From NCBI GenBank assembly GCA_913060815.1, contig CAJXSZ010000002.1, positions 248,001-312,000 of the forward strand: a stretch of 64,000 bases of DNA, in the 5' to 3' direction. The stretch comes from an uncultured Sulfitobacter sp. GTDB lineage: Bacteria; Pseudomonadota; Alphaproteobacteria; Rhodobacterales; Rhodobacteraceae. This document shows, one piece after another, positions 1 to 64,000 of the stretch; position 1 is the first letter of the stretch, and every line of letters starts with the position of its first letter. Both the position numbers and the translations under genes were made by a program. The notes under the pieces were generated by a model. The model made no database searches. It saw only the letters and a list, made by a program, of their open reading frames with translations, and had not been told where the DNA came from.

Positions 1-229
1 TTTCCATGACGGCCTCTTTATGCGGTATCGTGATGTTGACCCCGACAAAGCCCATAGTGGGCAACGTACGCAGAACATTTTCGAGGTTGTCAGCACTCAC
101 ATCCATGGGGATGTAATGGCCGGGTATCCCATAAGTTTTAAGCCAGTGGCGATGCAACTGTGGCGATTTTGAATGCGCAATAGGGGAGCCGATGACACCA
201 GCGAGGGGAATACGGGAAAGTTCGGTCAT
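1..229 (-). CDS. aroE: Shikimate dehydrogenase AroE (N-terminal part, cut by window edge)
   Basis: Shikimate dehydrogenase reduces 3-dehydroshikimate to shikimate with NADPH in the cytosolic aromatic amino acid pathway. Only the first 76 residues lie in the window. They contain the substrate-binding segment GVIGSPIAHSKSP near the N-terminus and the NITIPHK motif, whose lysine is the catalytic base of this family. The ATG at 229 shares four bases (ATGA) with the maf stop codon, so the two leftward genes are probably translationally coupled. The NADP-binding domain and stop codon lie left of position 1. Identification rests on two family-defining motifs in the right order. Confidence 0.93.
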   Translation of the reverse strand, partial: MTELSRIPLAGVIGSPIAHSKSPQLHRHWLKTYGIPGHYIPMDVSADNLENVLRTLPTMGFVGVNITIPHKEAVME

Positions 230-825
230 TGAGCAATATCTCCACGTAGCGTTAGGTAGTTCAGGATTTCCAACAAAGGCATGCCGAGGACGTTAAAGTA
301 ATCCCCCTCAATACGCGAGAACAGCCGCACACCCTCTTCCTCGAGCTTATAGGCACCCACAGCGTGTCGTATGCTGTCCCAATTGCGCTCGACATAATCT
401 GTGAGGTAAGGGTCGCTTGCATCACGCATACGTAATCGGACAACTCCGATGTGGCGCCAAAGCGGTTTGCCGTCCTCGTAGATTACAGCCGCGGACAGCA
501 GTGTATGCCGATCACCGCGCATTGATTGAAGCTGTGCCAGTGCTTGTTCTGGCGTTTCAGGCTTGCTCAGGAGGTTTCCACCGTGTTCCAATACCTGATC
601 ACAGCCGATAACCAAGGCACCGGCATTCTTGTCACTTACCTTCGAGGCTTTCATTTCGGCCAACGCATCGGCAATATCGCGCGGTGGTGCACCCTCGGAA
701 ACGAGCGATGCTTTGATCATCTCTTCGTCTACACGCGCAACCTGCACCTCATGCGCGACGGCTGCCCGAGTCAGCATCTGAGTTCGGATGCTGGAACCAG
801 ACGCCAGGATGATGGGGACACTCAT
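226..825 (-). CDS. maf: Maf-family nucleoside triphosphate pyrophosphatase
   Basis: Maf proteins hydrolyse non-canonical or excess nucleoside triphosphates to monophosphates and are linked to septum and cell-cycle control. The 199-aa product has the expected length. It carries the N-terminal phosphate-binding segment LASGSSIR (residues 7-14), the acidic GCDQVL (74-79), KPET (88-91), and the C-terminal SIRHAVGAYKLEEEG and LGMPL segments. The start codon touches a perfect DnaA box (825-833), so transcription of maf begins at or inside the putative origin. Its stop overlaps the aroE start by four bases. The substrate range (dTTP/UTP type or YceF/m7GTP type) cannot be settled by eye. Confidence 0.93.
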   Translation of the reverse strand: MSVPIILASGSSIRTQMLTRAAVAHEVQVARVDEEMIKASLVSEGAPPRDIADALAEMKASKVSDKNAGALVIGCDQVLEHGGNLLSKPETPEQALAQLQSMRGDRHTLLSAAVIYEDGKPLWRHIGVVRLRMRDASDPYLTDYVERNWDSIRHAVGAYKLEEEGVRLFSRIEGDYFNVLGMPLLEILNYLTLRGDIAQ

Positions 826-833
826 GTGGATAA
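825..833 (-). promoter_or_regulatory. DnaA box (perfect)
   Basis: The plus strand reads TGTGGATAA, that is TTATCCACA on the minus strand, matching the high-affinity TTATNCACA consensus. Its first base belongs to the maf start codon, so DnaA bound here would also cover the maf translation start region. Confidence 0.75.
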
Positions 834-846
834 CTCATGCATAGTC

Positions 847-862
847 TTAAGGATTTCCTAAC
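847..862 (+). promoter_or_regulatory. CtrA-like site (TTAA-N7-CTAAC)
   Basis: TTAA, seven bases, then CTAAC differs by one base from the alphaproteobacterial CtrA consensus TTAA-N7-TTAAC. It lies 14 bp from a perfect DnaA box inside the putative origin. In Caulobacter, CtrA sites in the origin repress initiation; whether this lineage uses CtrA this way is not known from the sequence, and a match this short can arise by chance in AT-rich DNA. Confidence 0.3.
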
Positions 863-1005
863 AACAAGGTGTCGACAATTAGGGAGCCAAGTTCAAGAGG
901 GGGAGAAGTGCATACTTCCACCTTTGAACCACCAGATTCCCCCACCGTGGAAAAGAACAATTCTACGGTTTAGTAACTTGAGTGAGGGCAACTAAACTCA
1001 CAGTC

Positions 1006-1014
1006 TTATCCACA
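1006..1014 (+). promoter_or_regulatory. DnaA box (perfect)
   Basis: The sequence TTATCCACA is an exact consensus DnaA box. It lies 33 bp before the AT-rich stretch at 1047-1072, a spacing compatible with DnaA-driven strand opening. Confidence 0.8.
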
Positions 1015-1122
1015 AATTTTGACCAGTTCGGCTTCCATCAAGTATTTGGAATATAATATAAAAATTTTCATTCTGAAAGATATCAACCATCTCTTTGCTG
1101 CTCGCGAAAAGACTATGACGTT

Positions 1123-1147
1123 CTGGGGATAAGAATTTGATCCACAG
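1123..1147. promoter_or_regulatory. Inverted pair of near-consensus DnaA boxes
   Basis: TGGGGATAA (1124-1132) and TGATCCACA (1138-1146) each differ from a DnaA box by one base. They point toward each other as an imperfect inverted repeat, CTGGGGAT...ATCCACAG. They are followed by the AT-rich run 1164-1205 just upstream of hemJ. They are probably lower-affinity DnaA sites. Confidence 0.55.
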
Positions 1148-1230
1148 ATTTTCGCGTGCCTACTTAAAACAACAATCTTTCTTTCTTTACTTATTATTAT
1201 AAAGAGAGGGCCAAGAGCGGAGAGAAAACT

Positions 1231-1680
1231 ATGGGTGATATCCTGAGCACGGCGTATCCTTGGATCAAGGGTATTCATATTATGGCGGTGATCTCATGGA
1301 TGGCAGGGTTGTTCTATCTTCCGCGCCTTATGGTGCACCATACAGAGCGTGTGGGCCTTAGCGGAGAAACCCATGATCTGTTTGCAATGATGGAGTACAA
1401 GCTGGCCAAAGTGATCATGCAGCCTGCGATGATGGCAACGTGGATCTTCGGTCTGTTGTTGGTATCGACGCCTGGTATTGTCTACTGGGGTGATGTTTGG
1501 CCATGGCTCAAAGGGGCGGGAGTTATCGCTATGACCGTTTTTCACGTCTGGCTGATGCGGCGCATGCGTGGCTTTCAGGCGGGTGAGAATACCATGACCG
1601 GCAAGCAATACCGCATGATGAATGAGGTGCCCACGCTGCTGATGATCCTGATCGTCTTTTCGGTGACGGTGAAGTTCTAA
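1231..1680 (+). CDS. hemJ: Protoporphyrinogen IX oxidase HemJ (CopD-like membrane protein)
   Basis: HemJ oxidises protoporphyrinogen IX to protoporphyrin IX in the inner membrane, the penultimate step of haem synthesis in bacteria lacking HemY or HemG. The 149-aa product has four likely membrane segments. It shows the family's N-terminal KGIHIMAVISWMAGLFYLPR stretch with the conserved histidine, a conserved lysine-rich loop (MEYKLAKVIMQPAM) and the C-terminal NEVPTLLMI segment. It begins next to the candidate origin, with a purine-rich AGAGAAA just before the ATG. Position between the origin and rho is common in Rhodobacterales. The terminal enzyme hemH is also in the window (37828-38907). 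Confidence 0.93.
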   Translation: MGDILSTAYPWIKGIHIMAVISWMAGLFYLPRLMVHHTERVGLSGETHDLFAMMEYKLAKVIMQPAMMATWIFGLLLVSTPGIVYWGDVWPWLKGAGVIAMTVFHVWLMRRMRGFQAGENTMTGKQYRMMNEVPTLLMILIVFSVTVKF

Positions 1681-1813
1681 AACGTACCTAGATTGACAGC
1701 TCATGACGAGCGGCGTATTGCAGATGCATCGCCCCGTTCGGGGATGAGCCAACCCGATCTTATTTTGCAAGACCGACCCGACAGCGCCTTTGCGCGGGGT
1801 TAAGGATATTTCC

Positions 1814-3085
1814 ATGACACAAGAAACACTCAACCTCGCTGATCTGAAGAAGCAATCACCCAAATCATTGCTGTCTATGGCTGAAGAGCTGGAGATCGAA
1901 AACGCGTCAACGATGCGTAAGGGCGAGATGATGTTCCAGATTCTGCGGGAACGCGCGGATGAAGGCTGGGAGATTTCCGGTGACGGGGTTCTTGAGGTTC
2001 TCCAAGACGGATTTGGTTTTCTGCGCTCTCCGGAGGCGAACTATCTCGCGGGTCCGGATGATATCTATGTCTCGCCTGAAATGATCCGCCAGCACTCTCT
2101 GCGCACGGGTGACAGCATCGAGGGGCTGATTAAGGCGCCTGATGACGCCGAGCGGTACTTTGCCCTCACAGAGGTCACCCAGATCAACTTTGAAGATCCA
2201 GAGAAGGCCCGTCACAAAGTAGCGTTCGAGAACCTTACGCCGCTCTATCCTGATGAGCGGTTGACGATGGAGATTGATGATCCGACGATCAAAGACCGCT
2301 CAGCGCGGATCATTGATCTGGTGACCCCGATCGGAAAAGGCCAGCGCTGCTTGATTACAGCGCCTCCGCGGACGGGTAAGACAGTTCTGATGCAGAATAT
2401 TGCCAACTCGATCGAACAGAACCATCCTGAGTGTTACTTGATCGTTTTGCTGATTGATGAACGCCCCGAGGAAGTCACGGACATGCAACGCTCCGTGAAG
2501 GGGGAGGTTGTCTCCTCGACCTTTGATGAGCCTGCAACACGTCACGTTGCGGTGTCCGAAATGGTCATTGAGAAGGCCAAGCGCCTTGTCGAGCATAAAC
2601 GCGACGTTGTGATCCTTCTTGATTCTGTTACGCGTTTGGGTCGTGCATTTAACACCGTTGTTCCGTCATCGGGTAAAGTCCTTACAGGTGGTGTGGACGC
2701 CAATGCGCTGCAACGACCCAAGCGCTTTTTCGGTGCAGCACGTAACATTGAGGAAGGCGGATCGCTTACCATTATCGCGACAGCCTTGATCGACACAGGT
2801 AGCCGTATGGATGAGGTTATCTTTGAGGAATTCAAAGGGACGGGTAACTCAGAAATTGTTCTTGATCGTAAGATTGCGGACAAACGTGTCTTCCCGGCGA
2901 TTGATATCCTCAAGTCCGGTACGCGTAAGGAAGACCTTCTGGTTGATAAGGTCGATTTGCAAAAGACATTTGTCCTACGCCGCATCTTGAATCCGATGGG
3001 CACCACAGATGGGATCGAGTTCCTTATCTCCAAACTCAAACAGACCAAGACAAATTCCGACTTCTTCGACTCAATGAACACCTAA
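1814..3085 (+). CDS. rho: Transcription termination factor Rho
   Basis: Rho is the hexameric RNA-dependent ATPase that ends transcription at unstructured C-rich RNA. The 423-aa product has an N-terminal helical Rho-N region, an OB-fold RNA-binding domain with GFGFLR (66-71) and DIYVS (83-87), the Walker A motif APPRTGKT (183-190) and Walker B VVILLDS, and the usual C-terminal motor. The ATG at 1814 is preferred over an in-frame upstream start at 1790 because AAGGA sits seven bases before it and the protein then begins with the usual short N-terminus. The 133-bp leader between hemJ and rho could hold autoregulatory sequence, but I see no clear element. Confidence 0.97.
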
Positions 3086-3113
3086 ATATTTTTAAATTCA
3101 AAGGCTTACGTCT

Positions 3114-4400
3114 ATGGATACTATTTTCGCGCAAGCAACAGCAATGGGCCGCGCGGGCGTATCTATCGTGCGGGTGTCTGGACCACTGGCGCATCCCGTC
3201 TGTGAGAAACTGGTGGGAAGCTTACCTGCGCCGCGCGGTTCGGCACTTCGCATGGTGAAAGACCTCAGCGGCGAATTTATTGATCAGGCCCTGATCCTTC
3301 GTTTCGATGGTCCAGACAGTTTTACGGGTGAAGATGTTGTCGAACTTCATGTGCACGGCAGCATCGCGATCATTCGGCGTGTTCTGGACCTTCTGGGGCA
3401 GTGTGAGGGCCTGCGGCTTGCAGAGGCGGGGGAGTTCACTCGTCGGGCTTTGGAAAACGGCAGGCTTGATTTAGTGCAAGTTGAAGGGCTTGCAGACCTG
3501 ATCGAGGCGGAAACCGAGGCGCAGCGAAAGCAGGCCCTGCGTGTATTATCAGGCGAGTTAGGCTCGAAAGTCGAGGAGTGGCGTAGAGCGCTGATCCGAT
3601 CTGCTGCTTTGCTTGAAGCAACAATTGATTTTGCCGATGAGGACGTGCCCGTTGATGTATCCGACGAAGTTCGGGAACTGCTATCGAAAGTTCAGAGCGA
3701 GCTTGTGCGTGAGATTGAGGGAACTCTAGCTGCTGAACGGATACGTACAGGTTTTGAAATCGCGATTGTTGGTGCTCCAAATGTCGGAAAGTCGACGTTG
3801 TTGAACCGCCTTGCTGGTCGTGATGCGGCGATAACATCAAGTATTGCTGGTACGACGAGAGACGTCATTGAAGTTCGAATGGACTTGGGTGGGCTCCCTG
3901 TCACTCTTCTGGATACAGCTGGGATCAGGGATAGTGATGACGAAATCGAAGCGTTGGGAGTGAAGCGAGCTTTGATTCGGGCCGAGCAGGCGGATGTCCG
4001 TGTTATCATTCTGGATCGCGGGAGAGATGCGCCCTTCGAAGTAAGAAGCAGCGACGTTGTGCTGGAATCAAAGGCTGATATCTCAGGAAGGGATTATCCG
4101 GCTATATCCGGGAGCACTGGTGCGGGTGTTGACCAGCTACTGGATGAGCTGGGTGGCAAGTTATCTCGGCTAGCGTCGAGTGCTGGACTAGCGACACATG
4201 CGCGGCATGCTTTGGCGATGCAAAAGGCCCTTGGCGGCCTCAAGGTCGCTTTCGGTCTGCTGGATGATGGTCCTGATCACTATGATATCGCAGCAGCGGA
4301 ACTACGGTTAGGTACGCATGCTCTTGAAGCACTTGTTGGTCGCATAGATGCAGAGAATCTGTTAGACGAGATATTCGCAAGCTTTTGTCTGGGTAAATGA
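3114..4400 (+). CDS. mnmE: tRNA modification GTPase MnmE
   Basis: MnmE works with MnmG to add carboxymethylaminomethyl groups to wobble uridine 34 of certain tRNAs. The 428-aa product has the N-terminal tetrahydrofolate-binding domain, a helical domain, an inserted G domain with Walker A GAPNVGKS (220-227) and the G3 motif DTAG, and the C-terminal CLGK tail whose cysteine is essential in the family. The G4 base-specificity motif NKxD is not obvious; the aligned segment reads LESKADIS, so asparagine is replaced by serine. The gene is followed after three bases by mnmG, its partner. Its sequence looks more AT-rich than genes further right. Confidence 0.96.
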   Translation: MDTIFAQATAMGRAGVSIVRVSGPLAHPVCEKLVGSLPAPRGSALRMVKDLSGEFIDQALILRFDGPDSFTGEDVVELHVHGSIAIIRRVLDLLGQCEGLRLAEAGEFTRRALENGRLDLVQVEGLADLIEAETEAQRKQALRVLSGELGSKVEEWRRALIRSAALLEATIDFADEDVPVDVSDEVRELLSKVQSELVREIEGTLAAERIRTGFEIAIVGAPNVGKSTLLNRLAGRDAAITSSIAGTTRDVIEVRMDLGGLPVTLLDTAGIRDSDDEIEALGVKRALIRAEQADVRVIILDRGRDAPFEVRSSDVVLESKADISGRDYPAISGSTGAGVDQLLDELGGKLSRLASSAGLATHARHALAMQKALGGLKVAFGLLDDGPDHYDIAAAELRLGTHALEALVGRIDAENLLDEIFASFCLGK

Positions 4401-4403
4401 GGA

Positions 4404-6275
4404 TTGTTTCACGTGAAACATTTTGATGTCATTGTAATTGGTGGCGGTCATGCAGGTGCAGATGCTGCTCATGCTGCCGCAAGGCTTGGAGCGAATACCG
4501 CGCTGTTGACAATGTCCCGTGAGACAATTGGTGTGATGTCCTGCAATCCAGCAATCGGAGGTCTAGGCAAGGGGCATCTCGTTAGAGAGATTGATGCTTT
4601 AGACGGTGTTATGGGTCGGGTAGCTGATGCCGCGGGTATTCAGTTTAGGCTGTTGAACCGCCGCAAGGGGCCAGCGGTTCAAGGACCGCGAACGCAGGCT
4701 GACCGCGAGATCTATCGCACACAAATGCTTGGAGAAATTGAAAGTCACCCTCACATAACGATCATTGAGGGAGAGGCTATCGATTTTATGATGGAAGGGG
4801 AGCGCGTTGTTGGCGTCAAAATGCAGAACGATGTTGAACTTCAAGGCGCCGCAGTGATCTTGACTACTGGAACGTTTCTGCGTGGCGTAATCCACATTGG
4901 AGATGTTCAGAAGGCTGGTGGGAGGATGGGTGATCGGCCGTCTCAACTTTTAGCGAAACGAATTGACGGCTTCGGTCTGAATTTAGGGCGACTGAAAACA
5001 GGAACGCCTCCACGGTTGAATGGAAATACAATCGACTGGCAGGGCTTGGAAATGCAGCCGGCCGATGAGGTGCCGTCCCTTTTCTCATTCCTGTCTAAGG
5101 GTCCGAGCGCGCGCCAAATTTCTTGTGGGATCACTCACACAAATGAGAAAACACATGAGATAATTCGAAATAACCTCGAAAATTCAGCGATGTATGGTGG
5201 ACATATTGACGGCATTGGTCCGAGATATTGTCCATCCATTGAGGATAAGGTCGTTCGTTTTGCGGACAAGACGTCCCATCAGGTTTTTCTGGAGCCAGAA
5301 GGGCTAGATGTTTCGACAGTGTATCCTAATGGTATTTCGACTTCCTTGCCCATAGCCATTCAGGAGCAGTATGTCAGGTCGATTGTAGGGCTCGAGAACG
5401 TTGAGATCATGCAGCCGGGTTATGCCATTGAGTACGACTACGTAGACCCCCGTGCCCTTAAGCAAACCCTGGAATTGAAATCCGTTCCTGGATTGTACCT
5501 TGCAGGGCAGATCAATGGCACGACTGGATACGAGGAGGCCGCAGCGCAGGGTCTCGTCGCGGGATTAAACGCGGCGCTTTCGGCTCAGGGCCGTGATCCT
5601 ATCGTTTTCAGCCGAACTGAAAGCTATATCGGCGTTATGATCGATGATTTGACGACGCGGGGGGTGACTGAACCGTATAGGATGTTTACGTCTCGCGCCG
5701 AGTTCAGATTGTCTTTGAGAGCGGATAATGCGGATCAACGCCTTACCCCACTGGGTATCAAGTTGGAATGTGTCTCAGAAGTCCGTCGTGATCAATTTAA
5801 TCAGAAGATGGACAAGTTGGGCTCCTGTCATGAACTCTTGAACAGCAAGAGCTTCTCACCAAAGGAAGCAGCGGAAATCGGCGTCCCGCTTAGCAAGGAC
5901 GGGCAGCGTCGTACTGCATTTCAGCTTCTTGGACTGCCGAAAGTCTCCTTTTCTTCAGTTCAGTCTCTTGATCCGGAATTCTCCCTGATTGAAGATGGTG
6001 TAGGAGAGCAGGTCGCAAATGATGCGCTTTATGCCAACTATGTGAAACGACAGGAGAATGACGTGGCAGCGTTGCGCAAAGACGAAGGTGAGCGCATCTC
6101 AAGCGATTTCGATTATTCCTCCATTGACGGTCTGTCGAATGAGTTGAAATCAAAGCTCTCTTTGGCACGGCCCGAAAATTTGGCTCAGGCCTCCAGAATT
6201 GACGGTATGACACCTGCAGCGTTAACGCTTCTTTTGGCGATCATTCGGCGTGACAGAACGAAGAAGACTGCATAG
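4404..6275 (+). CDS. mnmG: tRNA uridine-5-carboxymethylaminomethyl synthesis enzyme MnmG
   Basis: MnmG is the FAD-containing partner of MnmE in tRNA U34 modification. The product (623 aa from the TTG at 4404) begins with a dinucleotide-binding motif, [11 protein letters not shown], has the family signature [23 protein letters not shown] and ends in the helical MnmE-binding domain. The start is ambiguous because a parS site (4405-4420) covers it: TTG at 4404 gives the N-terminus MFHVKH, while GTG at 4413 gives MKHFDV and has AGGA nine bases upstream. I favour GTG 4413 on ribosome-binding grounds, but give the longer form as the outer limit. The stop overlaps the rsmG start by one base. Confidence 0.96.
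4405..4420. promoter_or_regulatory. parS: parS site 1 (ParB-binding palindrome)
   Basis: The 16-bp perfect palindrome TGTTTCACGTGAAACA is the canonical chromosomal parS sequence. It lies across the mnmG translation start, about 3.4 kb from the candidate origin and 3.3 kb before parB. ParB loads here to form the partition complex segregated by ParA. The central GTG is a possible mnmG start codon. Confidence 0.95.
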
Positions 6276-6880
6276 TGGTTGATGCATTAGAAAATGTTTC
6301 ACGTGAAACAATCGATGATCTTCGTCAGTTTGAAGCGCTTGTGTTAAAGTGGACGAAAAAGATTAATCTTGTATCCAACTCAGACGCTTCCCAGATCTGG
6401 GAACGGCACATACTGGACTCGGTACAGGTCTACAATCTTGCAGGTAAAAGTGGTGATTGGCTCGATATTGGGAGCGGAGGCGGGTTTCCAGGGATCGTTG
6501 CAGCAATATTATCAAAGAGAAGCGGTGATGGGAGATCATTTACGCTCGTCGACAGTGATCAGCGAAAATGTGCGTTCCTTCGGACTGTAGCCAGAGAGTT
6601 AGAGTTAAACGTTACCGTACTCGCAGCCCGTGTAGAGGAGATTCCACCGTTTAACGCGTCGGTTCTGTCAGCCCGCGCTATGGATAGCCTTGCTAGTCTT
6701 CTTGGTCACAGCGAGCGCCACCTAAGCGAGGGGGGAATCGCCCTTTTTCCAAAGGGTGAAAGGTGGAAGAAAGAGCATAAGCTTGCGCAACACAAATGGT
6801 CGTATAGCTTTGAGGCAATCCCGAGTCTGACTAATCCCCGCGCAACCATACTTAAGATTGAGGAGCTATCGCGTGTCTGA
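6275..6880 (+). CDS. rsmG: 16S rRNA (guanine-527-N7)-methyltransferase RsmG
   Basis: RsmG methylates G527 in the 530 loop of 16S rRNA, using S-adenosylmethionine. The 201-aa product has the N-terminal helical region typical of GidB proteins and the SAM-binding motif DIGSGGGFPGI. The GTG start at 6275 overlaps the mnmG stop (TAG 6273-6275) by one base; no closer in-frame ATG exists. Codons 7-13 (NVSRETI) are dictated by a second parS palindrome at 6295-6310. The gene runs eight bases into parA. Confidence 0.95.
   Translation: MVDALENVSRETIDDLRQFEALVLKWTKKINLVSNSDASQIWERHILDSVQVYNLAGKSGDWLDIGSGGGFPGIVAAILSKRSGDGRSFTLVDSDQRKCAFLRTVARELELNVTVLAARVEEIPPFNASVLSARAMDSLASLLGHSERHLSEGGIALFPKGERWKKEHKLAQHKWSYSFEAIPSLTNPRATILKIEELSRV
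6295..6310. promoter_or_regulatory. parS: parS site 2 (ParB-binding palindrome)
   Basis: This is a second exact copy of TGTTTCACGTGAAACA, 1,890 bp from the first and inside the beginning of the rsmG reading frame, where it encodes the residues N-V-S-R-E-T. Two perfect sites close to parAB support ParB spreading over the mnmG-parB block. Confidence 0.95.
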
Positions 6881-7700
6881 TCTCTCTCGTCCGCAGGGAC
6901 CAAAAATCATAGCGGTTGCCAATCAAAAGGGTGGTGTCGGTAAAACGACAACAACGATCAATCTTGCTGCGGCTCTGGCAGAGAAAAAGAAGAAAGTCCT
7001 CGTCATTGATCTTGATCCGCAAGGAAACGCTTCGACAGGTTTAGGTATCGACCTTGAGGATCGGGAGTTCACCACCTATGAACTTCTCTTAGAAGATCTT
7101 GATCTGAATGACGTTATTCTAAAAACATCAACTGAAAACCTGTTTATTGTGCCAGCTACGGTAGACCTAAGCTCTGCTGATTTGGAATTGCTTTCGAACG
7201 AGAAGCGGAGTTTTCTGTTGCATGATGCCCTGCGGCAAACACAGATGGATAGCTTTGAATTCGATTATATTCTAATTGATTGCCCACCATCACTTAATCT
7301 GTTGACAGTTAATGCAATGATCGGAGCTCATTCTGTTCTCGTCCCCTTGCAAAGCGAGTTTTTTGCGCTTGAAGGGTTATCCCAGCTTATGCTGACAATC
7401 CGTGAGGTGCGCCAGACAGGAAACAAGGATCTACGGATCGAAGGAATTGTCCTTACAATGTATGATCGGCGTAACAACCTCTCGCAGCAGGTCGAACAGG
7501 ATGCCCGCGATAATCTAGGTGAGCTGGTTTTTAAGACGATGATTCCCCGAAATGTGAGGGTCAGCGAGGCGCCAAGCTTTGCAATGCCGGTACTGGCTTA
7601 TGATTCCCTGTCCAAAGGGGCCAAAGCCTATCGTGATTTAGCTACAGAACTACTATCCAACAACGAAGTCAGCGTAAAAGAGGTGCAGAATGTCCAATAA
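6873..7700 (+). CDS. parA: Chromosome partitioning ATPase ParA
   Basis: ParA is a deviant Walker-type ATPase that forms a nucleoid-bound gradient pulling ParB-parS complexes toward the pole. The 275-aa product has the signature KGGVGKTT (19-26), DLDPQGNASTGLG and the DCPPSLNLLT segment. Chromosomal ParA without an N-terminal helix-turn-helix is the form expected beside oriC. The GTG at 6873 is chosen because AGGAG (6861-6865) lies seven bases upstream and homologues begin just before this motif; the gene therefore overlaps rsmG by eight bases. It overlaps parB by 11 bases. Confidence 0.97.
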   Translation: MSDLSRPQGPKIIAVANQKGGVGKTTTTINLAAALAEKKKKVLVIDLDPQGNASTGLGIDLEDREFTTYELLLEDLDLNDVILKTSTENLFIVPATVDLSSADLELLSNEKRSFLLHDALRQTQMDSFEFDYILIDCPPSLNLLTVNAMIGAHSVLVPLQSEFFALEGLSQLMLTIREVRQTGNKDLRIEGIVLTMYDRRNNLSQQVEQDARDNLGELVFKTMIPRNVRVSEAPSFAMPVLAYDSLSKGAKAYRDLATELLSNNEVSVKEVQNVQ

Positions 7701-8583
7701 TAGAGACCGTAAGCGAGGCCTTGGCCGCGGGTTGTCTGCGTTGATGGCAGATGTGAATGAGACCGAAACGGTTGCTAAAAGTGGTCCGTCAGCTGCAGAC
7801 CAGCTCGTTCCGATTGAGCAGATTTCCCCAAATCCTGATCAGCCGCGCAAGCAATTTGTTCAGGACGACTTGGATGATCTCGCTGCTTCGATAAAGGAGA
7901 AGGGGGTTCTACAGCCTCTTATTGTGCGCCAGACTGGTGAGAAGCAGTTTGAAATCGTTGCGGGTGAGCGCCGCTGGCGTGCTGCACAGATGGCTCAACT
8001 GCATGCGTTGCCTGTTATCGTGCGGGAGTTCAGCGACATCGAGGTGCTCGAAGTAGCTATCATCGAGAATATTCAGCGCGCTGATCTGAACGCTGCGGAA
8101 GAGGCTGCTGGATATCGTCAGCTAATGGACAAATTTGGACACACTCAGGAGAAGATGGCCGAAGCGCTTGGGAAAAGCCGAAGTCACATTGCAAATCTTC
8201 TTAGACTGCTGAACCTGCCCGATGCTGTACTTGCACTACTTCGCAACGGACAATTGAGCAGCGGACATGCCAGAGCGTTGATCCCAGCACAAGATCCTGA
8301 AAAGCTTGCGCAGCAGGTGATAAAAGGTGGCCTCTCTGTCCGAGCTACTGAGGCTTTGGTTAAGAATGAGCAAGCAGGTTCAGCGGATAAGGCTAAATCT
8401 CAAGGGAACACTTCAAGTGAGAAGGATGCGGACACAAAGGCGCTTGAAGGTGATTTGGCAGCAAATCTCGGGATGAAAGTAACACTGTCTCACAAGCCCG
8501 GGCAAGAAAATGGCCAACTCTCAATCCAGTATAAGTCGCTAGATGAGCTTGATGAGCTTTGCAGGCTGCTGGGCGGAAGTTAG
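7690..8583 (+). CDS. parB: Chromosome partitioning protein ParB
   Basis: ParB is the CTP-dependent clamp that loads at parS and spreads along DNA. The 297-aa product opens with the basic RGLGRGLSAL (9-18), which commonly contacts ParA. It contains the CTP-binding box GERRWRAAQ (92-100) and ENIQRADLN, the central helix-turn-helix region (QEKMAEALGKSRSHIANLLRL) and a C-terminal dimerisation region after a polar linker. Both parS sites it should bind lie within 3.3 kb upstream. Its stop shares four bases with the stop of convergent hemW. Confidence 0.97.
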   Translation: MSNNRDRKRGLGRGLSALMADVNETETVAKSGPSAADQLVPIEQISPNPDQPRKQFVQDDLDDLAASIKEKGVLQPLIVRQTGEKQFEIVAGERRWRAAQMAQLHALPVIVREFSDIEVLEVAIIENIQRADLNAAEEAAGYRQLMDKFGHTQEKMAEALGKSRSHIANLLRLLNLPDAVLALLRNGQLSSGHARALIPAQDPEKLAQQVIKGGLSVRATEALVKNEQAGSADKAKSQGNTSSEKDADTKALEGDLAANLGMKVTLSHKPGQENGQLSIQYKSLDELDELCRLLGGS

Positions 8584-9737
8584 TCCTCCAGAAGGGCGCC
8601 AATAACTGAGTTGAGCACCTTAAATCCTTGATTTGTAACAGTTAATCTAGTTTCTGATGCGTCGATCATGCCAATATCGGTTAGATGAGCCAGCTTATCC
8701 ACGTTAAGTGGCTTGTGGGAAAGAGACGCATACCTGTTCAGATCAATTCCGTCACGCAACCGCAAGCCCATCAACAGAAATTCGGTAGTTTCGTCCGGGG
8801 TACCCAGCGGATCTCGTGATTTCTCCACAGTGTTGCTGTCCACTGCATCAAGCCAGCGCCTCGGATTGCTGTAGCAAACTGTGGCGTTACGGCGTCCATT
8901 CACTGTTAAGCGTCCGTGTGCACCCGGACCAATGCCGAGATAATCACCATACCGCCAGTATATCAGGTTGTGACGGGACTGCGCCCCGTCTCGCGCATGG
9001 TTTGAAACTTCATACGCAGGCATCCCCGCAGCACCGCATAGGTCTTGAGTGAGATCGAACATATCGGCACTCAAGTCTTCGTCGGGCAATCCTCGCAACT
9101 TGCCCAAAGCGTAGCGATCGCCGAACGCTGTGCCGTCCTCGATCGTAAGTTGGTATAATGAAAGATGGTCTATGGATAGGGTTAGGGCCTGATTAAGCTC
9201 GGCTTCCCACTCCTTCAGCGTTTGATCCTGACGGGCGTACATCAGATCGAAACTCACGCGGTCAAACGTATTCCGCGCGATCTCGAACGCCTTACGGGCT
9301 TCGGATGTTGTGTGGATGCGACCCAGCCGCTTGAGATCGGCGTCATTGAGCGCCTGTATCCCCATAGAGATGCGCGTGACGCCGCCATCGCGGTAGGCCT
9401 TGAACCGACCTGCCTCAACAGAGCCAGGATTAGCCTCTAAAGATATCTCGAGATCATTCGCAGTGGGCCAAAGTGCTTTGATCTCAGAAATAACCGCCGC
9501 GACAGTATCGGGGTTCATCAGGCTAGGTGTGCCACCGCCAAAAAACACCGATGTCACGATGCGACCCTCGGTCTCTGCCGCATAGCGTTTTAACTCACGG
9601 AGGTAGGCGGCTTTCCACGCAGCTTGGTCAATGCTGCGTGATACATGGCTGTTGAAATCGCAGTACGGACACTTTGCCTCGCAGAAAGGCCAGTGGATAT
9701 AGATTCCGAACCCGCCATTTCGCCAGTCTTCAGTCAA
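8580..9737 (-). CDS. hemW: Radical SAM haem chaperone HemW
   Basis: HemW is a radical SAM protein related to HemN that binds haem and delivers it to target proteins; it lacks coproporphyrinogen oxidase activity in the cases studied. With the TTG start at 9737 the product is 385 aa and shows the [4Fe-4S] cysteines in CEAKCPYC (residues 19, 23, 26), which is HemW spacing without the extra upstream cysteine motif of HemN, and FFGGGTPSL. An in-frame ATG at 9773 would add 12 residues inside rdgB; the shorter start gives the usual N-terminus. The gene overlaps the rdgB end by eight bases. Start confidence is moderate because no strong ribosome-binding site is seen. Confidence 0.92.
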   Translation of the reverse strand: MTEDWRNGGFGIYIHWPFCEAKCPYCDFNSHVSRSIDQAAWKAAYLRELKRYAAETEGRIVTSVFFGGGTPSLMNPDTVAAVISEIKALWPTANDLEISLEANPGSVEAGRFKAYRDGGVTRISMGIQALNDADLKRLGRIHTTSEARKAFEIARNTFDRVSFDLMYARQDQTLKEWEAELNQALTLSIDHLSLYQLTIEDGTAFGDRYALGKLRGLPDEDLSADMFDLTQDLCGAAGMPAYEVSNHARDGAQSRHNLIYWRYGDYLGIGPGAHGRLTVNGRRNATVCYSNPRRWLDAVDSNTVEKSRDPLGTPDETTEFLLMGLRLRDGIDLNRYASLSHKPLNVDKLAHLTDIGMIDASETRLTVTNQGFKVLNSVIGALLED

Positions 9738-10341
9738 AGCACTTTGCCAGTAACTTTTTAAACGCATCAGCACGATGGCTCAGTGCGTTCTTCTCATCAT
9801 GGCTCATCTCGGCAAAAGTCCTGTCATGTCCTAAGGGCTCGAATATGGGATCATACCCATGCCCCGTCTGCCCGCGCATGGGCCACACAAATGTGCCATC
9901 GACGAAACCTTCGACAACCTCATCATGCCCATCGGGCCACGCGAGGACCAAAGTCGCGCAGAACCGCGCCGCGCGGGGATGCGGTGCGTTTGCCTTCTCC
10001 AGAAGATCATGCGTTTTTTCCATCGCCATGACAAAGTCGCGCCCTTCAGGCGTTTCGGCCCAATCGGCGGTGTAAACACCAGGGGCATTGTCGAGAGCGG
10101 CCACCTGAATACCGCTGTCATCGGCCAATGCAGGCAGACCTGTTGCTTTTACTGCCTCGTGCGCTTTGATCCGCGCGTTACCGATGAACGTATCTTCGGT
10201 CTCGTCAGGCTCATTCAGCTCCAGCTCTTTGGCACCGACAACCGTGATGCCAAGCGGACCAAAAAGCTCCTGCATCTCTTCCAGCTTGCCCGCATTGTGC
10301 GTAGCAATCAGAATGCGGTCGCCCTCGAACTTGCGGCTCAT
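9730..10341 (-). CDS. rdgB: XTP/dITP diphosphatase RdgB
   Basis: RdgB hydrolyses deaminated purine nucleotides (XTP, dITP, ITP) to keep them out of DNA and RNA. The 203-aa product has the family N-terminus [14 protein letters not shown], the catalytic [10 protein letters not shown] and the C-terminal [14 protein letters not shown]. It is joined by an ATGA overlap to rph upstream and overlaps hemW downstream, forming a leftward rph-rdgB-hemW operon seen in many alphaproteobacteria. Confidence 0.96.
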
Positions 10342-11051
10342 GCGCAGGCGGCTTTCTGGATTGCCGTCAGTTCGGCAATGCCTTTCTCGGCCAAATCCAG
10401 AAGTTCGTTCATTTGCGCGCGCGAATAGGTAGAGCCTTCGGCGCTCATCTGGGTCTCAATCATCTGACCACTTTCGGTCATGATGAAATTTCCATCAACA
10501 CCTGCTTCGGAATCCTCTGGATAGTCGAGGTCAAGAACAGGCTGGCCTGCGTAGATACCACAGCTGATCGCAGCGACAGGATCAACCATCGGATCGGTGA
10601 CCACATCACCTGCTTTCATCAGCTTGTTCACTGCAAGACGCAGGGCGATCCACCCACCTGTGATCGAGGCGCAGCGCGTGCCGCCATCGGCTTGCAGAAC
10701 ATCGCAGTCAATCGTGATCTGACGCTCGCCCAAGGCCACGCGGTCGACGCCTGCACGCAAGGAGCGACCAATAAGGCGCTGAATTTCAACCGTGCGCCCG
10801 CCTTGTTTGCCCGATGCAGCCTCACGGCGCATCCGTGTATTCGTGGCGCGGGGCAGCATGCCGTATTCTGCCGTCACCCATCCCAATCCTGAACCTTTGA
10901 TAAAAGGCGGCACACGCTCCTCAATCGTGGCGGTGCACAAGACATGTGTATCACCCATCTTGATCAGCGCGGACCCTTCGGCGTGTTTGGTAAAGCCCAC
11001 CTCAACAGAGACGTCGCGCATTTGATCAAGTTTCCGGCCGGATGGACGCAT
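10338..11051 (-). CDS. rph: Ribonuclease PH
   Basis: RNase PH trims tRNA 3' ends phosphorolytically. The 237-aa product has the full family length, beginning [17 protein letters not shown] and containing the [12 protein letters not shown]-like segment ([14 protein letters not shown]), QVGGGTR-like residues ([13 protein letters not shown]) and LDYPEDS. It is the first gene of the rph-rdgB-hemW operon and is divergent from hrcA, with an 84-bp shared promoter region. Confidence 0.96.
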
Positions 11052-11135
11052 GGGATATTCCTTTTGTTTGATTTAGCTAAGGGGATAGCGCCCGATCCCT
11101 TGCGGATGCAACCCCTGCACCTTTAATGTGACGGT

Positions 11136-12200
11136 ATGACCGATACATCTGGGCTTTTGCAGGAAATGAATGACCGCTCGCGCGAGGTTTTCCGCCGCGT
11201 GGTTGAGGGGTATCTGGCCAATGGTGACCCTGTTGGCTCGCGCACGCTGACGCGCGATTTCTCCGAGAAGGTGAGTGCCGCCACCATTCGCAATGTGATG
11301 CAGGATCTTGAGTATCTTGGCCTCTTGGACAGCCCCCATGCCAGTGCTGGCCGTGTCCCAACCCAGATCGGGTTGCGCATGTTTGTGGATGGCCTGCTTG
11401 AAGTTGGAAATCCCGACGATAATGACCGTGCCCAGATTGACGCAACGATGGGACGCAATGAAGATGACGTGACGGGCATGCTTGACCGTCTCGGCACCGC
11501 GCTCTCTGGTGTGACCCATGGCGCATCGCTTGTTCTCGCGCCAAAGCATGAAGCGCCCATCAAGCACATCGAATTTGTCTCCCTTTCCCATGATCGCGCG
11601 CTTGCGGTGCTGGTGTTCTCGGACGGTCATGTCGAGAACCGCCTTTTTGCGCCGCCTGCAGGACAAACACCCAGCTCGATGCGCGAAGCGGCGAACTTTC
11701 TCAACTCGCTGGTCGAAGGCAAAACGCTGAGTGAGCTACAACGCACCATCAAAACGGAGATGGCGAAGCGCCGCCAAGAGATCGACACCCTCGCCGCTGA
11801 ATTGGTGACAAGCGGTCTGGTCATCTGGGAGGGCGGGGGTGATCATCCCGAACGTCTTATCGTGCGCGGGCGTGCAAATTTGCTGACGGGAAGCGGTGAA
11901 GCCCATGACCTCGAGAAGGTGCGCAGCCTGTTTGACGACCTTGAGCGCAAGCGCGACATCGCAGATTTCCTCGAATTGGCCGAAGATGGCGACGGTGTGC
12001 GCATTTTTATTGGTTCAGAGAACAAACTTTTCTCACTTTCGGGTTCCTCTTTGGTGGTTTCCCCATATATGAACTCTGATCGTAAGATCATTGGCGCGGT
12101 GGGTGTTATTGGACCGACGCGCCTGAACTATGGACGCATCGTGCCGATTGTGAACTACACGGCGCAACTGGTCGGGAAAATGATTTCCGATCGGAGTTAG
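11136..12200 (+). CDS. hrcA: Heat-inducible transcription repressor HrcA
   Basis: HrcA represses chaperone operons through the CIRCE operator. The 354-aa product has the N-terminal winged helix-turn-helix with GSRTLTRDF and SAATIRNVMQDLE and the C-terminal GAF-like core with FIGSENKLF and VGVIGPTRLNYGR. I see no CIRCE inverted repeat in the 84 bp upstream, nor before grpE or dnaK, so its targets (typically groESL) probably lie outside the window. grpE follows after nine bases, the common hrcA-grpE pairing. Confidence 0.95.
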   Translation: MTDTSGLLQEMNDRSREVFRRVVEGYLANGDPVGSRTLTRDFSEKVSAATIRNVMQDLEYLGLLDSPHASAGRVPTQIGLRMFVDGLLEVGNPDDNDRAQIDATMGRNEDDVTGMLDRLGTALSGVTHGASLVLAPKHEAPIKHIEFVSLSHDRALAVLVFSDGHVENRLFAPPAGQTPSSMREAANFLNSLVEGKTLSELQRTIKTEMAKRRQEIDTLAAELVTSGLVIWEGGGDHPERLIVRGRANLLTGSGEAHDLEKVRSLFDDLERKRDIADFLELAEDGDGVRIFIGSENKLFSLSGSSLVVSPYMNSDRKIIGAVGVIGPTRLNYGRIVPIVNYTAQLVGKMISDRS

Positions 12201-12209
12201 AGGTGAAAT

Positions 12210-12764
12210 ATGGCAGACCCGAACGAATTTCTGGATGACCCCGAAGCCGCAGAAGCCGAGGCTTATGCAGACGAGATGAACGAGATTGACGAGGGCGAAC
12301 TGGCCCTTGAAGAAGTCATGGCAGAACGAGACCAGTACAAAGACCGCTGGACCCGCGCGCTGGCTGATGCGGAAAATGCGCGCAAGCGGTCGGAGAAAGA
12401 CCGTCGTGAGGCCGAGAACTACGGCGGTTCGAAACTCGCCCGCGATATGTTGTCAGTGCACGACAATATGAAGCGCGCTCTTGAGGCCGCGACCGAGGAG
12501 CAGCGCACTGTTTCCGGTCCTTTGCTTGAGGGTATCGAGCTTACGATGCGCGAACTTTTGTCAGTTTTCAAAAACCACGGAATCACCCCGATCCTGCCCG
12601 AAGTCGGCGATCGCTTTGATCCAAAGCTGCACCAAGCGATGTTTGAAGCGCCCGTTCCAGATACCAAATCAGGCGATATCATTCAGGTCGCAGCCGAGGG
12701 TTTCATGCTGCACGACCGCCTGTTGCGCCCGGCGCAGGTTGGGGTCTCGTCGACACCAGGCTAA
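12210..12764 (+). CDS. grpE: Nucleotide exchange factor GrpE
   Basis: GrpE releases ADP from DnaK in the chaperone cycle. The 184-aa product has a strongly acidic N-terminal tail, a long helical segment (about 30-95) for dimerisation, and the C-terminal beta domain with GDRFDPKLHQAM. GAGGTGAAA precedes the ATG. Its partners dnaK and dnaJ lie about 47 kb to the right (59530-62692). A terminator-like hairpin follows at 12791-12819. Confidence 0.95.
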   Translation: MADPNEFLDDPEAAEAEAYADEMNEIDEGELALEEVMAERDQYKDRWTRALADAENARKRSEKDRREAENYGGSKLARDMLSVHDNMKRALEAATEEQRTVSGPLLEGIELTMRELLSVFKNHGITPILPEVGDRFDPKLHQAMFEAPVPDTKSGDIIQVAAEGFMLHDRLLRPAQVGVSSTPG

Positions 12765-12790
12765 TTGGTTCAACGACAGATTTTTGACGG

Positions 12791-12819
12791 GAGGCGGTCA
12801 GGATTTGGCCGCCTCTTTC
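12791..12819 (+). terminator. Probable terminator of hrcA-grpE
   Basis: GAGGCGG and CCGCCTC (12791-12797 and 12809-12815) form a 7-bp GC-rich stem with an 11-base loop, followed by TTTCAATTT. It overlaps the last codons of convergent mutS, so one sequence serves as coding DNA and as the grpE terminator. The interrupted T-run makes termination strength uncertain. Confidence 0.55.
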
Positions 12820-15440
12820 AATTTATAGATCAGGTCGAGCGCTTCGCGCGGGCTAAGCTCATCCGGCATGATGTTGCCCATCATCTCGTCCACAGCTGAC
12901 TCTTTGACAGCAGGGGGCGGAGGTGTAGGTGTCATCGCGAACAGAGGCAAATCGTCGATCAGCGTCTTCTGCGTCGCACCGCCTTCACGTTCGCCCTTTT
13001 CCAAGGCTTCCAAAACGACGCGGGCGCGGGAAATGACCGCAGGGGGTAGGCCAGCAAGCTGTGCGACCTGAACTCCATAAGATCGATCTGCCGCGCCCTT
13101 TTTCACCTCGTGAAGAAAGATCACCTCGCCCTCCCACTCCTTCACGGTCACCGTCGCGTTATCGACGCCGTCAAGCTTTCCTGCCAGCGCGGTCATTTCA
13201 TGGTAGTGCGTGGCAAACAGCGCACGAGACCGATTGACGTCGTGCAAGTGTTCCAGCGTTGCCCAAGCAATCGACAGGCCATCATAGGTGGCGGTGCCGC
13301 GCCCGATCTCGTCCAGAATAACCAGTGCGCGGTCATCGGCTTGGTTCAGGATGGCCGCCGTCTCGACCATCTCCACCATGAAGGTTGAGCGGCCCCGCGC
13401 CAGATCATCGGATGCACCGACACGACTGAACAGCTGGCTCACGATTCCGATATGTGCGGACTGGGCGGGTACATAGCTACCCATCTGCGCAATCAACGCT
13501 ATCAATGCGTTCTGACGAAGATAGGTTGATTTACCCGCCATGTTCGGGCCCGTCAAAAGCCAGATCGCAGCGTCGGTATCGGCGCTCAGATTACAGTCAT
13601 TAGCGACAAATGGAGTTCCCGATTGCTGCGCTAGGGCTTGTTCTACTACGGGATGCCTGCCGCCCTGAATATCGAAAGCGCGTGATGAGTCGACTGTCGG
13701 TTTGACCCAGTTTTCCGATTGCGCCAGATCAGCCAAAGCCGCAGCAAGGTCAATTTCAGCCAAAGCCGCCGAGGTTGCACCAATCTCACCAGCTCTTTGC
13801 AGAACAGCGTTTCTCAACGTTTCGTAAAGGCGCTTCTCCAGCTCGACCGCATGGTTGCCTGCATTGAGGATTTTGGTCTCGAGCTCTGACAGTTCAACCG
13901 TCGTAAAGCGCACTTGATTTGCGGTCGTCTGTCGGTGGATAAACGTGTCTGACAGCGGAGGAGACAGCATTTTCTCTGCATGCGTCGCTGTTGTTTCAAT
14001 AAAATATCCCAGCACATTGTTGTGCTTGATCTTGAGCGATGAGATACCCGTATCCGCGCTAAACTGTGCCTGCATCTTGGCGACAACGCTGCGACCTTCA
14101 TCGCGCAACTGCCTGACCTCGTCCAATTCCTCGCGATAGCCGCTGGCGATAAAACCGCCATCGCGCACCAACAACGGTGGCTCGGCGATCAGCGCTTCAT
14201 CGAGCAGATTGATAAGATCGTCATGCCCAATGATGTTCTTATGTGCGTCACTCAACAGGATCGGCATGGCGCTTGGATCCGACATGTGATGCAATCGGTC
14301 CGCCTCGACCAATCCGTTCCTGATTGCGGCCAAATCCCGTGGACCCCCGCGGTCTAATGATATGCGCGACAGCGCGCGCTCAAGGTCAGGAACATTGCGC
14401 AGGACCTGTCTGATATCGTGCAGCAAGCCGGTGTTGGTCAGCATGAAGTCAACCGCATCAAGACGCCCGTGAATAGTCTCTAACACTCGCGATGGGCTCG
14501 AAATGCGCCGCTCCAGAAGGCGCGCACCGACGGCGGTCACCGTTTTGTCCATAACCGAAAGCAGGGAGCCAGCGCGGCCACCCGTCAGGGCGTGGGTCAA
14601 TTCCAAATTGCGGCGCGTCGCAGCGTCAATTTGTACAGTCCGTGCCTCGGCTTCCTTGACAGGTTTGCGCAGCAGCGGGAGATTTCCCTTCTGCGTCAGG
14701 TCCAGATATTCAATCAACGCACCCATGGCAGAGACTTCGGCGCGGTCAAACGCCCCGAAAGCATCAAGGGATGTGATGCCATACAGTTTGCAAATCCGTG
14801 CCTCGGCACCTGTGCTGTCAAAACTTGCCCGCGCAAGAGGGGTAAGTGACAGTCCGAACTCATCCTCCAGATCGCGGTGCTCGGCCTCTTTGCCTTCGGC
14901 AATCAGCAACTCTGAAGGTGAAAGCCGTGCAAGCTCCGGCCCCAACCGCACCACAGGCAGGGTCATCACATGGAAGGCACCCGTAGAGATATCGACCCAA
15001 GCCAGCGCATGCGCATCACGGACCTCCGCAAATGCAGCAAGATAGTTGTGGCGACGCGCTTCGAGCAGCGATTCCTCTGTCAGCGTTCCAGGTGTGACAA
15101 GTCGCACAACATCGCGCTTCACAACTGACTTGTGCCCGCGCTTTTTCGCTTCTGCAGGTGTCTCCAATTGCTCACCTACAGCGACGCGAAAACCCTTGCG
15201 GATCAAGGTAAGCAGATACCCCTCAGCGGCATGTACCGGAACGCCACACATCGGGATGTCGTTGCCATCATGTTTGCCGCGCTTGGTCAGTGCGATATCT
15301 AATGCCTCGGCGGCAGCAACTGCATCGTCAAAGAACAGCTCATAAAAATCACCCATGCGGTAAAACAACAGCGCATCGGGATAGCCTGATTTGATTTCCA
15401 AATACTGGGCCATCATTGGTGTAACTTGAGTGGTGCTCAT
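12798..15440 (-). CDS. mutS: DNA mismatch repair protein MutS
   Basis: MutS recognises base mismatches and starts methyl-independent or MutL-dependent repair. With the ATG at 15440 the product is 880 aa, the usual length. It has the mismatch-binding F-x-E motif in MGDFYELF (F32, E34), the lever and clamp regions, the Walker A motif GPNMAGKST and Walker B VILDEIGRGT. An upstream in-frame ATG at 15479 would add 13 unconserved residues, and the N-terminus MSTTQVTPMMAQYL matches the family. A GT61 gene is divergent, with about 130 bp between the two starts. Confidence 0.97.
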   Translation of the reverse strand: MSTTQVTPMMAQYLEIKSGYPDALLFYRMGDFYELFFDDAVAAAEALDIALTKRGKHDGNDIPMCGVPVHAAEGYLLTLIRKGFRVAVGEQLETPAEAKKRGHKSVVKRDVVRLVTPGTLTEESLLEARRHNYLAAFAEVRDAHALAWVDISTGAFHVMTLPVVRLGPELARLSPSELLIAEGKEAEHRDLEDEFGLSLTPLARASFDSTGAEARICKLYGITSLDAFGAFDRAEVSAMGALIEYLDLTQKGNLPLLRKPVKEAEARTVQIDAATRRNLELTHALTGGRAGSLLSVMDKTVTAVGARLLERRISSPSRVLETIHGRLDAVDFMLTNTGLLHDIRQVLRNVPDLERALSRISLDRGGPRDLAAIRNGLVEADRLHHMSDPSAMPILLSDAHKNIIGHDDLINLLDEALIAEPPLLVRDGGFIASGYREELDEVRQLRDEGRSVVAKMQAQFSADTGISSLKIKHNNVLGYFIETTATHAEKMLSPPLSDTFIHRQTTANQVRFTTVELSELETKILNAGNHAVELEKRLYETLRNAVLQRAGEIGATSAALAEIDLAAALADLAQSENWVKPTVDSSRAFDIQGGRHPVVEQALAQQSGTPFVANDCNLSADTDAAIWLLTGPNMAGKSTYLRQNALIALIAQMGSYVPAQSAHIGIVSQLFSRVGASDDLARGRSTFMVEMVETAAILNQADDRALVILDEIGRGTATYDGLSIAWATLEHLHDVNRSRALFATHYHEMTALAGKLDGVDNATVTVKEWEGEVIFLHEVKKGAADRSYGVQVAQLAGLPPAVISRARVVLEALEKGEREGGATQKTLIDDLPLFAMTPTPPPPAVKESAVDEMMGNIMPDELSPREALDLIYKLKEAAKS

Positions 15441-15519
15441 CTGCGGTCCCCTTGCGTCCCCTGTCTGTACAAAACCCAAGCATCATAGGGAAGGGGCCTT
15501 ACCTTCTGGACGCAATCCA

Positions 15520-15536
15520 CAGTTGTGTTACAACTG
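15520..15536. repeat. Short inverted repeat between mutS and the GT61 gene
   Basis: CAGTTGT-GTT-ACAACTG is a perfect 7-bp inverted repeat with a 3-base spacer. It sits in the divergent promoter region, 35 bp before the favoured glycosyltransferase start. It may be an operator or a small hairpin; no partner protein can be named. Confidence 0.4.
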
Positions 15537-15570
15537 GTTAACCATTTTACTCGGAAAGATATTTAAGACA

Positions 15571-17289
15571 TTGCGCAACAAGATTGACCTTTCGGGCGAC
15601 CCCGACGCGCTGTTCCTCAATCCATGGAGGGAGGGCGCGCTAAAACTTCTGGAGCCGCCCGAATATATCTGGCGCGCGCGGGAGGGCGGTACAATAGAAG
15701 GGTTTGCCATCAGCGACCATGACGCGATTAACGACAAAACAGATTCATTCATCAGGACAACGCAAAGGCATAAATCGTTTCGAAAGCCAGTAGAGATCAA
15801 CGCGGTTCCCGCTGTTGTAGAGCGGGCGAGCTTTCGCAAGTCCCATATCTTTGCGGGCGACAAGATGGTCTTGTCCGGGGCATCTGCAACAAGGCTGTTC
15901 AACGCCTTCCGTGCAGAGCAGCTTGAGGGACATGTTGAAGCTGGCAACGTACTGAGCGCGTTCCTCAAAGATTGCCGGAAAGCCAATGCTGGCCATGAAT
16001 TTCCAGTCGAAACTCTCTTTATAGAGTCTGATCTTGATTTTGCGGTCGAGTGTCGAAATACCTTCAACTATTATCACTTCATCACGGAATCCCTCGCTCA
16101 GCTGTGTGTGTTGGACGGTGTTGGATTTCAGGGAAACATCTACTTTCATTTTCCAAACAACGAAGAGAAACAGCTCCCTTTTGCCCGGAGCTTTGTCGAA
16201 GCACTGTTCCCCGAGTTCGCGGGGCGGGTATTCTTTGAGCGGGCGCCAAAGGACTATGATCTGGTTCTGACCGCCTTTGAGTTTGTCGGCGGCATGGGAC
16301 AGGTTCCGCAGGCGCAGCTCAAGGGCATTGCTCGCCTTGCACCAGACGACAGCGACGTAGGCAGTGTTGAGTTTCACCCCGTTCTGGCGATGAATGCGGT
16401 AAATACGACGTTGCTGAATTTGCGCGCGCGCGCACTCAAAGCGATTGAAGGGCATGATTTCAGCCATCTGCCGAAGCGCTTTTTTGTGGGGCGTAGTCTG
16501 GACCAAAGCCGGTCGAGACCATTGGCAGGGCAGGATCTTTTGCTCGAACATCTCATCGCCTTTGGCTTCGAGCATGTCGTCTTTGAAGATTACTCGCCTC
16601 TTGAGCAAGTCGCGTTGATGGCACAGGCCGAAATGATGATCTCGCACCACGGTGCGGGATTTACGAACATGCTGTTTGCATCACCTGATGCTTACGTCAT
16701 TGAGCTTGGAACACTCCAAACGGCCCAGTTTCGCTGGGGAGATTTCTGGCCATTAGCGAACGCGTCCGGGTGCAAGTACATCAGCTTTTTCGCTGATTTT
16801 GCTGCGGAAGATCAGTTGAAAGAGCCGAAATTCAGCGTTGACGGGATTGTCCCTACATTTGTGTCAGAAAAAGCAACTGCTCAGGTCATGGCGTTTGTCG
16901 TTACGATTCTGGGGCAATCGCCCAATATGCCCGATGCAGGCAAGCTTGAGGAATTGGCAGGTCGTGTGTTGCGCGCTGGGGCCGCCCCGCAGGCGATCAC
17001 AGTATTGGCCGACCATAGGGATATGGTCGAAAACAACGGCGCACTTTGCCTCTTGCTCGCAGATTGTCACAAAGCGCTGGATGAACCGAAATCGGAGCTT
17101 TTGGCGCTAGAGGCGGCGTTCAGAACTGATCCTTCACGCTGGCAAACGTTGGTCCGTATCATATGGTGCGCCAACCGCATTGAGCGGCCAGAGGTCATCC
17201 GCTCGGCATTGTCCCGTCTCGCCGCTGGTTTTCCAGAGCGTCACGACGCATTCGTCGCAAATCATGATTGGGTTCGTTTCGTCGGTTGA
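15571..17289 (+). CDS. Glycosyltransferase family 61 protein with a C-terminal repeat-like domain
   Basis: The central part resembles DUF563/GT61 glycosyltransferases: the segment SHHGAGFTNMLFASPDAYVIELG matches the family's conserved C-terminal signature, and YYHFITESLAQL matches the N-terminal one. The last 130 residues (AGKLEELAGRVL... onward) look like alpha-helical TPR-type repeats. The acceptor is unknown; a role in capsule or exopolysaccharide is an inference. The start is uncertain: TTG 15571 gives 572 aa, with GGAAAG 12 bases upstream; TTG 15523 and earlier codons are also open. The gene is isolated from other polysaccharide genes and lies between mutS and malic enzyme. Confidence 0.75.
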   Translation: MRNKIDLSGDPDALFLNPWREGALKLLEPPEYIWRAREGGTIEGFAISDHDAINDKTDSFIRTTQRHKSFRKPVEINAVPAVVERASFRKSHIFAGDKMVLSGASATRLFNAFRAEQLEGHVEAGNVLSAFLKDCRKANAGHEFPVETLFIESDLDFAVECRNTFNYYHFITESLAQLCVLDGVGFQGNIYFHFPNNEEKQLPFARSFVEALFPEFAGRVFFERAPKDYDLVLTAFEFVGGMGQVPQAQLKGIARLAPDDSDVGSVEFHPVLAMNAVNTTLLNLRARALKAIEGHDFSHLPKRFFVGRSLDQSRSRPLAGQDLLLEHLIAFGFEHVVFEDYSPLEQVALMAQAEMMISHHGAGFTNMLFASPDAYVIELGTLQTAQFRWGDFWPLANASGCKYISFFADFAAEDQLKEPKFSVDGIVPTFVSEKATAQVMAFVVTILGQSPNMPDAGKLEELAGRVLRAGAAPQAITVLADHRDMVENNGALCLLLADCHKALDEPKSELLALEAAFRTDPSRWQTLVRIIWCANRIERPEVIRSALSRLAAGFPERHDAFVANHDWVRFVG

Positions 17290-17313
17290 TTGTGCGTGCT
17301 GCTGCGAACCATT

Positions 17314-19608
17314 ATGACAGACGAAACAATCAGCCAGAATGGACAGCCCGTGAGCAATAATAAAGTAACTTCGCAAGAGGCGCTTGCCTTCCATCTTGAA
17401 CCGACGCCGGGCAAGTTTGAAATCACTGCGACCGTTCCCATGGCTACCCAGCGCGACCTGTCGCTTGCCTATTCGCCAGGTGTTGCTGTCCCGTGTGAAG
17501 CCATCGCGGCAGATCCGCAAACAGCTTATGATTACACCAACAAGGGCAATCTGGTTGCTGTTATTTCAAACGGAACGGCGGTTCTGGGTCTCGGCAATCT
17601 TGGCGCGCTGGCGTCCAAGCCTGTGATGGAGGGGAAGGCGGTCCTGTTCAAACGCTTTGCCGACGTGAACTCGATCGATATCGAGCTTGATACCGAGGAC
17701 ACCGAGGCGTTCATCAATGCGGTAAAGCTGATGGGCCCGACATTTGGTGGCATCAACCTTGAAGATATCAAAGCGCCCGAGTGTTTTATTATTGAACAGC
17801 GTCTCAAGGAAGAAATGGACATTCCTGTCTTCCACGACGACCAGCACGGCACAGCGGTGATTTGCGCAGCAGGCCTTTTGAACGCGCTCAAGATTTCGGG
17901 CAAGAAGATCGAGGACGTGAAGATCGTACTTAATGGCGCGGGTGCTGCTGGAATCGCCTGTCTTGAACTGCTCAAGGCGATGGGCGCCAAGCATAACAAC
18001 TGCATCATGTGCGACACCAAGGGTGTGATCTATCAGGGCCGTACCGAGGGCATGAACCAGTGGAAATCGGGCCACGCCGCCGCAACGGATGCGCGCAGCC
18101 TTGCAGATGCGATGGACGGCGCTGATGTGTTTCTGGGGGTTTCGGTCAAAGGGGCCGTGACGCCAGAGATGGTGGCGAGCATGGCCGACTATCCCGTGAT
18201 TTTTGCCATGGCCAACCCCGATCCTGAGATTACACCAGAAGAGGCACACGCTGTGCGCGCAGATGCGATCGTGGCCACAGGGCGCAGCGACTACCCGAAC
18301 CAAGTGAACAACGTGCTGGGATTTCCCTACCTCTTTCGCGGTGCGCTCGACATCAATGCGCGCGCAATCAATGACGAGATGAAGATCGCCTGCGCCCATG
18401 CTTTGGCCAACCTCGCTCGTGAAGATGTACCAGATGAAGTGGCGCTTGCTTACGGCAAAAACCTCAGCTTCGGGCGTGACTATATCATCCCCACGCCATT
18501 CGATCCGCGTCTTATTCACCGGATTCCGCCAGCCGTTGCAAAGGCAGGCATGGACACGGGTGCCGCACGACGACCCATCATTGATATGGAAGCCTATGAG
18601 CAAAGCCTGAAGTCCCGCCTTGATCCAACCGCCAACATGATGCGCGGAATCAATGCGCGCGCGCGGTCCAATCAGGCGCGTATGATTTTTGCCGAAGGGG
18701 ATGACCCAAAGGTGCTGCGCGCCGCTGTAATGTATCAGCGCCAAGGGTTGGGAAAAGCGCTCGTAGTTGGACGTTCGGATGATGTGAAGGCCAAGCTTGT
18801 CGCTGCAGGGATGGAGGATGCCATTCGCGAGTTGGAAGTCGTGAATGCGGCGAATACCCAGCACTTGGAGACCTATAAATCGTTCCTTTACAACCGTTTG
18901 CAGCGGCGTGGTTTCGACAAAAAGGACATTCACCGCCTCGCTGCCACGGACCGTCATGTCTTTGCCGCATTGATGCTGGCACACGGGCATGGGGACGGTC
19001 TGGTCACGGGTGCCACGCGGAAATCGGCGCACATCCTCGACCGTATTAACCATGTGTTCGATGCAAATGCCGAAGGGGGCGCCGCGGGGATAACGGCGGT
19101 TCTGCACAAAGGGCGCATTGTCTTGATCGGTGATACGTTGGTGCACGAGTGGCCCAATGATGAGGACCTTGCAAACATCGCGGAAAGCGGTGCGCGCGTG
19201 GCGAAGCATTTGGGGCTTGAGCCTCGTGTGGCGTTTGTCAGCTTTTCGACCTTCGGCTACCCTGTCTCGGAGCGTGCCGAGAAAATGCACCTCGCGCCTC
19301 AAGTCCTCGATCAGCGGCGCGTCGATTTTGAATACGAAGGCGAGATGACCGTTGACGTGGCTCTCAACGTTGAGAGCCAAAAGAACTATCCGTTCTCGCG
19401 TCTTACAGGGCCCGCTAATATCCTTATCGTGCCTGCGCGCCATTCGGCCAGTATTTCGGTGAAGCTGATGCAGGAAATGGCGGGTGCTACGGTGATCGGG
19501 CCAATCCTTACGGGGTTGGATCAATCCATCCAGATTGCTTCGTCAACTTCTACAACGAATGACATTCTCAATATGGCGATCCTCGCAGCGTGCAAGGTGG
19601 GCGGATGA
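17314..19608 (+). CDS. maeB: NADP-dependent malic enzyme with phosphotransacetylase-like domain
   Basis: Malic enzyme decarboxylates malate to pyruvate, giving NADPH. The 764-aa product has the malic N-terminal domain (AYSPGVAVPCEAI), the catalytic HDDQHGTAV segment and NAD(P)-binding LNGAGAAGIACLELL. These are followed by a C-terminal phosphotransacetylase-like domain of about 330 residues, which in MaeB proteins is regulatory (acetyl-CoA sensing) rather than catalytic. The ATG at 17314 lacks a clear ribosome-binding site; GTG 17350 is an alternative. The stop overlaps the next start as ATGA. Confidence 0.95.
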   Translation: MTDETISQNGQPVSNNKVTSQEALAFHLEPTPGKFEITATVPMATQRDLSLAYSPGVAVPCEAIAADPQTAYDYTNKGNLVAVISNGTAVLGLGNLGALASKPVMEGKAVLFKRFADVNSIDIELDTEDTEAFINAVKLMGPTFGGINLEDIKAPECFIIEQRLKEEMDIPVFHDDQHGTAVICAAGLLNALKISGKKIEDVKIVLNGAGAAGIACLELLKAMGAKHNNCIMCDTKGVIYQGRTEGMNQWKSGHAAATDARSLADAMDGADVFLGVSVKGAVTPEMVASMADYPVIFAMANPDPEITPEEAHAVRADAIVATGRSDYPNQVNNVLGFPYLFRGALDINARAINDEMKIACAHALANLAREDVPDEVALAYGKNLSFGRDYIIPTPFDPRLIHRIPPAVAKAGMDTGAARRPIIDMEAYEQSLKSRLDPTANMMRGINARARSNQARMIFAEGDDPKVLRAAVMYQRQGLGKALVVGRSDDVKAKLVAAGMEDAIRELEVVNAANTQHLETYKSFLYNRLQRRGFDKKDIHRLAATDRHVFAALMLAHGHGDGLVTGATRKSAHILDRINHVFDANAEGGAAGITAVLHKGRIVLIGDTLVHEWPNDEDLANIAESGARVAKHLGLEPRVAFVSFSTFGYPVSERAEKMHLAPQVLDQRRVDFEYEGEMTVDVALNVESQKNYPFSRLTGPANILIVPARHSASISVKLMQEMAGATVIGPILTGLDQSIQIASSTSTTNDILNMAILAACKVGG

Positions 19609-20471
19609 TCTGGAACCTCGGGTCCATCAATATCGACAACTTCTACGAGGTATCGCATCTACCTGCTGCGGGTGAAACTTTGGCAGCGTCCAGTTTCGGT
19701 TTTGGCCTTGGCGGGAAGGGCGCGAATATGTCGGTCGCTGCGGCGCGTGCTGCGGCGCGCGTTGCGCACATCGGCGCGGTTGGCGCAGAGGGGCGTTGGA
19801 CCCGTGAACGGCTGATGGAATACGGTGTCGATACGCCCCACATTGCAGAGCTCGACATCCCCACAGGTCACGCCAATATCGTGGTCGAGCAGGGCGGCGA
19901 GAACAACATTGTTCTTTTCCAAGGCGCCAATGTCCATCTGTCAGAAGCCATCATCGGCGGCGCCCTGACCGAGGCATCGCCGAAGGACTTCCTTCTCATG
20001 CAGAATGAAACCAATGGTCAGGAGTACGCCGCGACCACGGCGCAGGCCTTGGGTTTGCGTGTAGCTTATGCAGCTGCACCGTTTGAGGAAGACGCGATTA
20101 CGCGGCTGCTGGGGCGGATTGATATTCTGGTATTGAACGAGGTCGAGGCGAGCCAGCTTGAGACAGCGACTGGCAAAGATATCGCGGCGCTGGGCGTCCC
20201 CGACGTGGTTGTCACCTTGGGTCAAAACGGGTGCAAATGGGTCTCAAGCGCAGGGGAAAAGCAGTTTCCCGCGTATCCTGCCGAGGCGGTGGATACCACT
20301 GGCGCAGGCGATACTTTCACGGGCTATCTGGTCGCGGGCCTGGATCGTGGGATGGATATGGAATCCGCAATTGATCTTGCGCTCAAGGCAGGTGCGATGA
20401 TGGTGATGCGGCGCGGCACAGCCGATGTGATCCCGGACCTCAAAGAGATCCAGGATCGGTTTGGTCTTTAG
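19605..20471 (+). CDS. PfkB-family carbohydrate kinase (ribokinase-like)
   Basis: PfkB kinases phosphorylate sugars or nucleosides with ATP. The 288-aa product has the N-terminal signature GLGGKGANMSVAAARAA and the C-terminal DTTGAGDTFTGY, whose aspartate is the catalytic base. These are most like ribokinase, but the substrate cannot be fixed by eye. The ATG at 19605 overlaps the maeB stop by four bases and follows AAGGTGGGCGG, so it is translationally coupled to maeB. The stop overlaps that of convergent msrA by four bases. Confidence 0.88.
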   Translation: MIWNLGSINIDNFYEVSHLPAAGETLAASSFGFGLGGKGANMSVAAARAAARVAHIGAVGAEGRWTRERLMEYGVDTPHIAELDIPTGHANIVVEQGGENNIVLFQGANVHLSEAIIGGALTEASPKDFLLMQNETNGQEYAATTAQALGLRVAYAAAPFEEDAITRLLGRIDILVLNEVEASQLETATGKDIAALGVPDVVVTLGQNGCKWVSSAGEKQFPAYPAEAVDTTGAGDTFTGYLVAGLDRGMDMESAIDLALKAGAMMVMRRGTADVIPDLKEIQDRFGL

Positions 20472-21124
20472 TCTGCGAAAGGTGCCGCTGAGCCCCAAAG
20501 CTCTTTGACGCGCTCATCGCGGCCGCACGCCTCGCGGTAAGCCTTATATGCGTTCGCTTTGCTTTTCGGCCCAAAGCGGGTGAGGATCACCTTACCGCTT
20601 TTTGCATAGTCCTGATGGTATGCGTCTGCTGGGTAGAATTTGGTCGCTGGCAGAACGGGCGTTACAATCTGTTTACCGAGGTCTGATTGCGCTTTGGCTT
20701 TTGCGTCCTGCGCTGCCTGCTTTTGACTTGAGGTTGCAAAAATTGCTGTGCGGTAGCTCTCGCCGCGATCACAGAACTGACCTCCCGCATCTGTCGGATC
20801 AACGGAGCGGAAAAACAGATCAAGAAGCTGTGCTGCACTCACGACTGAGGGGTCAAATGTAATTTCAACAGCTTCATAGTGACCCGTGCCACCTGATGTG
20901 ACTTGTTTATAGGTCGGGTTTGCGGCCTTACCACCAGCGAAACCTGAAATCGCTTCCTTTACACCGCGCACTTTTTCAAAATCGGCTTCGACGCACCAGA
21001 AACAGCCCCCTGCGACAGTAAGGGTTTCTGACCCTTCCGCATGGGACGGCATGCTTTGGGCAAAGAGCCCCACTGCTATCAGCCCAGCCAGCACAATTGA
21101 TTTTACATCACTCGATTTGCTCAT
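20468..21124 (-). CDS. msrA: Peptide-methionine (S)-S-oxide reductase MsrA, exported form
   Basis: MsrA reduces methionine-S-sulfoxide in proteins. The 218-aa product has a signal peptide (hydrophobic VLAGLIAVGLFAQ, likely cleavage after SHA near residue 29), so it probably acts in the periplasm. The catalytic motif is GCFWC with C41 as nucleophile, followed by a second cysteine, C44. A further cysteine near the C-terminus (YREACGRD) may be the resolving residue. Conserved TGHYEAVEI-type and DAYHQDY residues are present. It stands alone; an msrB partner is not nearby. Confidence 0.93.
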   Translation of the reverse strand: MSKSSDVKSIVLAGLIAVGLFAQSMPSHAEGSETLTVAGGCFWCVEADFEKVRGVKEAISGFAGGKAANPTYKQVTSGGTGHYEAVEITFDPSVVSAAQLLDLFFRSVDPTDAGGQFCDRGESYRTAIFATSSQKQAAQDAKAKAQSDLGKQIVTPVLPATKFYPADAYHQDYAKSGKVILTRFGPKSKANAYKAYREACGRDERVKELWGSAAPFAD

Positions 21125-21272
21125 TTCATTCTCCTTTGGCAGGAAGGCTGATCCTTAAGACAGAAGTTCGCAACCAAACTCTGAGGTACTCACGCAGTGG
21201 TGAATATTGTTTACCCATCTGTGCACGGTGCTATCACTGCGCCTAATGCCAATTAGCAAGAAGGTTCCCGCT

Positions 21273-21968
21273 ATGAAGATCGCCATGTGGTCTGGTCCGC
21301 GAAATCTAAGTACTGCGATGATGTATGCGTTTGCTGCTCGGGATGACTTCGCCGTTATGGACGAGCCTTTTTATGCGCCTTACCTTGCAGCGACCGGGGC
21401 TGACCATCCAATGGCAGCCGAGATCATCGCCGCGCATGAAACCGACCCCGAGCGCGTGGCGCAGACATGTCATACAGGGGGTCTACAGCATGTGTACATG
21501 AAACACATGCCGCATCACATGCTTGAGGGCTTCCCGATGGCGTGGGCGCAGGACTGCGTGAACATCCACCTCATTCGCCATCCTGCCCGCGTTATTGCGA
21601 GCTATGCCGCCAAACGCGAGGCGCCAACGCTGGAGGATATCGGCTTTGTTCGACAAGCAGAGGTGTTCGATCAATTAGGGGGCATTGTCATAGATGGAAC
21701 AGATATTCGGGCAGACCCCGATACGATGCTCCGCAAGCTGTGTGATGCGATTGGTTTGGCGTTTGATCCGTCAATGCTGAGCTGGCCAGCGGGGCCACGA
21801 GCCGAGGATGGCATCTGGGCGAAGCACTGGTACGGGGCTGTCCACAAGAGCACAGGATTTGCCGGAGCCGAGGGCGACCTGCCGATCGTGTCACCCGATC
21901 TGGAGCCTGTTTTGCAAGCGGCTCTTCCCCATTACCTCAGGTTAAAAGAGTGCTGCCTTTCCCCGTGA
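21273..21968 (+). CDS. Sulfotransferase-like P-loop protein
   Basis: The 231-aa product starts with a PAPS-type P-loop, MWSGPRNLSTAMMYAF, followed by MDEPFYAPYL and a central LIRHPARVIASYA, which resembles the 3'-phosphate-binding segment RxPxxxxxSxx of sulfotransferases. Such short proteins are often annotated as sulfotransferase family; the substrate is unknown and true sulfotransfer is unproven. The ATG at 21273 is chosen over 21207 because AGAAGG lies upstream at good spacing and the P-loop then sits at the very N-terminus, as in homologues. It stands alone between msrA and argG. Confidence 0.7.
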   Translation: MKIAMWSGPRNLSTAMMYAFAARDDFAVMDEPFYAPYLAATGADHPMAAEIIAAHETDPERVAQTCHTGGLQHVYMKHMPHHMLEGFPMAWAQDCVNIHLIRHPARVIASYAAKREAPTLEDIGFVRQAEVFDQLGGIVIDGTDIRADPDTMLRKLCDAIGLAFDPSMLSWPAGPRAEDGIWAKHWYGAVHKSTGFAGAEGDLPIVSPDLEPVLQAALPHYLRLKECCLSP

Positions 21969-22118
21969 TTGAACTAAATCGCGTGGTAAACGTTCAGCGT
22001 TCTTAAATAGTATGTCTGTAAGACACTGAAATAGCCGGCACGCCGGTTTAGTAACGAGTAGGCGGTTCAGGCATGCAAATGCTTGGGCCGTTCGTTGTTT
22101 TAGCCCTCAGCAACCTGC

Positions 22119-22146
22119 GGACCGACCAGATGATACCAGTCGGTCC
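22119..22146 (-). terminator. Stem-loop downstream of argG
   Basis: GGACCGAC and GTCGGTCC form an 8-bp perfect stem around a 12-base loop, eight bases beyond the argG stop. No T-run follows in the argG direction, so it may be a Rho-assisted end or an mRNA-stabilising hairpin rather than an intrinsic terminator. Confidence 0.45.
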
Positions 22147-22153
22147 TTGAAGG

Positions 22154-23371
22154 TCACTTCATCCGTTTATCACGAGCAGCCAACAACTTGAGGCGCAATG
22201 CGTTGAGCTGAATGAACCCTGCTGCATCTTTCTGATCGTATGCACCAGCATCATCTTCAAACGTTACGTGCGCCTCAGAATAGAGGCTGTAATCCGACCA
22301 ACGGCCAACCGTGCGCACATGACCCTTGTATAGTTTCAGGCGAACGGTTCCCGTCACATGGGTTTGGCTGGCGTCAATGGCCGCTTGCAGCATTGTACGC
22401 TCTGGCGAGAACCAGAAACCATTGTAAATCAGCTCGGCGTATTGTGGCATTAGCTGGTCTTTGAGGTGCATCGCGCCACGGTCCAGCGTGATCGATTCGA
22501 TGCCACGGTGCGCCTCAAGCAACAGCGTGCCACCGGGTGTCTCGTAGATGCCGCGTGATTTCATGCCTACAAAACGGCCCTCAACCAGATCAAGGCGACC
22601 ACAGCCATGCTTACCGCCCAACTCATTCAGCTTGGTCAGCAGTTCGGCAGGAGACAGTTTTTCGCCATTGATAGAGACTGCATCGCCGCGCTCGAACCCG
22701 ACTTCGATGTACTCGGGCGTATCGGGCGCATCCTCGGGGTTTACGGTACGCTGATAGACATAGTCGGGTGCATCCACGGCAGGGTCCTCGAGAACCAGAC
22801 CCTCGGATGAGGTATGCAGCAGGTTTGCATCGACGCTGAACGGCGCCTCGCCACGCTTGTCCTTGGCGATCGGAATCTGGTGCGCTTCGGCGAATTCAAG
22901 CAGTTTGGTGCGGCTGCTCAGATCCCATTCACGCCACGGCGCGATCACTTTGATGTTTGGGTCGAGCGCGTAGGCCGCCAGCTCGAAGCGCACCTGATCA
23001 TTGCCCTTGCCTGTCGCACCGTGCGCCACAGCATCTGCACCTGTCTCATGTGCAATTTCGACCAGGCGCTTGGAGATCAGAGGACGCGCAATGGAGGTGC
23101 CGAGCAGATACAGCCCCTCGTAGACCGCATTGGCGCGGAACATCGGGAAGACGAAGTCACGCACAAACTCTTCGCGCACGTCTTCAATGTAGATATCAGA
23201 TGCGCCCATCATCTCCGCCTTGGCGCGGGCGGGCTCAAGCTCTTCTCCCTGACCGAGATCGGCGGTGAAGGTTACAACCTCACAGCCGTATTCGCTCTGA
23301 AGCCATTTCAGGATGATCGAGGTATCGAGGCCACCGGAGTAGGCGAGCACAACTTTCTTGGGTGCAGACAT
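22154..23371 (-). CDS. argG: Argininosuccinate synthase
   Basis: ArgG joins citrulline and aspartate with ATP in arginine synthesis. The 405-aa product has the expected length, the PP-loop [11 protein letters not shown] at the N-terminus, and the conserved [12 protein letters not shown] and [11 protein letters not shown] segments. It is a single gene, divergent from ilvA. Another arginine gene, argJ, is at 50809-52035, so the pathway is dispersed. Confidence 0.97.
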
Positions 23372-23501
23372 GATCTTTTCCTTTGTCGCGTTTCGCGGGT
23401 GGGGTATCCCGTTTTCTGCGCCACAGCAAGTGAGATGGCTTCATTGACGGGGGTCCATGGGCGACCTATCCAAGTCCTGCGCAATACAAAGGCAAATGCA
23501 G

Positions 23502-24734
23502 ATGAGCGAAGATTTCCAGATGGGCGCCATTGCCGCCACCCGTGCAATGCGTGCGGTCTTTCCTGCGACACCGCTGCTCAAGAACGAGCATTTGTCAGAG
23601 AAGTATGATGCCGATATCTATCTCAAGCGCGAGGACCTCAGCCCAGTGCGGTCCTACAAGCTGCGCGGCGCGTTCAATGCAATGCGCAAATTGATTCCCG
23701 AGCATCAGGTTTTTGTCTGTGCATCGGCGGGCAACCACGCGCAAGGCGTTGCATTCATGTGTAGCCATTTTGGCGTGCAGGGCGTCATCTATATGCCCGT
23801 AACCACGCCCCAGCAGAAGATTCAGAAGACCAAGATGTTTGGCGGTGCAAATATCGAAGTGCGCCTTGTCGGAGATTACTTTGACCAGACGCTGGCATCC
23901 GCCCAGCAGTTCTGTGCGGATGAGGGCGCCTATTTTCTGTCCCCCTTTGACGATGACAATGTGATTGAAGGGCAGGCATCCGTCGCGGTTGAGATTGAGG
24001 ATCAGCTTGGGGCAGCGCCCGATCACATCATTCTGCCTGTTGGCGGTGGTGGCTTGTCCGCTGGTACGCGCGCGTTTTTCGGGGATCGGTGTGCCTATAC
24101 CTTTGTTGAACCCACAGGCGCGCCTAGTCTTGCGCGTGCGCTGGAAGAGGGCGCCCCCGTGGATGTTTCTCCGATCAACAGTTTTGTAGACGGGGCAGCG
24201 GTAGCCAAACTCGGTATGCGAACCTTCGAAAAACTCAAAGACGCCCAGCGATCCGATGTGGTGCTTTTGAATGAGGATCGAATCTGCGTCAGCATCATTG
24301 AAATGCTAAACATCGAAGGCATCGTGCTGGAGCCTGCAGGTGCGCTGAGCGTCGAGGCGTTGGGCGAAGTGGCCGAACACATCAAAGGTAAGACCGTGGT
24401 GTGTATCGCCTCTGGCGGGAATTTCGATTTCGAGCGGTTGCCCGAAGTCAAAGAGCGCGCGCAACGGTACTCGGGCCTCAAGAAATATTTCATCCTGCGG
24501 ATGCCGCAACGGCCTGGCGCGCTCAAGGAGTTCTTGAGCATCCTTGGCCCTGACGACGATATCTGCCGTTTCGAGTATCTCAAGAAATCGGCCCGCAACT
24601 TCGGCTCGGTCCTGATTGGCATCGAGACACAAAACCCCGACACTTTCCCGCGCTTCCTGAGCCAGCTTGATGACGCAGGGTTCACCTATACAGATATCAC
24701 CAATGATGAGACGCTTGCCCAATTCGTAATTTAG
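23502..24734 (+). CDS. ilvA: Threonine ammonia-lyase (short form with C-terminal regulatory domain)
   Basis: The enzyme deaminates threonine to 2-oxobutanoate, the first step to isoleucine, using PLP. The 410-aa product has the PLP-lysine motif SYKLRGA (K53), the glycine loop PVGGGGLSAG that holds the cofactor phosphate, and one C-terminal ACT-like domain (LKKYFILRMPQRPGALKEFL). That is shorter than the E. coli IlvA, which has two. The ATG at 23502 has AAAGG nine bases upstream; ATG 23496 and others upstream are in frame but too close to or before it. The following SDR gene starts nine bases after the stop. Confidence 0.92.
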   Translation: MSEDFQMGAIAATRAMRAVFPATPLLKNEHLSEKYDADIYLKREDLSPVRSYKLRGAFNAMRKLIPEHQVFVCASAGNHAQGVAFMCSHFGVQGVIYMPVTTPQQKIQKTKMFGGANIEVRLVGDYFDQTLASAQQFCADEGAYFLSPFDDDNVIEGQASVAVEIEDQLGAAPDHIILPVGGGGLSAGTRAFFGDRCAYTFVEPTGAPSLARALEEGAPVDVSPINSFVDGAAVAKLGMRTFEKLKDAQRSDVVLLNEDRICVSIIEMLNIEGIVLEPAGALSVEALGEVAEHIKGKTVVCIASGGNFDFERLPEVKERAQRYSGLKKYFILRMPQRPGALKEFLSILGPDDDICRFEYLKKSARNFGSVLIGIETQNPDTFPRFLSQLDDAGFTYTDITNDETLAQFVI

Positions 24735-24743
24735 GGGGCGATC

Positions 24744-25550
24744 ATGGATATTTCGGGTAAGTCGGTTGTAATCACAGGCGGTGCGAGCGGCATTGGTGCC
24801 GCCCTTGCCCGACGAGCGGCCAACGCGGGCGCCAAGGTATGTATCGCTGATCTTAATCTGGACCTCGCCCAAAGCGTAGCCACCGAGATTGGAGGTATCG
24901 CTGTTGCATGTGATGTGACCCAAGAATCCCAGATCATTGCGGCGATTGAGGCCGCCGAAGGCGCGCATGGTCCGGTTGATGTTTTTGTCTCTAACGCGGG
25001 ACTAGGGCGGGGCGATCCGTCTCATGCAGCTTCGGCACCTGATGCAGATTGGATGCTGAACTGGAACGTACATGTGATGGCCCACGTCTGGGCGGCGCGT
25101 GCGCTGTTGCCTGCGATGATCGCGCGCGGGTCAGGGTATTTTATCAACGTCGCCTCCGCCGCTGGTCTGCTCAACCAGATTGGCGATGCTGCTTATTCCG
25201 CCACCAAACACGCCGCCGTGAGCTTTGCCGAGTCGTTGCTGATCACGCATGGGAGTGACGGCATCGGCGTTTCAGTTGTCTGTCCGCAATACGTAGCGAC
25301 GCCGCTGCTTGGGTTGGGCGATGATGATGCGCAGGGCAACCTGCTTACTGCGGCAGATGTTGCACAGTCGGTTTGGCAGGGCGTAGCGGACGACACATTC
25401 GTCATCATGCCGCATCCTGACGTAGCCAAGTACAATGCGCTGCGTGGGTCTGATCCGTCCCGCTGGATCAAGGGAATGCAGATGTTGCGCGCAAAGGCAT
25501 TCTCCGAACAGGGCGGCATCAGCGTCTCCGAGTTTTACAAATTGGTCTAG
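24744..25550 (+). CDS. Short-chain dehydrogenase/reductase
   Basis: The 268-aa product is a classical SDR with the cofactor motif TGGASGIG (11-18), the NAG motif in VFVSNAGLG, the catalytic serine region NVASAAG and the YSATK active-site tyrosine and lysine. DLNL after the second strand suggests NAD(H) preference. The substrate is unknown. It probably forms an operon with ilvA (nine-base gap). Its last four bases overlap the stop of the convergent Hpt gene. Confidence 0.9.
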   Translation: MDISGKSVVITGGASGIGAALARRAANAGAKVCIADLNLDLAQSVATEIGGIAVACDVTQESQIIAAIEAAEGAHGPVDVFVSNAGLGRGDPSHAASAPDADWMLNWNVHVMAHVWAARALLPAMIARGSGYFINVASAAGLLNQIGDAAYSATKHAAVSFAESLLITHGSDGIGVSVVCPQYVATPLLGLGDDDAQGNLLTAADVAQSVWQGVADDTFVIMPHPDVAKYNALRGSDPSRWIKGMQMLRAKAFSEQGGISVSEFYKLV

Positions 25551-25879
25551 GCGGCAGCACCCTCCGCAAGACCGGATAAGAACGATGTCTTGCTGGTTTC
25601 AAACGCGTCCAGGATCGGCTCCAGGACAATCTCGTCTGCGCGGCCCTCACTGGCAAGAGTTTCACCTGTCTGGCAAAGGGCCGCGAAGTGAGTGAAGCCA
25701 AGGTTAAGCGCGCTTCCCTTCACGGCATGTAGATCGGCGCCCAGCGTCTCGAGCCTTGGAGCGCTGCGCAGCCGATCAACGATTTCGGCAACCTCTTCGA
25801 TAAAGATCTCGACAACTTCTTCAAAGTCCTCTGCGCCGACATCGTCGCGCAATGCCTTGATTTGCACCCAGTCAATCAT
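25547..25879 (-). CDS. Histidine phosphotransfer (Hpt) domain protein
   Basis: The 110-aa product is a stand-alone Hpt domain that relays phosphate between a hybrid kinase and a response regulator. The phosphorylatable histidine lies in LHAVKGSALNLGF (H51). The ATG at 25879 follows GAGGAGG, which makes it preferable to the in-frame ATG at 25915. It is divergent from the receiver-PP2C gene that begins 133 bp away, so the pair may be one signalling module. Confidence 0.88.
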   Translation of the reverse strand: MIDWVQIKALRDDVGAEDFEEVVEIFIEEVAEIVDRLRSAPRLETLGADLHAVKGSALNLGFTHFAALCQTGETLASEGRADEIVLEPILDAFETSKTSFLSGLAEGAAA

Positions 25880-26011
25880 GGTTGCCTCCTCTTTGGACTT
25901 GTTATTAGGCCGCATATGTTAATCTGGCGTAAGCAACTGCATCTGGTCCGTTTCATCGACTGTTAATCAGCGCGGGGTAAGGCGGTGGGGACCTGAAATT
26001 GCGAAAGCCCT

Positions 26012-27292
26012 ATGCCTCTTTTATTCGTACAACCCCTGTCCACGTCTTCTTCCCCTAGGGAGGGGGCCATACGGCATGTGCTGGTGGTTGATGACAGTAA
26101 GCTGCAGCGCAAGCTGTTGACGGTTGCATTGAAGCGCTGGGGATTTGATGTGGCCGAGGCAGAAAGCGGGGAGCAAGCGCTTGAGCTTGCCAGCACGCGT
26201 CGCCCCGATCTGATCTTGAGTGACTGGATGATGCCGGGAATGTCAGGGCTTGAGTTGTGCCGCCGCTTTCGGGAGATGGAAGGCGATGACTACTGTTATT
26301 TCATTCTGCTCACGTCCAAGAGCGAGAAAGCCGAGGTCGCACGCGGCCTTGATAGTGGGGCCGATGATTTCCTCAGCAAACCGATTGATAATAACGAATT
26401 GCGCGCGCGCATCACCGCGGGAGAGCGCTTGATCGAGATGCAGCGGAACATGGCGCAAGCAAATCGAACGCTCAGCGCCACCTTGGGTGAGTTGCAGCAA
26501 CTCTATGACAGTATCGATAGTGATCTGAAGGAAGCTAAAAAGCTCCAACAGTCTTTGGTGAAAGAGCGATTTCGCGCGCTGGAAGGTGGGAATCTGTCGT
26601 TACTCTTGCGTTCGTCTGGCCATGTGGGCGGTGATTTGGTTGGCTTTTTTGAAGCGGGAAGGAAGCACATTGGGTTGTTTGCGCTGGATGTGTCGGGTCA
26701 TGGCATCAGTTCAGCTTTGATGACTGCACGGCTGGCGGGATACCTGTCCAGTGCGGCCCCGGATCAAAACGTCGCTTTGCAAAAGAACGCGAATGGCGAC
26801 TTTGGACCGCGGTCACCAGAAGATGTAGTCACAGACCTGAACAACCTCGTTCTGAATGAAATGGAGACAGAGCATTATTTCACGCTGATGCTTGCCCACG
26901 TTGAACTGGAAACAGGGCACATGGTTTTATCCCAGGCAGGCCACCCCTATCCCGCTGTCCAGCGTAGCGATGGGCGGATAGAGATGATAGGAACGGGCGG
27001 GTTTCCCGTGGGGCTTCTTGCTGGAACCAATTTCGAAAAGTTTGAGGTTACGCTTGACCCTGGGGACCGCATTCTCATCTTGTCGGATGGCGTCACCGAG
27101 TGTCCAGGACCTGATGATACCATGCTGGATGAGGATGGGCTGACCGCACTCATGCATGATCTGGCACAGACGCGCGGACCTGCCTTCTTGGAAGCGCTGA
27201 TATGGCGGCTAACCGAATTCAAAGGCGGCGATGATTTCCCCGACGATGTCTCCGCGATCCTTTTTGAATATCAGGGTCTGCCGCCAACATAG
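26012..27292 (+). CDS. Response regulator with PP2C-type (RsbU/SpoIIE) phosphatase output
   Basis: The 426-aa product has an N-terminal receiver with acidic pair DD (27-28), phosphoacceptor D71 in LSDWMMPGMSG and K123 in LSKPI. A coiled-coil linker (about 140-185) follows, then a PP2C Ser/Thr phosphatase domain with metal-binding DVSGHG, QAGHPY, LSDGVTE and PDDVSAI. Such proteins dephosphorylate anti-anti-sigma factors in partner-switching, though no STAS or anti-sigma gene is nearby. The start is uncertain: ATG 26012 lacks a good ribosome-binding site, while a strong AGGGAGGGGG lies before GTG 26078, which would begin right at LVVDDS. Confidence 0.9.
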   Translation: MPLLFVQPLSTSSSPREGAIRHVLVVDDSKLQRKLLTVALKRWGFDVAEAESGEQALELASTRRPDLILSDWMMPGMSGLELCRRFREMEGDDYCYFILLTSKSEKAEVARGLDSGADDFLSKPIDNNELRARITAGERLIEMQRNMAQANRTLSATLGELQQLYDSIDSDLKEAKKLQQSLVKERFRALEGGNLSLLLRSSGHVGGDLVGFFEAGRKHIGLFALDVSGHGISSALMTARLAGYLSSAAPDQNVALQKNANGDFGPRSPEDVVTDLNNLVLNEMETEHYFTLMLAHVELETGHMVLSQAGHPYPAVQRSDGRIEMIGTGGFPVGLLAGTNFEKFEVTLDPGDRILILSDGVTECPGPDDTMLDEDGLTALMHDLAQTRGPAFLEALIWRLTEFKGGDDFPDDVSAILFEYQGLPPT

Positions 27293-27717
27293 CGGGCAAG
27301 AAAACCACGCCCGCCGTCACAGCCCAGCGCAGCCAGCGCATCATCTGTATCCAGAATAAGCGTTTCATGGTCGGGCTCGGACGGCGCCTCGATGTACCGT
27401 GCAGGGTGCGCGACATAAATATGGCAAATTTTTTCGGCCCACAAATTGTAGTCAGGCATGAACACAAATCTGCGAAACGTCCCGAGGCGGCGGGGTTTGC
27501 TGATGGACCAACCGATTTCCTCACGAACCTCACGGTAAAGCGCCTGCAACGGGCTTTCACCGGGATCGATACCTCCGCCAGGTAGTTGGATGTCGACGAT
27601 ATCGGTGATTTGCGCGGTGAGAAGAAACCTCCGCTTGATAGGCAGAATCGCATATGCACCGGCACGCACTTTATAGCTTTGCCCGCGCTGCGGCACCTCA
27701 CCGATACGTCTTATCAT
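27271..27717 (-). CDS. Nudix hydrolase
   Basis: The 148-aa product has a complete Nudix box, GGGIDPGESPLQALYREVRE followed by EIGW, with all catalytic glutamates. These enzymes cleave nucleoside diphosphates linked to another moiety; the substrate is not evident. ATG 27717 (MIRRIGEVPQRG) is favoured over 27738. The end overlaps the convergent response regulator gene by 22 bases. Confidence 0.85.
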   Translation of the reverse strand: MIRRIGEVPQRGQSYKVRAGAYAILPIKRRFLLTAQITDIVDIQLPGGGIDPGESPLQALYREVREEIGWSISKPRRLGTFRRFVFMPDYNLWAEKICHIYVAHPARYIEAPSEPDHETLILDTDDALAALGCDGGRGFLARYVGGRP

Positions 27718-27798
27718 TGCAGCCCCTCTTTTGGTCACGTCTTGTGCGCCCTACATAGGGCGTGTATGGCAAGCGACTTGCGGTAAGGATAGACGAAA

Positions 27799-28779
27799 AT
27801 GACAGATGTAAACAGCAGCGAATGGGACGACACAGTTCTCCCCTTTCAGCTTGATAACTCCGATATTCGCGGACGCATTGCGCGCCTTGATACGGCACTT
27901 GCAGGTATCTTGAAACAGCACAATTACCCGCCTGTGGTGGAAGCCTTGGTGGCGGAGATGGCATTGCTGACCGCGCTGATCGGTCAAACGATGAAACTGC
28001 GCTGGAAGCTACAGTTGCAGGTTCAGTCCAAAGGCCCTGTGCGCATGATTGCGACCGATTATTATGGCCCCACGGAAGACGGCGCACCCGCCCGCATTCG
28101 CGCTTATGCCAGCTATGATGCGGACCGCCTTACCGATGCGGCCCCGATCGAGCAGGTCGGCGAAGGCTATTTCGCTGTGATGATTGATCAGGGCAAAGGC
28201 ACCACGCCTTATCAGGGGATCTCTCCCCTCTCGACGGAGAGCATTTCCAAATCTGCCGAAGGGTACTTCGCCCAGTCCGAGCAGTTGCCAACACGGTTCG
28301 AGCTTAGCTTTGGCAAGTCCACTACTGCCGATGCGCCTGAACACTGGCGTGCAGGCGGCGTGATGATTCAGCATATGCCTAAAGCGTCTCCTTTTGCTGC
28401 CCAAGCCGAGGGAACAGGCGAGATACTTCAGCCTGTCGACCTGCTTGACGACGACGAGAAAGAGAACTGGAACCGCGTCAATATCCTCCTCGATACCGTC
28501 GATGATCTGGAGTTGATTGGCCCCTCTCTAGAGCCGTCGGACGTGTTGCTGCGTCTGTTCCATGAAGAGCGCCCCCGCGTGTTTGATAAACAGCGTGTTC
28601 ACTTTGGCTGTAGCTGTTCGGAGGATCGTGTGCGGCAAAGCCTCTCGATCTATTCTGCCAAGGACATCTCCACCATGACCACGGATGAAGGGCGGGTGAC
28701 GGCGGATTGTCAGTTCTGCGGTGCGCATTACGACATTGACCCTGAAACAGTGGGATTTGATGCCGCCAAGGATGCGTGA
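27799..28779 (+). CDS. hslO: Redox-regulated chaperone Hsp33
   Basis: Hsp33 is a holdase activated by oxidative unfolding, when zinc leaves its four cysteines. The 326-aa product has the N-terminal substrate-binding domain and the C-terminal zinc module, with C-x-C in HFGCSCSEDR and C-x-x-C in DCQFCGAHYD. It is slightly longer than E. coli Hsp33 (292 aa). The next gene starts within its 3' end. Confidence 0.95.
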   Translation: MTDVNSSEWDDTVLPFQLDNSDIRGRIARLDTALAGILKQHNYPPVVEALVAEMALLTALIGQTMKLRWKLQLQVQSKGPVRMIATDYYGPTEDGAPARIRAYASYDADRLTDAAPIEQVGEGYFAVMIDQGKGTTPYQGISPLSTESISKSAEGYFAQSEQLPTRFELSFGKSTTADAPEHWRAGGVMIQHMPKASPFAAQAEGTGEILQPVDLLDDDEKENWNRVNILLDTVDDLELIGPSLEPSDVLLRLFHEERPRVFDKQRVHFGCSCSEDRVRQSLSIYSAKDISTMTTDEGRVTADCQFCGAHYDIDPETVGFDAAKDA

Positions 28780-29368
28780 AACGCTCGACCATTTTCGATC
28801 CTCACTCCGCCACTCGGGCGTCGGGTCTTCTGATTTCGATCTGAACCCCGACACCGTTTTGCCCGAGGGGCGTGTGTTGCGCCCCGCGGGTGTGTTGGCG
28901 CCGATTGTGGAAACGGATAATGGTCTTAGCCTGCTGCTCACGAAACGCGCCGCCGCTCTCAAGCACCACCCGGGCCAGATTGCTTTTCCGGGTGGTAAGC
29001 AGGATGAGGGCGACGCGGACATCATCGCGACTGCCCTGCGCGAGGCAGATGAAGAGATTGGTCTGAACCCTGAAAACGTCGACGTCCTTGGAACGCTGCC
29101 CCCCCACGAGACTGTGACCAGCTTTCATGTCACGCCCGTCATCGGTTTTGTAAAACAGCCCTTCACCGTTGCTGCAGAGGCGGGTGAAGTGGATGAGGTG
29201 TTTGCCGTGCCGCTGGATCACGTGCTCAACCCTGACAATTACCTGATCCAGTCGCGGCGCTGGCGCGGGCACAAGCGCCACTATTTCGTCGTGCCCTACG
29301 GACCCTATTACATCTGGGGCGCAACTGCGCGTATGCTGCGGGCATGGACCGAGATTATTCAAAAATAA
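28760..29368 (+). CDS. CoA pyrophosphatase-type Nudix hydrolase
   Basis: The 202-aa product has the extended motif of NudL/CoAse proteins: LLTKRAAALKHHPGQIAFPG and then GGKQDEGDADIIATALREAD with EEIGL. It probably cleaves coenzyme A or its oxidised forms to phosphopantetheine and 3',5'-ADP. The start is not certain: ATG 28760 or 28772, both inside the end of hslO. It overlaps the cca gene by 25 bases. Confidence 0.85.
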   Translation: MPPRMRETLDHFRSSLRHSGVGSSDFDLNPDTVLPEGRVLRPAGVLAPIVETDNGLSLLLTKRAAALKHHPGQIAFPGGKQDEGDADIIATALREADEEIGLNPENVDVLGTLPPHETVTSFHVTPVIGFVKQPFTVAAEAGEVDEVFAVPLDHVLNPDNYLIQSRRWRGHKRHYFVVPYGPYYIWGATARMLRAWTEIIQK

Positions 29369-30528
29369 CACCTGCTGATGCGCCGTGGCTTGTAGCCGCG
29401 TCTGCGCGTGCTGTGTGTGATGCGATTGCCGCGGGCGGTCACCAGATTTTCTATGTTGGCGGTTGCGTGCGCAATGCGCTGCTGGGTGTGGATGCCAGTG
29501 ATGTGGATATGTCTTCCTCCGCCACGCCCGAGCAGGTGATCGCATTGGCAAAGGCGGCTGGTCTGAAGCCCGTTCCAACAGGGATCGACCATGGCACAAT
29601 TACGGTTGTGTCGGACGGCACCGGATATGAGGTGACAACTTTCCGTCGCGATGTTGAGACGGATGGCCGGCGTGCAGTTGTCGCGTTTTCCGATGATATC
29701 ACTGACGATGCCCGACGCCGCGACTTCACAATGAATGCGATCTACGCCGATGCGAACGGCATTGTCGTAGATCCGCTTGGCGGCATGGATGATCTGAGAA
29801 ACCGCCGCGTCAGGTTCATTGACAACGCAGATCAGCGTATCCGTGAGGATTATCTGCGGGCGCTGCGCTATTTCAGGTTTTTCGCGTGGTATGGGAATAC
29901 CGCCGAGGGATTGGACCCTGATGCGCTTGCCGCGATTTCATCGAATTTGGACGGGTTAGAGACACTTTCGGCGGAGCGTGTGACCGCCGAGATGCGCAAA
30001 TTTCTGGAGGCTCCCGATCCTTCGCAAGCGATTGCTGCCATGTCCCAAACCGGTACGTTAGGCACTATTTTGGCTGGTGCCGATAGCCGCTTTCTTCTGC
30101 TGATGATACATGGTGCTGAGGCTCTGGGGCTACCGCCACACTGGCTTGGCCGTTTGGTCGCGCTGGGTGGGGAAGCTACATTGGAGCGGCTTAGGCTTAG
30201 TAAATCCGAACAGCGGCAATACCAGTATATCAAAGCCGCCGCATTTGATGGCGTATCTTTACCTGCGACCGCCTATGAGAATGGAGTGGATGTTGCCGTC
30301 CAAGCATATCTCATCCGCTGTGCAATTGCTGAGAGCATGCCAGATCCAGACCAGATCACGCAGCTGACCGATGCGGCGACCAAGACGTTCCCGATTACGG
30401 CAAGTGATTTGATGCCCGCCTATGCTGGCCCTGCATTGGGCGCACGCCTTGCACAACTCAAAGCCGCATGGATCACGTCCAATTTCACCCTTGGCAAAGC
30501 GGAACTGCTTGCTTTGCCCGTGCCATAA
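29344..30528 (+). CDS. cca: CCA tRNA nucleotidyltransferase
   Basis: The enzyme builds or repairs the 3' CCA end of tRNAs. The 394-aa class II product has the polymerase head GGCVRNALLG with catalytic DVDMS, the RRDFTMNAI motif, the loop ALRYFRFFAW and a C-terminal helical tail. It is embedded in a compact rightward operon with the Nudix gene upstream and ABC exporters 28 bases downstream. Some alphaproteobacterial homologues act as poly(A) polymerase-like enzymes; CCA addition is more likely given the lack of another candidate here. Confidence 0.9.
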   Translation: MDRDYSKITPADAPWLVAASARAVCDAIAAGGHQIFYVGGCVRNALLGVDASDVDMSSSATPEQVIALAKAAGLKPVPTGIDHGTITVVSDGTGYEVTTFRRDVETDGRRAVVAFSDDITDDARRRDFTMNAIYADANGIVVDPLGGMDDLRNRRVRFIDNADQRIREDYLRALRYFRFFAWYGNTAEGLDPDALAAISSNLDGLETLSAERVTAEMRKFLEAPDPSQAIAAMSQTGTLGTILAGADSRFLLLMIHGAEALGLPPHWLGRLVALGGEATLERLRLSKSEQRQYQYIKAAAFDGVSLPATAYENGVDVAVQAYLIRCAIAESMPDPDQITQLTDAATKTFPITASDLMPAYAGPALGARLAQLKAAWITSNFTLGKAELLALPVP

Positions 30529-30556
30529 GACCGCTTCGACTGATAAGGGTATCGCT

Positions 30557-32410
30557 ATGATTGAGCGTCTATTCAAATACTTCGAGAACTTGGTGGACCC
30601 TTATGTGGACTACCCGAAGGAAGATCGCCCGCCGCAAACCCTTTGGCCGTTTTTCAAAGGCTACAGCCAGCCGTTCAAGAAGGTTTTTGCGCTTACGGGC
30701 TTCATGTCCATCCTTGTCGCGGCGATTGAAGTTGGCCTCATTTACTACATGGGGCGGATCGTTGATGTGCTGGACCAAGGTCCCGAGCAGATGTGGGCGC
30801 TGCACGGCACGGAGCTGATCATTGTCGGACTGTTCATCATCTTTTTGCGCCCTGCGTTGCAGGCGCTGGATGTGGCGTTGATCAACAATACGATTTTGCC
30901 CAACTTCGGGACGCTGATCCGTTGGCGCGCGCACCGCCAGGTTCTGCGCCAGTCGGTGGGATGGTTCGAGAATGACTTTGCAGGCCGGATCGCCAACCGC
31001 ATTATGCAAACGCCCCCCGCAGCGGGCGAAGTGGTATTTCAGGCGTTTGATGCGCTCTCCTTCTCATTGGCATATCTGATCGGTGCTGCAATTCTGCTGA
31101 CTACAGCGGACCCACGCCTGCTGATCCCGTTGGTGATTTGGTTCGCACTCTATCTGACCCTCACGCGCTGGGCGATCCGCCGCATTGGCCCCGCATCCAA
31201 AGCGGCGTCAGATGCGCGCTCGAACGTGACGGGGCGCGTGGTGGATGCCTATACCAACATTCACTCGGTCAAGATGTTTGCCCATCACGACCGCGAAGAG
31301 CTCTATGCGAAAGAGGCCATCGAGGAGGCGCGCCGCACGTTCCAGATCGAACAGCGGATTTTTACCGTTATGGATTTCTCGCTGGTGATGCTCAACGGTC
31401 TGCTGATCGTAGGTGTTGTTGGCTGGGCGCTTGCGCTTTGGTTTCAGGGGCAGGCGAGCGTGGGCACGGTCGCCGCCGCCGCGACGCTGACGCTGCGCCT
31501 TAATTCGATGACGGCGTGGATCATGTGGGCGCTTTCCGCATTCTTCCGACAGCTCGGTGTCGTGGCCGAGGGGATGGAGACGATAGCCCAACCGATCACG
31601 CTGGTAGATGACGCAGATGCCAAGCCGCTGGTGTTGACCGATGGCCGGATCGAGATGCGCGGGCTGACCCATCATTACGGGCGTCAATCCGGTGGACTGA
31701 ACGCCGTTGATTTGGTGATCGAGCCTGGTCAGAAGATCGGCCTCATCGGGCGTTCTGGAGCAGGTAAATCGACCCTACTCAAGCTACTTTTGCGCTTTTA
31801 TAACGCGGAAGCTGGTCAGATCAGGATTGACGGGCAAGACGTCACATCGGTGACGCAAGACAGCCTGCGCCGCCAGATGGGTATGGTACAACAGGACAGT
31901 GCACTCTTGCACCGTTCCGTTCTGGATAACATCCGCTATGGCCGCCCCGAAGCGACAGAAGCCGAAGCGATTGAGGCAGCCAAGCAAGCAGAAGCGCATG
32001 AATTTATCGAGGGTCTGGAAGATCCCGAAGGGCGCAGCGGCTATGCATCCCGCGTCGGTGAGCGTGGAGTGAAGCTGTCAGGTGGGCAGCGGCAGCGGAT
32101 TACGCTTGCGCGGGTTATTCTGAAGGACGCGCCGATCCTTTTGCTGGATGAGGCGACAAGCGCGCTCGATAGCGAGGTTGAGGCTGCGATCCAGAAAACA
32201 CTTTATGGCATGATGGAGGGCAAGACCGTTATCGCCATTGCTCACCGCCTGTCTACCATTGCGCAGATGGACCGTATTCTGGTCCTGGATGAAGGGCGCA
32301 TTGTCGAGGATGGCGATCATCACGCGCTTTTGGCGGCAGGCGGGCTATATGCTCAGTTCTGGGCGCGCCAATCGGGTGGGTTCCTGAAAACGGAAGATGA
32401 TGAGACGTGA
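30557..32410 (+). CDS. ABC exporter, fused permease and ATPase (first of a pair)
   Basis: The 617-aa product has an N-terminal six-helix transmembrane domain (about 45-340) and a C-terminal nucleotide-binding domain with Walker A GRSGAGKST, signature LSGGQRQRI, Walker B ILLLDEATSALD and the IAHRL switch. The site looks catalytically complete. The ATG at 30557 follows AAGGG. Its stop overlaps the start of the next ABC gene (GTGA), and the two proteins share the same architecture and several identical stretches, which suggests a heterodimeric exporter. The cargo is unknown. Confidence 0.93.
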   Translation: MIERLFKYFENLVDPYVDYPKEDRPPQTLWPFFKGYSQPFKKVFALTGFMSILVAAIEVGLIYYMGRIVDVLDQGPEQMWALHGTELIIVGLFIIFLRPALQALDVALINNTILPNFGTLIRWRAHRQVLRQSVGWFENDFAGRIANRIMQTPPAAGEVVFQAFDALSFSLAYLIGAAILLTTADPRLLIPLVIWFALYLTLTRWAIRRIGPASKAASDARSNVTGRVVDAYTNIHSVKMFAHHDREELYAKEAIEEARRTFQIEQRIFTVMDFSLVMLNGLLIVGVVGWALALWFQGQASVGTVAAAATLTLRLNSMTAWIMWALSAFFRQLGVVAEGMETIAQPITLVDDADAKPLVLTDGRIEMRGLTHHYGRQSGGLNAVDLVIEPGQKIGLIGRSGAGKSTLLKLLLRFYNAEAGQIRIDGQDVTSVTQDSLRRQMGMVQQDSALLHRSVLDNIRYGRPEATEAEAIEAAKQAEAHEFIEGLEDPEGRSGYASRVGERGVKLSGGQRQRITLARVILKDAPILLLDEATSALDSEVEAAIQKTLYGMMEGKTVIAIAHRLSTIAQMDRILVLDEGRIVEDGDHHALLAAGGLYAQFWARQSGGFLKTEDDET

Positions 32411-34239
32411 ACATAGGAAACTGGATCAACCCCTTTCGACCTGCCGATGGGCCACCACCACAAACGCTTGGCGCGTTTATGCGGTGGTGTTTGTCGGGCG
32501 CGTGGCCTGCGCTTTGGTTGGCGGCGGCGCTGTCTGCGGCGGCTGGCGCATTGGAGGCGGGAACCGCGCTGATCCTCGGCTGGGTCATTGATGCCACTGT
32601 AGCAAGCGGGCCTGACGCGTTTTTTGACGGGCGTAATGCTGCGGTAATCGCGATTTCCATCGGCTTTTTCCTCATCGCACGGCCTCTGTTCTTTGGCCTG
32701 TCCGCGGCGTCGAATGCGATTATTGTACAGCCGAATGTGAATCCGCTGGTCCTGTCACGGCTTCACCGCTGGTCGCTGGGCCAGAATGTGACTTTCTTCG
32801 ACGATGATTTCGCAGGCCGCATTGCACAAAAGCAGATGCAGGCGGCGCGGGCGGTTACTGATGTCGCCTCCGAGACTATCAATGTGGTGGCTTTTGCGAT
32901 TGCCTCTCTTGTTGGTTCGGTGCTGTTGCTTACGGCGATCAATGTCTGGGTTGCCGTGGGTTTGGCCGTTTGGCTGTTTTTATACTTTGCTTTGATCAAA
33001 TGGTTTCTGCCCCGCATCAGGATGCGTTCCGCCGCGCGGGCAGGGGCGCGGTCTTTGGTGTCGGGGCAGGTCGTGGATACGATCACGAACATCAAGACGG
33101 TAAAGCTTTTTGCGCATGACGATCACGAGGACCGCGCAGCGCTCGACGCCATGCAGAGCTTTCGCCACCGCTCACTCGAATACGGCTACCTCGCAGCGGG
33201 GTTCCGGTTCTCTTTGATGAGCCTTGCAGGCATTTTGCCAGTACTGCTGATTGGTGCGACAGTCCTGCTCTGGCAACGTGATATGGCGAGTGCGGGTGAC
33301 ATCGCGGCGGCAGGTGCAATCTCGATCAGGATTGCGCAAATGACGGGCTGGGTCAGTTTCACGATGATGGCGATCTATTCCAATATCGGTGAGATCGAGG
33401 ATGGTATGCGCACGCTCACCCCGCGCATACGGCTTGAGAATGCGGAAGACGCGCAAGAGCTGAGCGCTGCCAAAGGTGAGGTGCGATTTGAGAACATCGG
33501 CTTTTCCTACGGGCGAAAGACAGGCGGTATCGACCAGATTGATATGACAATTGGCGCAGGCGAAAAGCTGGGCGTCGTTGGTGCTTCGGGCGCGGGGAAA
33601 TCCACGTTGGTTGCTCTGATGCTCAGGCTCTATGAAGCGGAACAGGGCCGTATCTTGATTGACGGGAAAGATATTCGGGAGGTGACCCAAGAAAGCTTGC
33701 GTCGCTCCATCGCGATGGTCACGCAGGAAACGGCGATGTTCAACCGCTCGGCCCGCGAAAACATTATGTACGGTCGCCCTGACGCCTCCGAGGCGGCGAT
33801 GATTGAGGCTGCAAAGCAGGCAGAGGCGCATGAGTTCATCCTTCTACTTGAGGACCACAAAGGCCGTACAGGATATGATGCCCATCTGGGCGAACGCGGT
33901 GTCAAACTGTCAGGCGGCCAGCGCCAGCGTATCGCCCTTGCCCGCGCCATTCTCAAGGACGCGCCTATTCTGGTGCTCGATGAAGCGACAAGCGCGCTCG
34001 ACAGTGAGGTTGAGGCAGCGATCCAGTCCGCGTTGGAGCGGGTGATGGAGGGCAAAACTGTGATGGCCATCGCGCACCGTCTGTCGACGCTGCGTGAAAT
34101 GGATCGCATCGTCGTGCTCGATCAGGGGCGCTTCGTTGAGGCAGGAAGCCATGATGAGCTTTTGGCGCTGAACGGCCGTTATGCGGGCTATTGGCAGCGG
34201 CAGTCTGGCGGATTTTTGGATGTTAAAGCCGCAGAATAG
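32407..34239 (+). CDS. ABC exporter, fused permease and ATPase (second of a pair)
   Basis: The 610-aa product matches the preceding protein in layout: transmembrane domain first, then an ATPase with Walker A GASGAGKST, LSGGQRQRI, LVLDEATSALD and IAHRL. The GTG start at 32407 overlaps the upstream stop by four bases, so equal amounts of the two subunits are expected. Both ATP sites retain the catalytic glutamate, unlike many heterodimeric exporters with one degenerate site. Substrate candidates (lipids, peptides, drugs) cannot be separated by eye. Confidence 0.93.
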   Translation: MNIGNWINPFRPADGPPPQTLGAFMRWCLSGAWPALWLAAALSAAAGALEAGTALILGWVIDATVASGPDAFFDGRNAAVIAISIGFFLIARPLFFGLSAASNAIIVQPNVNPLVLSRLHRWSLGQNVTFFDDDFAGRIAQKQMQAARAVTDVASETINVVAFAIASLVGSVLLLTAINVWVAVGLAVWLFLYFALIKWFLPRIRMRSAARAGARSLVSGQVVDTITNIKTVKLFAHDDHEDRAALDAMQSFRHRSLEYGYLAAGFRFSLMSLAGILPVLLIGATVLLWQRDMASAGDIAAAGAISIRIAQMTGWVSFTMMAIYSNIGEIEDGMRTLTPRIRLENAEDAQELSAAKGEVRFENIGFSYGRKTGGIDQIDMTIGAGEKLGVVGASGAGKSTLVALMLRLYEAEQGRILIDGKDIREVTQESLRRSIAMVTQETAMFNRSARENIMYGRPDASEAAMIEAAKQAEAHEFILLLEDHKGRTGYDAHLGERGVKLSGGQRQRIALARAILKDAPILVLDEATSALDSEVEAAIQSALERVMEGKTVMAIAHRLSTLREMDRIVVLDQGRFVEAGSHDELLALNGRYAGYWQRQSGGFLDVKAAE

Positions 34240-34278
34240 GGGCTGGCGGTAGTGCGGCCGCGGCGCTATGGCGGGTGT

Positions 34279-35496
34279 ATGACAGAATATAGCATTAAAC
34301 GCCTTGGCATCTACGGGGACGGCATCGCCGATGGTCCCGTTTTTGCGCCTATGACACTGCCTGACGAAGTGGTCACTGGAACGCTTGAGGGGACGCTGCT
34401 TAAGGATGTGAAGATTATCACGCCCAGTGAGCACCGTGTTGCCCCGCCGTGTAAGCATTTCAAATCTTGTGGCGGGTGCCAGCTTCAGCACGCCTCTGAT
34501 CCGCTAGTGGCTGATTTTAAAACAGATATCATTGCGCAAGCTCTTGCTGCTCAGGGCATCACGGCTGAAATCAGGCCGATCCTAACCTCTCCCGCACAAT
34601 CCCGCCGCCGTGCAACATTTGCAGCGCGCCGGACAAAGAAGGGGACGATGTCGGGTTTCCATGGCCGTGCATCGGGAACCGTCATCGAAATCCCTGATTG
34701 CAAACTGGTCGAGCCTGAGTTGCTCGCTGCGCGCGACATTGCGGAATCGCTTGCTGAACTGGGCGGCAGCCGCAAGGCGACGCTTGCGGTGACGGTGACA
34801 ACATCGCGGGTCGGGCTTGATATACAAGTCAGCGGTGGGAAACCTATCGACGGTCCCTTGCGCATCACGCTTGCGGCGCTGTGCGACAGTCGCGGTTTCG
34901 CGCGTCTGACATGGGACGACGAAGTCATCGCCCAGCGCGCCCCGCCTGTGCAGCGGTTTGGCAAAGCAGACGTTTGTCCACCACCAGGTGCGTTCATGCA
35001 GGCAACGGCACATGGTGAGGCCCAACTTCTTGCGGCTGTGCAAGAGGCGGTGCAGGGCGCCAAACGCATAGTTGACCTTTTTGCGGGCTGCGGGACGTTT
35101 ACACTGCCTTTAGCCGAGAATGCCGAAGTGTTCGCCGTGGAGGGGGAAGCTCAAATGGTTGCAGCCCTCGACAAAGGATGGCGGATGGCGCAAGGGCTCA
35201 AAACTGTGACCCATGCTGCGCGCGATCTTTATCGCCGCCCGCTGCTGCCTGATGAATTTCTCAAATATGATGCCGTGGTGATGGACCCTCCCCGCAACGG
35301 CGCAGAGGCCCAGACAAGCGAGATTGTGCGCAGTGGTATCAAGCGCGTGGCCTATGTCTCTTGTAGCCCCGTGACCTTTGCCCGCGATGTCGCCCAGCTG
35401 ATCGCCGGTGGTTTCACGCTGGATTGGGTGCAGCCCGTTGACCAGTTCAGATGGTCGTCACATGTCGAAATTGCTGCACAGCTTACCCGTGGCTAG
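34279..35496 (+). CDS. 23S rRNA/tRNA uracil-C5 methyltransferase (RlmD/TrmA type)
   Basis: The 405-aa product belongs to the SAM-dependent RNA m5U methyltransferases. It has the iron-sulfur cysteines C58, C64 and C67 in CKHFKSCGGC and a fourth in PDCKL, SAM-binding DLFAGCGTFTLPL, the MDPPRNG motif and the catalytic nucleophile in YVSCSP. The short N-terminal segment before the cysteines stands where larger homologues have a TRAM domain. The ATG at 34279 is chosen because the residues upstream of it are not conserved-looking. The exact target uridine is not determined. Confidence 0.9.
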   Translation: MTEYSIKRLGIYGDGIADGPVFAPMTLPDEVVTGTLEGTLLKDVKIITPSEHRVAPPCKHFKSCGGCQLQHASDPLVADFKTDIIAQALAAQGITAEIRPILTSPAQSRRRATFAARRTKKGTMSGFHGRASGTVIEIPDCKLVEPELLAARDIAESLAELGGSRKATLAVTVTTSRVGLDIQVSGGKPIDGPLRITLAALCDSRGFARLTWDDEVIAQRAPPVQRFGKADVCPPPGAFMQATAHGEAQLLAAVQEAVQGAKRIVDLFAGCGTFTLPLAENAEVFAVEGEAQMVAALDKGWRMAQGLKTVTHAARDLYRRPLLPDEFLKYDAVVMDPPRNGAEAQTSEIVRSGIKRVAYVSCSPVTFARDVAQLIAGGFTLDWVQPVDQFRWSSHVEIAAQLTRG

Positions 35497-35615
35497 GTGC
35501 TGGCAGTATCCAGCCTACCTGCATTTTTGAGTGACTAACGTCTTTGTGATCTGAACATTTTTTGGTATCGTATAGAGAAGAATAATCCTAAATTGGATGA
35601 AGTGAGAGCAGTAGT

Positions 35616-36113
35616 ATGAGACGTAGACATCTTATTCTTGGCGGTGCTGCCGTCGCGACCCTTGGCGCGTGCTCTCCGAGCAAGTTCAAACGCTATACGG
35701 GGCCCGATGTGACAGCGGTCGTAGTGAACAAGGGCGATCGCAAGATGTACCTGCTCAACGAAAGCCGAATCCTCAAGGAATATGACATTGCGCTGGGCTT
35801 TGCCCCTGACGGGCACAAACAGATCGAGGGCGACGGTAAAACGCCTGAAGGGCTCTACTATATCGACCGTCGCAATCCAAACAGCCGGTTCCACCTGTCA
35901 TTGGGCATTTCCTATCCCAATGAAGAGGACAGGCGTATCGCCGCGGAATTGGGTGAGTCGCCCGGTGGCGATATCTTTATCCACGGGCAGCAACACCCGC
36001 TCAAGAAGAACAAGGGTGATTGGACCTGGGGATGCATTTCCGTGAGTAACAAGGAAATGGAAAAGATCTACGCGATGGTCAAAGACGGCACGCCTGTTGC
36101 ACTTCGTCCCTGA
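35616..36113 (+). CDS. L,D-transpeptidase lipoprotein (YkuD domain)
   Basis: The 165-aa product has an N-terminal lipoprotein signal with basic RRRH and a lipobox LGAC (C19), so it is probably anchored in the outer membrane or periplasm. The YkuD domain shows the catalytic pattern IFIHGQQ...WTWGCISVSN, with histidine and cysteine in the expected places. These enzymes form 3-3 crosslinks in peptidoglycan or attach lipoproteins. A second, Tat-exported L,D-transpeptidase lies 700 bp downstream, with a CAP-domain lipoprotein between them. Confidence 0.9.
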   Translation: MRRRHLILGGAAVATLGACSPSKFKRYTGPDVTAVVVNKGDRKMYLLNESRILKEYDIALGFAPDGHKQIEGDGKTPEGLYYIDRRNPNSRFHLSLGISYPNEEDRRIAAELGESPGGDIFIHGQQHPLKKNKGDWTWGCISVSNKEMEKIYAMVKDGTPVALRP

Positions 36114-36143
36114 CTTCGCCGTGGCCTTTGAGGCCAGTTCCGC

Positions 36144-36653
36144 CTAGTTCCCCAGAACCAGCGTCCACCAGATTTTACCGTTGTCTTCCTGATACCACGA
36201 GAAGCCCATTTTGTTCGCTTGAGGCGACAGAATGATACGTCTTGTGTCAGGCTGACCCATCCATGCGCCCAGAGTCGCCAGCTCTGTCTCATATGTCTCG
36301 GAGATGACTTCGCCAACAAGCGTTCCGGTGAATCCAACGCGGCGCACACGGTCGACAGGTGAAGAACCATCAGACCCGAAGTGCCATGGTCTGTTCTGAA
36401 CCTGCATATCGCGCGAGTGGGTTGCTGCCGCTGCAGTGAGTTTTTCATCCAGAACCAGCGGACCTAGTGCAGCTGAACTGCGCAAAGCGTTGACGGAATC
36501 AAGCATACGGAAAGGGATTTTCGCGGCTTCGCGTTTTCCGATCTTATAGGCGACGGGCAAAGGCTGTCCGCTGGAATCCAGTGGTGGAGCAGCAGGCTGA
36601 CATGCGGCCAGAGCCATGCCTGCAATAAGCAATAGGGTGGAAAGGCGGATCAT
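36144..36653 (-). CDS. CAP-domain (SCP-like) lipoprotein
   Basis: The 169-aa product begins with a lipoprotein signal ending in ALAAC (C18). Its body matches the bacterial CAP fold: LNALR-like VNALRSSAALGPLVLDEKLTAAA, then THSRDMQ and the RVGFTGTLVGEVISETYE region. Family members are extracellular or periplasmic and of unclear biochemical function. The ATG at 36653 is used because upstream in-frame residues precede a typical signal peptide. It lies opposite two L,D-transpeptidase genes. Confidence 0.8.
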   Translation of the reverse strand: MIRLSTLLLIAGMALAACQPAAPPLDSSGQPLPVAYKIGKREAAKIPFRMLDSVNALRSSAALGPLVLDEKLTAAAATHSRDMQVQNRPWHFGSDGSSPVDRVRRVGFTGTLVGEVISETYETELATLGAWMGQPDTRRIILSPQANKMGFSWYQEDNGKIWWTLVLGN

Positions 36654-36817
36654 TATGCTACTCCAAGCGTACATTTGTAGAATTGCCTTACATGCTGAGT
36701 TGCAACAGTTCAAATGTACTTCGCGGGGTTCCGCCCATCTCACGTCTGTTTGATTTGAAAACGTGTCTTTGCCGCAATATATGAGATGCCAGACGGTTAT
36801 TTAACTGGAGACATGAA

Positions 36818-37432
36818 ATGTCCGATAATAAGTTCAAAATCGAAACGCGTCGCGGGTTCCTTGCAGGCACTGCGGCTATGCTGGCGGCTCCTGCAATTGC
36901 GCAAACAACCACGGATGCCGTTAACAGTCAGGCAACCACCGAAGGTGAGCGGGACCTCAACGAAGTTGTACGCCGGAATATTTCGAGCTTCCGGACGCTC
37001 AACTGGCAGCCTTACTTCGACAACACGAAGAACGGTGCGATCCTCGTCGACATCGACAGTCGTGCGGTGCACTTCTGGTCTGAGGATCAAAGCGTCTACA
37101 AACTGTACCCTTCCAGCGTGCCTCTGACATCAGACCTGACACGGCGTGGTCGTACGAAGGTCATTCTAAAGGATCCGGAGCCATCTTGGCGTCCCACCCC
37201 TTCCATGCTCGAGCGCAACCCCGAGTGGCCAAAATTCATCGGCCCTGGTCCTGACAACCCGCTGGGCACACGCTCTTTGCACCTGACGTGGACTTACTAC
37301 CGTATCCACGGCACCCATGACACGCGCAAAATCGGCCGCAGATCATCGAATGGCTGCATCGGTCTCTACAACGAGCATATCGAAGAGCTGTTCGCGATGG
37401 CCAAAGTAGGCACTCAAGTGTTGCTAATTTGA
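36818..37432 (+). CDS. L,D-transpeptidase with Tat signal (ErfK/YbiS type)
   Basis: The 204-aa product has a twin-arginine signal, TRRGFLAG (R11, R12), with a hydrophobic stretch ending in AIAQ, so it is exported folded. The YkuD catalytic region reads YRIHGTHD...SSNGCIGLYNEH, with the nucleophilic cysteine in NGCIGL. It should crosslink peptidoglycan or anchor outer-membrane proteins. It is the second L,D-transpeptidase in 1.8 kb, with a different export route from the first. A hairpin follows at 37440-37464. Confidence 0.93.
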   Translation: MSDNKFKIETRRGFLAGTAAMLAAPAIAQTTTDAVNSQATTEGERDLNEVVRRNISSFRTLNWQPYFDNTKNGAILVDIDSRAVHFWSEDQSVYKLYPSSVPLTSDLTRRGRTKVILKDPEPSWRPTPSMLERNPEWPKFIGPGPDNPLGTRSLHLTWTYYRIHGTHDTRKIGRRSSNGCIGLYNEHIEELFAMAKVGTQVLLI

Positions 37433-37439
37433 CGAAAAT

Positions 37440-37464
37440 GTGGCGCAGTCATCGAGCGCGCCAC
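37440..37464 (+). terminator. Possible terminator after the Tat-type L,D-transpeptidase gene
   Basis: GTGGCGC and GCGCCAC form a 7-bp stem. The T-rich run TTCCTTTTTT lies 12 bases further on, so it is a weak intrinsic terminator candidate. Confidence 0.4.
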
Positions 37465-37571
37465 TATTGACTGTTCCTTTTTTCGGAAGGGTGCTGTTTA
37501 GAAAAAGTACAATACTACGTTTTTTTGCGTTTGCTGAGACTCAGGAACGCTTTACCCTGGAGTGAACTACT

Positions 37572-37751
37572 ATGAAAAAGATCGTACTCGCCGCTGCTCT
37601 GACTGCTGCCGCTTCTGCTGCTCAAGCCGGCTCCTACTCGGACCCAATCATCGAAGCACCTGTTGTTGTTGAAGAAGCAACAAGCTCATCAGCGGGCGTT
37701 CTCGTCCCACTGCTGCTGCTGGTTCTGGTTGCGGCTGCTGTAGCTGACTAA
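37572..37751 (+). CDS. Small exported membrane protein, function unknown (59 aa)
   Basis: An ATG at 37572, preceded by GGAGTGAACTACT, opens a 59-aa frame. The product has a Sec signal peptide (KKIVLAAALTAAASAAQAG), a short acidic middle with SDPIIEAP and EEATSSS, and a C-terminal hydrophobic segment (VLVPLLLLVLVAAAVAD) that may span the membrane. A strong bidirectional terminator follows at 37774. I recognise the pattern as one that recurs near hemH in Rhodobacterales, but I know no function. The signal peptide, clean stop and terminator support it as a real gene. Confidence 0.8.
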   Translation: MKKIVLAAALTAAASAAQAGSYSDPIIEAPVVVEEATSSSAGVLVPLLLLVLVAAAVAD

Positions 37752-37773
37752 CTTCTTAGTCTTTGACTAACGG

Positions 37774-37803
37774 AAAAAGGCGGCGCATTGCGCCGCCTTT
37801 TTT
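37774..37803. terminator. Strong bidirectional terminator
   Basis: GGCGGCGC-ATT-GCGCCGCC (8-bp stem, 3-base loop) is flanked by AAAAA on the left and TTTTTT on the right. It can stop the rightward small gene and the leftward hemH transcript, which ends 25 bp away. Confidence 0.9.
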
Positions 37804-37827
37804 GCATCCTAGCCTTAAAGAATCAGA

Positions 37828-38907
37828 TCAAATCCAGCCCTGCAGGTTTTCACGGATCACATTGGTGAGTGCGGTGATATGCGCATCATCGTCATTGAGG
37901 CAGGCAATATAGGTAAACTCCTCCCCGCCCGCTTCCTCGAAGCTTTCAAAAATCTCTTCGTTGATCTCTTCAAGCGTCTCGATGCAGTCGGCCGAGAATG
38001 CTGGCGCGCAAACGGCAATCTTCTTTTTGCCCTGCTCTGCGAGACGGGCAACTTCCTCGACCGTGTAGGGTTGCAGCCACTCTTCAGGGCCAAATTTGGA
38101 TTGGAAGGTCGTTTTGATCTCGGTATCTTCCCAACCCAGCCGCTCCTTAAGAAGGCGCGTCGTTTTCTGGCACTGACAGTGATAGGGATCTCCCTCCATC
38201 AGATACCGTTTCGGCACGCCGTGATACGAACAGACCAGAATATCGGGGCGGGTTTCCAGCTCGGCATATTTGGTCTCGATCGACTTGGCCAAGGCGTCGA
38301 TATAGTCGGGGCGGTCGAAGTAGGGCTGTACCGTGCGGCTGGCAGGCTGCCACTTTTCTTTCTTCAACGCGTCAAAGAATTTGTCACATGCTGTGGCGGA
38401 TGTCGCGCCCGCATAGTGCGGGTACAATGGGAAAAACAGGATCTTGGTGCATCCCGCTTTTACCAGCGCTTCAACACGGCTTTGCGTTGATGGATTGCCG
38501 TAGCGCATGCAGTATTCCACCATGACATCATCGCCATAGGTCTTTTTCATCTCTGCCGCGATCTTGGCTGTTTGGGCTTTGGTAATGGTGAGCAGCGGGC
38601 TCTCGTTCTGCTCTTCATTCCAGATCGACTTGTAGGCCGCACCCGAAGTGAAAGGTCGCTTCGTCAGGATAATCAGCTGCAACAGGGGCTGCCAAAGCCA
38701 TGGGGAATAGTCGATGACGCGGCGGTCCGACAGGAATTCGCCCAAATAGCGGCGCATGGACCAGTAGTCATAGTTGTCAGGTGTTCCAAGGTTCCCAACG
38801 AGCACACCAACTTTGGGGCGTGGTACGGGGGGGTGATCCGCATCCGCATGGATCGGGCATGTTGCTTCCTGTGGGGGCGTCATATCTTTCATGGAACTAT
38901 CCTGCAT
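37828..38907 (-). CDS. hemH: Ferrochelatase
   Basis: Ferrochelatase inserts iron into protoporphyrin IX. With the ATG at 38907 the product is 359 aa. It shows VGVLVGNLGTPD, LPLYPHYAGATSA-like FFPLYPHYAG, the catalytic histidine in CSYHGVPKRY, and FSADCIETLEEI. A GGAGG lies eight bases before this ATG, better than 38937. The N-terminal 30 residues are an extra tail before the core. The preceding haem step (HemJ) is encoded next to the origin, and the haem chaperone HemW at 8580-9737. Confidence 0.95.
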   Translation of the reverse strand: MQDSSMKDMTPPQEATCPIHADADHPPVPRPKVGVLVGNLGTPDNYDYWSMRRYLGEFLSDRRVIDYSPWLWQPLLQLIILTKRPFTSGAAYKSIWNEEQNESPLLTITKAQTAKIAAEMKKTYGDDVMVEYCMRYGNPSTQSRVEALVKAGCTKILFFPLYPHYAGATSATACDKFFDALKKEKWQPASRTVQPYFDRPDYIDALAKSIETKYAELETRPDILVCSYHGVPKRYLMEGDPYHCQCQKTTRLLKERLGWEDTEIKTTFQSKFGPEEWLQPYTVEEVARLAEQGKKKIAVCAPAFSADCIETLEEINEEIFESFEEAGGEEFTYIACLNDDDAHITALTNVIRENLQGWI

Positions 38908-38943
38908 AGTGTGTTCCTCCACATAGTCAGATTTCACGTCGGG

Positions 38944-39756
38944 TCAATCTTGGAGCGGTTTTTCGGGCGTGCCCAAAGCATCGGCAAGCCGTTTTTGGGC
39001 CGATCCGGGGCGTAGTGGTTGGGGTTGTGATGCGTCAGGCGCCCAGCCTGTCAGGACTTGCAACTCAAAACTGGCGCGCAAGCGGCCTGAGGGTGCGGCA
39101 AAATGCGCAGCATAGAGTTTCTGTGCAGCCTCGAAAACGGCACGCCGGGTCGGCTGTCTCAGTCGCGCAGTCATCGCGTTGGTTTCCCCCATCGCACGCA
39201 GGTCGCGCATCAGATGCCAGATGTCGCGGTACTCCACCGTCAACGTCACCGTGTCTGCCACAGGCAGCGCAAAGCCCGCGCGTTGCAGCAACCCGCCCAG
39301 ATCGCGCAATTCGGGCAGGGGGGCGATGCGCGGCGACAGACCGCCGGTGACAGCAATCTCCGCCTCGCCCAGCGCACGGCGGAGTTCTTGCAACGTATCA
39401 CCGCCAAAGCTGACCGCGATGAATAATCCGTCAGGCCGCAGCGCGCGGCGACACTGGATAAGCTGACCTACGGGATCATTTGCCCAATGCAGGGCCATCA
39501 TATGGGCGACCATGTCGTGTGATTGCTGCTCAAGCGCCAATGTTTCCGTATCGGAAACAATCAGCGCATCACTGTGCTGTTGGGACCAGAAATCCGAGAA
39601 CCCTGTCACGATCGCTGCAGACGTAAATGACTTATTAACCATATCCAGCCGATCCTGAAGCTCATCCGCTGCGGCCGAATGTAAAAACAATCCGTCTGCT
39701 GTGGCGCGGGCGCGGTGCGCCGAGAGGGCGCTAGTATCTGTCATGGGTGTGGTCAT
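38944..39756 (-). CDS. SAM-dependent methyltransferase (BioC/NDUFAF5-like)
   Basis: The 270-aa product looks like the class I methyltransferases related to mitochondrial NDUFAF5 and to BioC: LALHWANDPVGQLIQCRRALRPDGLFIAVSFGGDTL is the diagnostic central part. Motif I is weak because the glycine-rich loop is not obvious, which is a known trait of this group. In eukaryotes NDUFAF5 modifies a complex I subunit; the bacterial role is unproven. ATG 39756 or 39744 may be the start. It is divergent from comF. Confidence 0.75.
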   Translation of the reverse strand: MTTPMTDTSALSAHRARATADGLFLHSAAADELQDRLDMVNKSFTSAAIVTGFSDFWSQQHSDALIVSDTETLALEQQSHDMVAHMMALHWANDPVGQLIQCRRALRPDGLFIAVSFGGDTLQELRRALGEAEIAVTGGLSPRIAPLPELRDLGGLLQRAGFALPVADTVTLTVEYRDIWHLMRDLRAMGETNAMTARLRQPTRRAVFEAAQKLYAAHFAAPSGRLRASFELQVLTGWAPDASQPQPLRPGSAQKRLADALGTPEKPLQD

Positions 39757-39773
39757 AGGGGGTACATAGGCTG

Positions 39774-40502
39774 GTGTTGGCGCAACTTCAAACTGCTGTT
39801 TCTCTTATCTATCCGCCTCGCTGCATCACGTGTGGTGATATGGTGGAGAGTGATTTCGGTCTCTGCAGCACGTGTTGGCGCGACACTGCGTTTTTGGGTG
39901 GTGTGATTTGTGATTGTTGCGGTGCGCCACTGCCTGCAGGCGGCGAAGGCGATATTCACCATTGCGATACTTGTATGCAGTCGCCCAAACCTTGGGTGCA
40001 GGGCCGCGCCGCGCTGATGTACTGTGATACGGGGCGCAAGCTGGTTCTAGCGCTCAAACATGGCGACAGACAGGAAATGGCCCGACCTGCGGGGCTTTGG
40101 ATGGCAAATATGATCCGCTGTCATGTCACACCTGACACGTTGGTCGTACCTGTCCCCCTACATTGGTCGAGGTTGCTTAAACGGCGGTATAACCAGTCCG
40201 CACTTTTGGCAAAATCTGTTGCGGACAAGCTTGACCTTGCGTGGTGTCCTGATGCGTTGATCCGTAGCAAACGGACCCGATCGCTCGAAGGGCTGAGTTA
40301 TGCAGATCGGTTTGAGACGCTCGACAACGCAATCCTCCCGCATCCTAAAAGGGGTACTGTCATTGAGGGCAGGCCCGTTCTGCTCGTTGATGATGTGATG
40401 ACGACGGGGGCCACCCTGATTGCTTGCACCAAGGCTTGCCTATCCGCAGGTTCAGGCCCTGTGCGCGTACTGACCCTAGCAAGAGCAGGCAAAGATGCTT
40501 AA
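39774..40502 (+). CDS. comF: ComF-family phosphoribosyltransferase-like protein
   Basis: The 242-aa product has the double zinc-finger N-terminus of ComF/GntX proteins (CITCGDM...CSTCW and CDCCG...CDTC) and a C-terminal phosphoribosyltransferase fold with the PRPP loop VLLVDDVMTTGAT. ComF proteins serve DNA uptake in some bacteria. The TTG start at 39774 is in keeping with the family N-terminus QTAVSLIYPPRC. It leads the operon comF-grxC-nitrilase-marR. Confidence 0.88.
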   Translation: MLAQLQTAVSLIYPPRCITCGDMVESDFGLCSTCWRDTAFLGGVICDCCGAPLPAGGEGDIHHCDTCMQSPKPWVQGRAALMYCDTGRKLVLALKHGDRQEMARPAGLWMANMIRCHVTPDTLVVPVPLHWSRLLKRRYNQSALLAKSVADKLDLAWCPDALIRSKRTRSLEGLSYADRFETLDNAILPHPKRGTVIEGRPVLLVDDVMTTGATLIACTKACLSAGSGPVRVLTLARAGKDA

Positions 40503-40537
40503 ATCCTTTTCCAACAGATGTTGAAAAGGACCACACC

Positions 40538-40795
40538 ATGCAACCCGTCGAAATCTATACCTCCCCGCTGTGCGGCTTTTGTCATGCAGCTAAACGGCTA
40601 CTGAATCAAAAAGGCGTTAGCTTTTCCGAAGTGGATGTGCTCGCCAACCCCGACCGCAAGCCCGAGATGATCCAGCGCGCCGAGGGCGCTCGCACTGTGC
40701 CACAAATCTTTATCGGTGACATTCATGTCGGCGGTTGTGACGAGCTTCACGCACTTGAGCGCGCAGGCAAACTCGACGCGATGCTCGCCGCATGA
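40538..40795 (+). CDS. grxC: Glutaredoxin 3
   Basis: The 85-aa glutaredoxin reduces disulfides with glutathione. The active site is C-G-F-C (C12, C15) after YTSPL, and the glutathione-binding TVPQIFI and GGCDEL motifs are present. The ATG at 40538 has AAAGGA seven bases upstream. The stop overlaps the next start as ATGA. Confidence 0.94.
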   Translation: MQPVEIYTSPLCGFCHAAKRLLNQKGVSFSEVDVLANPDRKPEMIQRAEGARTVPQIFIGDIHVGGCDELHALERAGKLDAMLAA

Positions 40796-41625
40796 AGGCG
40801 GCGATCCTCCAGCTGAACGCAAGCGACGATCCTGCCGCCAACTTGGCAGCAACGCGCGCGATGCTGGGGGATGCCGTGGCCCAAGGCGCAGGGTTTATCC
40901 TGACGCCCGAGGTCACTAATTGCGTCTCGACCAATCGTGCGCATCAGCGTGATGTTTTGCACCACGAGGAAGACGACACCACGCTGGCCGCGCTGCGTTC
41001 GGACGCAAAGGCGCTGGGCGTGTGGCTGTTGATCGGTTCGCTCGCGCTCAAGACGTCGGATGCGGATGGACGGTTCGCCAACCGGTCGTTCTTGATTGAT
41101 CCACAGGGCGAGATTGTCGCGCGATATGACAAAATCCATATGTTTGATGTTCAGGTCACACAGAAGGAGACGTGGAAAGAATCAGCTGCCTACCGACCTG
41201 GCTCAATGGCCGTGCTCGCCCAAACCCCTTTCGCCGCCATTGGAATGACGATCTGCTATGATGTCCGCTTCCCTGCCTTGTTCCAGAAACTTGCGCAGGC
41301 GGGGGCGGATATTCTCACGGTGCCTGCTGCGTTCTCGCCTGTCACGGGAGAGGCACATTGGCATACACTGCTGCGAGCGCGTGCGATTGAAACAGGATGT
41401 TTCGTGATCGCCCCTGCGCAGACCGGGACCCACGCAGGCAAAGCACGTAAAACACGCGATACATACGGCCATTCGCTGGTGGTCGCCCCATGGGGTGAGG
41501 TGATCCTAGACGCAGGGACCGAGGCTGGCGTATACGTTTTCGAATTGGACTTGGAGCAAACCGCGATAGCGCGGGGTCGCGTCCCGAGTATCAGCCACAT
41601 AAGACCCTTTGACGGACCCCTATGA
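40792..41625 (+). CDS. Carbon-nitrogen hydrolase (nitrilase superfamily, Nit1-like)
   Basis: The 277-aa product has the Glu-Lys-Cys triad of the superfamily, in LTPEVTN, YDKIHMFDV and GMTICYDVRFP. It resembles the Nit/deaminated-glutathione amidase branch, where coupling to glutaredoxin would make sense, but the substrate is inferred. It overlaps grxC and marR by four bases each. Confidence 0.88.
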   Translation: MKAAILQLNASDDPAANLAATRAMLGDAVAQGAGFILTPEVTNCVSTNRAHQRDVLHHEEDDTTLAALRSDAKALGVWLLIGSLALKTSDADGRFANRSFLIDPQGEIVARYDKIHMFDVQVTQKETWKESAAYRPGSMAVLAQTPFAAIGMTICYDVRFPALFQKLAQAGADILTVPAAFSPVTGEAHWHTLLRARAIETGCFVIAPAQTGTHAGKARKTRDTYGHSLVVAPWGEVILDAGTEAGVYVFELDLEQTAIARGRVPSISHIRPFDGPL

Positions 41626-42056
41626 GTGACGATGCGAATACCCTTGCGATCATGCTGTTCAGCGAAGTGCTGGGCGCAGATCAGGTGCTGCGTGGTCGCC
41701 TCAGTAAAGTGCTGCCCAAAGGTATGGAAATCTCTCATTTTGCCGTTCTGAACAACCTTGCATGGCGCGAGGTAGAGCGGACACCCGCACAGCTGGCCGA
41801 GATATTTCATGTGACGCGCGGGGCTATGACCAACACGTTGGCCAAGCTTGAGTGGGCGGGGTACATTCACATCCGCCCCGATTGGGATGATGCACGCCGC
41901 AAGAAAATCGCGATCAGCCCTGCTGGCCGGCAAGCGCGAGATGCGGCGCTAAGCTCGATTGCGCCGATGATTACAAAGGTCGTCGAAGATCTTGGCGAAG
42001 AGAAAGTGCGCGCTGCCCTGCCGATCCTGCGAGAGCTGCGCACAAAGATAAATTAG
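41622..42056 (+). CDS. MarR-family transcriptional regulator
   Basis: The 144-aa product has a winged helix-turn-helix ([25 protein letters not shown]), a wing with [10 protein letters not shown] and flanking dimerisation helices typical of MarR. It is translationally coupled to the nitrilase gene, so it may regulate this operon. The stop overlaps the convergent ubiG stop by four bases. Confidence 0.9.
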
Positions 42057-42802
42057 GCGTTTGGCTTTAAGCTGGCAGTCACGTAATTCACGCTCAGGTC
42101 TTTGACTGACAGGCTCCAGCTCCATAGGATCGGATTAAATACAAACCCCTTGCGGTCCACAGGCTCTAATCCTGCCTCGCTTAGCAGCTGGAACAGCTCG
42201 TCGGGCGTAATGAACTTGGACCATTCATGTGTGCCTTTGGGCAGCCAGCGCATCACATGCTCCGCTCCGATAATCGCGACCAGATAGGATTTCGGATTGC
42301 GGTTGAGCGTGGAGCAGATGTGCAACCCGCCGGGCTTCAAGAGCTGGCGACAGGCAGTGAGATAGCTGATGGGAGATGCCACATGCTCGACCACCTCCAT
42401 GTTCAGCACCACATCGAACTGCTCACCTGCTTCGGCCAGTGCTTCGGCGGTAGTGTGGCGGTAGTCGATCTCGAGGCCCGATTGCTCGGCGTGGATTCGG
42501 GCGACTGGGATATTGCCCGCCGCGGCATCGGCGCCCACAACGGTTGCACCAAGACGCGCCATAGGCTCGGAGAGGAGGCCACCTCCACAGCCGATGTCGA
42601 GAATGCGCAGCCCTTTGAACGGCGCAGGCGCGGTCAGATCGCGGTCAAACTCGCCCGCGATTTGCGCTGTGATATAATCAAGGCGGCACGGATTGAGCAT
42701 GTGCAGCGGCTTGAACTTGCCCTCGGTATCCCACCATTCGGCGGCCATCGCCTCGAACTTTGCGACTTCGCCTGCGTCAACTGTGCTTGTCCGCGCTTGC
42801 AT
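42053..42802 (-). CDS. ubiG: Ubiquinone biosynthesis O-methyltransferase UbiG
   Basis: UbiG carries out both O-methylations in ubiquinone synthesis. The 249-aa product has [26 protein letters not shown] motif [20 protein letters not shown], and VVEHVA and LNRNPKSYL. It is divergent from pip with a 49-bp gap. Confidence 0.96.
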
Positions 42803-42851
42803 TTCTGCGTTCCTCTATTCAATGTCCACTTTCACGTTATATAGGCACGTA

Positions 42852-43823
42852 ATGGATAAGACCCCTGATCAAAAGCGCGCAGTGCAGTATTTGTATCCGC
42901 CGACTGACCCGTATGACAGGCGCATGCTGCCTGTGGGGCAGGGGCATACTGTCTATGTGGAGCAATGCGGCAATCCCGATGGCATACCTGTAGTTGTTCT
43001 GCATGGTGGTCCGGGCGGCGGATGCAGCCCGTCAATGCGGCGTTATTTTGATCCGTCGAAGTACCGCATTATCCTGTTTGACCAGCGCGGCTGTGGCCGT
43101 TCCACCCCGCATGCGTCCTGTACGGATAACACCACATGGCATCTGGTTGCGGATATCGAGCTGATTCGCGAAACGCTGGGAATTTCTCACTGGGTTGTGT
43201 TTGGCGGCAGCTGGGGCGCGACACTTTCGCTGATTTACGCTCAGACGCATCCTGAAGCTGTGCGCAATCTGGTGCTGCGCGGCGTGTTCCTGATGACGCA
43301 GGCCGAGCTTGACTGGTTCTATGGCGGCGGCGCGGGCAAGTTCTGGCCCGAAGTGTGGGAAAAGTTTACCGCAATCGTGCCACAAGACGAGCAGGACGAT
43401 TTCATCAAAGCCTACCACCGCCGCTTGTTCTCCGATGATATGAGCCAGCAGACACGCTATGCCCGTGCATGGTCAGGTTGGGAGAACGCACTGGCCTCGA
43501 TTCATTCGGCAGGGCAGATGGTTGAAGGTCCGGGTGAATATGCGCGCGCCTTTGCGCGGCTAGAGAATCACTATTTTATCAATAACGGTTTCCTAGACTA
43601 CGATGGCCAGATCCTCTCCCAGATGGACCGCATTGCCCATATCCCCGGTGTGATCGTGCAGGGCCGCTATGACATGATCTGTCCGCCCGCCAGCGCCTAT
43701 GCCATTCACCGTGCATGGCCGAAATCGGAGCTTAAGATGGTGCGCAACGCAGGCCATGCCCTGAGCGAGCCGGGGATCAGTGCCGAGCTTGTCCGTGCAA
43801 TGGACAGGATCGCTCTGACATGA
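42852..43823 (+). CDS. pip: Prolyl aminopeptidase (proline iminopeptidase)
   Basis: The enzyme removes N-terminal proline from peptides. The 323-aa alpha/beta hydrolase has the oxyanion HGGPGGG, the nucleophile elbow GGSWGATLSL, DQRGCGRSTPH, the acid in GRYDMICP and the histidine in NAGHALSEPG, so the triad is complete. The ATG at 42852 is used; upstream residues run into the ubiG start. The stop overlaps the substrate-binding protein gene as ATGA. Confidence 0.94.
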   Translation: MDKTPDQKRAVQYLYPPTDPYDRRMLPVGQGHTVYVEQCGNPDGIPVVVLHGGPGGGCSPSMRRYFDPSKYRIILFDQRGCGRSTPHASCTDNTTWHLVADIELIRETLGISHWVVFGGSWGATLSLIYAQTHPEAVRNLVLRGVFLMTQAELDWFYGGGAGKFWPEVWEKFTAIVPQDEQDDFIKAYHRRLFSDDMSQQTRYARAWSGWENALASIHSAGQMVEGPGEYARAFARLENHYFINNGFLDYDGQILSQMDRIAHIPGVIVQGRYDMICPPASAYAIHRAWPKSELKMVRNAGHALSEPGISAELVRAMDRIALT

Positions 43824-44650
43824 CGCGCAAACCCCTCGATAGACGTGCGCTGTTTGCCAGCGGTGCTGCGGCTGCCTTGCTAGCCGCAACGGGGCTCAGT
43901 GCGGGTACACTGCCACAACGTGGCGGCAAGCTGCGCCTCGCATTGTCGGGTGCAGCGCGCAGTGATGGGTGGCTGTTGGGCAACGGGTTATTCATGCAGG
44001 TCGCCCGCTTGGGTCTGGTCTATGAGACTTTGACCGAGGTGGCCGCCGATGGCACGTTGCGCCCCGAACTTGCAACAAGCTGGACCAGCAGTGCGGATGC
44101 ACGTGTATGGACCTTTGATCTGCGCAGCGGTGTCGCGTTTCACGATGGCACAGCCGTCACGGCTGCCGATGTCGCCTATAGTCTGGCAGGGCTTGGCGCG
44201 GTCGATCAGATCAACGCGAAACGGGTTGCGATCACACTACATCAGCCTGATTCCGCGCTTCCCTTCACGCTCAGCACTGCGGATCATGTTATTCGTCCTG
44301 CCCACGCACCTGACGCTGGAATCGGCTCGGGCCTCTACCGTGTGACGCGTTTCGCAGCGGGTCAGCAGCTGTTGGCAGAACGCGTGAAAACCCATTGGAA
44401 AGATGGGCAGGCAGGTTGGTTCGACTTTGTCGAGCTTGTTTCAATCCCCGCAAGCGATGTGCGCGCCCAAGCTGTGGCCGAGTATCTGGTGGACGGTGCG
44501 GACATTGCTGATGCAGCCGCTCTGACAGGATTTAATGACATCGCTGTCTGGGACGGTCAGGCCGTATCGCGCAGTGTCGCCATGCCTGCCGCATTGGGGC
44601 GTGGTGTATTTGACGATCTGCGCGCACCGCAGCGGTGGTGGGGGGCTTGA
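43820..44650 (+). CDS. Abbreviated family-5 ABC substrate-binding protein
   Basis: The product has a twin-arginine-like signal (RKPLDRRALFASGAAAALL), then the first lobe of an oligopeptide-binding protein: LVYETLTEVAADGTLRPELATSW, WTFDLRSGVAFHDGTAVTAADVAYSL and GSGLYRV. It also ends with DDLRAPQRWWGA, which resembles the normal C-terminus of the family. At 276 aa it is about half the usual length of roughly 500, and the missing part corresponds to the middle and second lobe. No permease or ATPase genes adjoin. It is translationally coupled to pip, so a role in peptide use is inferred. It may also be a decayed copy. Confidence 0.8.
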   Translation: MTRKPLDRRALFASGAAAALLAATGLSAGTLPQRGGKLRLALSGAARSDGWLLGNGLFMQVARLGLVYETLTEVAADGTLRPELATSWTSSADARVWTFDLRSGVAFHDGTAVTAADVAYSLAGLGAVDQINAKRVAITLHQPDSALPFTLSTADHVIRPAHAPDAGIGSGLYRVTRFAAGQQLLAERVKTHWKDGQAGWFDFVELVSIPASDVRAQAVAEYLVDGADIADAAALTGFNDIAVWDGQAVSRSVAMPAALGRGVFDDLRAPQRWWGA

Positions 44651-44729
44651 TGTTCCCGCGTCTCAGGCGTATATGACCTCTAACAGCGCGGCATCGGGGT
44701 CCAAACCCGATACCCACCGAACCTGATAT

Positions 44730-44752
44730 ACGGGCCGCGCGCCCGTTTTTTT
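44730..44752 (+). terminator. Intrinsic terminator between the pip operon and rimP
   Basis: ACGGGC-CGCGC-GCCCGT, a 6-bp stem with a 5-base loop, is followed by seven T residues. It ends the pip operon. Because it lies only 22 bp before rimP it could also act as an attenuator in the rimP-nusA leader. A second hairpin (44693-44711, ATCGGG/CCCGAT) lies just upstream. Confidence 0.8.
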
Positions 44753-44774
44753 GTGCCTGAAGGCCAGTGAGATT

Positions 44775-45353
44775 ATGAACAACGATTTGATTGCAAAAGC
44801 AGCCATGGACCGCCGTTTGGCGGAGATCATCACCCCCGTGATCGAGGATATGGGCTATGAGCTGGTCCGCGTGCGGTTGATGTCGGGCAAGACATCGACG
44901 CTGCAAGTCATGGCGGACAAGCCCGAGGGCGGTATCGAGGTGGATGATTGCGCCAAGATCAGCACCGCCATCGGTGCAGTGCTCGATGTCGAGGATCCGA
45001 TTGTGGACGAATACGCGCTTGAGGTCTCCTCGCCAGGTATCGACCGCCCGCTGACCCGCCTCAAGGATTTCGCGAATTTCGAAGGCTATGAAGCCAAGAT
45101 CGAGACGGACGATATGATCGACGGCCGCCGCCGCTTTAAGGGCGAGTTGGCAGGCGTTGAAGGAAATGAGGTTTTGATCAACATCGAAGAAGGCACCGTA
45201 GGCCTACAATTCGAATGGCTGTCAGATGCCAAGCTTGTCCTGACAGACGAGCTGATCAAGGAAATGCTGCGCCAGCGCAAAGCGGCAGGCGCAATCGACG
45301 AAGACCAATTTGATGAAGTGCAGACACATATGTCTGACGAGGGAGAAGACTAA
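44775..45353 (+). CDS. rimP: Ribosome maturation factor RimP
   Basis: RimP assists 30S assembly. The 192-aa product has the two-domain form with [17 protein letters not shown], and [13 protein letters not shown]. The ATG at 44775 is used instead of the upstream TTG/ATG at 44751. Its stop overlaps the nusA ATG by one base, leading the conserved rimP-nusA-ylxR-infB operon. Confidence 0.96.
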
Positions 45354-46963
45354 TGGCCATTACATCCGCAAACCAGCTTGAGCTTTTGCAAACTGCCGAA
45401 GCTGTTGCCCGTGAAAAGATGATCGATCCCGCGCTGGTGATCGAGGCGATGGAAGAGAGCCTCGCGCGTGCGGCCAAGTCACGCTATGGCGCGGAAATGG
45501 ACATCCGCGTGGAGATTGACCGCAAGACAGGTCGCGCGACATTCACACGTGTGCGCACGGTTGTGGCCGACGAGGAGCTTGAGAACTATCAGGCCGAATT
45601 CACCGTTGAGCAGGCCAAACAGTACATGGATGCGCCAGAGATCGGCCAGCAGTTGATCGAGGAAGTGCCCCCAGTTGAGATGGGCCGCATCGCCGCGCAA
45701 TCGGCCAAGCAGGTTATTCTGCAGAAGGTCCGAGAAGCCGAACGTGACCGCCAGTACGAAGAGTTCAAAGACCGCGCCGGCACGATCATTAACGGTCTGG
45801 TCAAGCGTGAAGAGTACGGCAACGTGATCGTCGATGTGGGTGCGGGCGAAGCAATCCTGCGCCGCAACGAGAAGATTGGCCGCGAATCGTACCGCCCGAA
45901 CGACCGCATCCGCGTCTACATCAAGGACGTGCGTCGCGAGCAGCGGGGCCCGCAAATTTTCCTCAGCCGCACAGCGCCCGAATTCATGGCCGAGCTCTTC
46001 AAGATGGAAGTGCCCGAGATTTATGACGGTATCATCGAGATCAAGGCAGTGGCCCGTGATCCCGGTTCGCGTGCCAAGATTGCTGTGATCAGCTACGATG
46101 GCTCCATTGATCCCGTAGGTGCCTGTGTTGGTATGCGCGGCTCCCGCGTGCAGGCCGTCGTGAACGAGCTTCAGGGTGAGAAGATCGACATCATCCCGTG
46201 GAACGAGGACACACCGACCTTCCTTGTGAACGCATTGCAGCCTGCGGAAGTGTCCAAGGTTGTTCTGGATGAAGAAGCTGGTAAGATTGAAGTTGTCGTT
46301 CCTGAAGAGCAGTTGTCCCTTGCGATTGGTCGCCGTGGCCAGAATGTGCGCTTGGCGTCGCAGTTGACCAACCTCGACATCGACATCATGACAGAAGAGC
46401 AGGAATCAGAGCGCCGTCAGGCCGAGTTTGAACTGCGCACCAAACTGTTCATGGACAATCTTGATCTGGACGAATTCTTCGCCCAGCTGCTGGTGGCCGA
46501 AGGCTTCACCAACCTTGAAGAGGTGGCATACGTCGAGATTGACGAGCTGCTTGTCATCGACGGTGTGGATGAAGCGACCGCAGGCGAATTGCAGGCCCGC
46601 GCCCGTGACGTGCTTGAGGCTCAGAACAAGGCCGCACTCGATGCAGCCCGTGCGCTGGGCGCCGAAGACAGCCTTATCAACTTTGAGGGCCTGACCCCGC
46701 CAATGATCGAAGCGCTGGCAAAGGACGACGTTAAAACGCTGGAAGATTTCGCAACCTGTGCGGATTGGGAACTAGCGGGTGGCTGGACCACTGAAAATGG
46801 CGAGCGTATCAAGGATGACGGCACGCTTGAGCCTTTCGAGATGACGCTGGAAGAGGCGCAGGACCTCATCATGACAGCGCGTGTAATGTTGGGTTGGGTT
46901 GACCCGGCCGAGCTTGAGGCGGATGTCGAAGAGACAGACGCTGATGAGGAGGCCGAGGCCTGA
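45353..46963 (+). CDS. nusA: Transcription elongation/termination factor NusA
   Basis: NusA binds RNA polymerase and modulates pausing and antitermination. The 536-aa product has the N-terminal polymerase-binding domain, an S1 domain (GNVIVDVGAGEAILRRNEKI), two KH domains with GSRAKIAV and GRRGQNVRLASQL, and C-terminal acidic helix-hairpin repeats (to EEAEA). It sits second in the operon. Confidence 0.97.
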   Translation: MAITSANQLELLQTAEAVAREKMIDPALVIEAMEESLARAAKSRYGAEMDIRVEIDRKTGRATFTRVRTVVADEELENYQAEFTVEQAKQYMDAPEIGQQLIEEVPPVEMGRIAAQSAKQVILQKVREAERDRQYEEFKDRAGTIINGLVKREEYGNVIVDVGAGEAILRRNEKIGRESYRPNDRIRVYIKDVRREQRGPQIFLSRTAPEFMAELFKMEVPEIYDGIIEIKAVARDPGSRAKIAVISYDGSIDPVGACVGMRGSRVQAVVNELQGEKIDIIPWNEDTPTFLVNALQPAEVSKVVLDEEAGKIEVVVPEEQLSLAIGRRGQNVRLASQLTNLDIDIMTEEQESERRQAEFELRTKLFMDNLDLDEFFAQLLVAEGFTNLEEVAYVEIDELLVIDGVDEATAGELQARARDVLEAQNKAALDAARALGAEDSLINFEGLTPPMIEALAKDDVKTLEDFATCADWELAGGWTTENGERIKDDGTLEPFEMTLEEAQDLIMTARVMLGWVDPAELEADVEETDADEEAEA

Positions 46964-46986
46964 TCGCAGGCCTCGGGAGAACCGGT

Positions 46987-47607
46987 ATGGGACGCGGTGG
47001 CGCATCCAAGGATCGTGAGAGCGGGGCAGAGCGTAAGTGCCTCGCCACAGGCGAAGTGCAACCAAAGTACCGTATGGTGCGTTTCGTTGTAGGTCCTGAG
47101 GGTCAGGTGTTTGCCGATGTGATGGGCAAATTGCCGGGCCGCGGCATGTGGGTGAGTGCGGATCGCGCCGCTCTGAAGCAGGCCGTGAAAAAGGGCGTCT
47201 TCTCGCGCGCGGCCAAGCAAGCGGTAAAGACGCCTGATGACTTGGTGGCCGAAGTTGAAAAGCAATTGGCCCGCCGCGTGGTAGATTTGATCTCGATGCA
47301 GCGCAAAGCGGGTAAAGCCGTGGCAGGCTACGAAAAGGTCAAGACGTGGCTGCAAACGGAAGAAGCCTTGGTCCTGATCCAAGCCGTGGATGGATCGGGC
47401 CGCGGCAAATCGAAACTGAGCACGCCGCATTACGGCCATTACATTGGTTGTTTGACGGCGGATGAACTTGGGTTGGCGTTTGGACGCCAAACTGTGATAC
47501 ATGGGGCGCTCGCCTCTGGTGGACTCACTCTGCGTGTTGTAGAGGAAGCCCATAGGTTGAACGGCGTGCGACAAAACGAGGCTGGTAGCGACCAGCCGAA
47601 AGGATAG
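46987..47607 (+). CDS. YlxR/DUF448 RNA-binding protein with C-terminal L7Ae-like domain
   Basis: The 206-aa product has the N-terminal YlxR motif (ERKCLATGEVQPKYRMVRFV and GRGMWVS) and a C-terminal region resembling the L7Ae/L30e-type fold (LISMQRKAGKAVAGYEKVKTWLQ). Alphaproteobacterial YlxR proteins are usually this longer two-domain form. It is thought to bind RNA or RNase P, with uncertain function. It is encoded between nusA and infB, its usual site. Confidence 0.88.
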   Translation: MGRGGASKDRESGAERKCLATGEVQPKYRMVRFVVGPEGQVFADVMGKLPGRGMWVSADRAALKQAVKKGVFSRAAKQAVKTPDDLVAEVEKQLARRVVDLISMQRKAGKAVAGYEKVKTWLQTEEALVLIQAVDGSGRGKSKLSTPHYGHYIGCLTADELGLAFGRQTVIHGALASGGLTLRVVEEAHRLNGVRQNEAGSDQPKG

Positions 47608-47616
47608 ACGAGCTAG

Positions 47617-50091
47617 ATGAGCGATAATGACGGCAGAAAAACACTGGGCCTTGGTGGCTCACGTCCCAGCAACGTAAAGCAAAGCTTTAGCCACGGGCGG
47701 ACGAAGAATGTAGTCGTGGAGACCAAGCGCAAGCGCGTTGTGGTGCCAAAGCCTGGTGGGCAAAAGCCAACCGGCCCGGGTGCGGGCCCTGTAGGCGATC
47801 CGTCCAAGCGCCCTGCGGGGATCACGGATTCGGAAATGGATCGTCGCTTGAAGGCGGTTCAGGCTGCCAAAGCGCGCGAAGTCGAAGAAGCGGCCAAGCG
47901 TGAAGCGGAAGAAAAAGCACGCGCTGAAGAGCGCGAACGCCGCCGCGCCGAGATTGAAGCCAAAGAGGCAGAGGATCGTCAGCGCGAGGAAAGCCTCAAA
48001 GCGAAGGCCGAGGATGAAGCGCGCGCCAAGCGTGAGGCGGAAGCCGCCGCACAAGCGGCAGCAGCCGCGCCTGCAAGTGCACCTGCGGCTGCGCGTCCAA
48101 CGCCAAACAAGGCCGCTCCTGCTGCCACGCCGCGTAAAACGGACCGTGACCGCGAGGAAACGAACAAGAAGAACCGTCAGGACGATGATCGTCGTTCAGG
48201 TAAGCTGACAGTTAATCAGGCGCTTCGCGGTGGCGAAGGTGGCCGTCAACGGTCCATGGCGCAGATGAAGCGCAAGCAGGACCGCGCCCGCGCCAAGGCG
48301 ATGGGCGGAAATGTAGAGCGCGAAAAGATTATTCGTGACGTGCAGTTGCCTCCGGCGATTGTCGTGTCCGAATTGGCTGCGCGTATGGCCGAGAAGACTG
48401 GTGCTGTTGTAAAAGCGCTGATGCAGAACGGCATGATGGTCACGCAGAACGAGACGATTGATGCAGACACAGCCGAGCTGATCATCGAAGAGTTCGGCCA
48501 CAAGGTTGTCCGTGTTTCCGACGCGGATGTCGAAGACGTGATCAAGGTCGAAGTTGATGACGAATCCGATCTGCAAGGTCGTCCTCCTGTGATCACCATC
48601 ATGGGCCACGTTGACCACGGTAAGACATCGTTGCTTGATGCCATTCGCCACGCCAAAGTTGTGGCTGGCGAAGCGGGCGGTATTACCCAGCACATCGGCG
48701 CCTATCAGGTTACAACCGATGGCGGTCAGGTGTTGTCGTTCCTCGACACTCCAGGTCACGCGGCCTTTACCTCAATGCGCTCACGCGGTGCGCAGGTAAC
48801 GGACATTGTAGTTCTGGTTGTTGCGGCAGATGACGCCGTGATGCCGCAGACCATTGAGGCGATCGCCCACGCAAAGGCGGCCGAGGTCCCGATGATTGTC
48901 GCGATCAACAAGATCGACAAGCCCGCCGCCGATCCCGACAAAGTGCGTGCAGCCCTGCTGCAACACGAAGTCATCGTCGAGAAAATGTCAGGCGACGTTC
49001 AGGATGTTGAAGTCTCTGCTATCACAGGTCAGGGTCTTGATGAGTTGCTCGAAGCAATCGCGCTTCAGTCCGAAATTCTGGAACTGAAAGCCAATCCCGA
49101 CCGCGCTGCTATTGGTGCCGTGATCGAGGCAAAGCTGGACGTAGGCCGTGGTCCCGTCGCGACGGTTCTGGTTCAGAACGGCACGCTGCGTCAGGGCGAT
49201 ATCTTTGTTGTGGGTGAGCAGTACGGTAAGGTCCGCGCGCTCATCGACGACCAGGGTAACCGGATCAAAGAGGCAGGCCCATCGGTTCCTGTAGAGGTTC
49301 TTGGCCTGAATGGTACGCCGGAAGCGGGTGACGTGCTTAACGTGACTGAAACAGAAGCGCAGGCACGCGAGATTGCGGAATACCGTGAGAACGCAGCCAA
49401 GGATAAGCGCGCTGCTGCTGGTGCGGCGACAACCCTCGATCAGCTGATGGCAAATGCCAAAGCAGACGAGAACGTTTCCGAGCTGCCTATTCTGGTCAAA
49501 GCGGACGTGCAGGGTTCTGCCGAAGCGATTGTTCAGGCAATGGAGAAGATCGGCAACGACGAGGTCCGCGTACGCGTGCTTCACTCTGGCGTTGGCGCGA
49601 TCACCGAGACTGATGTCGGCCTTGCCGAAGCGTCTGGCGCGCCGATCATGGGCTTTAACGTCCGTGCCAATGCCTCAGCGCGAAACACCGCCAACCAGAA
49701 AGGTGTCGAGATTCGTTACTACTCGGTCATCTACGATCTGGTTGATGATGTGAAAGCAGCAGCCTCTGGCCTGCTCAGCGATGAGATCAAAGAGACCTTT
49801 ATCGGCTATGCGTCGATCAAGGAGGTCTTCAAGGTCACGGGCGTTGGTAAAGTGGCTGGCTGTCTGGTCACCGAAGGTGTGGCACGCCGCTCCGCCGGTG
49901 TTCGTTTGCTGCGTGATAACGTGGTCATTCACGAAGGCACACTCAAGACGCTCAAGCGCTTCAAGGACGAGGTGCCAGAGGTCCAGTCTGGTCAGGAATG
50001 TGGTATGGCCTTCGAGAACTACGAAGACATCCGTCCTGATGATGTGATCGAAATCTTTACCCGCGAAGAAGTGACTCGCACACTTAGCTAA
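47617..50091 (+). CDS. infB: Translation initiation factor IF-2
   Basis: IF-2 is the GTPase that brings initiator tRNA to the ribosome. The 824-aa product has a long charged, repetitive N-terminal region (about 80-220: Ala, Glu, Arg and Lys rich), then GTPase motifs [20 protein letters not shown] and NKIDKP, and C-terminal beta-barrel domains. It ends the operon and is followed by a strong terminator at 50110. Confidence 0.97.
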
Positions 50092-50109
50092 GGCTGAGGC
50101 GATAAAAAC

Positions 50110-50145
50110 AAAAAAGGGACGGTGCATCACACCGTCCCTTTTTCT
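50110..50145. terminator. Strong terminator of rimP-nusA-ylxR-infB
   Basis: GGGACGGTG-CATCA-CACCGTCCC, a perfect 9-bp stem, is flanked by a run of A residues on the left and TTTTT on the right. It can end the infB transcript and also the leftward 43-aa gene, whose stop is 19 bp away. Confidence 0.92.
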
Positions 50146-50163
50146 ATTTTAATTCAGTACTAA

Positions 50164-50295
50164 TCAGTTCTTGGTAACAGGAACACCTGAGTAAACAGTG
50201 TTGTCGACCTGAACTGCAATGCGACCATCCGGCATAGACCGAACAAAAGTCCCTTGAACGGAGACACAACTCCCGAGTGTAATTGTACGCAGCAT
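50164..50295 (-). CDS. Small protein, function unknown (43 aa)
   Basis: On the minus strand an ATG at 50295 preceded by GGGAGG with six bases of spacing opens a 43-aa frame ending at a TGA. The product begins MLRTITLGSCVSVQG, has a middle with RSMPDGRIAVQVDN and ends in a short polar tail. It has no signal peptide or transmembrane segment. The good ribosome-binding site and the terminator just beyond its stop argue for a true gene. I do not recognise a function. Confidence 0.6.
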   Translation of the reverse strand: MLRTITLGSCVSVQGTFVRSMPDGRIAVQVDNTVYSGVPVTKN

Positions 50296-50413
50296 TTCAA
50301 TCCTCCCCAGTTTGAAACTGACCCTAATCTACAATCAATTGTTCGTGAATCCAGCACAATCGTAAGTAGATACTGCTAAATGCCTCAAAATCTCGAAACT
50401 AAATGAGCTAAAA

Positions 50414-50812
50414 TTACAGCCAATCGCGCAGAACAGAGATAAGTGGAACATCAGCCGCAGGCATGGGAAAGTCGCGCATTTCCGATGGTTTCGCCCATTT
50501 CAGCACCTGCCCCTCGCGTCCCCGTGGCGTGCCTTCCCATTTGCGGCAGGCAAAAAGCGGCATCAAAAGGTGGAAATCATCATAGCTGTGGCTCGCAAAG
50601 GTCAGCGGTGCAAGACAGGAGGCCCATGTGTCGATTCCGAGCTCTTCCTGAAGTTCGCGGATCAGTGCGGCCTCTGGCGATTCGCCACTCTCGACCTTAC
50701 CACCAGGAAATTCCCACAGGCCTGCCATGGATTTTCCCTCTGGCCGTTGTGCAAGCAGGACACGCCCGTCCACGTCAATCAGAGCGACAGCCGATACCAG
50801 CACAACCTTCAC
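50414..50812 (-). CDS. mutT: 8-oxo-dGTP diphosphatase MutT
   Basis: MutT removes oxidised guanine nucleotides. The product is 132 aa if the GTG at 50812 is used. This start overlaps the argJ stop (GTGA) and gives KVVLVSAVALID, the family N-terminus. The Nudix box GGKVESGESPEAALIRELQE with ELGI is complete. It ends the PPIase-argJ-mutT operon. Confidence 0.92.
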   Translation of the reverse strand: MKVVLVSAVALIDVDGRVLLAQRPEGKSMAGLWEFPGGKVESGESPEAALIRELQEELGIDTWASCLAPLTFASHSYDDFHLLMPLFACRKWEGTPRGREGQVLKWAKPSEMRDFPMPAADVPLISVLRDWL

Positions 50813-52035
50813 GAGCGGTAATCCGCGTTGATAGAGATATAGCCGTGTGTCAGATCGCACGTCCAAACGGTGGCTGTGCCGCTGCCTATCCCGATATCAA
50901 CACCGATGACGATGTCCGTGCCCTTCATGTGGGCGGCTGCGGCGTCTTCCGAGTAGTCTGCGCTCCGCCAACCATCTTTTGCCACCTCGACATCGCCGAA
51001 ACGGATGCTCAAGCGGTCACGATCTGCTGTGGCACCAGATTTGCCCACGGCCATGACAACCCGCCCCCAATTTGGGTCCTCACCCGCGACTGCGGTCTTG
51101 ATAAGCGGTGAGTTCGCAATCGCCATCGCGTGTTGCTTTGCCTCTGCGTCCGTTGCGGCCCCTGTCACGATAACCTCGACGAATTTGGTCGCACCTTCAC
51201 CGTCACGCACTACCTGATGGGCGAGATCGAGCATGACGCCGTGCAAGGCATCTGCGAATGCATCCTGCCCCTCTACATTTACACCGCTCGCTCCTGTTGC
51301 GGCCACAATCAGGCTGTCGGAGGTGGAGGTGTCGCTGTCCACGGTGATGCAGTTGAATGTCTGCGCATTGCTCTTACTGACCAACGACTGCAAAGCATCT
51401 TGCCCGATCAGCGCATCGGTAAAGATATAGACCAGCATCGTGGCCATATCGGGTGCTATCATACCCGACCCTTTTGCAATCCCCGCAATAGAGACGGTTT
51501 CGCCGTCAATCTCCACCGATGCGGATGCCCCCTTCGGGAAGGTATCGGTTGTCATGATTGCCTTTGCGGCGTCCGCGATGCCCGCAGGTGATGTAGTGTT
51601 TGAAAGTGTATCAAGCACTGCAGTGATGCGCGCATGGGGAAGAGGCTCCCCGATCACGCCTGTTGAGGACGTAAATACGCGCTCTTGCAGCGTTCCACAG
51701 GCTTGCGCCGTAGCAGCAGTAATCGCCTCCACCGACTCAACGCCGCCCTTGCCCGTGAACGCATTTGAATTGCCCGAATTCACAACGATCGCAGCTGTGC
51801 CACTGCTGGCCTTGCCCAGCTTTGCCTGACAATCCAGCACGGAGGCCGAGCGAGTGGATGAGCGCGTGAACGCCCCCGCCACAACTGTTCCAGCGGTAAG
51901 TGTGGCAAGCATCACATCGGTACGACCCTGATATTTCACCCCCGCCGCCGCTGTGGCAAACGCCACACCATCGATAACGGGCAGATCAGGAAAAGCGGCA
52001 GGAGCCAGCGGGGAGACGTCTGTGATGCTTGCCAT
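50809..52035 (-). CDS. argJ: Bifunctional glutamate N-acetyltransferase/N-acetylglutamate synthase ArgJ
   Basis: ArgJ recycles acetyl groups in arginine synthesis. The 408-aa proenzyme has the self-cleavage motif DMATMLVYIFTDA, where the threonine becomes the N-terminal nucleophile, and the upstream KGSGMI. It lies nine bases after the PPIase gene and overlaps mutT by four bases. Confidence 0.96.
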   Translation of the reverse strand: MASITDVSPLAPAAFPDLPVIDGVAFATAAAGVKYQGRTDVMLATLTAGTVVAGAFTRSSTRSASVLDCQAKLGKASSGTAAIVVNSGNSNAFTGKGGVESVEAITAATAQACGTLQERVFTSSTGVIGEPLPHARITAVLDTLSNTTSPAGIADAAKAIMTTDTFPKGASASVEIDGETVSIAGIAKGSGMIAPDMATMLVYIFTDALIGQDALQSLVSKSNAQTFNCITVDSDTSTSDSLIVAATGASGVNVEGQDAFADALHGVMLDLAHQVVRDGEGATKFVEVIVTGAATDAEAKQHAMAIANSPLIKTAVAGEDPNWGRVVMAVGKSGATADRDRLSIRFGDVEVAKDGWRSADYSEDAAAAHMKGTDIVIGVDIGIGSGTATVWTCDLTHGYISINADYRS

Positions 52036-52043
52036 GGTGTTGC

Positions 52044-52898
52044 TTATTCCAGAACTGTTGTTTGCTTGATGACTTCGGGCGCGATGCCCTCGGCTCCGCT
52101 ACGGTCCACGTCTGCGGCGGCGGTCACGGCCTCAATCTCGGATTGCACACGGATCTGGCGCAGCTGCAGCTCGATCTGTTCGCGTACTTCCTCAAGGGCG
52201 GGAGCATCCTGAATGCGGCTTTCGTTGAGTGTGATGATGTGCCAGCCGAACTGGGTCTTCACAGGCGCTGATACCGCGCCAACTTCCAGATCAACAACAG
52301 CTTGTTCGAACTCGGGCACCATAGCCCCGGTACCGAACCACCCCAGCTGCCCGCCATTGGGGCCCGATGGGCCAGTGGATTTTTCGCGTGCGACTTCAGC
52401 GAAATCAGCGCCACCTTCGATTTCTTCAATCACGGCCAAAGCGGCTTCTTCCGTCTCAACAAGGATGTGGGAAGCGTTATATTCTGTCTCTTGTTCAGCA
52501 TTGCCATAGTCGGTCTCATAAGCGGCCTGAACATCAGCTTCATCCAGCGGCTCTTCCATGAGCTGGTTTATCGCCTCACCTGCGGTGAGCGAACGGCGCT
52601 CGTTCTCGAGCTGGAGGTCGATGCGGGGGGGCAACTCGCCGTCGAACTGTTGCTGCAATGCGCTTTGCTGCACCAACTGGTCGAGGATACCTTGAAACAA
52701 TACGTCATCGGGCAGACCCTGATACTGTTCCGGCAGGCTGGCCCAGGCAACAATCATGTGCCCCACGGTGATTTCCGTATCGCCAACGGTGGCCACAACC
52801 GTGGATGGATCGGCGGTTACCGTGTCCTGTGCCGCGGCAGGCAGCGCAAGCGCCGCAACAAATGCCAGCGGGGCCAGAAAAGTGAGTCGTTTTTGCAT
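52044..52898 (-). CDS. Exported parvulin-type peptidyl-prolyl isomerase
   Basis: The 284-aa product has a signal peptide ending AAAQ near residue 24, a helical chaperone-like N-terminal part (EAINQLM) and a parvulin domain with ASHILVETEEAA, GGADFAEVAREKS and FGWHIITLNE. It probably helps outer-membrane protein folding in the periplasm, similar to PpiC/SurA-type proteins. It heads the leftward PPIase-argJ-mutT operon and is divergent from secA. Confidence 0.92.
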   Translation of the reverse strand: MQKRLTFLAPLAFVAALALPAAAQDTVTADPSTVVATVGDTEITVGHMIVAWASLPEQYQGLPDDVLFQGILDQLVQQSALQQQFDGELPPRIDLQLENERRSLTAGEAINQLMEEPLDEADVQAAYETDYGNAEQETEYNASHILVETEEAALAVIEEIEGGADFAEVAREKSTGPSGPNGGQLGWFGTGAMVPEFEQAVVDLEVGAVSAPVKTQFGWHIITLNESRIQDAPALEEVREQIELQLRQIRVQSEIEAVTAAADVDRSGAEGIAPEVIKQTTVLE

Positions 52899-53073
52899 GG
52901 ATCATCCTATCATCACGGCGGTTTGGGGCCGGTTACATTGACACGCTATAGGGCGGCCCTTACATCGCTACTGAACGTGGCGCGAGCAGCCCTTCTCCCC
53001 TTCTATTTATGGACTGGGTGTTTGCGGGGCAAGCAGATCGCGCGAATGAATTTAAACTTCGGCTGGAGATCGC

Positions 53074-55776
53074 ATGCTGGGACTCGGAAACATCACCAAA
53101 AAGGTTTTTGGCACGCCAAATGATCGCAAGATCAAGGCCGCGCGCCCGCTGGTGGCAAAGGTCAACGCGCTGGAGCCTGAATTCGAGAAACTCAGCGATG
53201 AGCAGATCAGAGACAAGACCGAAGAGCTGGCAACTCGTGCCATGAGCGGCGAGAGCCTTGATGATCTTCTGCCTGAAGCCTTTGCCAACTGTCGCGAAGG
53301 TGCACGCCGTACCTTGGGTCTGCGGGCGTTTGATACACAGTTGATGGGCGCGATTTTTCTGCACCAAGGTAACGTGGCCGAGCAGAAGACAGGCGAGGGC
53401 AAGACCCTTACCGCGACTTTTGCCGCCTACCTCAATGCGCTTACGCATAAGGGCGTGCACATCGTCACCGTGAACGAGTATCTGGTGAAACGTGATGCGG
53501 AATGGATGGGTAAGGTGTTTGCTTCACTGGGCCTGACCACTGGCTTCATCTACCCGAACATGAACGAGGACGAGAAGCGCGACGCCTATTCCTGCGATAT
53601 CACCTATGCCACCAACAACGAGCTTGGTTTCGACTATCTGCGCGACAACATGAAATCAGAGTTGAGCCAGATTTTTCAGAAACAGCATAACTTTGCTATC
53701 GTGGATGAGGTCGACAGTATCCTCATCGATGAGGCGCGTACGCCGCTGATTATCTCTGGCCCGTCCGACGATCGCTCGGATATGTATCTTACAATTGATG
53801 CCGTCATCCCATCCTTGCAGCCAGAGCATTACGAGCTGGACGAAAAGACGCGCAATGTGACCTTTACCGACGAGGGAACAGAGTTCCTCGAGGAACAGCT
53901 GCGCGTGCGCGGATTGATGGAGGAAGGCTTCACCCTCTACGATCCTGAGAGCACATCGCTGGTGCATCACGTCAATCAGGGTCTCCGTGCCCATACCCTG
54001 TTCGAGAAGGACAAGGATTACATCGTACGCGATGGCGAGGTTGTTCTGATCGACGAGTTTACAGGCCGCATGATGGCAGGTCGCCGCCTTGGGGACGGTC
54101 TGCATCAGGCGATCGAGGCCAAGGAAGGCGTCGACATCAAGCCCGAGAACATCACCCTCGCTTCTGTGACGTTCCAGAATTACTTCCGCCTCTACGACAA
54201 GCTTGCGGGCATGACGGGCACCGCCTTGACGGAGGCTGACGAGTTCAAAGAAATCTACGGCCTCGGCGTTGTCGAAGTGCCGACCAATGTGCCTGTTGCG
54301 CGCGTTGACGATGACGATGCCGTCTACCGTACCGCCGCTGAAAAATACGCTGCGATGATTGAAAAGGTGAAAGAGGCGCACGCCAAAGGGCAGCCTTGCC
54401 TTGTCGGGACCACCTCAATCGAGAAATCCGAGATGCTGAGCAAAATGTTGGAGGCGGAAGGGATCAAGCACAACGTCCTCAACGCGCGCCAGCACGAACA
54501 GGAAGCCCAGATCGTGGGTGATGCAGGTAAATTCGGCGCCGTCACGATTGCGACCAACATGGCGGGCCGTGGCACCGACATCCAGCTTGGCGGCAACGTC
54601 GAGCTGCGCGTGCTGGAAGCGCTGGCCGCCGATCCCGAAGGCGATCCCGTTGCGATCCGTAGCCGTATCGAAGCGGAGACGGCTGAAGAAAAGAAGAAGG
54701 TACTCGAGGCTGGCGGATTGTTCGTTCTGGCGAGTGAGCGCCATGAGAGCCGCCGCATCGACAACCAGCTGCGCGGTCGTTCGGGCCGTCAGGGTGATCC
54801 GGGCCGTTCATCCTTCTTCCTGTCGCTTGAAGATGACCTGATGCGCATCTTCGGCTCCGAGAAGCTTGAGAAGGTGCTGACCACGCTGGGCCTCAAGGAA
54901 GGCGAGGCGATCATTCACCCGTGGGTCAACAAATCGCTGGAGCGTGCGCAGGCCAAGGTTGAGGGCCGCAACTTTGACATGCGCAAGCAGCTGTTGAAGT
55001 TCGATGATGTGATGAACGAGCAGCGCAAGGTCATCTTTGGCCAGCGCCGTGACATCATGGAAAGCCAGGACCTGCACGAGATCACCGAGGACATGCGCCA
55101 CCAGATGATCGATGATCTGGTTGATCAATACATGCCGCAGAACACTTATGCCGACCAATGGGATACGGAAGCCTTCTATGCCGCCGTAATCGAACAATTG
55201 GGTGTGGATGTACCCATAATCGCGTGGTGTGAAGAAGATGGCGTAGATGATGATGTAATCCGTGAACGTCTGGTGGAAGCCACTGATCAACTCATGGCGG
55301 AGAAAGCCGAGAAATTTGGTGCCGACACCATGCGCAACATCGAAAAGCACTTCCTGCTGCAAACCATCGACGCAAAATGGCGTGACCACCTGCTGACGCT
55401 TGAGCATCTGCGCTCCGTCGTGGGGTTCCGTGGCTATGCACAGCGTGACCCGCTCAACGAGTACAAGAATGAGTCGTTCCAGCTGTTCGAAGGGATGCTA
55501 GACAGCTTGCGTCAGGATGTGACACAGCGCCTGTCGCGGATCGAGCCAGCTTCCGAGGAGGAGCAGCAGCGCGCGTTGGAGCAGATGATGGCACAGCAGC
55601 AAGCTGCCGCCGCCGCAGCCTCGGTCCCTGCCGATGTACCGCCTGCACCTACGGAGGGTGCAATCGAAGGCTTTGATGAGAATGACCCGAGCACATGGGG
55701 CAATCCGGGTCGAAATGATCTTTGTCCGTGCGGTTCAGGAAAGAAATTCAAACATTGCCACGGACGCCTGACCTAA
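53074..55776 (+). CDS. secA: Preprotein translocase ATPase SecA
   Basis: SecA drives Sec-dependent export through SecYEG. The 900-aa product has the DEAD motor with Walker A in MRTGEGKT-like [24 protein letters not shown], the preprotein crosslinking and helical scaffold regions, and a C-terminal zinc motif [14 protein letters not shown] that binds SecB. A terminator follows at 55803. Confidence 0.97.
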
Positions 55777-55802
55777 ACAGGTTTCGCACCAAGACATTGA
55801 TG

Positions 55803-55831
55803 GGGCGCATCCAGCGGGTGCGCCCTTTTTT
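55803..55831 (+). terminator. Terminator after secA
   Basis: GGGCGCA and TGCGCCC form a 7-bp stem with a 9-base loop, followed by TTTTTTCTT. It is a good intrinsic terminator. Confidence 0.85.
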
Positions 55832-55955
55832 CTTGGCTATCAGGTAGCCTAATCGCTTTTCTGTCGTCCAGAAAGGTCACGGTATGAGCCTACCTGTGCC
55901 CCATTCATGCCCCGTTTCCACGTCAAAGACGAACCCAAAGCAAAGGGACAGAGAC

Positions 55956-56981
55956 ATGAGAAACCGCAAGTCACTTGTAACAACCGCTGGCACATTGGTC
56001 TGTGCTGTAGGAATCGGGTTTATCATGCAGAGCACAAACTCTGTTCCTGCTGCGCAATATCAGGGTGCGACTTTGGCCAATGCGGATGCTTCCGTTCTTG
56101 ACGTCGAGGAGATCATCCTGACATCCGCCGAGATCGCAGACGATTTTATTGAACCAGAATCTACCGAGACGGTTACGCTGGCAGCAGCCGAAGTGGTTGC
56201 GGCTCCTGCCGCGCTCCCCGCTACGCCTGACGCAGAACCAGTATCTTTCTCTGAGCCTGCGCCTCAGGTGTCGGCAGAGGCAGAGGCGATCCCCGATCTG
56301 ACGTGTGAGATTTCGGCAAATGCGCGTGCTGTTGCGGCGGCAATGGTCAATCTGACCCTCTCCGCAAGCTGCTTGCCGGACGAGCGGGTAACCGTCCATC
56401 ACGCAGGCATGTTGTTTAACGAGACGACCAATGAGGCAGGAATGTTCGATATTACTGTGCCCGCGCTAAACGCAGAGGCCACTTTCGTTGTGGCATTCAC
56501 CAACGGCGAAGGTGCTGTGGCGCAAACTACCGTCGAAGAGCTGACGGACTTTGACCGCGTGGCGGTTCAGTGGAAAGGCGACACTGGCTTTGAGTTGCAC
56601 GCGCGGGAGTATGGTGCCGACTACGGTTCTGACGGGCATGTCTGGTCAGGTGCAACCCGCGACATGAGCTATGCTGTCACGGGCGAAGGTGGTTTTATCA
56701 CCCGCCTTGGAAATGGTGACGTCCCCGACGGTTTGTTGGCTGAGGTGTATACCTTCCCCGCATCAGCCGTCGAGAACGCGGGCGATATTGCGCTAAGTGT
56801 CGAGGCTGAAGTGGCCGAGAACAACTGTGGTCTCGAGATTGAGGCGCAGACTTTGCAGACCTTTAGCGGCAAAGATATCACATCTCGTGATTTGACGCTC
56901 TCCGTTCCCGACTGCGACGCTGCCGGAAACTTTCTTGTGTTGAATAATCTCTTTGAAGACATGAAAGTTGCATCCAACTAA
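55956..56981 (+). CDS. Membrane-anchored exported protein, function unknown
   Basis: The 341-aa product has one hydrophobic segment near the N-terminus (LVTTAGTLVCAVGIGFIM), an acidic Ala/Glu/Pro-rich linker (about 45-115), and a globular C-terminal half with cysteines in LTCEIS, LSASCLPDE, ENNCGLEI and VPDCDA that may form two disulfides. Short beta-rich stretches such as RVTVHHAGMLF suggest an Ig-like or beta-sandwich fold. I cannot assign it to a named family. The ATG at 55956 follows AAGGGA. It lies 17 bp before a PstS-OmpA fusion gene, probably the same operon. Confidence 0.8.
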   Translation: MRNRKSLVTTAGTLVCAVGIGFIMQSTNSVPAAQYQGATLANADASVLDVEEIILTSAEIADDFIEPESTETVTLAAAEVVAAPAALPATPDAEPVSFSEPAPQVSAEAEAIPDLTCEISANARAVAAAMVNLTLSASCLPDERVTVHHAGMLFNETTNEAGMFDITVPALNAEATFVVAFTNGEGAVAQTTVEELTDFDRVAVQWKGDTGFELHAREYGADYGSDGHVWSGATRDMSYAVTGEGGFITRLGNGDVPDGLLAEVYTFPASAVENAGDIALSVEAEVAENNCGLEIEAQTLQTFSGKDITSRDLTLSVPDCDAAGNFLVLNNLFEDMKVASN

Positions 56982-56998
56982 CGCAACTTCGAGGCTTT

Positions 56999-58567
56999 AT
57001 GTTCAAAGCGACATGTGCGGCGGTTTTCGCCGCACTTTTCTTTTTTGGAACGACCCTGTCTGTCGCAGCACAGGATGTCACGCTGACCTCGCGTGATAGC
57101 TCAATCGCGCTGAGCGGTACCCTGCTCGGCTTTGATGGAGAGTTCTACCGCATCCAGACGGACTATGGTGAATTGACTGTCGATGGCTCTGGCGTGCTGT
57201 GCGAAGGCCCTGCTTGTCCAAGCCTGTCGGACTATGTGGCGGAGCTTCAAATTTCTGGTGCGCCTACATTAGGGGCGGTGGTCATGCCTGCGCTCATAAC
57301 GGCTTTTGCCCAGAAAGAGGGCTACATCGCCGAGCGTGAGGATGGGCCGGACGCTACCAGCTTTTCCTACCTCATCCGCCGTGCGGATGACGCAAAACTG
57401 GTGGCCCAGTTCTTTTTTCGCGTGACCAACACGGACGAAGGGTTTGCGGATCTGCTGGCGGATGAAGCCGACATTGTCATGGCCCTGCGTGAAATACGCC
57501 CCGAAGAGCGGAACCGCGCGCGTGAAGCTGGGATGGGCGATATGACGGGGACCAACCGCAGCCGTGTCCTTGCCCTTGATGCCATTGTGCCAGTCGTGTC
57601 AGGGAGCAATCCCGTGCGGGGCATTTCGCCCTCTGATCTTGCGCAGGTCCTTGCAGGACATATTACAAATTGGCAGGCGCTGGGCGGTCCTGATGTTCCC
57701 ATAGATTTGCATCTCCCGAGTGAGGCATCGGGCCTCGGGCAGGCGATAATGGATCAACTGATGGCGCCGGCCAGCTTTGATACGTTTACCGACACCGCGA
57801 TACGTCACGAAGATCCGACCGCTCTCGCGCAAGCAGTTCTGGCTGACACATTCGCATTGGGTGTGACCAGTTATGCGGCGCGTGGTGGCACTCAGGCATT
57901 GATGCTGACCGGCACTTGCGGTTTCTCGATGCAGGCGTCGCGCAGAGCGATAAAGACCGAGGATTACCCTCTGACAGCGCCGATGTTCCTCTATTTTCCA
58001 GCGCGTAGACTGCCGCAATTGGCGCGGGAATTTCTGGCGTTTACCCGCGGACCCGCGGCGCAAATCGTCATTCGCCGCAGTGGCTTTGTCGATCAGACGC
58101 CCGAGGAGATAGGGGTGGAAGAACAGGGCAATCGCTTTACCAATGCGATCAGTCAGGCGGGGACCGAGATTACTCTGGGTGAGCTACAGCGCATGACCTC
58201 AACGCTGGTGCCCATGTCGCGTCTGAGCACCTCCTTTCGCTTTGAGGCAGGGTCGATCCGTCTGGATGCGCAGAGCCGTTCCAACGTACAGCAATTGGCG
58301 CGGGCGCTGGAGGTTGGGCAATACGATGCGCGGCGTCTACTTTTTGTTGGCTTTAGCGACGGCAATGGCGCGGCAGAAGCGAATCGTGACATTGCCCTGC
58401 GTCGTGCAGAGGCCGTGCGACGCGCGGTCAGCGAAGCAGCCATCACCGCGAATCTGGCGCGGGTTGAATTGGGTGTAGATGCGTTTGGCGAAGCCATGCC
58501 TATGGCGTGTGACGACAGCAGTTGGGGCCGCCGCGCCAACCGCCGCGTCGAGGTCTGGGTACGTTAG
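56999..58567 (+). CDS. Periplasmic PstS-like substrate-binding protein fused to an OmpA domain
   Basis: The 522-aa product has a signal peptide ending SVAAQ near residue 25, a phosphate-binding-protein-like domain (about 75-390, with GISPSDLAQVLAGHITNWQAL and VTSYAARGG), and a C-terminal OmpA/peptidoglycan-binding domain (about 405-522) with NRDIALRRAEAVRRAV and GRRANRRVEVWV. It should be held at the cell wall in the periplasm. No Pst permease genes adjoin, so transport is unlikely; the ligand is unknown. The stop overlaps that of convergent radC by four bases. Confidence 0.88.
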   Translation: MFKATCAAVFAALFFFGTTLSVAAQDVTLTSRDSSIALSGTLLGFDGEFYRIQTDYGELTVDGSGVLCEGPACPSLSDYVAELQISGAPTLGAVVMPALITAFAQKEGYIAEREDGPDATSFSYLIRRADDAKLVAQFFFRVTNTDEGFADLLADEADIVMALREIRPEERNRAREAGMGDMTGTNRSRVLALDAIVPVVSGSNPVRGISPSDLAQVLAGHITNWQALGGPDVPIDLHLPSEASGLGQAIMDQLMAPASFDTFTDTAIRHEDPTALAQAVLADTFALGVTSYAARGGTQALMLTGTCGFSMQASRRAIKTEDYPLTAPMFLYFPARRLPQLAREFLAFTRGPAAQIVIRRSGFVDQTPEEIGVEEQGNRFTNAISQAGTEITLGELQRMTSTLVPMSRLSTSFRFEAGSIRLDAQSRSNVQQLARALEVGQYDARRLLFVGFSDGNGAAEANRDIALRRAEAVRRAVSEAAITANLARVELGVDAFGEAMPMACDDSSWGRRANRRVEVWVR

Positions 58568-59331
58568 AGATACCCTTCGGCGCGGAAGCTTAGCTCTTGG
58601 GATTTGCCGATAATCAGGTGATCGTGCAGCGTGAGATCAAGGGCTGTGCAGGCTGCGTTCACACGGTTGGTCATCTCGATATCGGCCTGTGAGGGTGTGG
58701 GATCACCAGAGGGGTGATTATGCACCAGAATGATCGCAGAGGCATTGAGCTCCAGCGCGCGTTTGGCGACTTCGCGGGGGTAGACCGGTACGTGATCGAC
58801 GGTGCCCTTGGCCTGCTCCTCATCCCCGATCAGCACATTCTTGCGATCAAGAAACAATACGCGAAACTGTTCCGTTTCGCGGTGCGCCATCGTGGTGTGG
58901 CAATAGTCGAGCAGGGCATCCCAACTGGACAAAATATGCCGCTGCATGACCTTCGAGCGGGCCATTCGATGGGCCGCTGCCTCCACTATCTTGAGTTCTG
59001 TGATGACGGCGTCACCAACGCCTTTGACATCGCGCAGACGGGCCTCTGACGCTGTGAGGACGCGGTTGAAGTCACCGAAGCGGGCCATGAGAGCGTGGGC
59101 CAGCGGCTTGACATCGCGGCGGGGAATGGCGCGGAACAGGACCAGTTCGAGCAATTCATATTCAGGCACCGCAGTGGCCCCTCCCGCCATGAAACGGGCG
59201 CGCAGTCGCTGGCGGTGATCGGCAATGTAGGAGGGCTGTTTGCCAGTCACAGGTGCTGCGGTGAGAGCTTCGTCCATGAGGAAAGGGAGGGGCTGTTCGT
59301 CGAATTGCGTCATACTGCCGAGAATGGCCAT
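58564..59331 (-). CDS. radC: RadC-family JAB/MPN-domain protein
   Basis: The 255-aa product has an N-terminal helix-hairpin-helix region (DVKGVGDAVITELKI) and a C-terminal JAMM metalloprotease-like motif, VHNHPSGDPTPSQAD, with an upstream glutamate. RadC proteins were once linked to DNA repair; the true role is unclear. It stands alone after the dnaKJ terminator. Confidence 0.9.
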   Translation of the reverse strand: MAILGSMTQFDEQPLPFLMDEALTAAPVTGKQPSYIADHRQRLRARFMAGGATAVPEYELLELVLFRAIPRRDVKPLAHALMARFGDFNRVLTASEARLRDVKGVGDAVITELKIVEAAAHRMARSKVMQRHILSSWDALLDYCHTTMAHRETEQFRVLFLDRKNVLIGDEEQAKGTVDHVPVYPREVAKRALELNASAIILVHNHPSGDPTPSQADIEMTNRVNAACTALDLTLHDHLIIGKSQELSFRAEGYL

Positions 59332-59478
59332 CAGATTATTAGCAAATGGTTAACGGAGGGCTTGGAGAGCCAGAAAAAGGGAGTGCTATTCGTACACATT
59401 TCGGACACCCCCTGTGCAATGGGTGATGTAGGCGCGGGTTCTGAGGGCGGATTTGAATTTAAAGGGAAAAATGAAGAA

Positions 59479-59504
59479 GGGCGCGGGGTGTTATGCCCGC
59501 GCCC
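59479..59504 (-). terminator. Terminator of the dnaK-dnaJ operon
   Basis: On the minus strand GGGCGCGGG and CCCGCGCCC form a 9-bp stem around an 8-base loop, followed by TTCTTCATTTTTCCC. It lies 26 bp beyond the dnaJ stop. Confidence 0.8.
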
Positions 59505-59529
59505 GTTCTGGAGGGTTTGTCTTGGCCAG

Positions 59530-60693
59530 CTAGCCCTTCATCGAATCCCAGAAAGATTTGACGGAGGAGAAGAAACTACTGCTTTCGGGATTGTTCTCTT
59601 CCGAGAGGTCCTCGAATTCCCGCAGGAGTTCTTTCTGACGGCTGGTCAGGTTAACGGGGGTTTCCACTGCCAGCTCGATGATCATGTCACCCGTGGCACC
59701 GCCACGCAGGTGAGGCATGCCTTTTCCACGCAGACGCATCTGGCGGCCGGACTGGCTGCCTGAAGGGATTTGCACACGGCCACGGCCCCCGTCGATGGTG
59801 GGGACTTCGATGCTGCCGCCCAATGCTGCGTTGCCCATGGTGACAGGCACGCGGCAGAAAAGGTTGGGACCGTCACGCTCGAAGAGCTCGTGCTCCTCTA
59901 CTTCGATGAAGATATAGAGATCGCCCGAGGGACCGCCGCGCATGCCTGCTTCGCCTTCGCCAGCGAGGCGGATGCGGGTGCCTGTTTCCACGCCTGCGGG
60001 AATGTTGACCGAGAGTGAGCGGTCCTTCTCCACGCGGCCCGCGCCACGGCATTTGGGGCAGGGGTTCTTGATGATCTGGCCGAGGCCCGAGCAGGTGGGG
60101 CAGGTACGCTCAACAGTGAAGAAGCCCTGTTGTGCGCGTACTTTACCCATGCCCGAACAGGTCGGGCAGGTTGTAGGTTCAGCGCCGCCTTCAGCGCCCG
60201 AGCCGCTACAGCTGTCGCAGGCGACGGAGGTGGGGACGTTGATGGATTTTTGCAGGCCCGAGAAGGCATCCTCAAGCGAGACGCGCAGGTTAAAGCGCAG
60301 ATCGGAGCCACGTGCAGCGCGTCTGCCGCCGCCCTGCTGGCCACCGCGCCCGCCCATGAAATCACCGAACAAGTCGTCGAAGACATCGGAGAAAGCGGAG
60401 GAGAAATCACCCTGTCCGCCGCCGCCAAAGCCGCCACCGGGACGGCCACCGCCGCCGCCCATGCCACCCTCAAAGGCCGCGTGGCCATAACGATCATAGG
60501 CTGCTTTTTTGTCAGCATCCTTGAGCACGTCATACGCTTCGCCCACTTCCTTGAACTGGGCTTCTGCGTTGGGATTGTCGGCGTTGCGGTCGGGGTGCAG
60601 CTCTTTTACTTTGCTGCGGTAGGCTTTTTTGATCTCGTCTGCGGCCGCACCTTTGGCGATGCCGAGCGTCTCGTAATAATCACGTTTTGCCAT
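59530..60693 (-). CDS. dnaJ: Chaperone DnaJ
   Basis: DnaJ delivers clients to DnaK and stimulates its ATPase. The 387-aa product has the J domain with HPDRN, a glycine-rich G/F segment (about 75-110), the zinc domain with four C-x-x-C-x-G-x-G repeats ([32 protein letters not shown]) and the C-terminal substrate-binding part. It is 79 bp downstream of dnaK, separated by a hairpin. Confidence 0.97.
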
Positions 60694-60719
60694 GAGTAGT
60701 ATCCTTTACAGGAACGTGA

Positions 60720-60750
60720 AGGGCCGGCCCGTTCTGCACAGACCGGCCCT
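60720..60750 (-). promoter_or_regulatory. Intercistronic hairpin between dnaK and dnaJ
   Basis: AGGGCCGG and CCGGCCCT form a perfect 8-bp GC-only stem around a 15-base loop, without a T-run. It may be a processing or attenuation element that lowers dnaJ relative to dnaK. Confidence 0.6.
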
Positions 60751-60772
60751 GTCATTGGTTCCGCGGTGCGGA

Positions 60773-62692
<1,920 letters not shown>

Positions 62693-62807
62693 ATCTTCGA
62701 TCCCTCTTCTAGCTTAAGGCGATTGCTCGAAACACTGGCCCGTTGTGGCGCCATTGCCCCGATTTGGTTGACGCTGGGGACGGCTCGTCTCCAGCGGTTC
62801 GGTGGGT

Positions 62808-62836
62808 ATATAGTGAGGGGGTTGGGGTGCTGCAAC
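62808..62836 (-). promoter_or_regulatory. Candidate heat-shock (sigma-32) promoter of dnaK
   Basis: On the minus strand GTTGCA, 17 bases, then CTATAT resembles the alphaproteobacterial heat-shock consensus (CTTGAC-N17/18-CTATAT as I recall it), with an exact -10 and a half-matching -35. No CIRCE element is present in the region. Confidence 0.5.
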
Positions 62837-62908
62837 CACGGCAACCACGAAGATGTGATTTTACGGGGCTAATTCCTGAAAATTATTGATAAAACAGGAG
62901 GGATCGCA

Positions 62909-63508
62909 GTGAAATTAGAGGTTAAGGGCTTTGAAATTCACTGTGGGTTTCTGGATGTCGGGGCGCAGCGGGAGATTCTGGACGCAGTGCGCGGGGTGGT
63001 GAAACAGGCACCCTTGAGCCGGTACAGCATCGCGCGGGGCAAGAAGATGTCGGTACGTATGACGGCGGCGGGACAGCATGGCTGGGTCGCTGATCCTGCG
63101 GGATACCGCTATGCGCCCACGCACCCGGACGGGCAGGCGTGGCCTGCGATCCCTGCGCCGATTCTGGCGGTTTGGGACGCTTTGACGGGGTTGGAGCGCC
63201 AGCCTGACAGTTGTCTGATAAATTTCTATGACGCAGATGCGCGGATGGGGATGCATCGCGACGATACCGAGGCTGATGCACAGTGGCCTGTGGTCTCGAT
63301 ATCGCTGGGAGACGAGGGATTATTTCGCATGGGGAACCTCACCCGTGGTGGCAAAACGCAGAGCCATTGGCTCCGCTCGGGCGATGTGGTGGTGATGGGG
63401 GGTGCTGCGCGCCTTGCCTATCACGGGGTGGACAGGATCAGAGCGGGATCAAGCACGCTGTTGCCCAAGGGCGGGCGGCTGAACCTTACGCTGCGGGTGG
63501 CGGGATAG
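62909..63508 (+). CDS. alkB: Alpha-ketoglutarate-dependent alkylated-DNA dioxygenase AlkB
   Basis: AlkB repairs 1-methyladenine and 3-methylcytosine by oxidation. The 199-aa product has the iron ligands in MHRDD and YHGVD, and the 2-oxoglutarate arginine in RLNLTLR, with the family LINFYDADARMGMH segment. The GTG at 62909 follows a strong CAGGAGGGA. It is divergent from dnaK, with a 216-bp shared upstream region. Confidence 0.95.
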   Translation: MKLEVKGFEIHCGFLDVGAQREILDAVRGVVKQAPLSRYSIARGKKMSVRMTAAGQHGWVADPAGYRYAPTHPDGQAWPAIPAPILAVWDALTGLERQPDSCLINFYDADARMGMHRDDTEADAQWPVVSISLGDEGLFRMGNLTRGGKTQSHWLRSGDVVVMGGAARLAYHGVDRIRAGSSTLLPKGGRLNLTLRVAG

Positions 63509-63531
63509 CGTGTCCCAAATGCCATGGTGCG

Positions 63532-64000
63532 TCATGCGGCTTCGTAGGATCGTGCAGCAGCCCTTAGTTTGTCAAATTTTCCGGTGCACCATCTGAGAAA
63601 GAGTGTCCTGCTGTAGCGGTTGATGCTGAAGAATACCTTGTCAGACGTCCCGTCAACAACGACCAGCCCTCTGGAAGAGATCACCACATTTTCGCATTTG
63701 AGATCAGAGCAGATAATATGCTCTTCTTTCACCGTCTCTTCCAGCGCGTCGATCATTGCGCCCAAGTCTTCGGTGAAGCCGTGCCGCTCGATGTAATCGT
63801 GAATGTTCAGGGCGACTTCCCCATCAGCCCCCTTGATCTTCTCGACCACCATCGCGACCCCGAGATTGGTTTCTACAAACCCGTGGAACAGAGGGAGGGG
63901 CGTGGGCAAGCGATCCAGTCGGGCAACCGCGCTGATATACTCCTCGTACTCACGGAAAGCGGTGGTCATACGACCGTATCGAGCGCGGCTTAGATTGAAG
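63532..64000 (-). CDS. YrbL-like (PhoP-regulatory-network) protein, partial
   Basis: The frame stays open to the right edge of the window; 155 residues are visible. The segment FHGFVETNLGVAMVVEKIKG, then ICSDLKCENVVISSRGLVVVDG resembles the kinase-like YrbL family, where the N-terminal glycine-rich part (here outside the window) precedes. An internal ATG at 63969 could be mistaken for the start. The protein is of unknown biochemical function. The family call rests on two segments seen by eye. Confidence 0.65.
   Translation of the reverse strand, partial: FNLSRARYGRMTTAFREYEEYISAVARLDRLPTPLPLFHGFVETNLGVAMVVEKIKGADGEVALNIHDYIERHGFTEDLGAMIDALEETVKEEHIICSDLKCENVVISSRGLVVVDGTSDKVFFSINRYSRTLFLRWCTGKFDKLRAAARSYEAA

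Follow-up and report, generated by a model that had tools for sequence, protein, structure and literature searches.

A conserved DnaA-box cluster between maf and hemJ is the predicted chromosomal replication origin of Sulfitobacter

The DNA analysed here is a stretch of 64,000 nucleotides (the window), corresponding to C2:248001-312000 of an uncultured Sulfitobacter genome (G000; 3.5 Mb in 45 contigs). Near its left end, maf and hemJ are transcribed divergently (Table 1); the hemJ product scored well over the Pfam cut-off and just below the NCBIfam cut-off. The rightward gene order is hemJ, rho, mnmE, mnmG, rsmG, parA and parB, and the leftward order is maf, aroE, coaE, a dnaQ-like exonuclease gene, secB, fxsA and a Tim44-like gene. 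The parAB genes and two exact parS sites lie 3 to 8 kb from the maf-hemJ gap. These matches and their order agree with the preliminary description of this DNA, in which genes diverged from the gap, maf to the left and hemJ to the right, with the par locus following. As that description had also noted, hemE and dnaA are missing here: hemE was located on a different contig (C33), and dnaA on the same contig, 41.5 kb to the left of the window start, with a dnaN-like frame (named by eye) directly after it. The 30 kb to the left of the window gave no Rfam match at gathering scores. Among genomes with both genes on one contig, the distance between dnaA and hemJ ranged from 40 to 390 kb. Positions 142-246 of the DnaA model were also matched at nine sites on C1 and C2 of genome G002, by eight frames of 270 aa and a shorter ninth, which are probably copies of an insertion-sequence ATPase gene.

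Table 1. Features in and around the maf-hemJ gap, numbered from the first nucleotide of the window
Feature	Position	Strand	Basis or conservation
maf (Maf-family nucleotide pyrophosphatase), left flank	226-825	-	PF02545, E = 3.3e-42
DnaA box A, exact TTATCCACA; overlaps the start codon of maf	825-833	-	Most of 30 family loci have a similar minus-strand box ~0 or +11 from the start of maf
CtrA-like TTAA-N7-TTAA, one mismatch, next to box A (tentative)	847-861	+	8 of 21 Sulfitobacter loci carry the exact motif at +22/23 from maf
Tentative DnaA-like site, weak (TTTTCCACG, two mismatches), where box B is conserved	946-954	-	Block conserved in the alignment; several family loci have minus-strand boxes at +118 to +146
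DnaA box C, exact TTATCCACA	1006-1014	+	Many family loci have a plus-strand box at ~+170 to +200
AT-rich stretch 1, least stable 50-bp segment of the 64 kb, with a weak IHF-like match inside	1037-1086		Stability ranking
Conserved origin core (predicted): box D, box E, 13-bp spacer, CTA, AT tract (92 bp)	1124-1215	+	Model R1, E = 5.7e-20
DnaA box D, TTATCCCCA, one mismatch	1124-1132	-	Minus-strand box nearby in about half of 30 family loci
DnaA box E, TGATCCACA, one mismatch	1138-1146	+	All 20 other aligned Sulfitobacter loci read TAATCCACA
Spacer, 13 bp, box E to first trio	1147-1159	+	13 in 40 of 49 loci by script
Proposed unwinding element: CTA CTT (other strand 3'-GAT GAA-5'), then pyrimidine-rich AT tract	1160-1205	+	Second least stable segment; cumulative G-C minimum at 1190
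hemJ, right flank	1231-1680	+	PF03653, E = 8.1e-55
parS site, exact	4405-4420	+	
parS site, exact	6295-6310	+	
parA and parB	6858-8583	+	

The four DnaA boxes claimed earlier for the gap (A, C, D and E) were recovered at exactly the positions given, spanning 322 bp, with boxes D and E forming an inverted one-mismatch pair. Of the limits first set for the region, 826-1230, the start needed a small adjustment, as 826 trims one base off box A. Across the 64 kb, 15 boxes with at most one mismatch were counted against 7.8 (SD, 2.75) expected, a number reached in 2 of 100 shuffles. Four such boxes inside 322 bp were seen in none of 200 dinucleotide shuffles, in which the per-shuffle maximum was 3 (in 3 of the 200), so the gap holds a box cluster beyond chance, as expected of an oriC. 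The two AT-rich stretches noted at 1047-1072 and 1164-1205 coincided with the two least stable segments of the window. They ranked first and second for low nearest-neighbor stability among all 40- and 50-bp segments (40-bp/50-bp starts at 1043/1037 and 1164/1159), placing unstable AT-rich DNA, a second feature expected of an oriC, beside the boxes.

Cumulative G-C along 112 contiguous kb of the contig (C2:200001-312000) reached its minimum at window position 1190, and the two-mean change point fell at 1204. The skew turn anticipated for 0.8-1.2 kb was thus found on the contig itself, over 112 kb rather than the whole replicon. For comparison, two-mean change points were determined over 40 kb on either side of hemJ in 14 genomes. 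The change point fell within 2.7 kb of hemJ in 11 of the 14 and within 200 bp in 8, and the pooled change point was at +114 bp; the three genomes that disagreed were G008 (-16.9 kb), G019 (-18.3 kb) and G010 (-19.7 kb). Since divergent gene orientation alone gives some local change in skew, we regard these turns as support rather than proof. Sampling of 20 stretches of G014 gave negative skew from 2.4 to 3.9 Mb and positive skew from 0.12 to 2.1 Mb, except at 300-320 kb. One genome stood apart from the 13 others: in G010 (C7, around 1054536) the maf-hemJ core was present, yet the right side was slightly negative, with no turn to positive, possibly reflecting a recent inversion.

An origin beside dnaA-dnaN, as in many bacteria, would lie 41.5 kb to the left of the window. 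Such a location would suit the dnaN-like frame that directly follows dnaA, and the skew on the contig is nearly flat from dnaA to hemJ; nevertheless, it is scarcely credible given that the 4.3 kb around dnaA contained no DnaA box with at most one mismatch and that no skew turn was found at dnaA in two genomes sampled for this purpose. In these genomes (G012 and G013), dnaA is ~385 kb off: to the left of hemJ, 12 of 14 and 12 of 15 sampled stretches, respectively, were negative, on both sides of dnaA, and to the right of hemJ all of them (6 of 6 and 5 of 5) were positive, placing the turn at hemJ.

The cumulative minimum was less sharply placed than the change point, falling within 2 kb of hemJ in only 5 of the 14 genomes, with the pooled minimum at -17.9 kb; these minima are broad because the skew to the left of hemJ is nearly flat. 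A weaker second turn near -17 to -18 kb, in the interval 16-20 kb to the left of hemJ, was visible in G008, in G019 and in the pooled profile, at a place without a DnaA-box cluster. We considered whether the origin might lie 15-20 kb to the left of maf, with the maf-hemJ gap serving as an accessory DnaA-binding site. This arrangement would account for the pooled cumulative minimum and for the change points of G008 and G019, but it appears extremely unlikely in view of the distribution of boxes. In each of the 14 genomes, boxes were densest at the maf-hemJ gap when compared with 40 kb to its left and right, with 2 to 6 boxes there and at most 2 in any other 420-bp segment of that range. The pooled change point and the minimum of the contig itself likewise fall at the gap rather than to its left.

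A hemJ match was obtained in 33 of 40 genomes, including the genome under study. In all 20 other Sulfitobacter loci, maf and hemJ were divergent with ~390-410 bp between them, and the alignment of these loci covered box A, the region of the weak box B, box C and box D, with box E and the sequence downstream of it the most conserved. The 21 Sulfitobacter loci contained 84 boxes with at most one mismatch where 2.9 were expected, and the 30 family loci contained 106 where 4.2 were expected; the genome under study and G014 belong to both sets. The preliminary description had put four boxes together, whereas conservation is highest in the last ~90 bp (1124-1215).

A sequence model of this core, R1, found a single match in the genome under study even at E ≤ 10 (150 of 177 first-look candidates scored). 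At E ≤ 0.01 it matched 128 of 199 family genomes, the present one and G014 among them, once in each except G218, which had two matches; under filters that lose weak matches, no core match was obtained in the remaining 71 of the 199. The neighborhood was checked in the best 30 of the matched family loci, which represent 28 further genera, the present genome and G014. The core was adjoined by maf in all 30 and by hemJ in 24, and in the other 6 a rho gene, its product 87-93% identical to the Rho encoded here, starts ~460-580 bp from the maf start. An exact pattern scan of genome contigs returned 19 core stretches, possibly leaving out the record under study, and since all were from Sulfitobacter, Roseobacter or Ascidiaceihabitans, the exact form is narrow and the wider reach of the core rests on R1. 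Beyond the family, R1 is weak (best E, 1.6e-4): it matched 26 of 241 genomes of the class, 22 of them outside the family, with ~2 expected by chance at the threshold. COG1806 was located in 10 of these 22. R1 lay 316-348 bp upstream of where the COG1806 match begins in 7 (G310, G312, G322, G325, G326, G327 and G354) and on a different contig from COG1806 in the other 3 (G272, G282 and G358). The core described here starts 299 bp from the maf start.

These data bear on another view of the gap, in which it would hold only the divergent promoters of maf and hemJ together with regulatory DnaA boxes, and the conserved tract would be a leader of hemJ. In favor of this view, the gap separates divergent genes, the start of maf is overlapped by box A and the hemJ start codon lies near the end of the tract. 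However, the core is kept in the 6 of 30 loci where rho replaces hemJ as the neighbor, and it is therefore not a hemJ leader. Its place upstream of COG1806 in seven genomes of other families and the skew turn at the gap also argue against a promoter role alone, which we consider very unlikely. The boxes, the unstable DNA, the skew turn, the synteny and the family-wide core instead support the candidate chromosomal origin put forward in the preliminary description, and from these observations we infer that DnaA would bind, open the DNA and initiate replication at the maf-hemJ gap. Judged from sequence, the intergenic region at 825-1230 is very probably the chromosomal replication origin (oriC) of Sulfitobacter. 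The origin of a widespread marine genus would thereby be narrowed to a compact, testable fragment, and the 92-bp core should mark the origin in many Rhodobacteraceae drafts, even where the skew is flat.

Under the proposed mechanism, DnaA would load on boxes A to E, and a filament starting from box E would extend rightwards over the 13-bp spacer and engage one strand from position 1160. The pyrimidine-rich AT tract would then melt, possibly together with AT-rich stretch 1, after which helicase would load on the opened DNA and forks would leave both ways.

Other signals were sought in the same loci. Exact TTAA-N7-TTAA sites of the CtrA type were present in 9 of the 21 Sulfitobacter loci against 0.5 expected, the ninth at +236 and the others at the position given in Table 1. 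Family-wide CtrA sites were not found, as the 30 family loci held one exact site (0.34 expected), which belonged to Sulfitobacter G014. With exact sites limited to part of the Sulfitobacter loci, CtrA control is possible in some species only. Matches to IHF with at most one mismatch numbered 22 in the 21 Sulfitobacter loci (15.5 expected; shuffle maximum, 24) and 22 in the 28 other genera (17.8 expected), counts not clearly above shuffles. A CcrM-type signal was rejected, as GANTC was not enriched (34 against 51 expected in the 30 family loci and 29 against 37 in the 21 Sulfitobacter loci).

The arrangement to the right of box E resembles the basal unwinding system (BUS) of Bacillus subtilis (PMC8287927, PMC10721633) in having a box, a 13-bp spacer, a first trio reading 3'-GAT-5' and an AT-rich tract after it. 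The BUS program prefers a 13-bp spacer, and 3'-GAT-5' is the commonest trio, above all beside the box (PMC8287927). Here the first trio, no more than 16 bp from box E, reads 3'-GAT-5'. As to the scripted spacer count, L004 also has 13 bp by its printed row, and L176 was counted via a different box, although its own box E also gives 13; L174 and L183 have no CTA after box E. A BUS, however, requires a run of three or more consecutive 3'-NAN-5' trios no farther than 16 bp from its box (PMC8287927). Box E of the present genome lacks such a run, which was found in 3 of the 21 Sulfitobacter loci and in 2 of the 28 from other genera. The module would work like a BUS but is not classed as one because the three-trio rule fails, and the predicted signal for strand opening differs from the textbook pattern in its details.

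A deviant trio without the middle adenine has been suspected (PMC8287927), and the present signal could be read as such. We raise this as a tentative and rather doubtful possibility, in which alphaproteobacterial origins would open by a deviant DnaA-trio array whose first G is constant and whose middle A is not, Sulfitobacter having a shortened, slipped version of it (CTA CTT and the AT tract). The array would be a run of 5'-C-N-[A/T]-3' triplets (captured strand, 3'-G-N-[T/A]-5') that follows the last box and a short spacer. DnaA may be specific for the first base that it captures and accept any middle base by stacking on it, as alphaproteobacterial DnaA has Tyr or Phe where that of B. subtilis has Asn.

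Evidence bearing on the array came from 30 COG1806 loci of other Alphaproteobacteria, those that scored highest among 99 genomes in which a match was obtained. Runs of at least five C-N-[ACT] (C-N-H) triplets before an AT-rich tract were present in 13 of the 30 loci compared with 1.0% of shuffles, the pattern having been chosen after some loci had been viewed, the AT-rich tract after the run being demanded and the other 17 loci falling below five. Canonical runs of at least five (N-T-N on the top strand) were present in 3 of the 30 compared with 6.0% of shuffles. The middle base on the trio strand of the 13 arrays was G in 39, A in 22, T in 18 and C in 2 of 81 cases. Within the family of the genome under study, the longest C-N-H run averaged 3.96 against 3.30 in shuffles for the 28 genera and 3.76 against 3.14 for the 21 Sulfitobacter loci, and at least three C-N-H triplets at spacers of 9-16 bp were found in 2 of the 21 Sulfitobacter loci and 9 of the 28 loci from other genera. 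What is distinctive in this family is not the C-N-H run but the run with a middle A on the trio strand (N-T-N on the top strand), which is longer than in shuffles (6.43 against 4.42 for the 28 genera; 8.00 against 4.56 for the 21 Sulfitobacter loci), and this speaks against the deviant-trio reading. Only 5 of 49 loci had a middle-A run of at least three no farther than 16 bp from box E, so the longer runs sit farther downstream.

The DnaA protein itself was aligned with B. subtilis DnaA (8btg), without gaps through the contact stretch. Asn187 of B. subtilis DnaA holds the middle adenine, and none of the DnaA contact residues is universally conserved (PMC10721633). The Asn187 position is occupied by Tyr190 in the protein encoded here, and Lys205 and Glu231 stand in the places of Arg202 and Glu228, which contact the first base. 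Across 36 alphaproteobacterial DnaA proteins, this position was Tyr in 33, Phe in 2 and His in 1; across 22 from other Pseudomonadota, it was Thr in 10, Asn in 9, Gln in 2 and Ala in 1. These counts come from the best 30 of 54 and the best 30 of 60 matches, and because only the best-scoring loci were counted, divergent DnaA proteins are under-represented. The apparent match between DnaA residue and origin sequence is suggestive, although the arrays had been noticed before the pattern was set and the family studied here prefers middle-A runs farther downstream. A contrast with the trios of non-alpha Proteobacteria was uninformative because 18 of 22 loci showed no box with at most one mismatch in the DNA covered upstream of dnaA, which ranged in length from 0 to 1494 bp; one locus (L292) has a box, 13 bp and four canonical trios. 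If true, the deviant-trio reading would tie one DnaA residue to origin sequence and extend the base-capture model to a class in which, in the family tested, the conserved box mostly does not follow the three-trio rule.

As regards its place on the chromosome, the predicted origin is best compared with those of other Alphaproteobacteria. The genes hemE and COG1806 flank the origins of Caulobacter and Rickettsia (PMC1914354). In six of six other Alphaproteobacteria checked, COG1806 lies within 3 kb of hemJ, and the gap beside it holds one to five boxes with at most one mismatch. The gene after that gap is hemE by Pfam in four (L205, L206, L208 and L209) and a ferrochelatase gene in L210; in L207 it is an ORF that, by eye, resembles URO-D over a stretch. 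In order, a neighborhood of this type comprises maf, COG1806, the gap with boxes, hemE, hemH, hemJ and rho. None of nine Sulfitobacter genomes checked gave a COG1806 (PF03618) match, and hemE lies elsewhere than beside hemJ in all 19 Sulfitobacter genomes, which leaves maf and hemJ as the flanks and fits the lack of hemE at the locus. The simplest history would be that the origin kept its place while COG1806 disappeared and hemE relocated, so that maf and hemJ came to flank it.

No description of the maf-hemJ core or of alphaproteobacterial trios was found in the literature, as judged from titles and abstract openings. Origins of this kind are already known, having been predicted with Ori-Finder in 101 Rhodobacteraceae strains, the same family, with skew, DnaA boxes and closeness to parAB as criteria, as here (Kopejtka et al. 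2019, PMC6699656). The main text of that report does not contain the words maf or hemE, and the core, the spacer and their conservation are described here instead. Compared by description rather than by sequence, the Caulobacter crescentus Cori and the hemE-COG1806 origins (PMC1914354) resemble the predicted Sulfitobacter origin in their length of ~400 bp, their DnaA boxes and their AT-rich stretch. The chromosomal position is homologous, but the flanks are maf and hemJ, not hemE and COG1806. The origin predicted here is thus ordinary in kind and at the usual place for the class, its unwinding signal being the part worth following, and it would offer a case of an origin staying put while its classic neighbors, hemE and COG1806, left.
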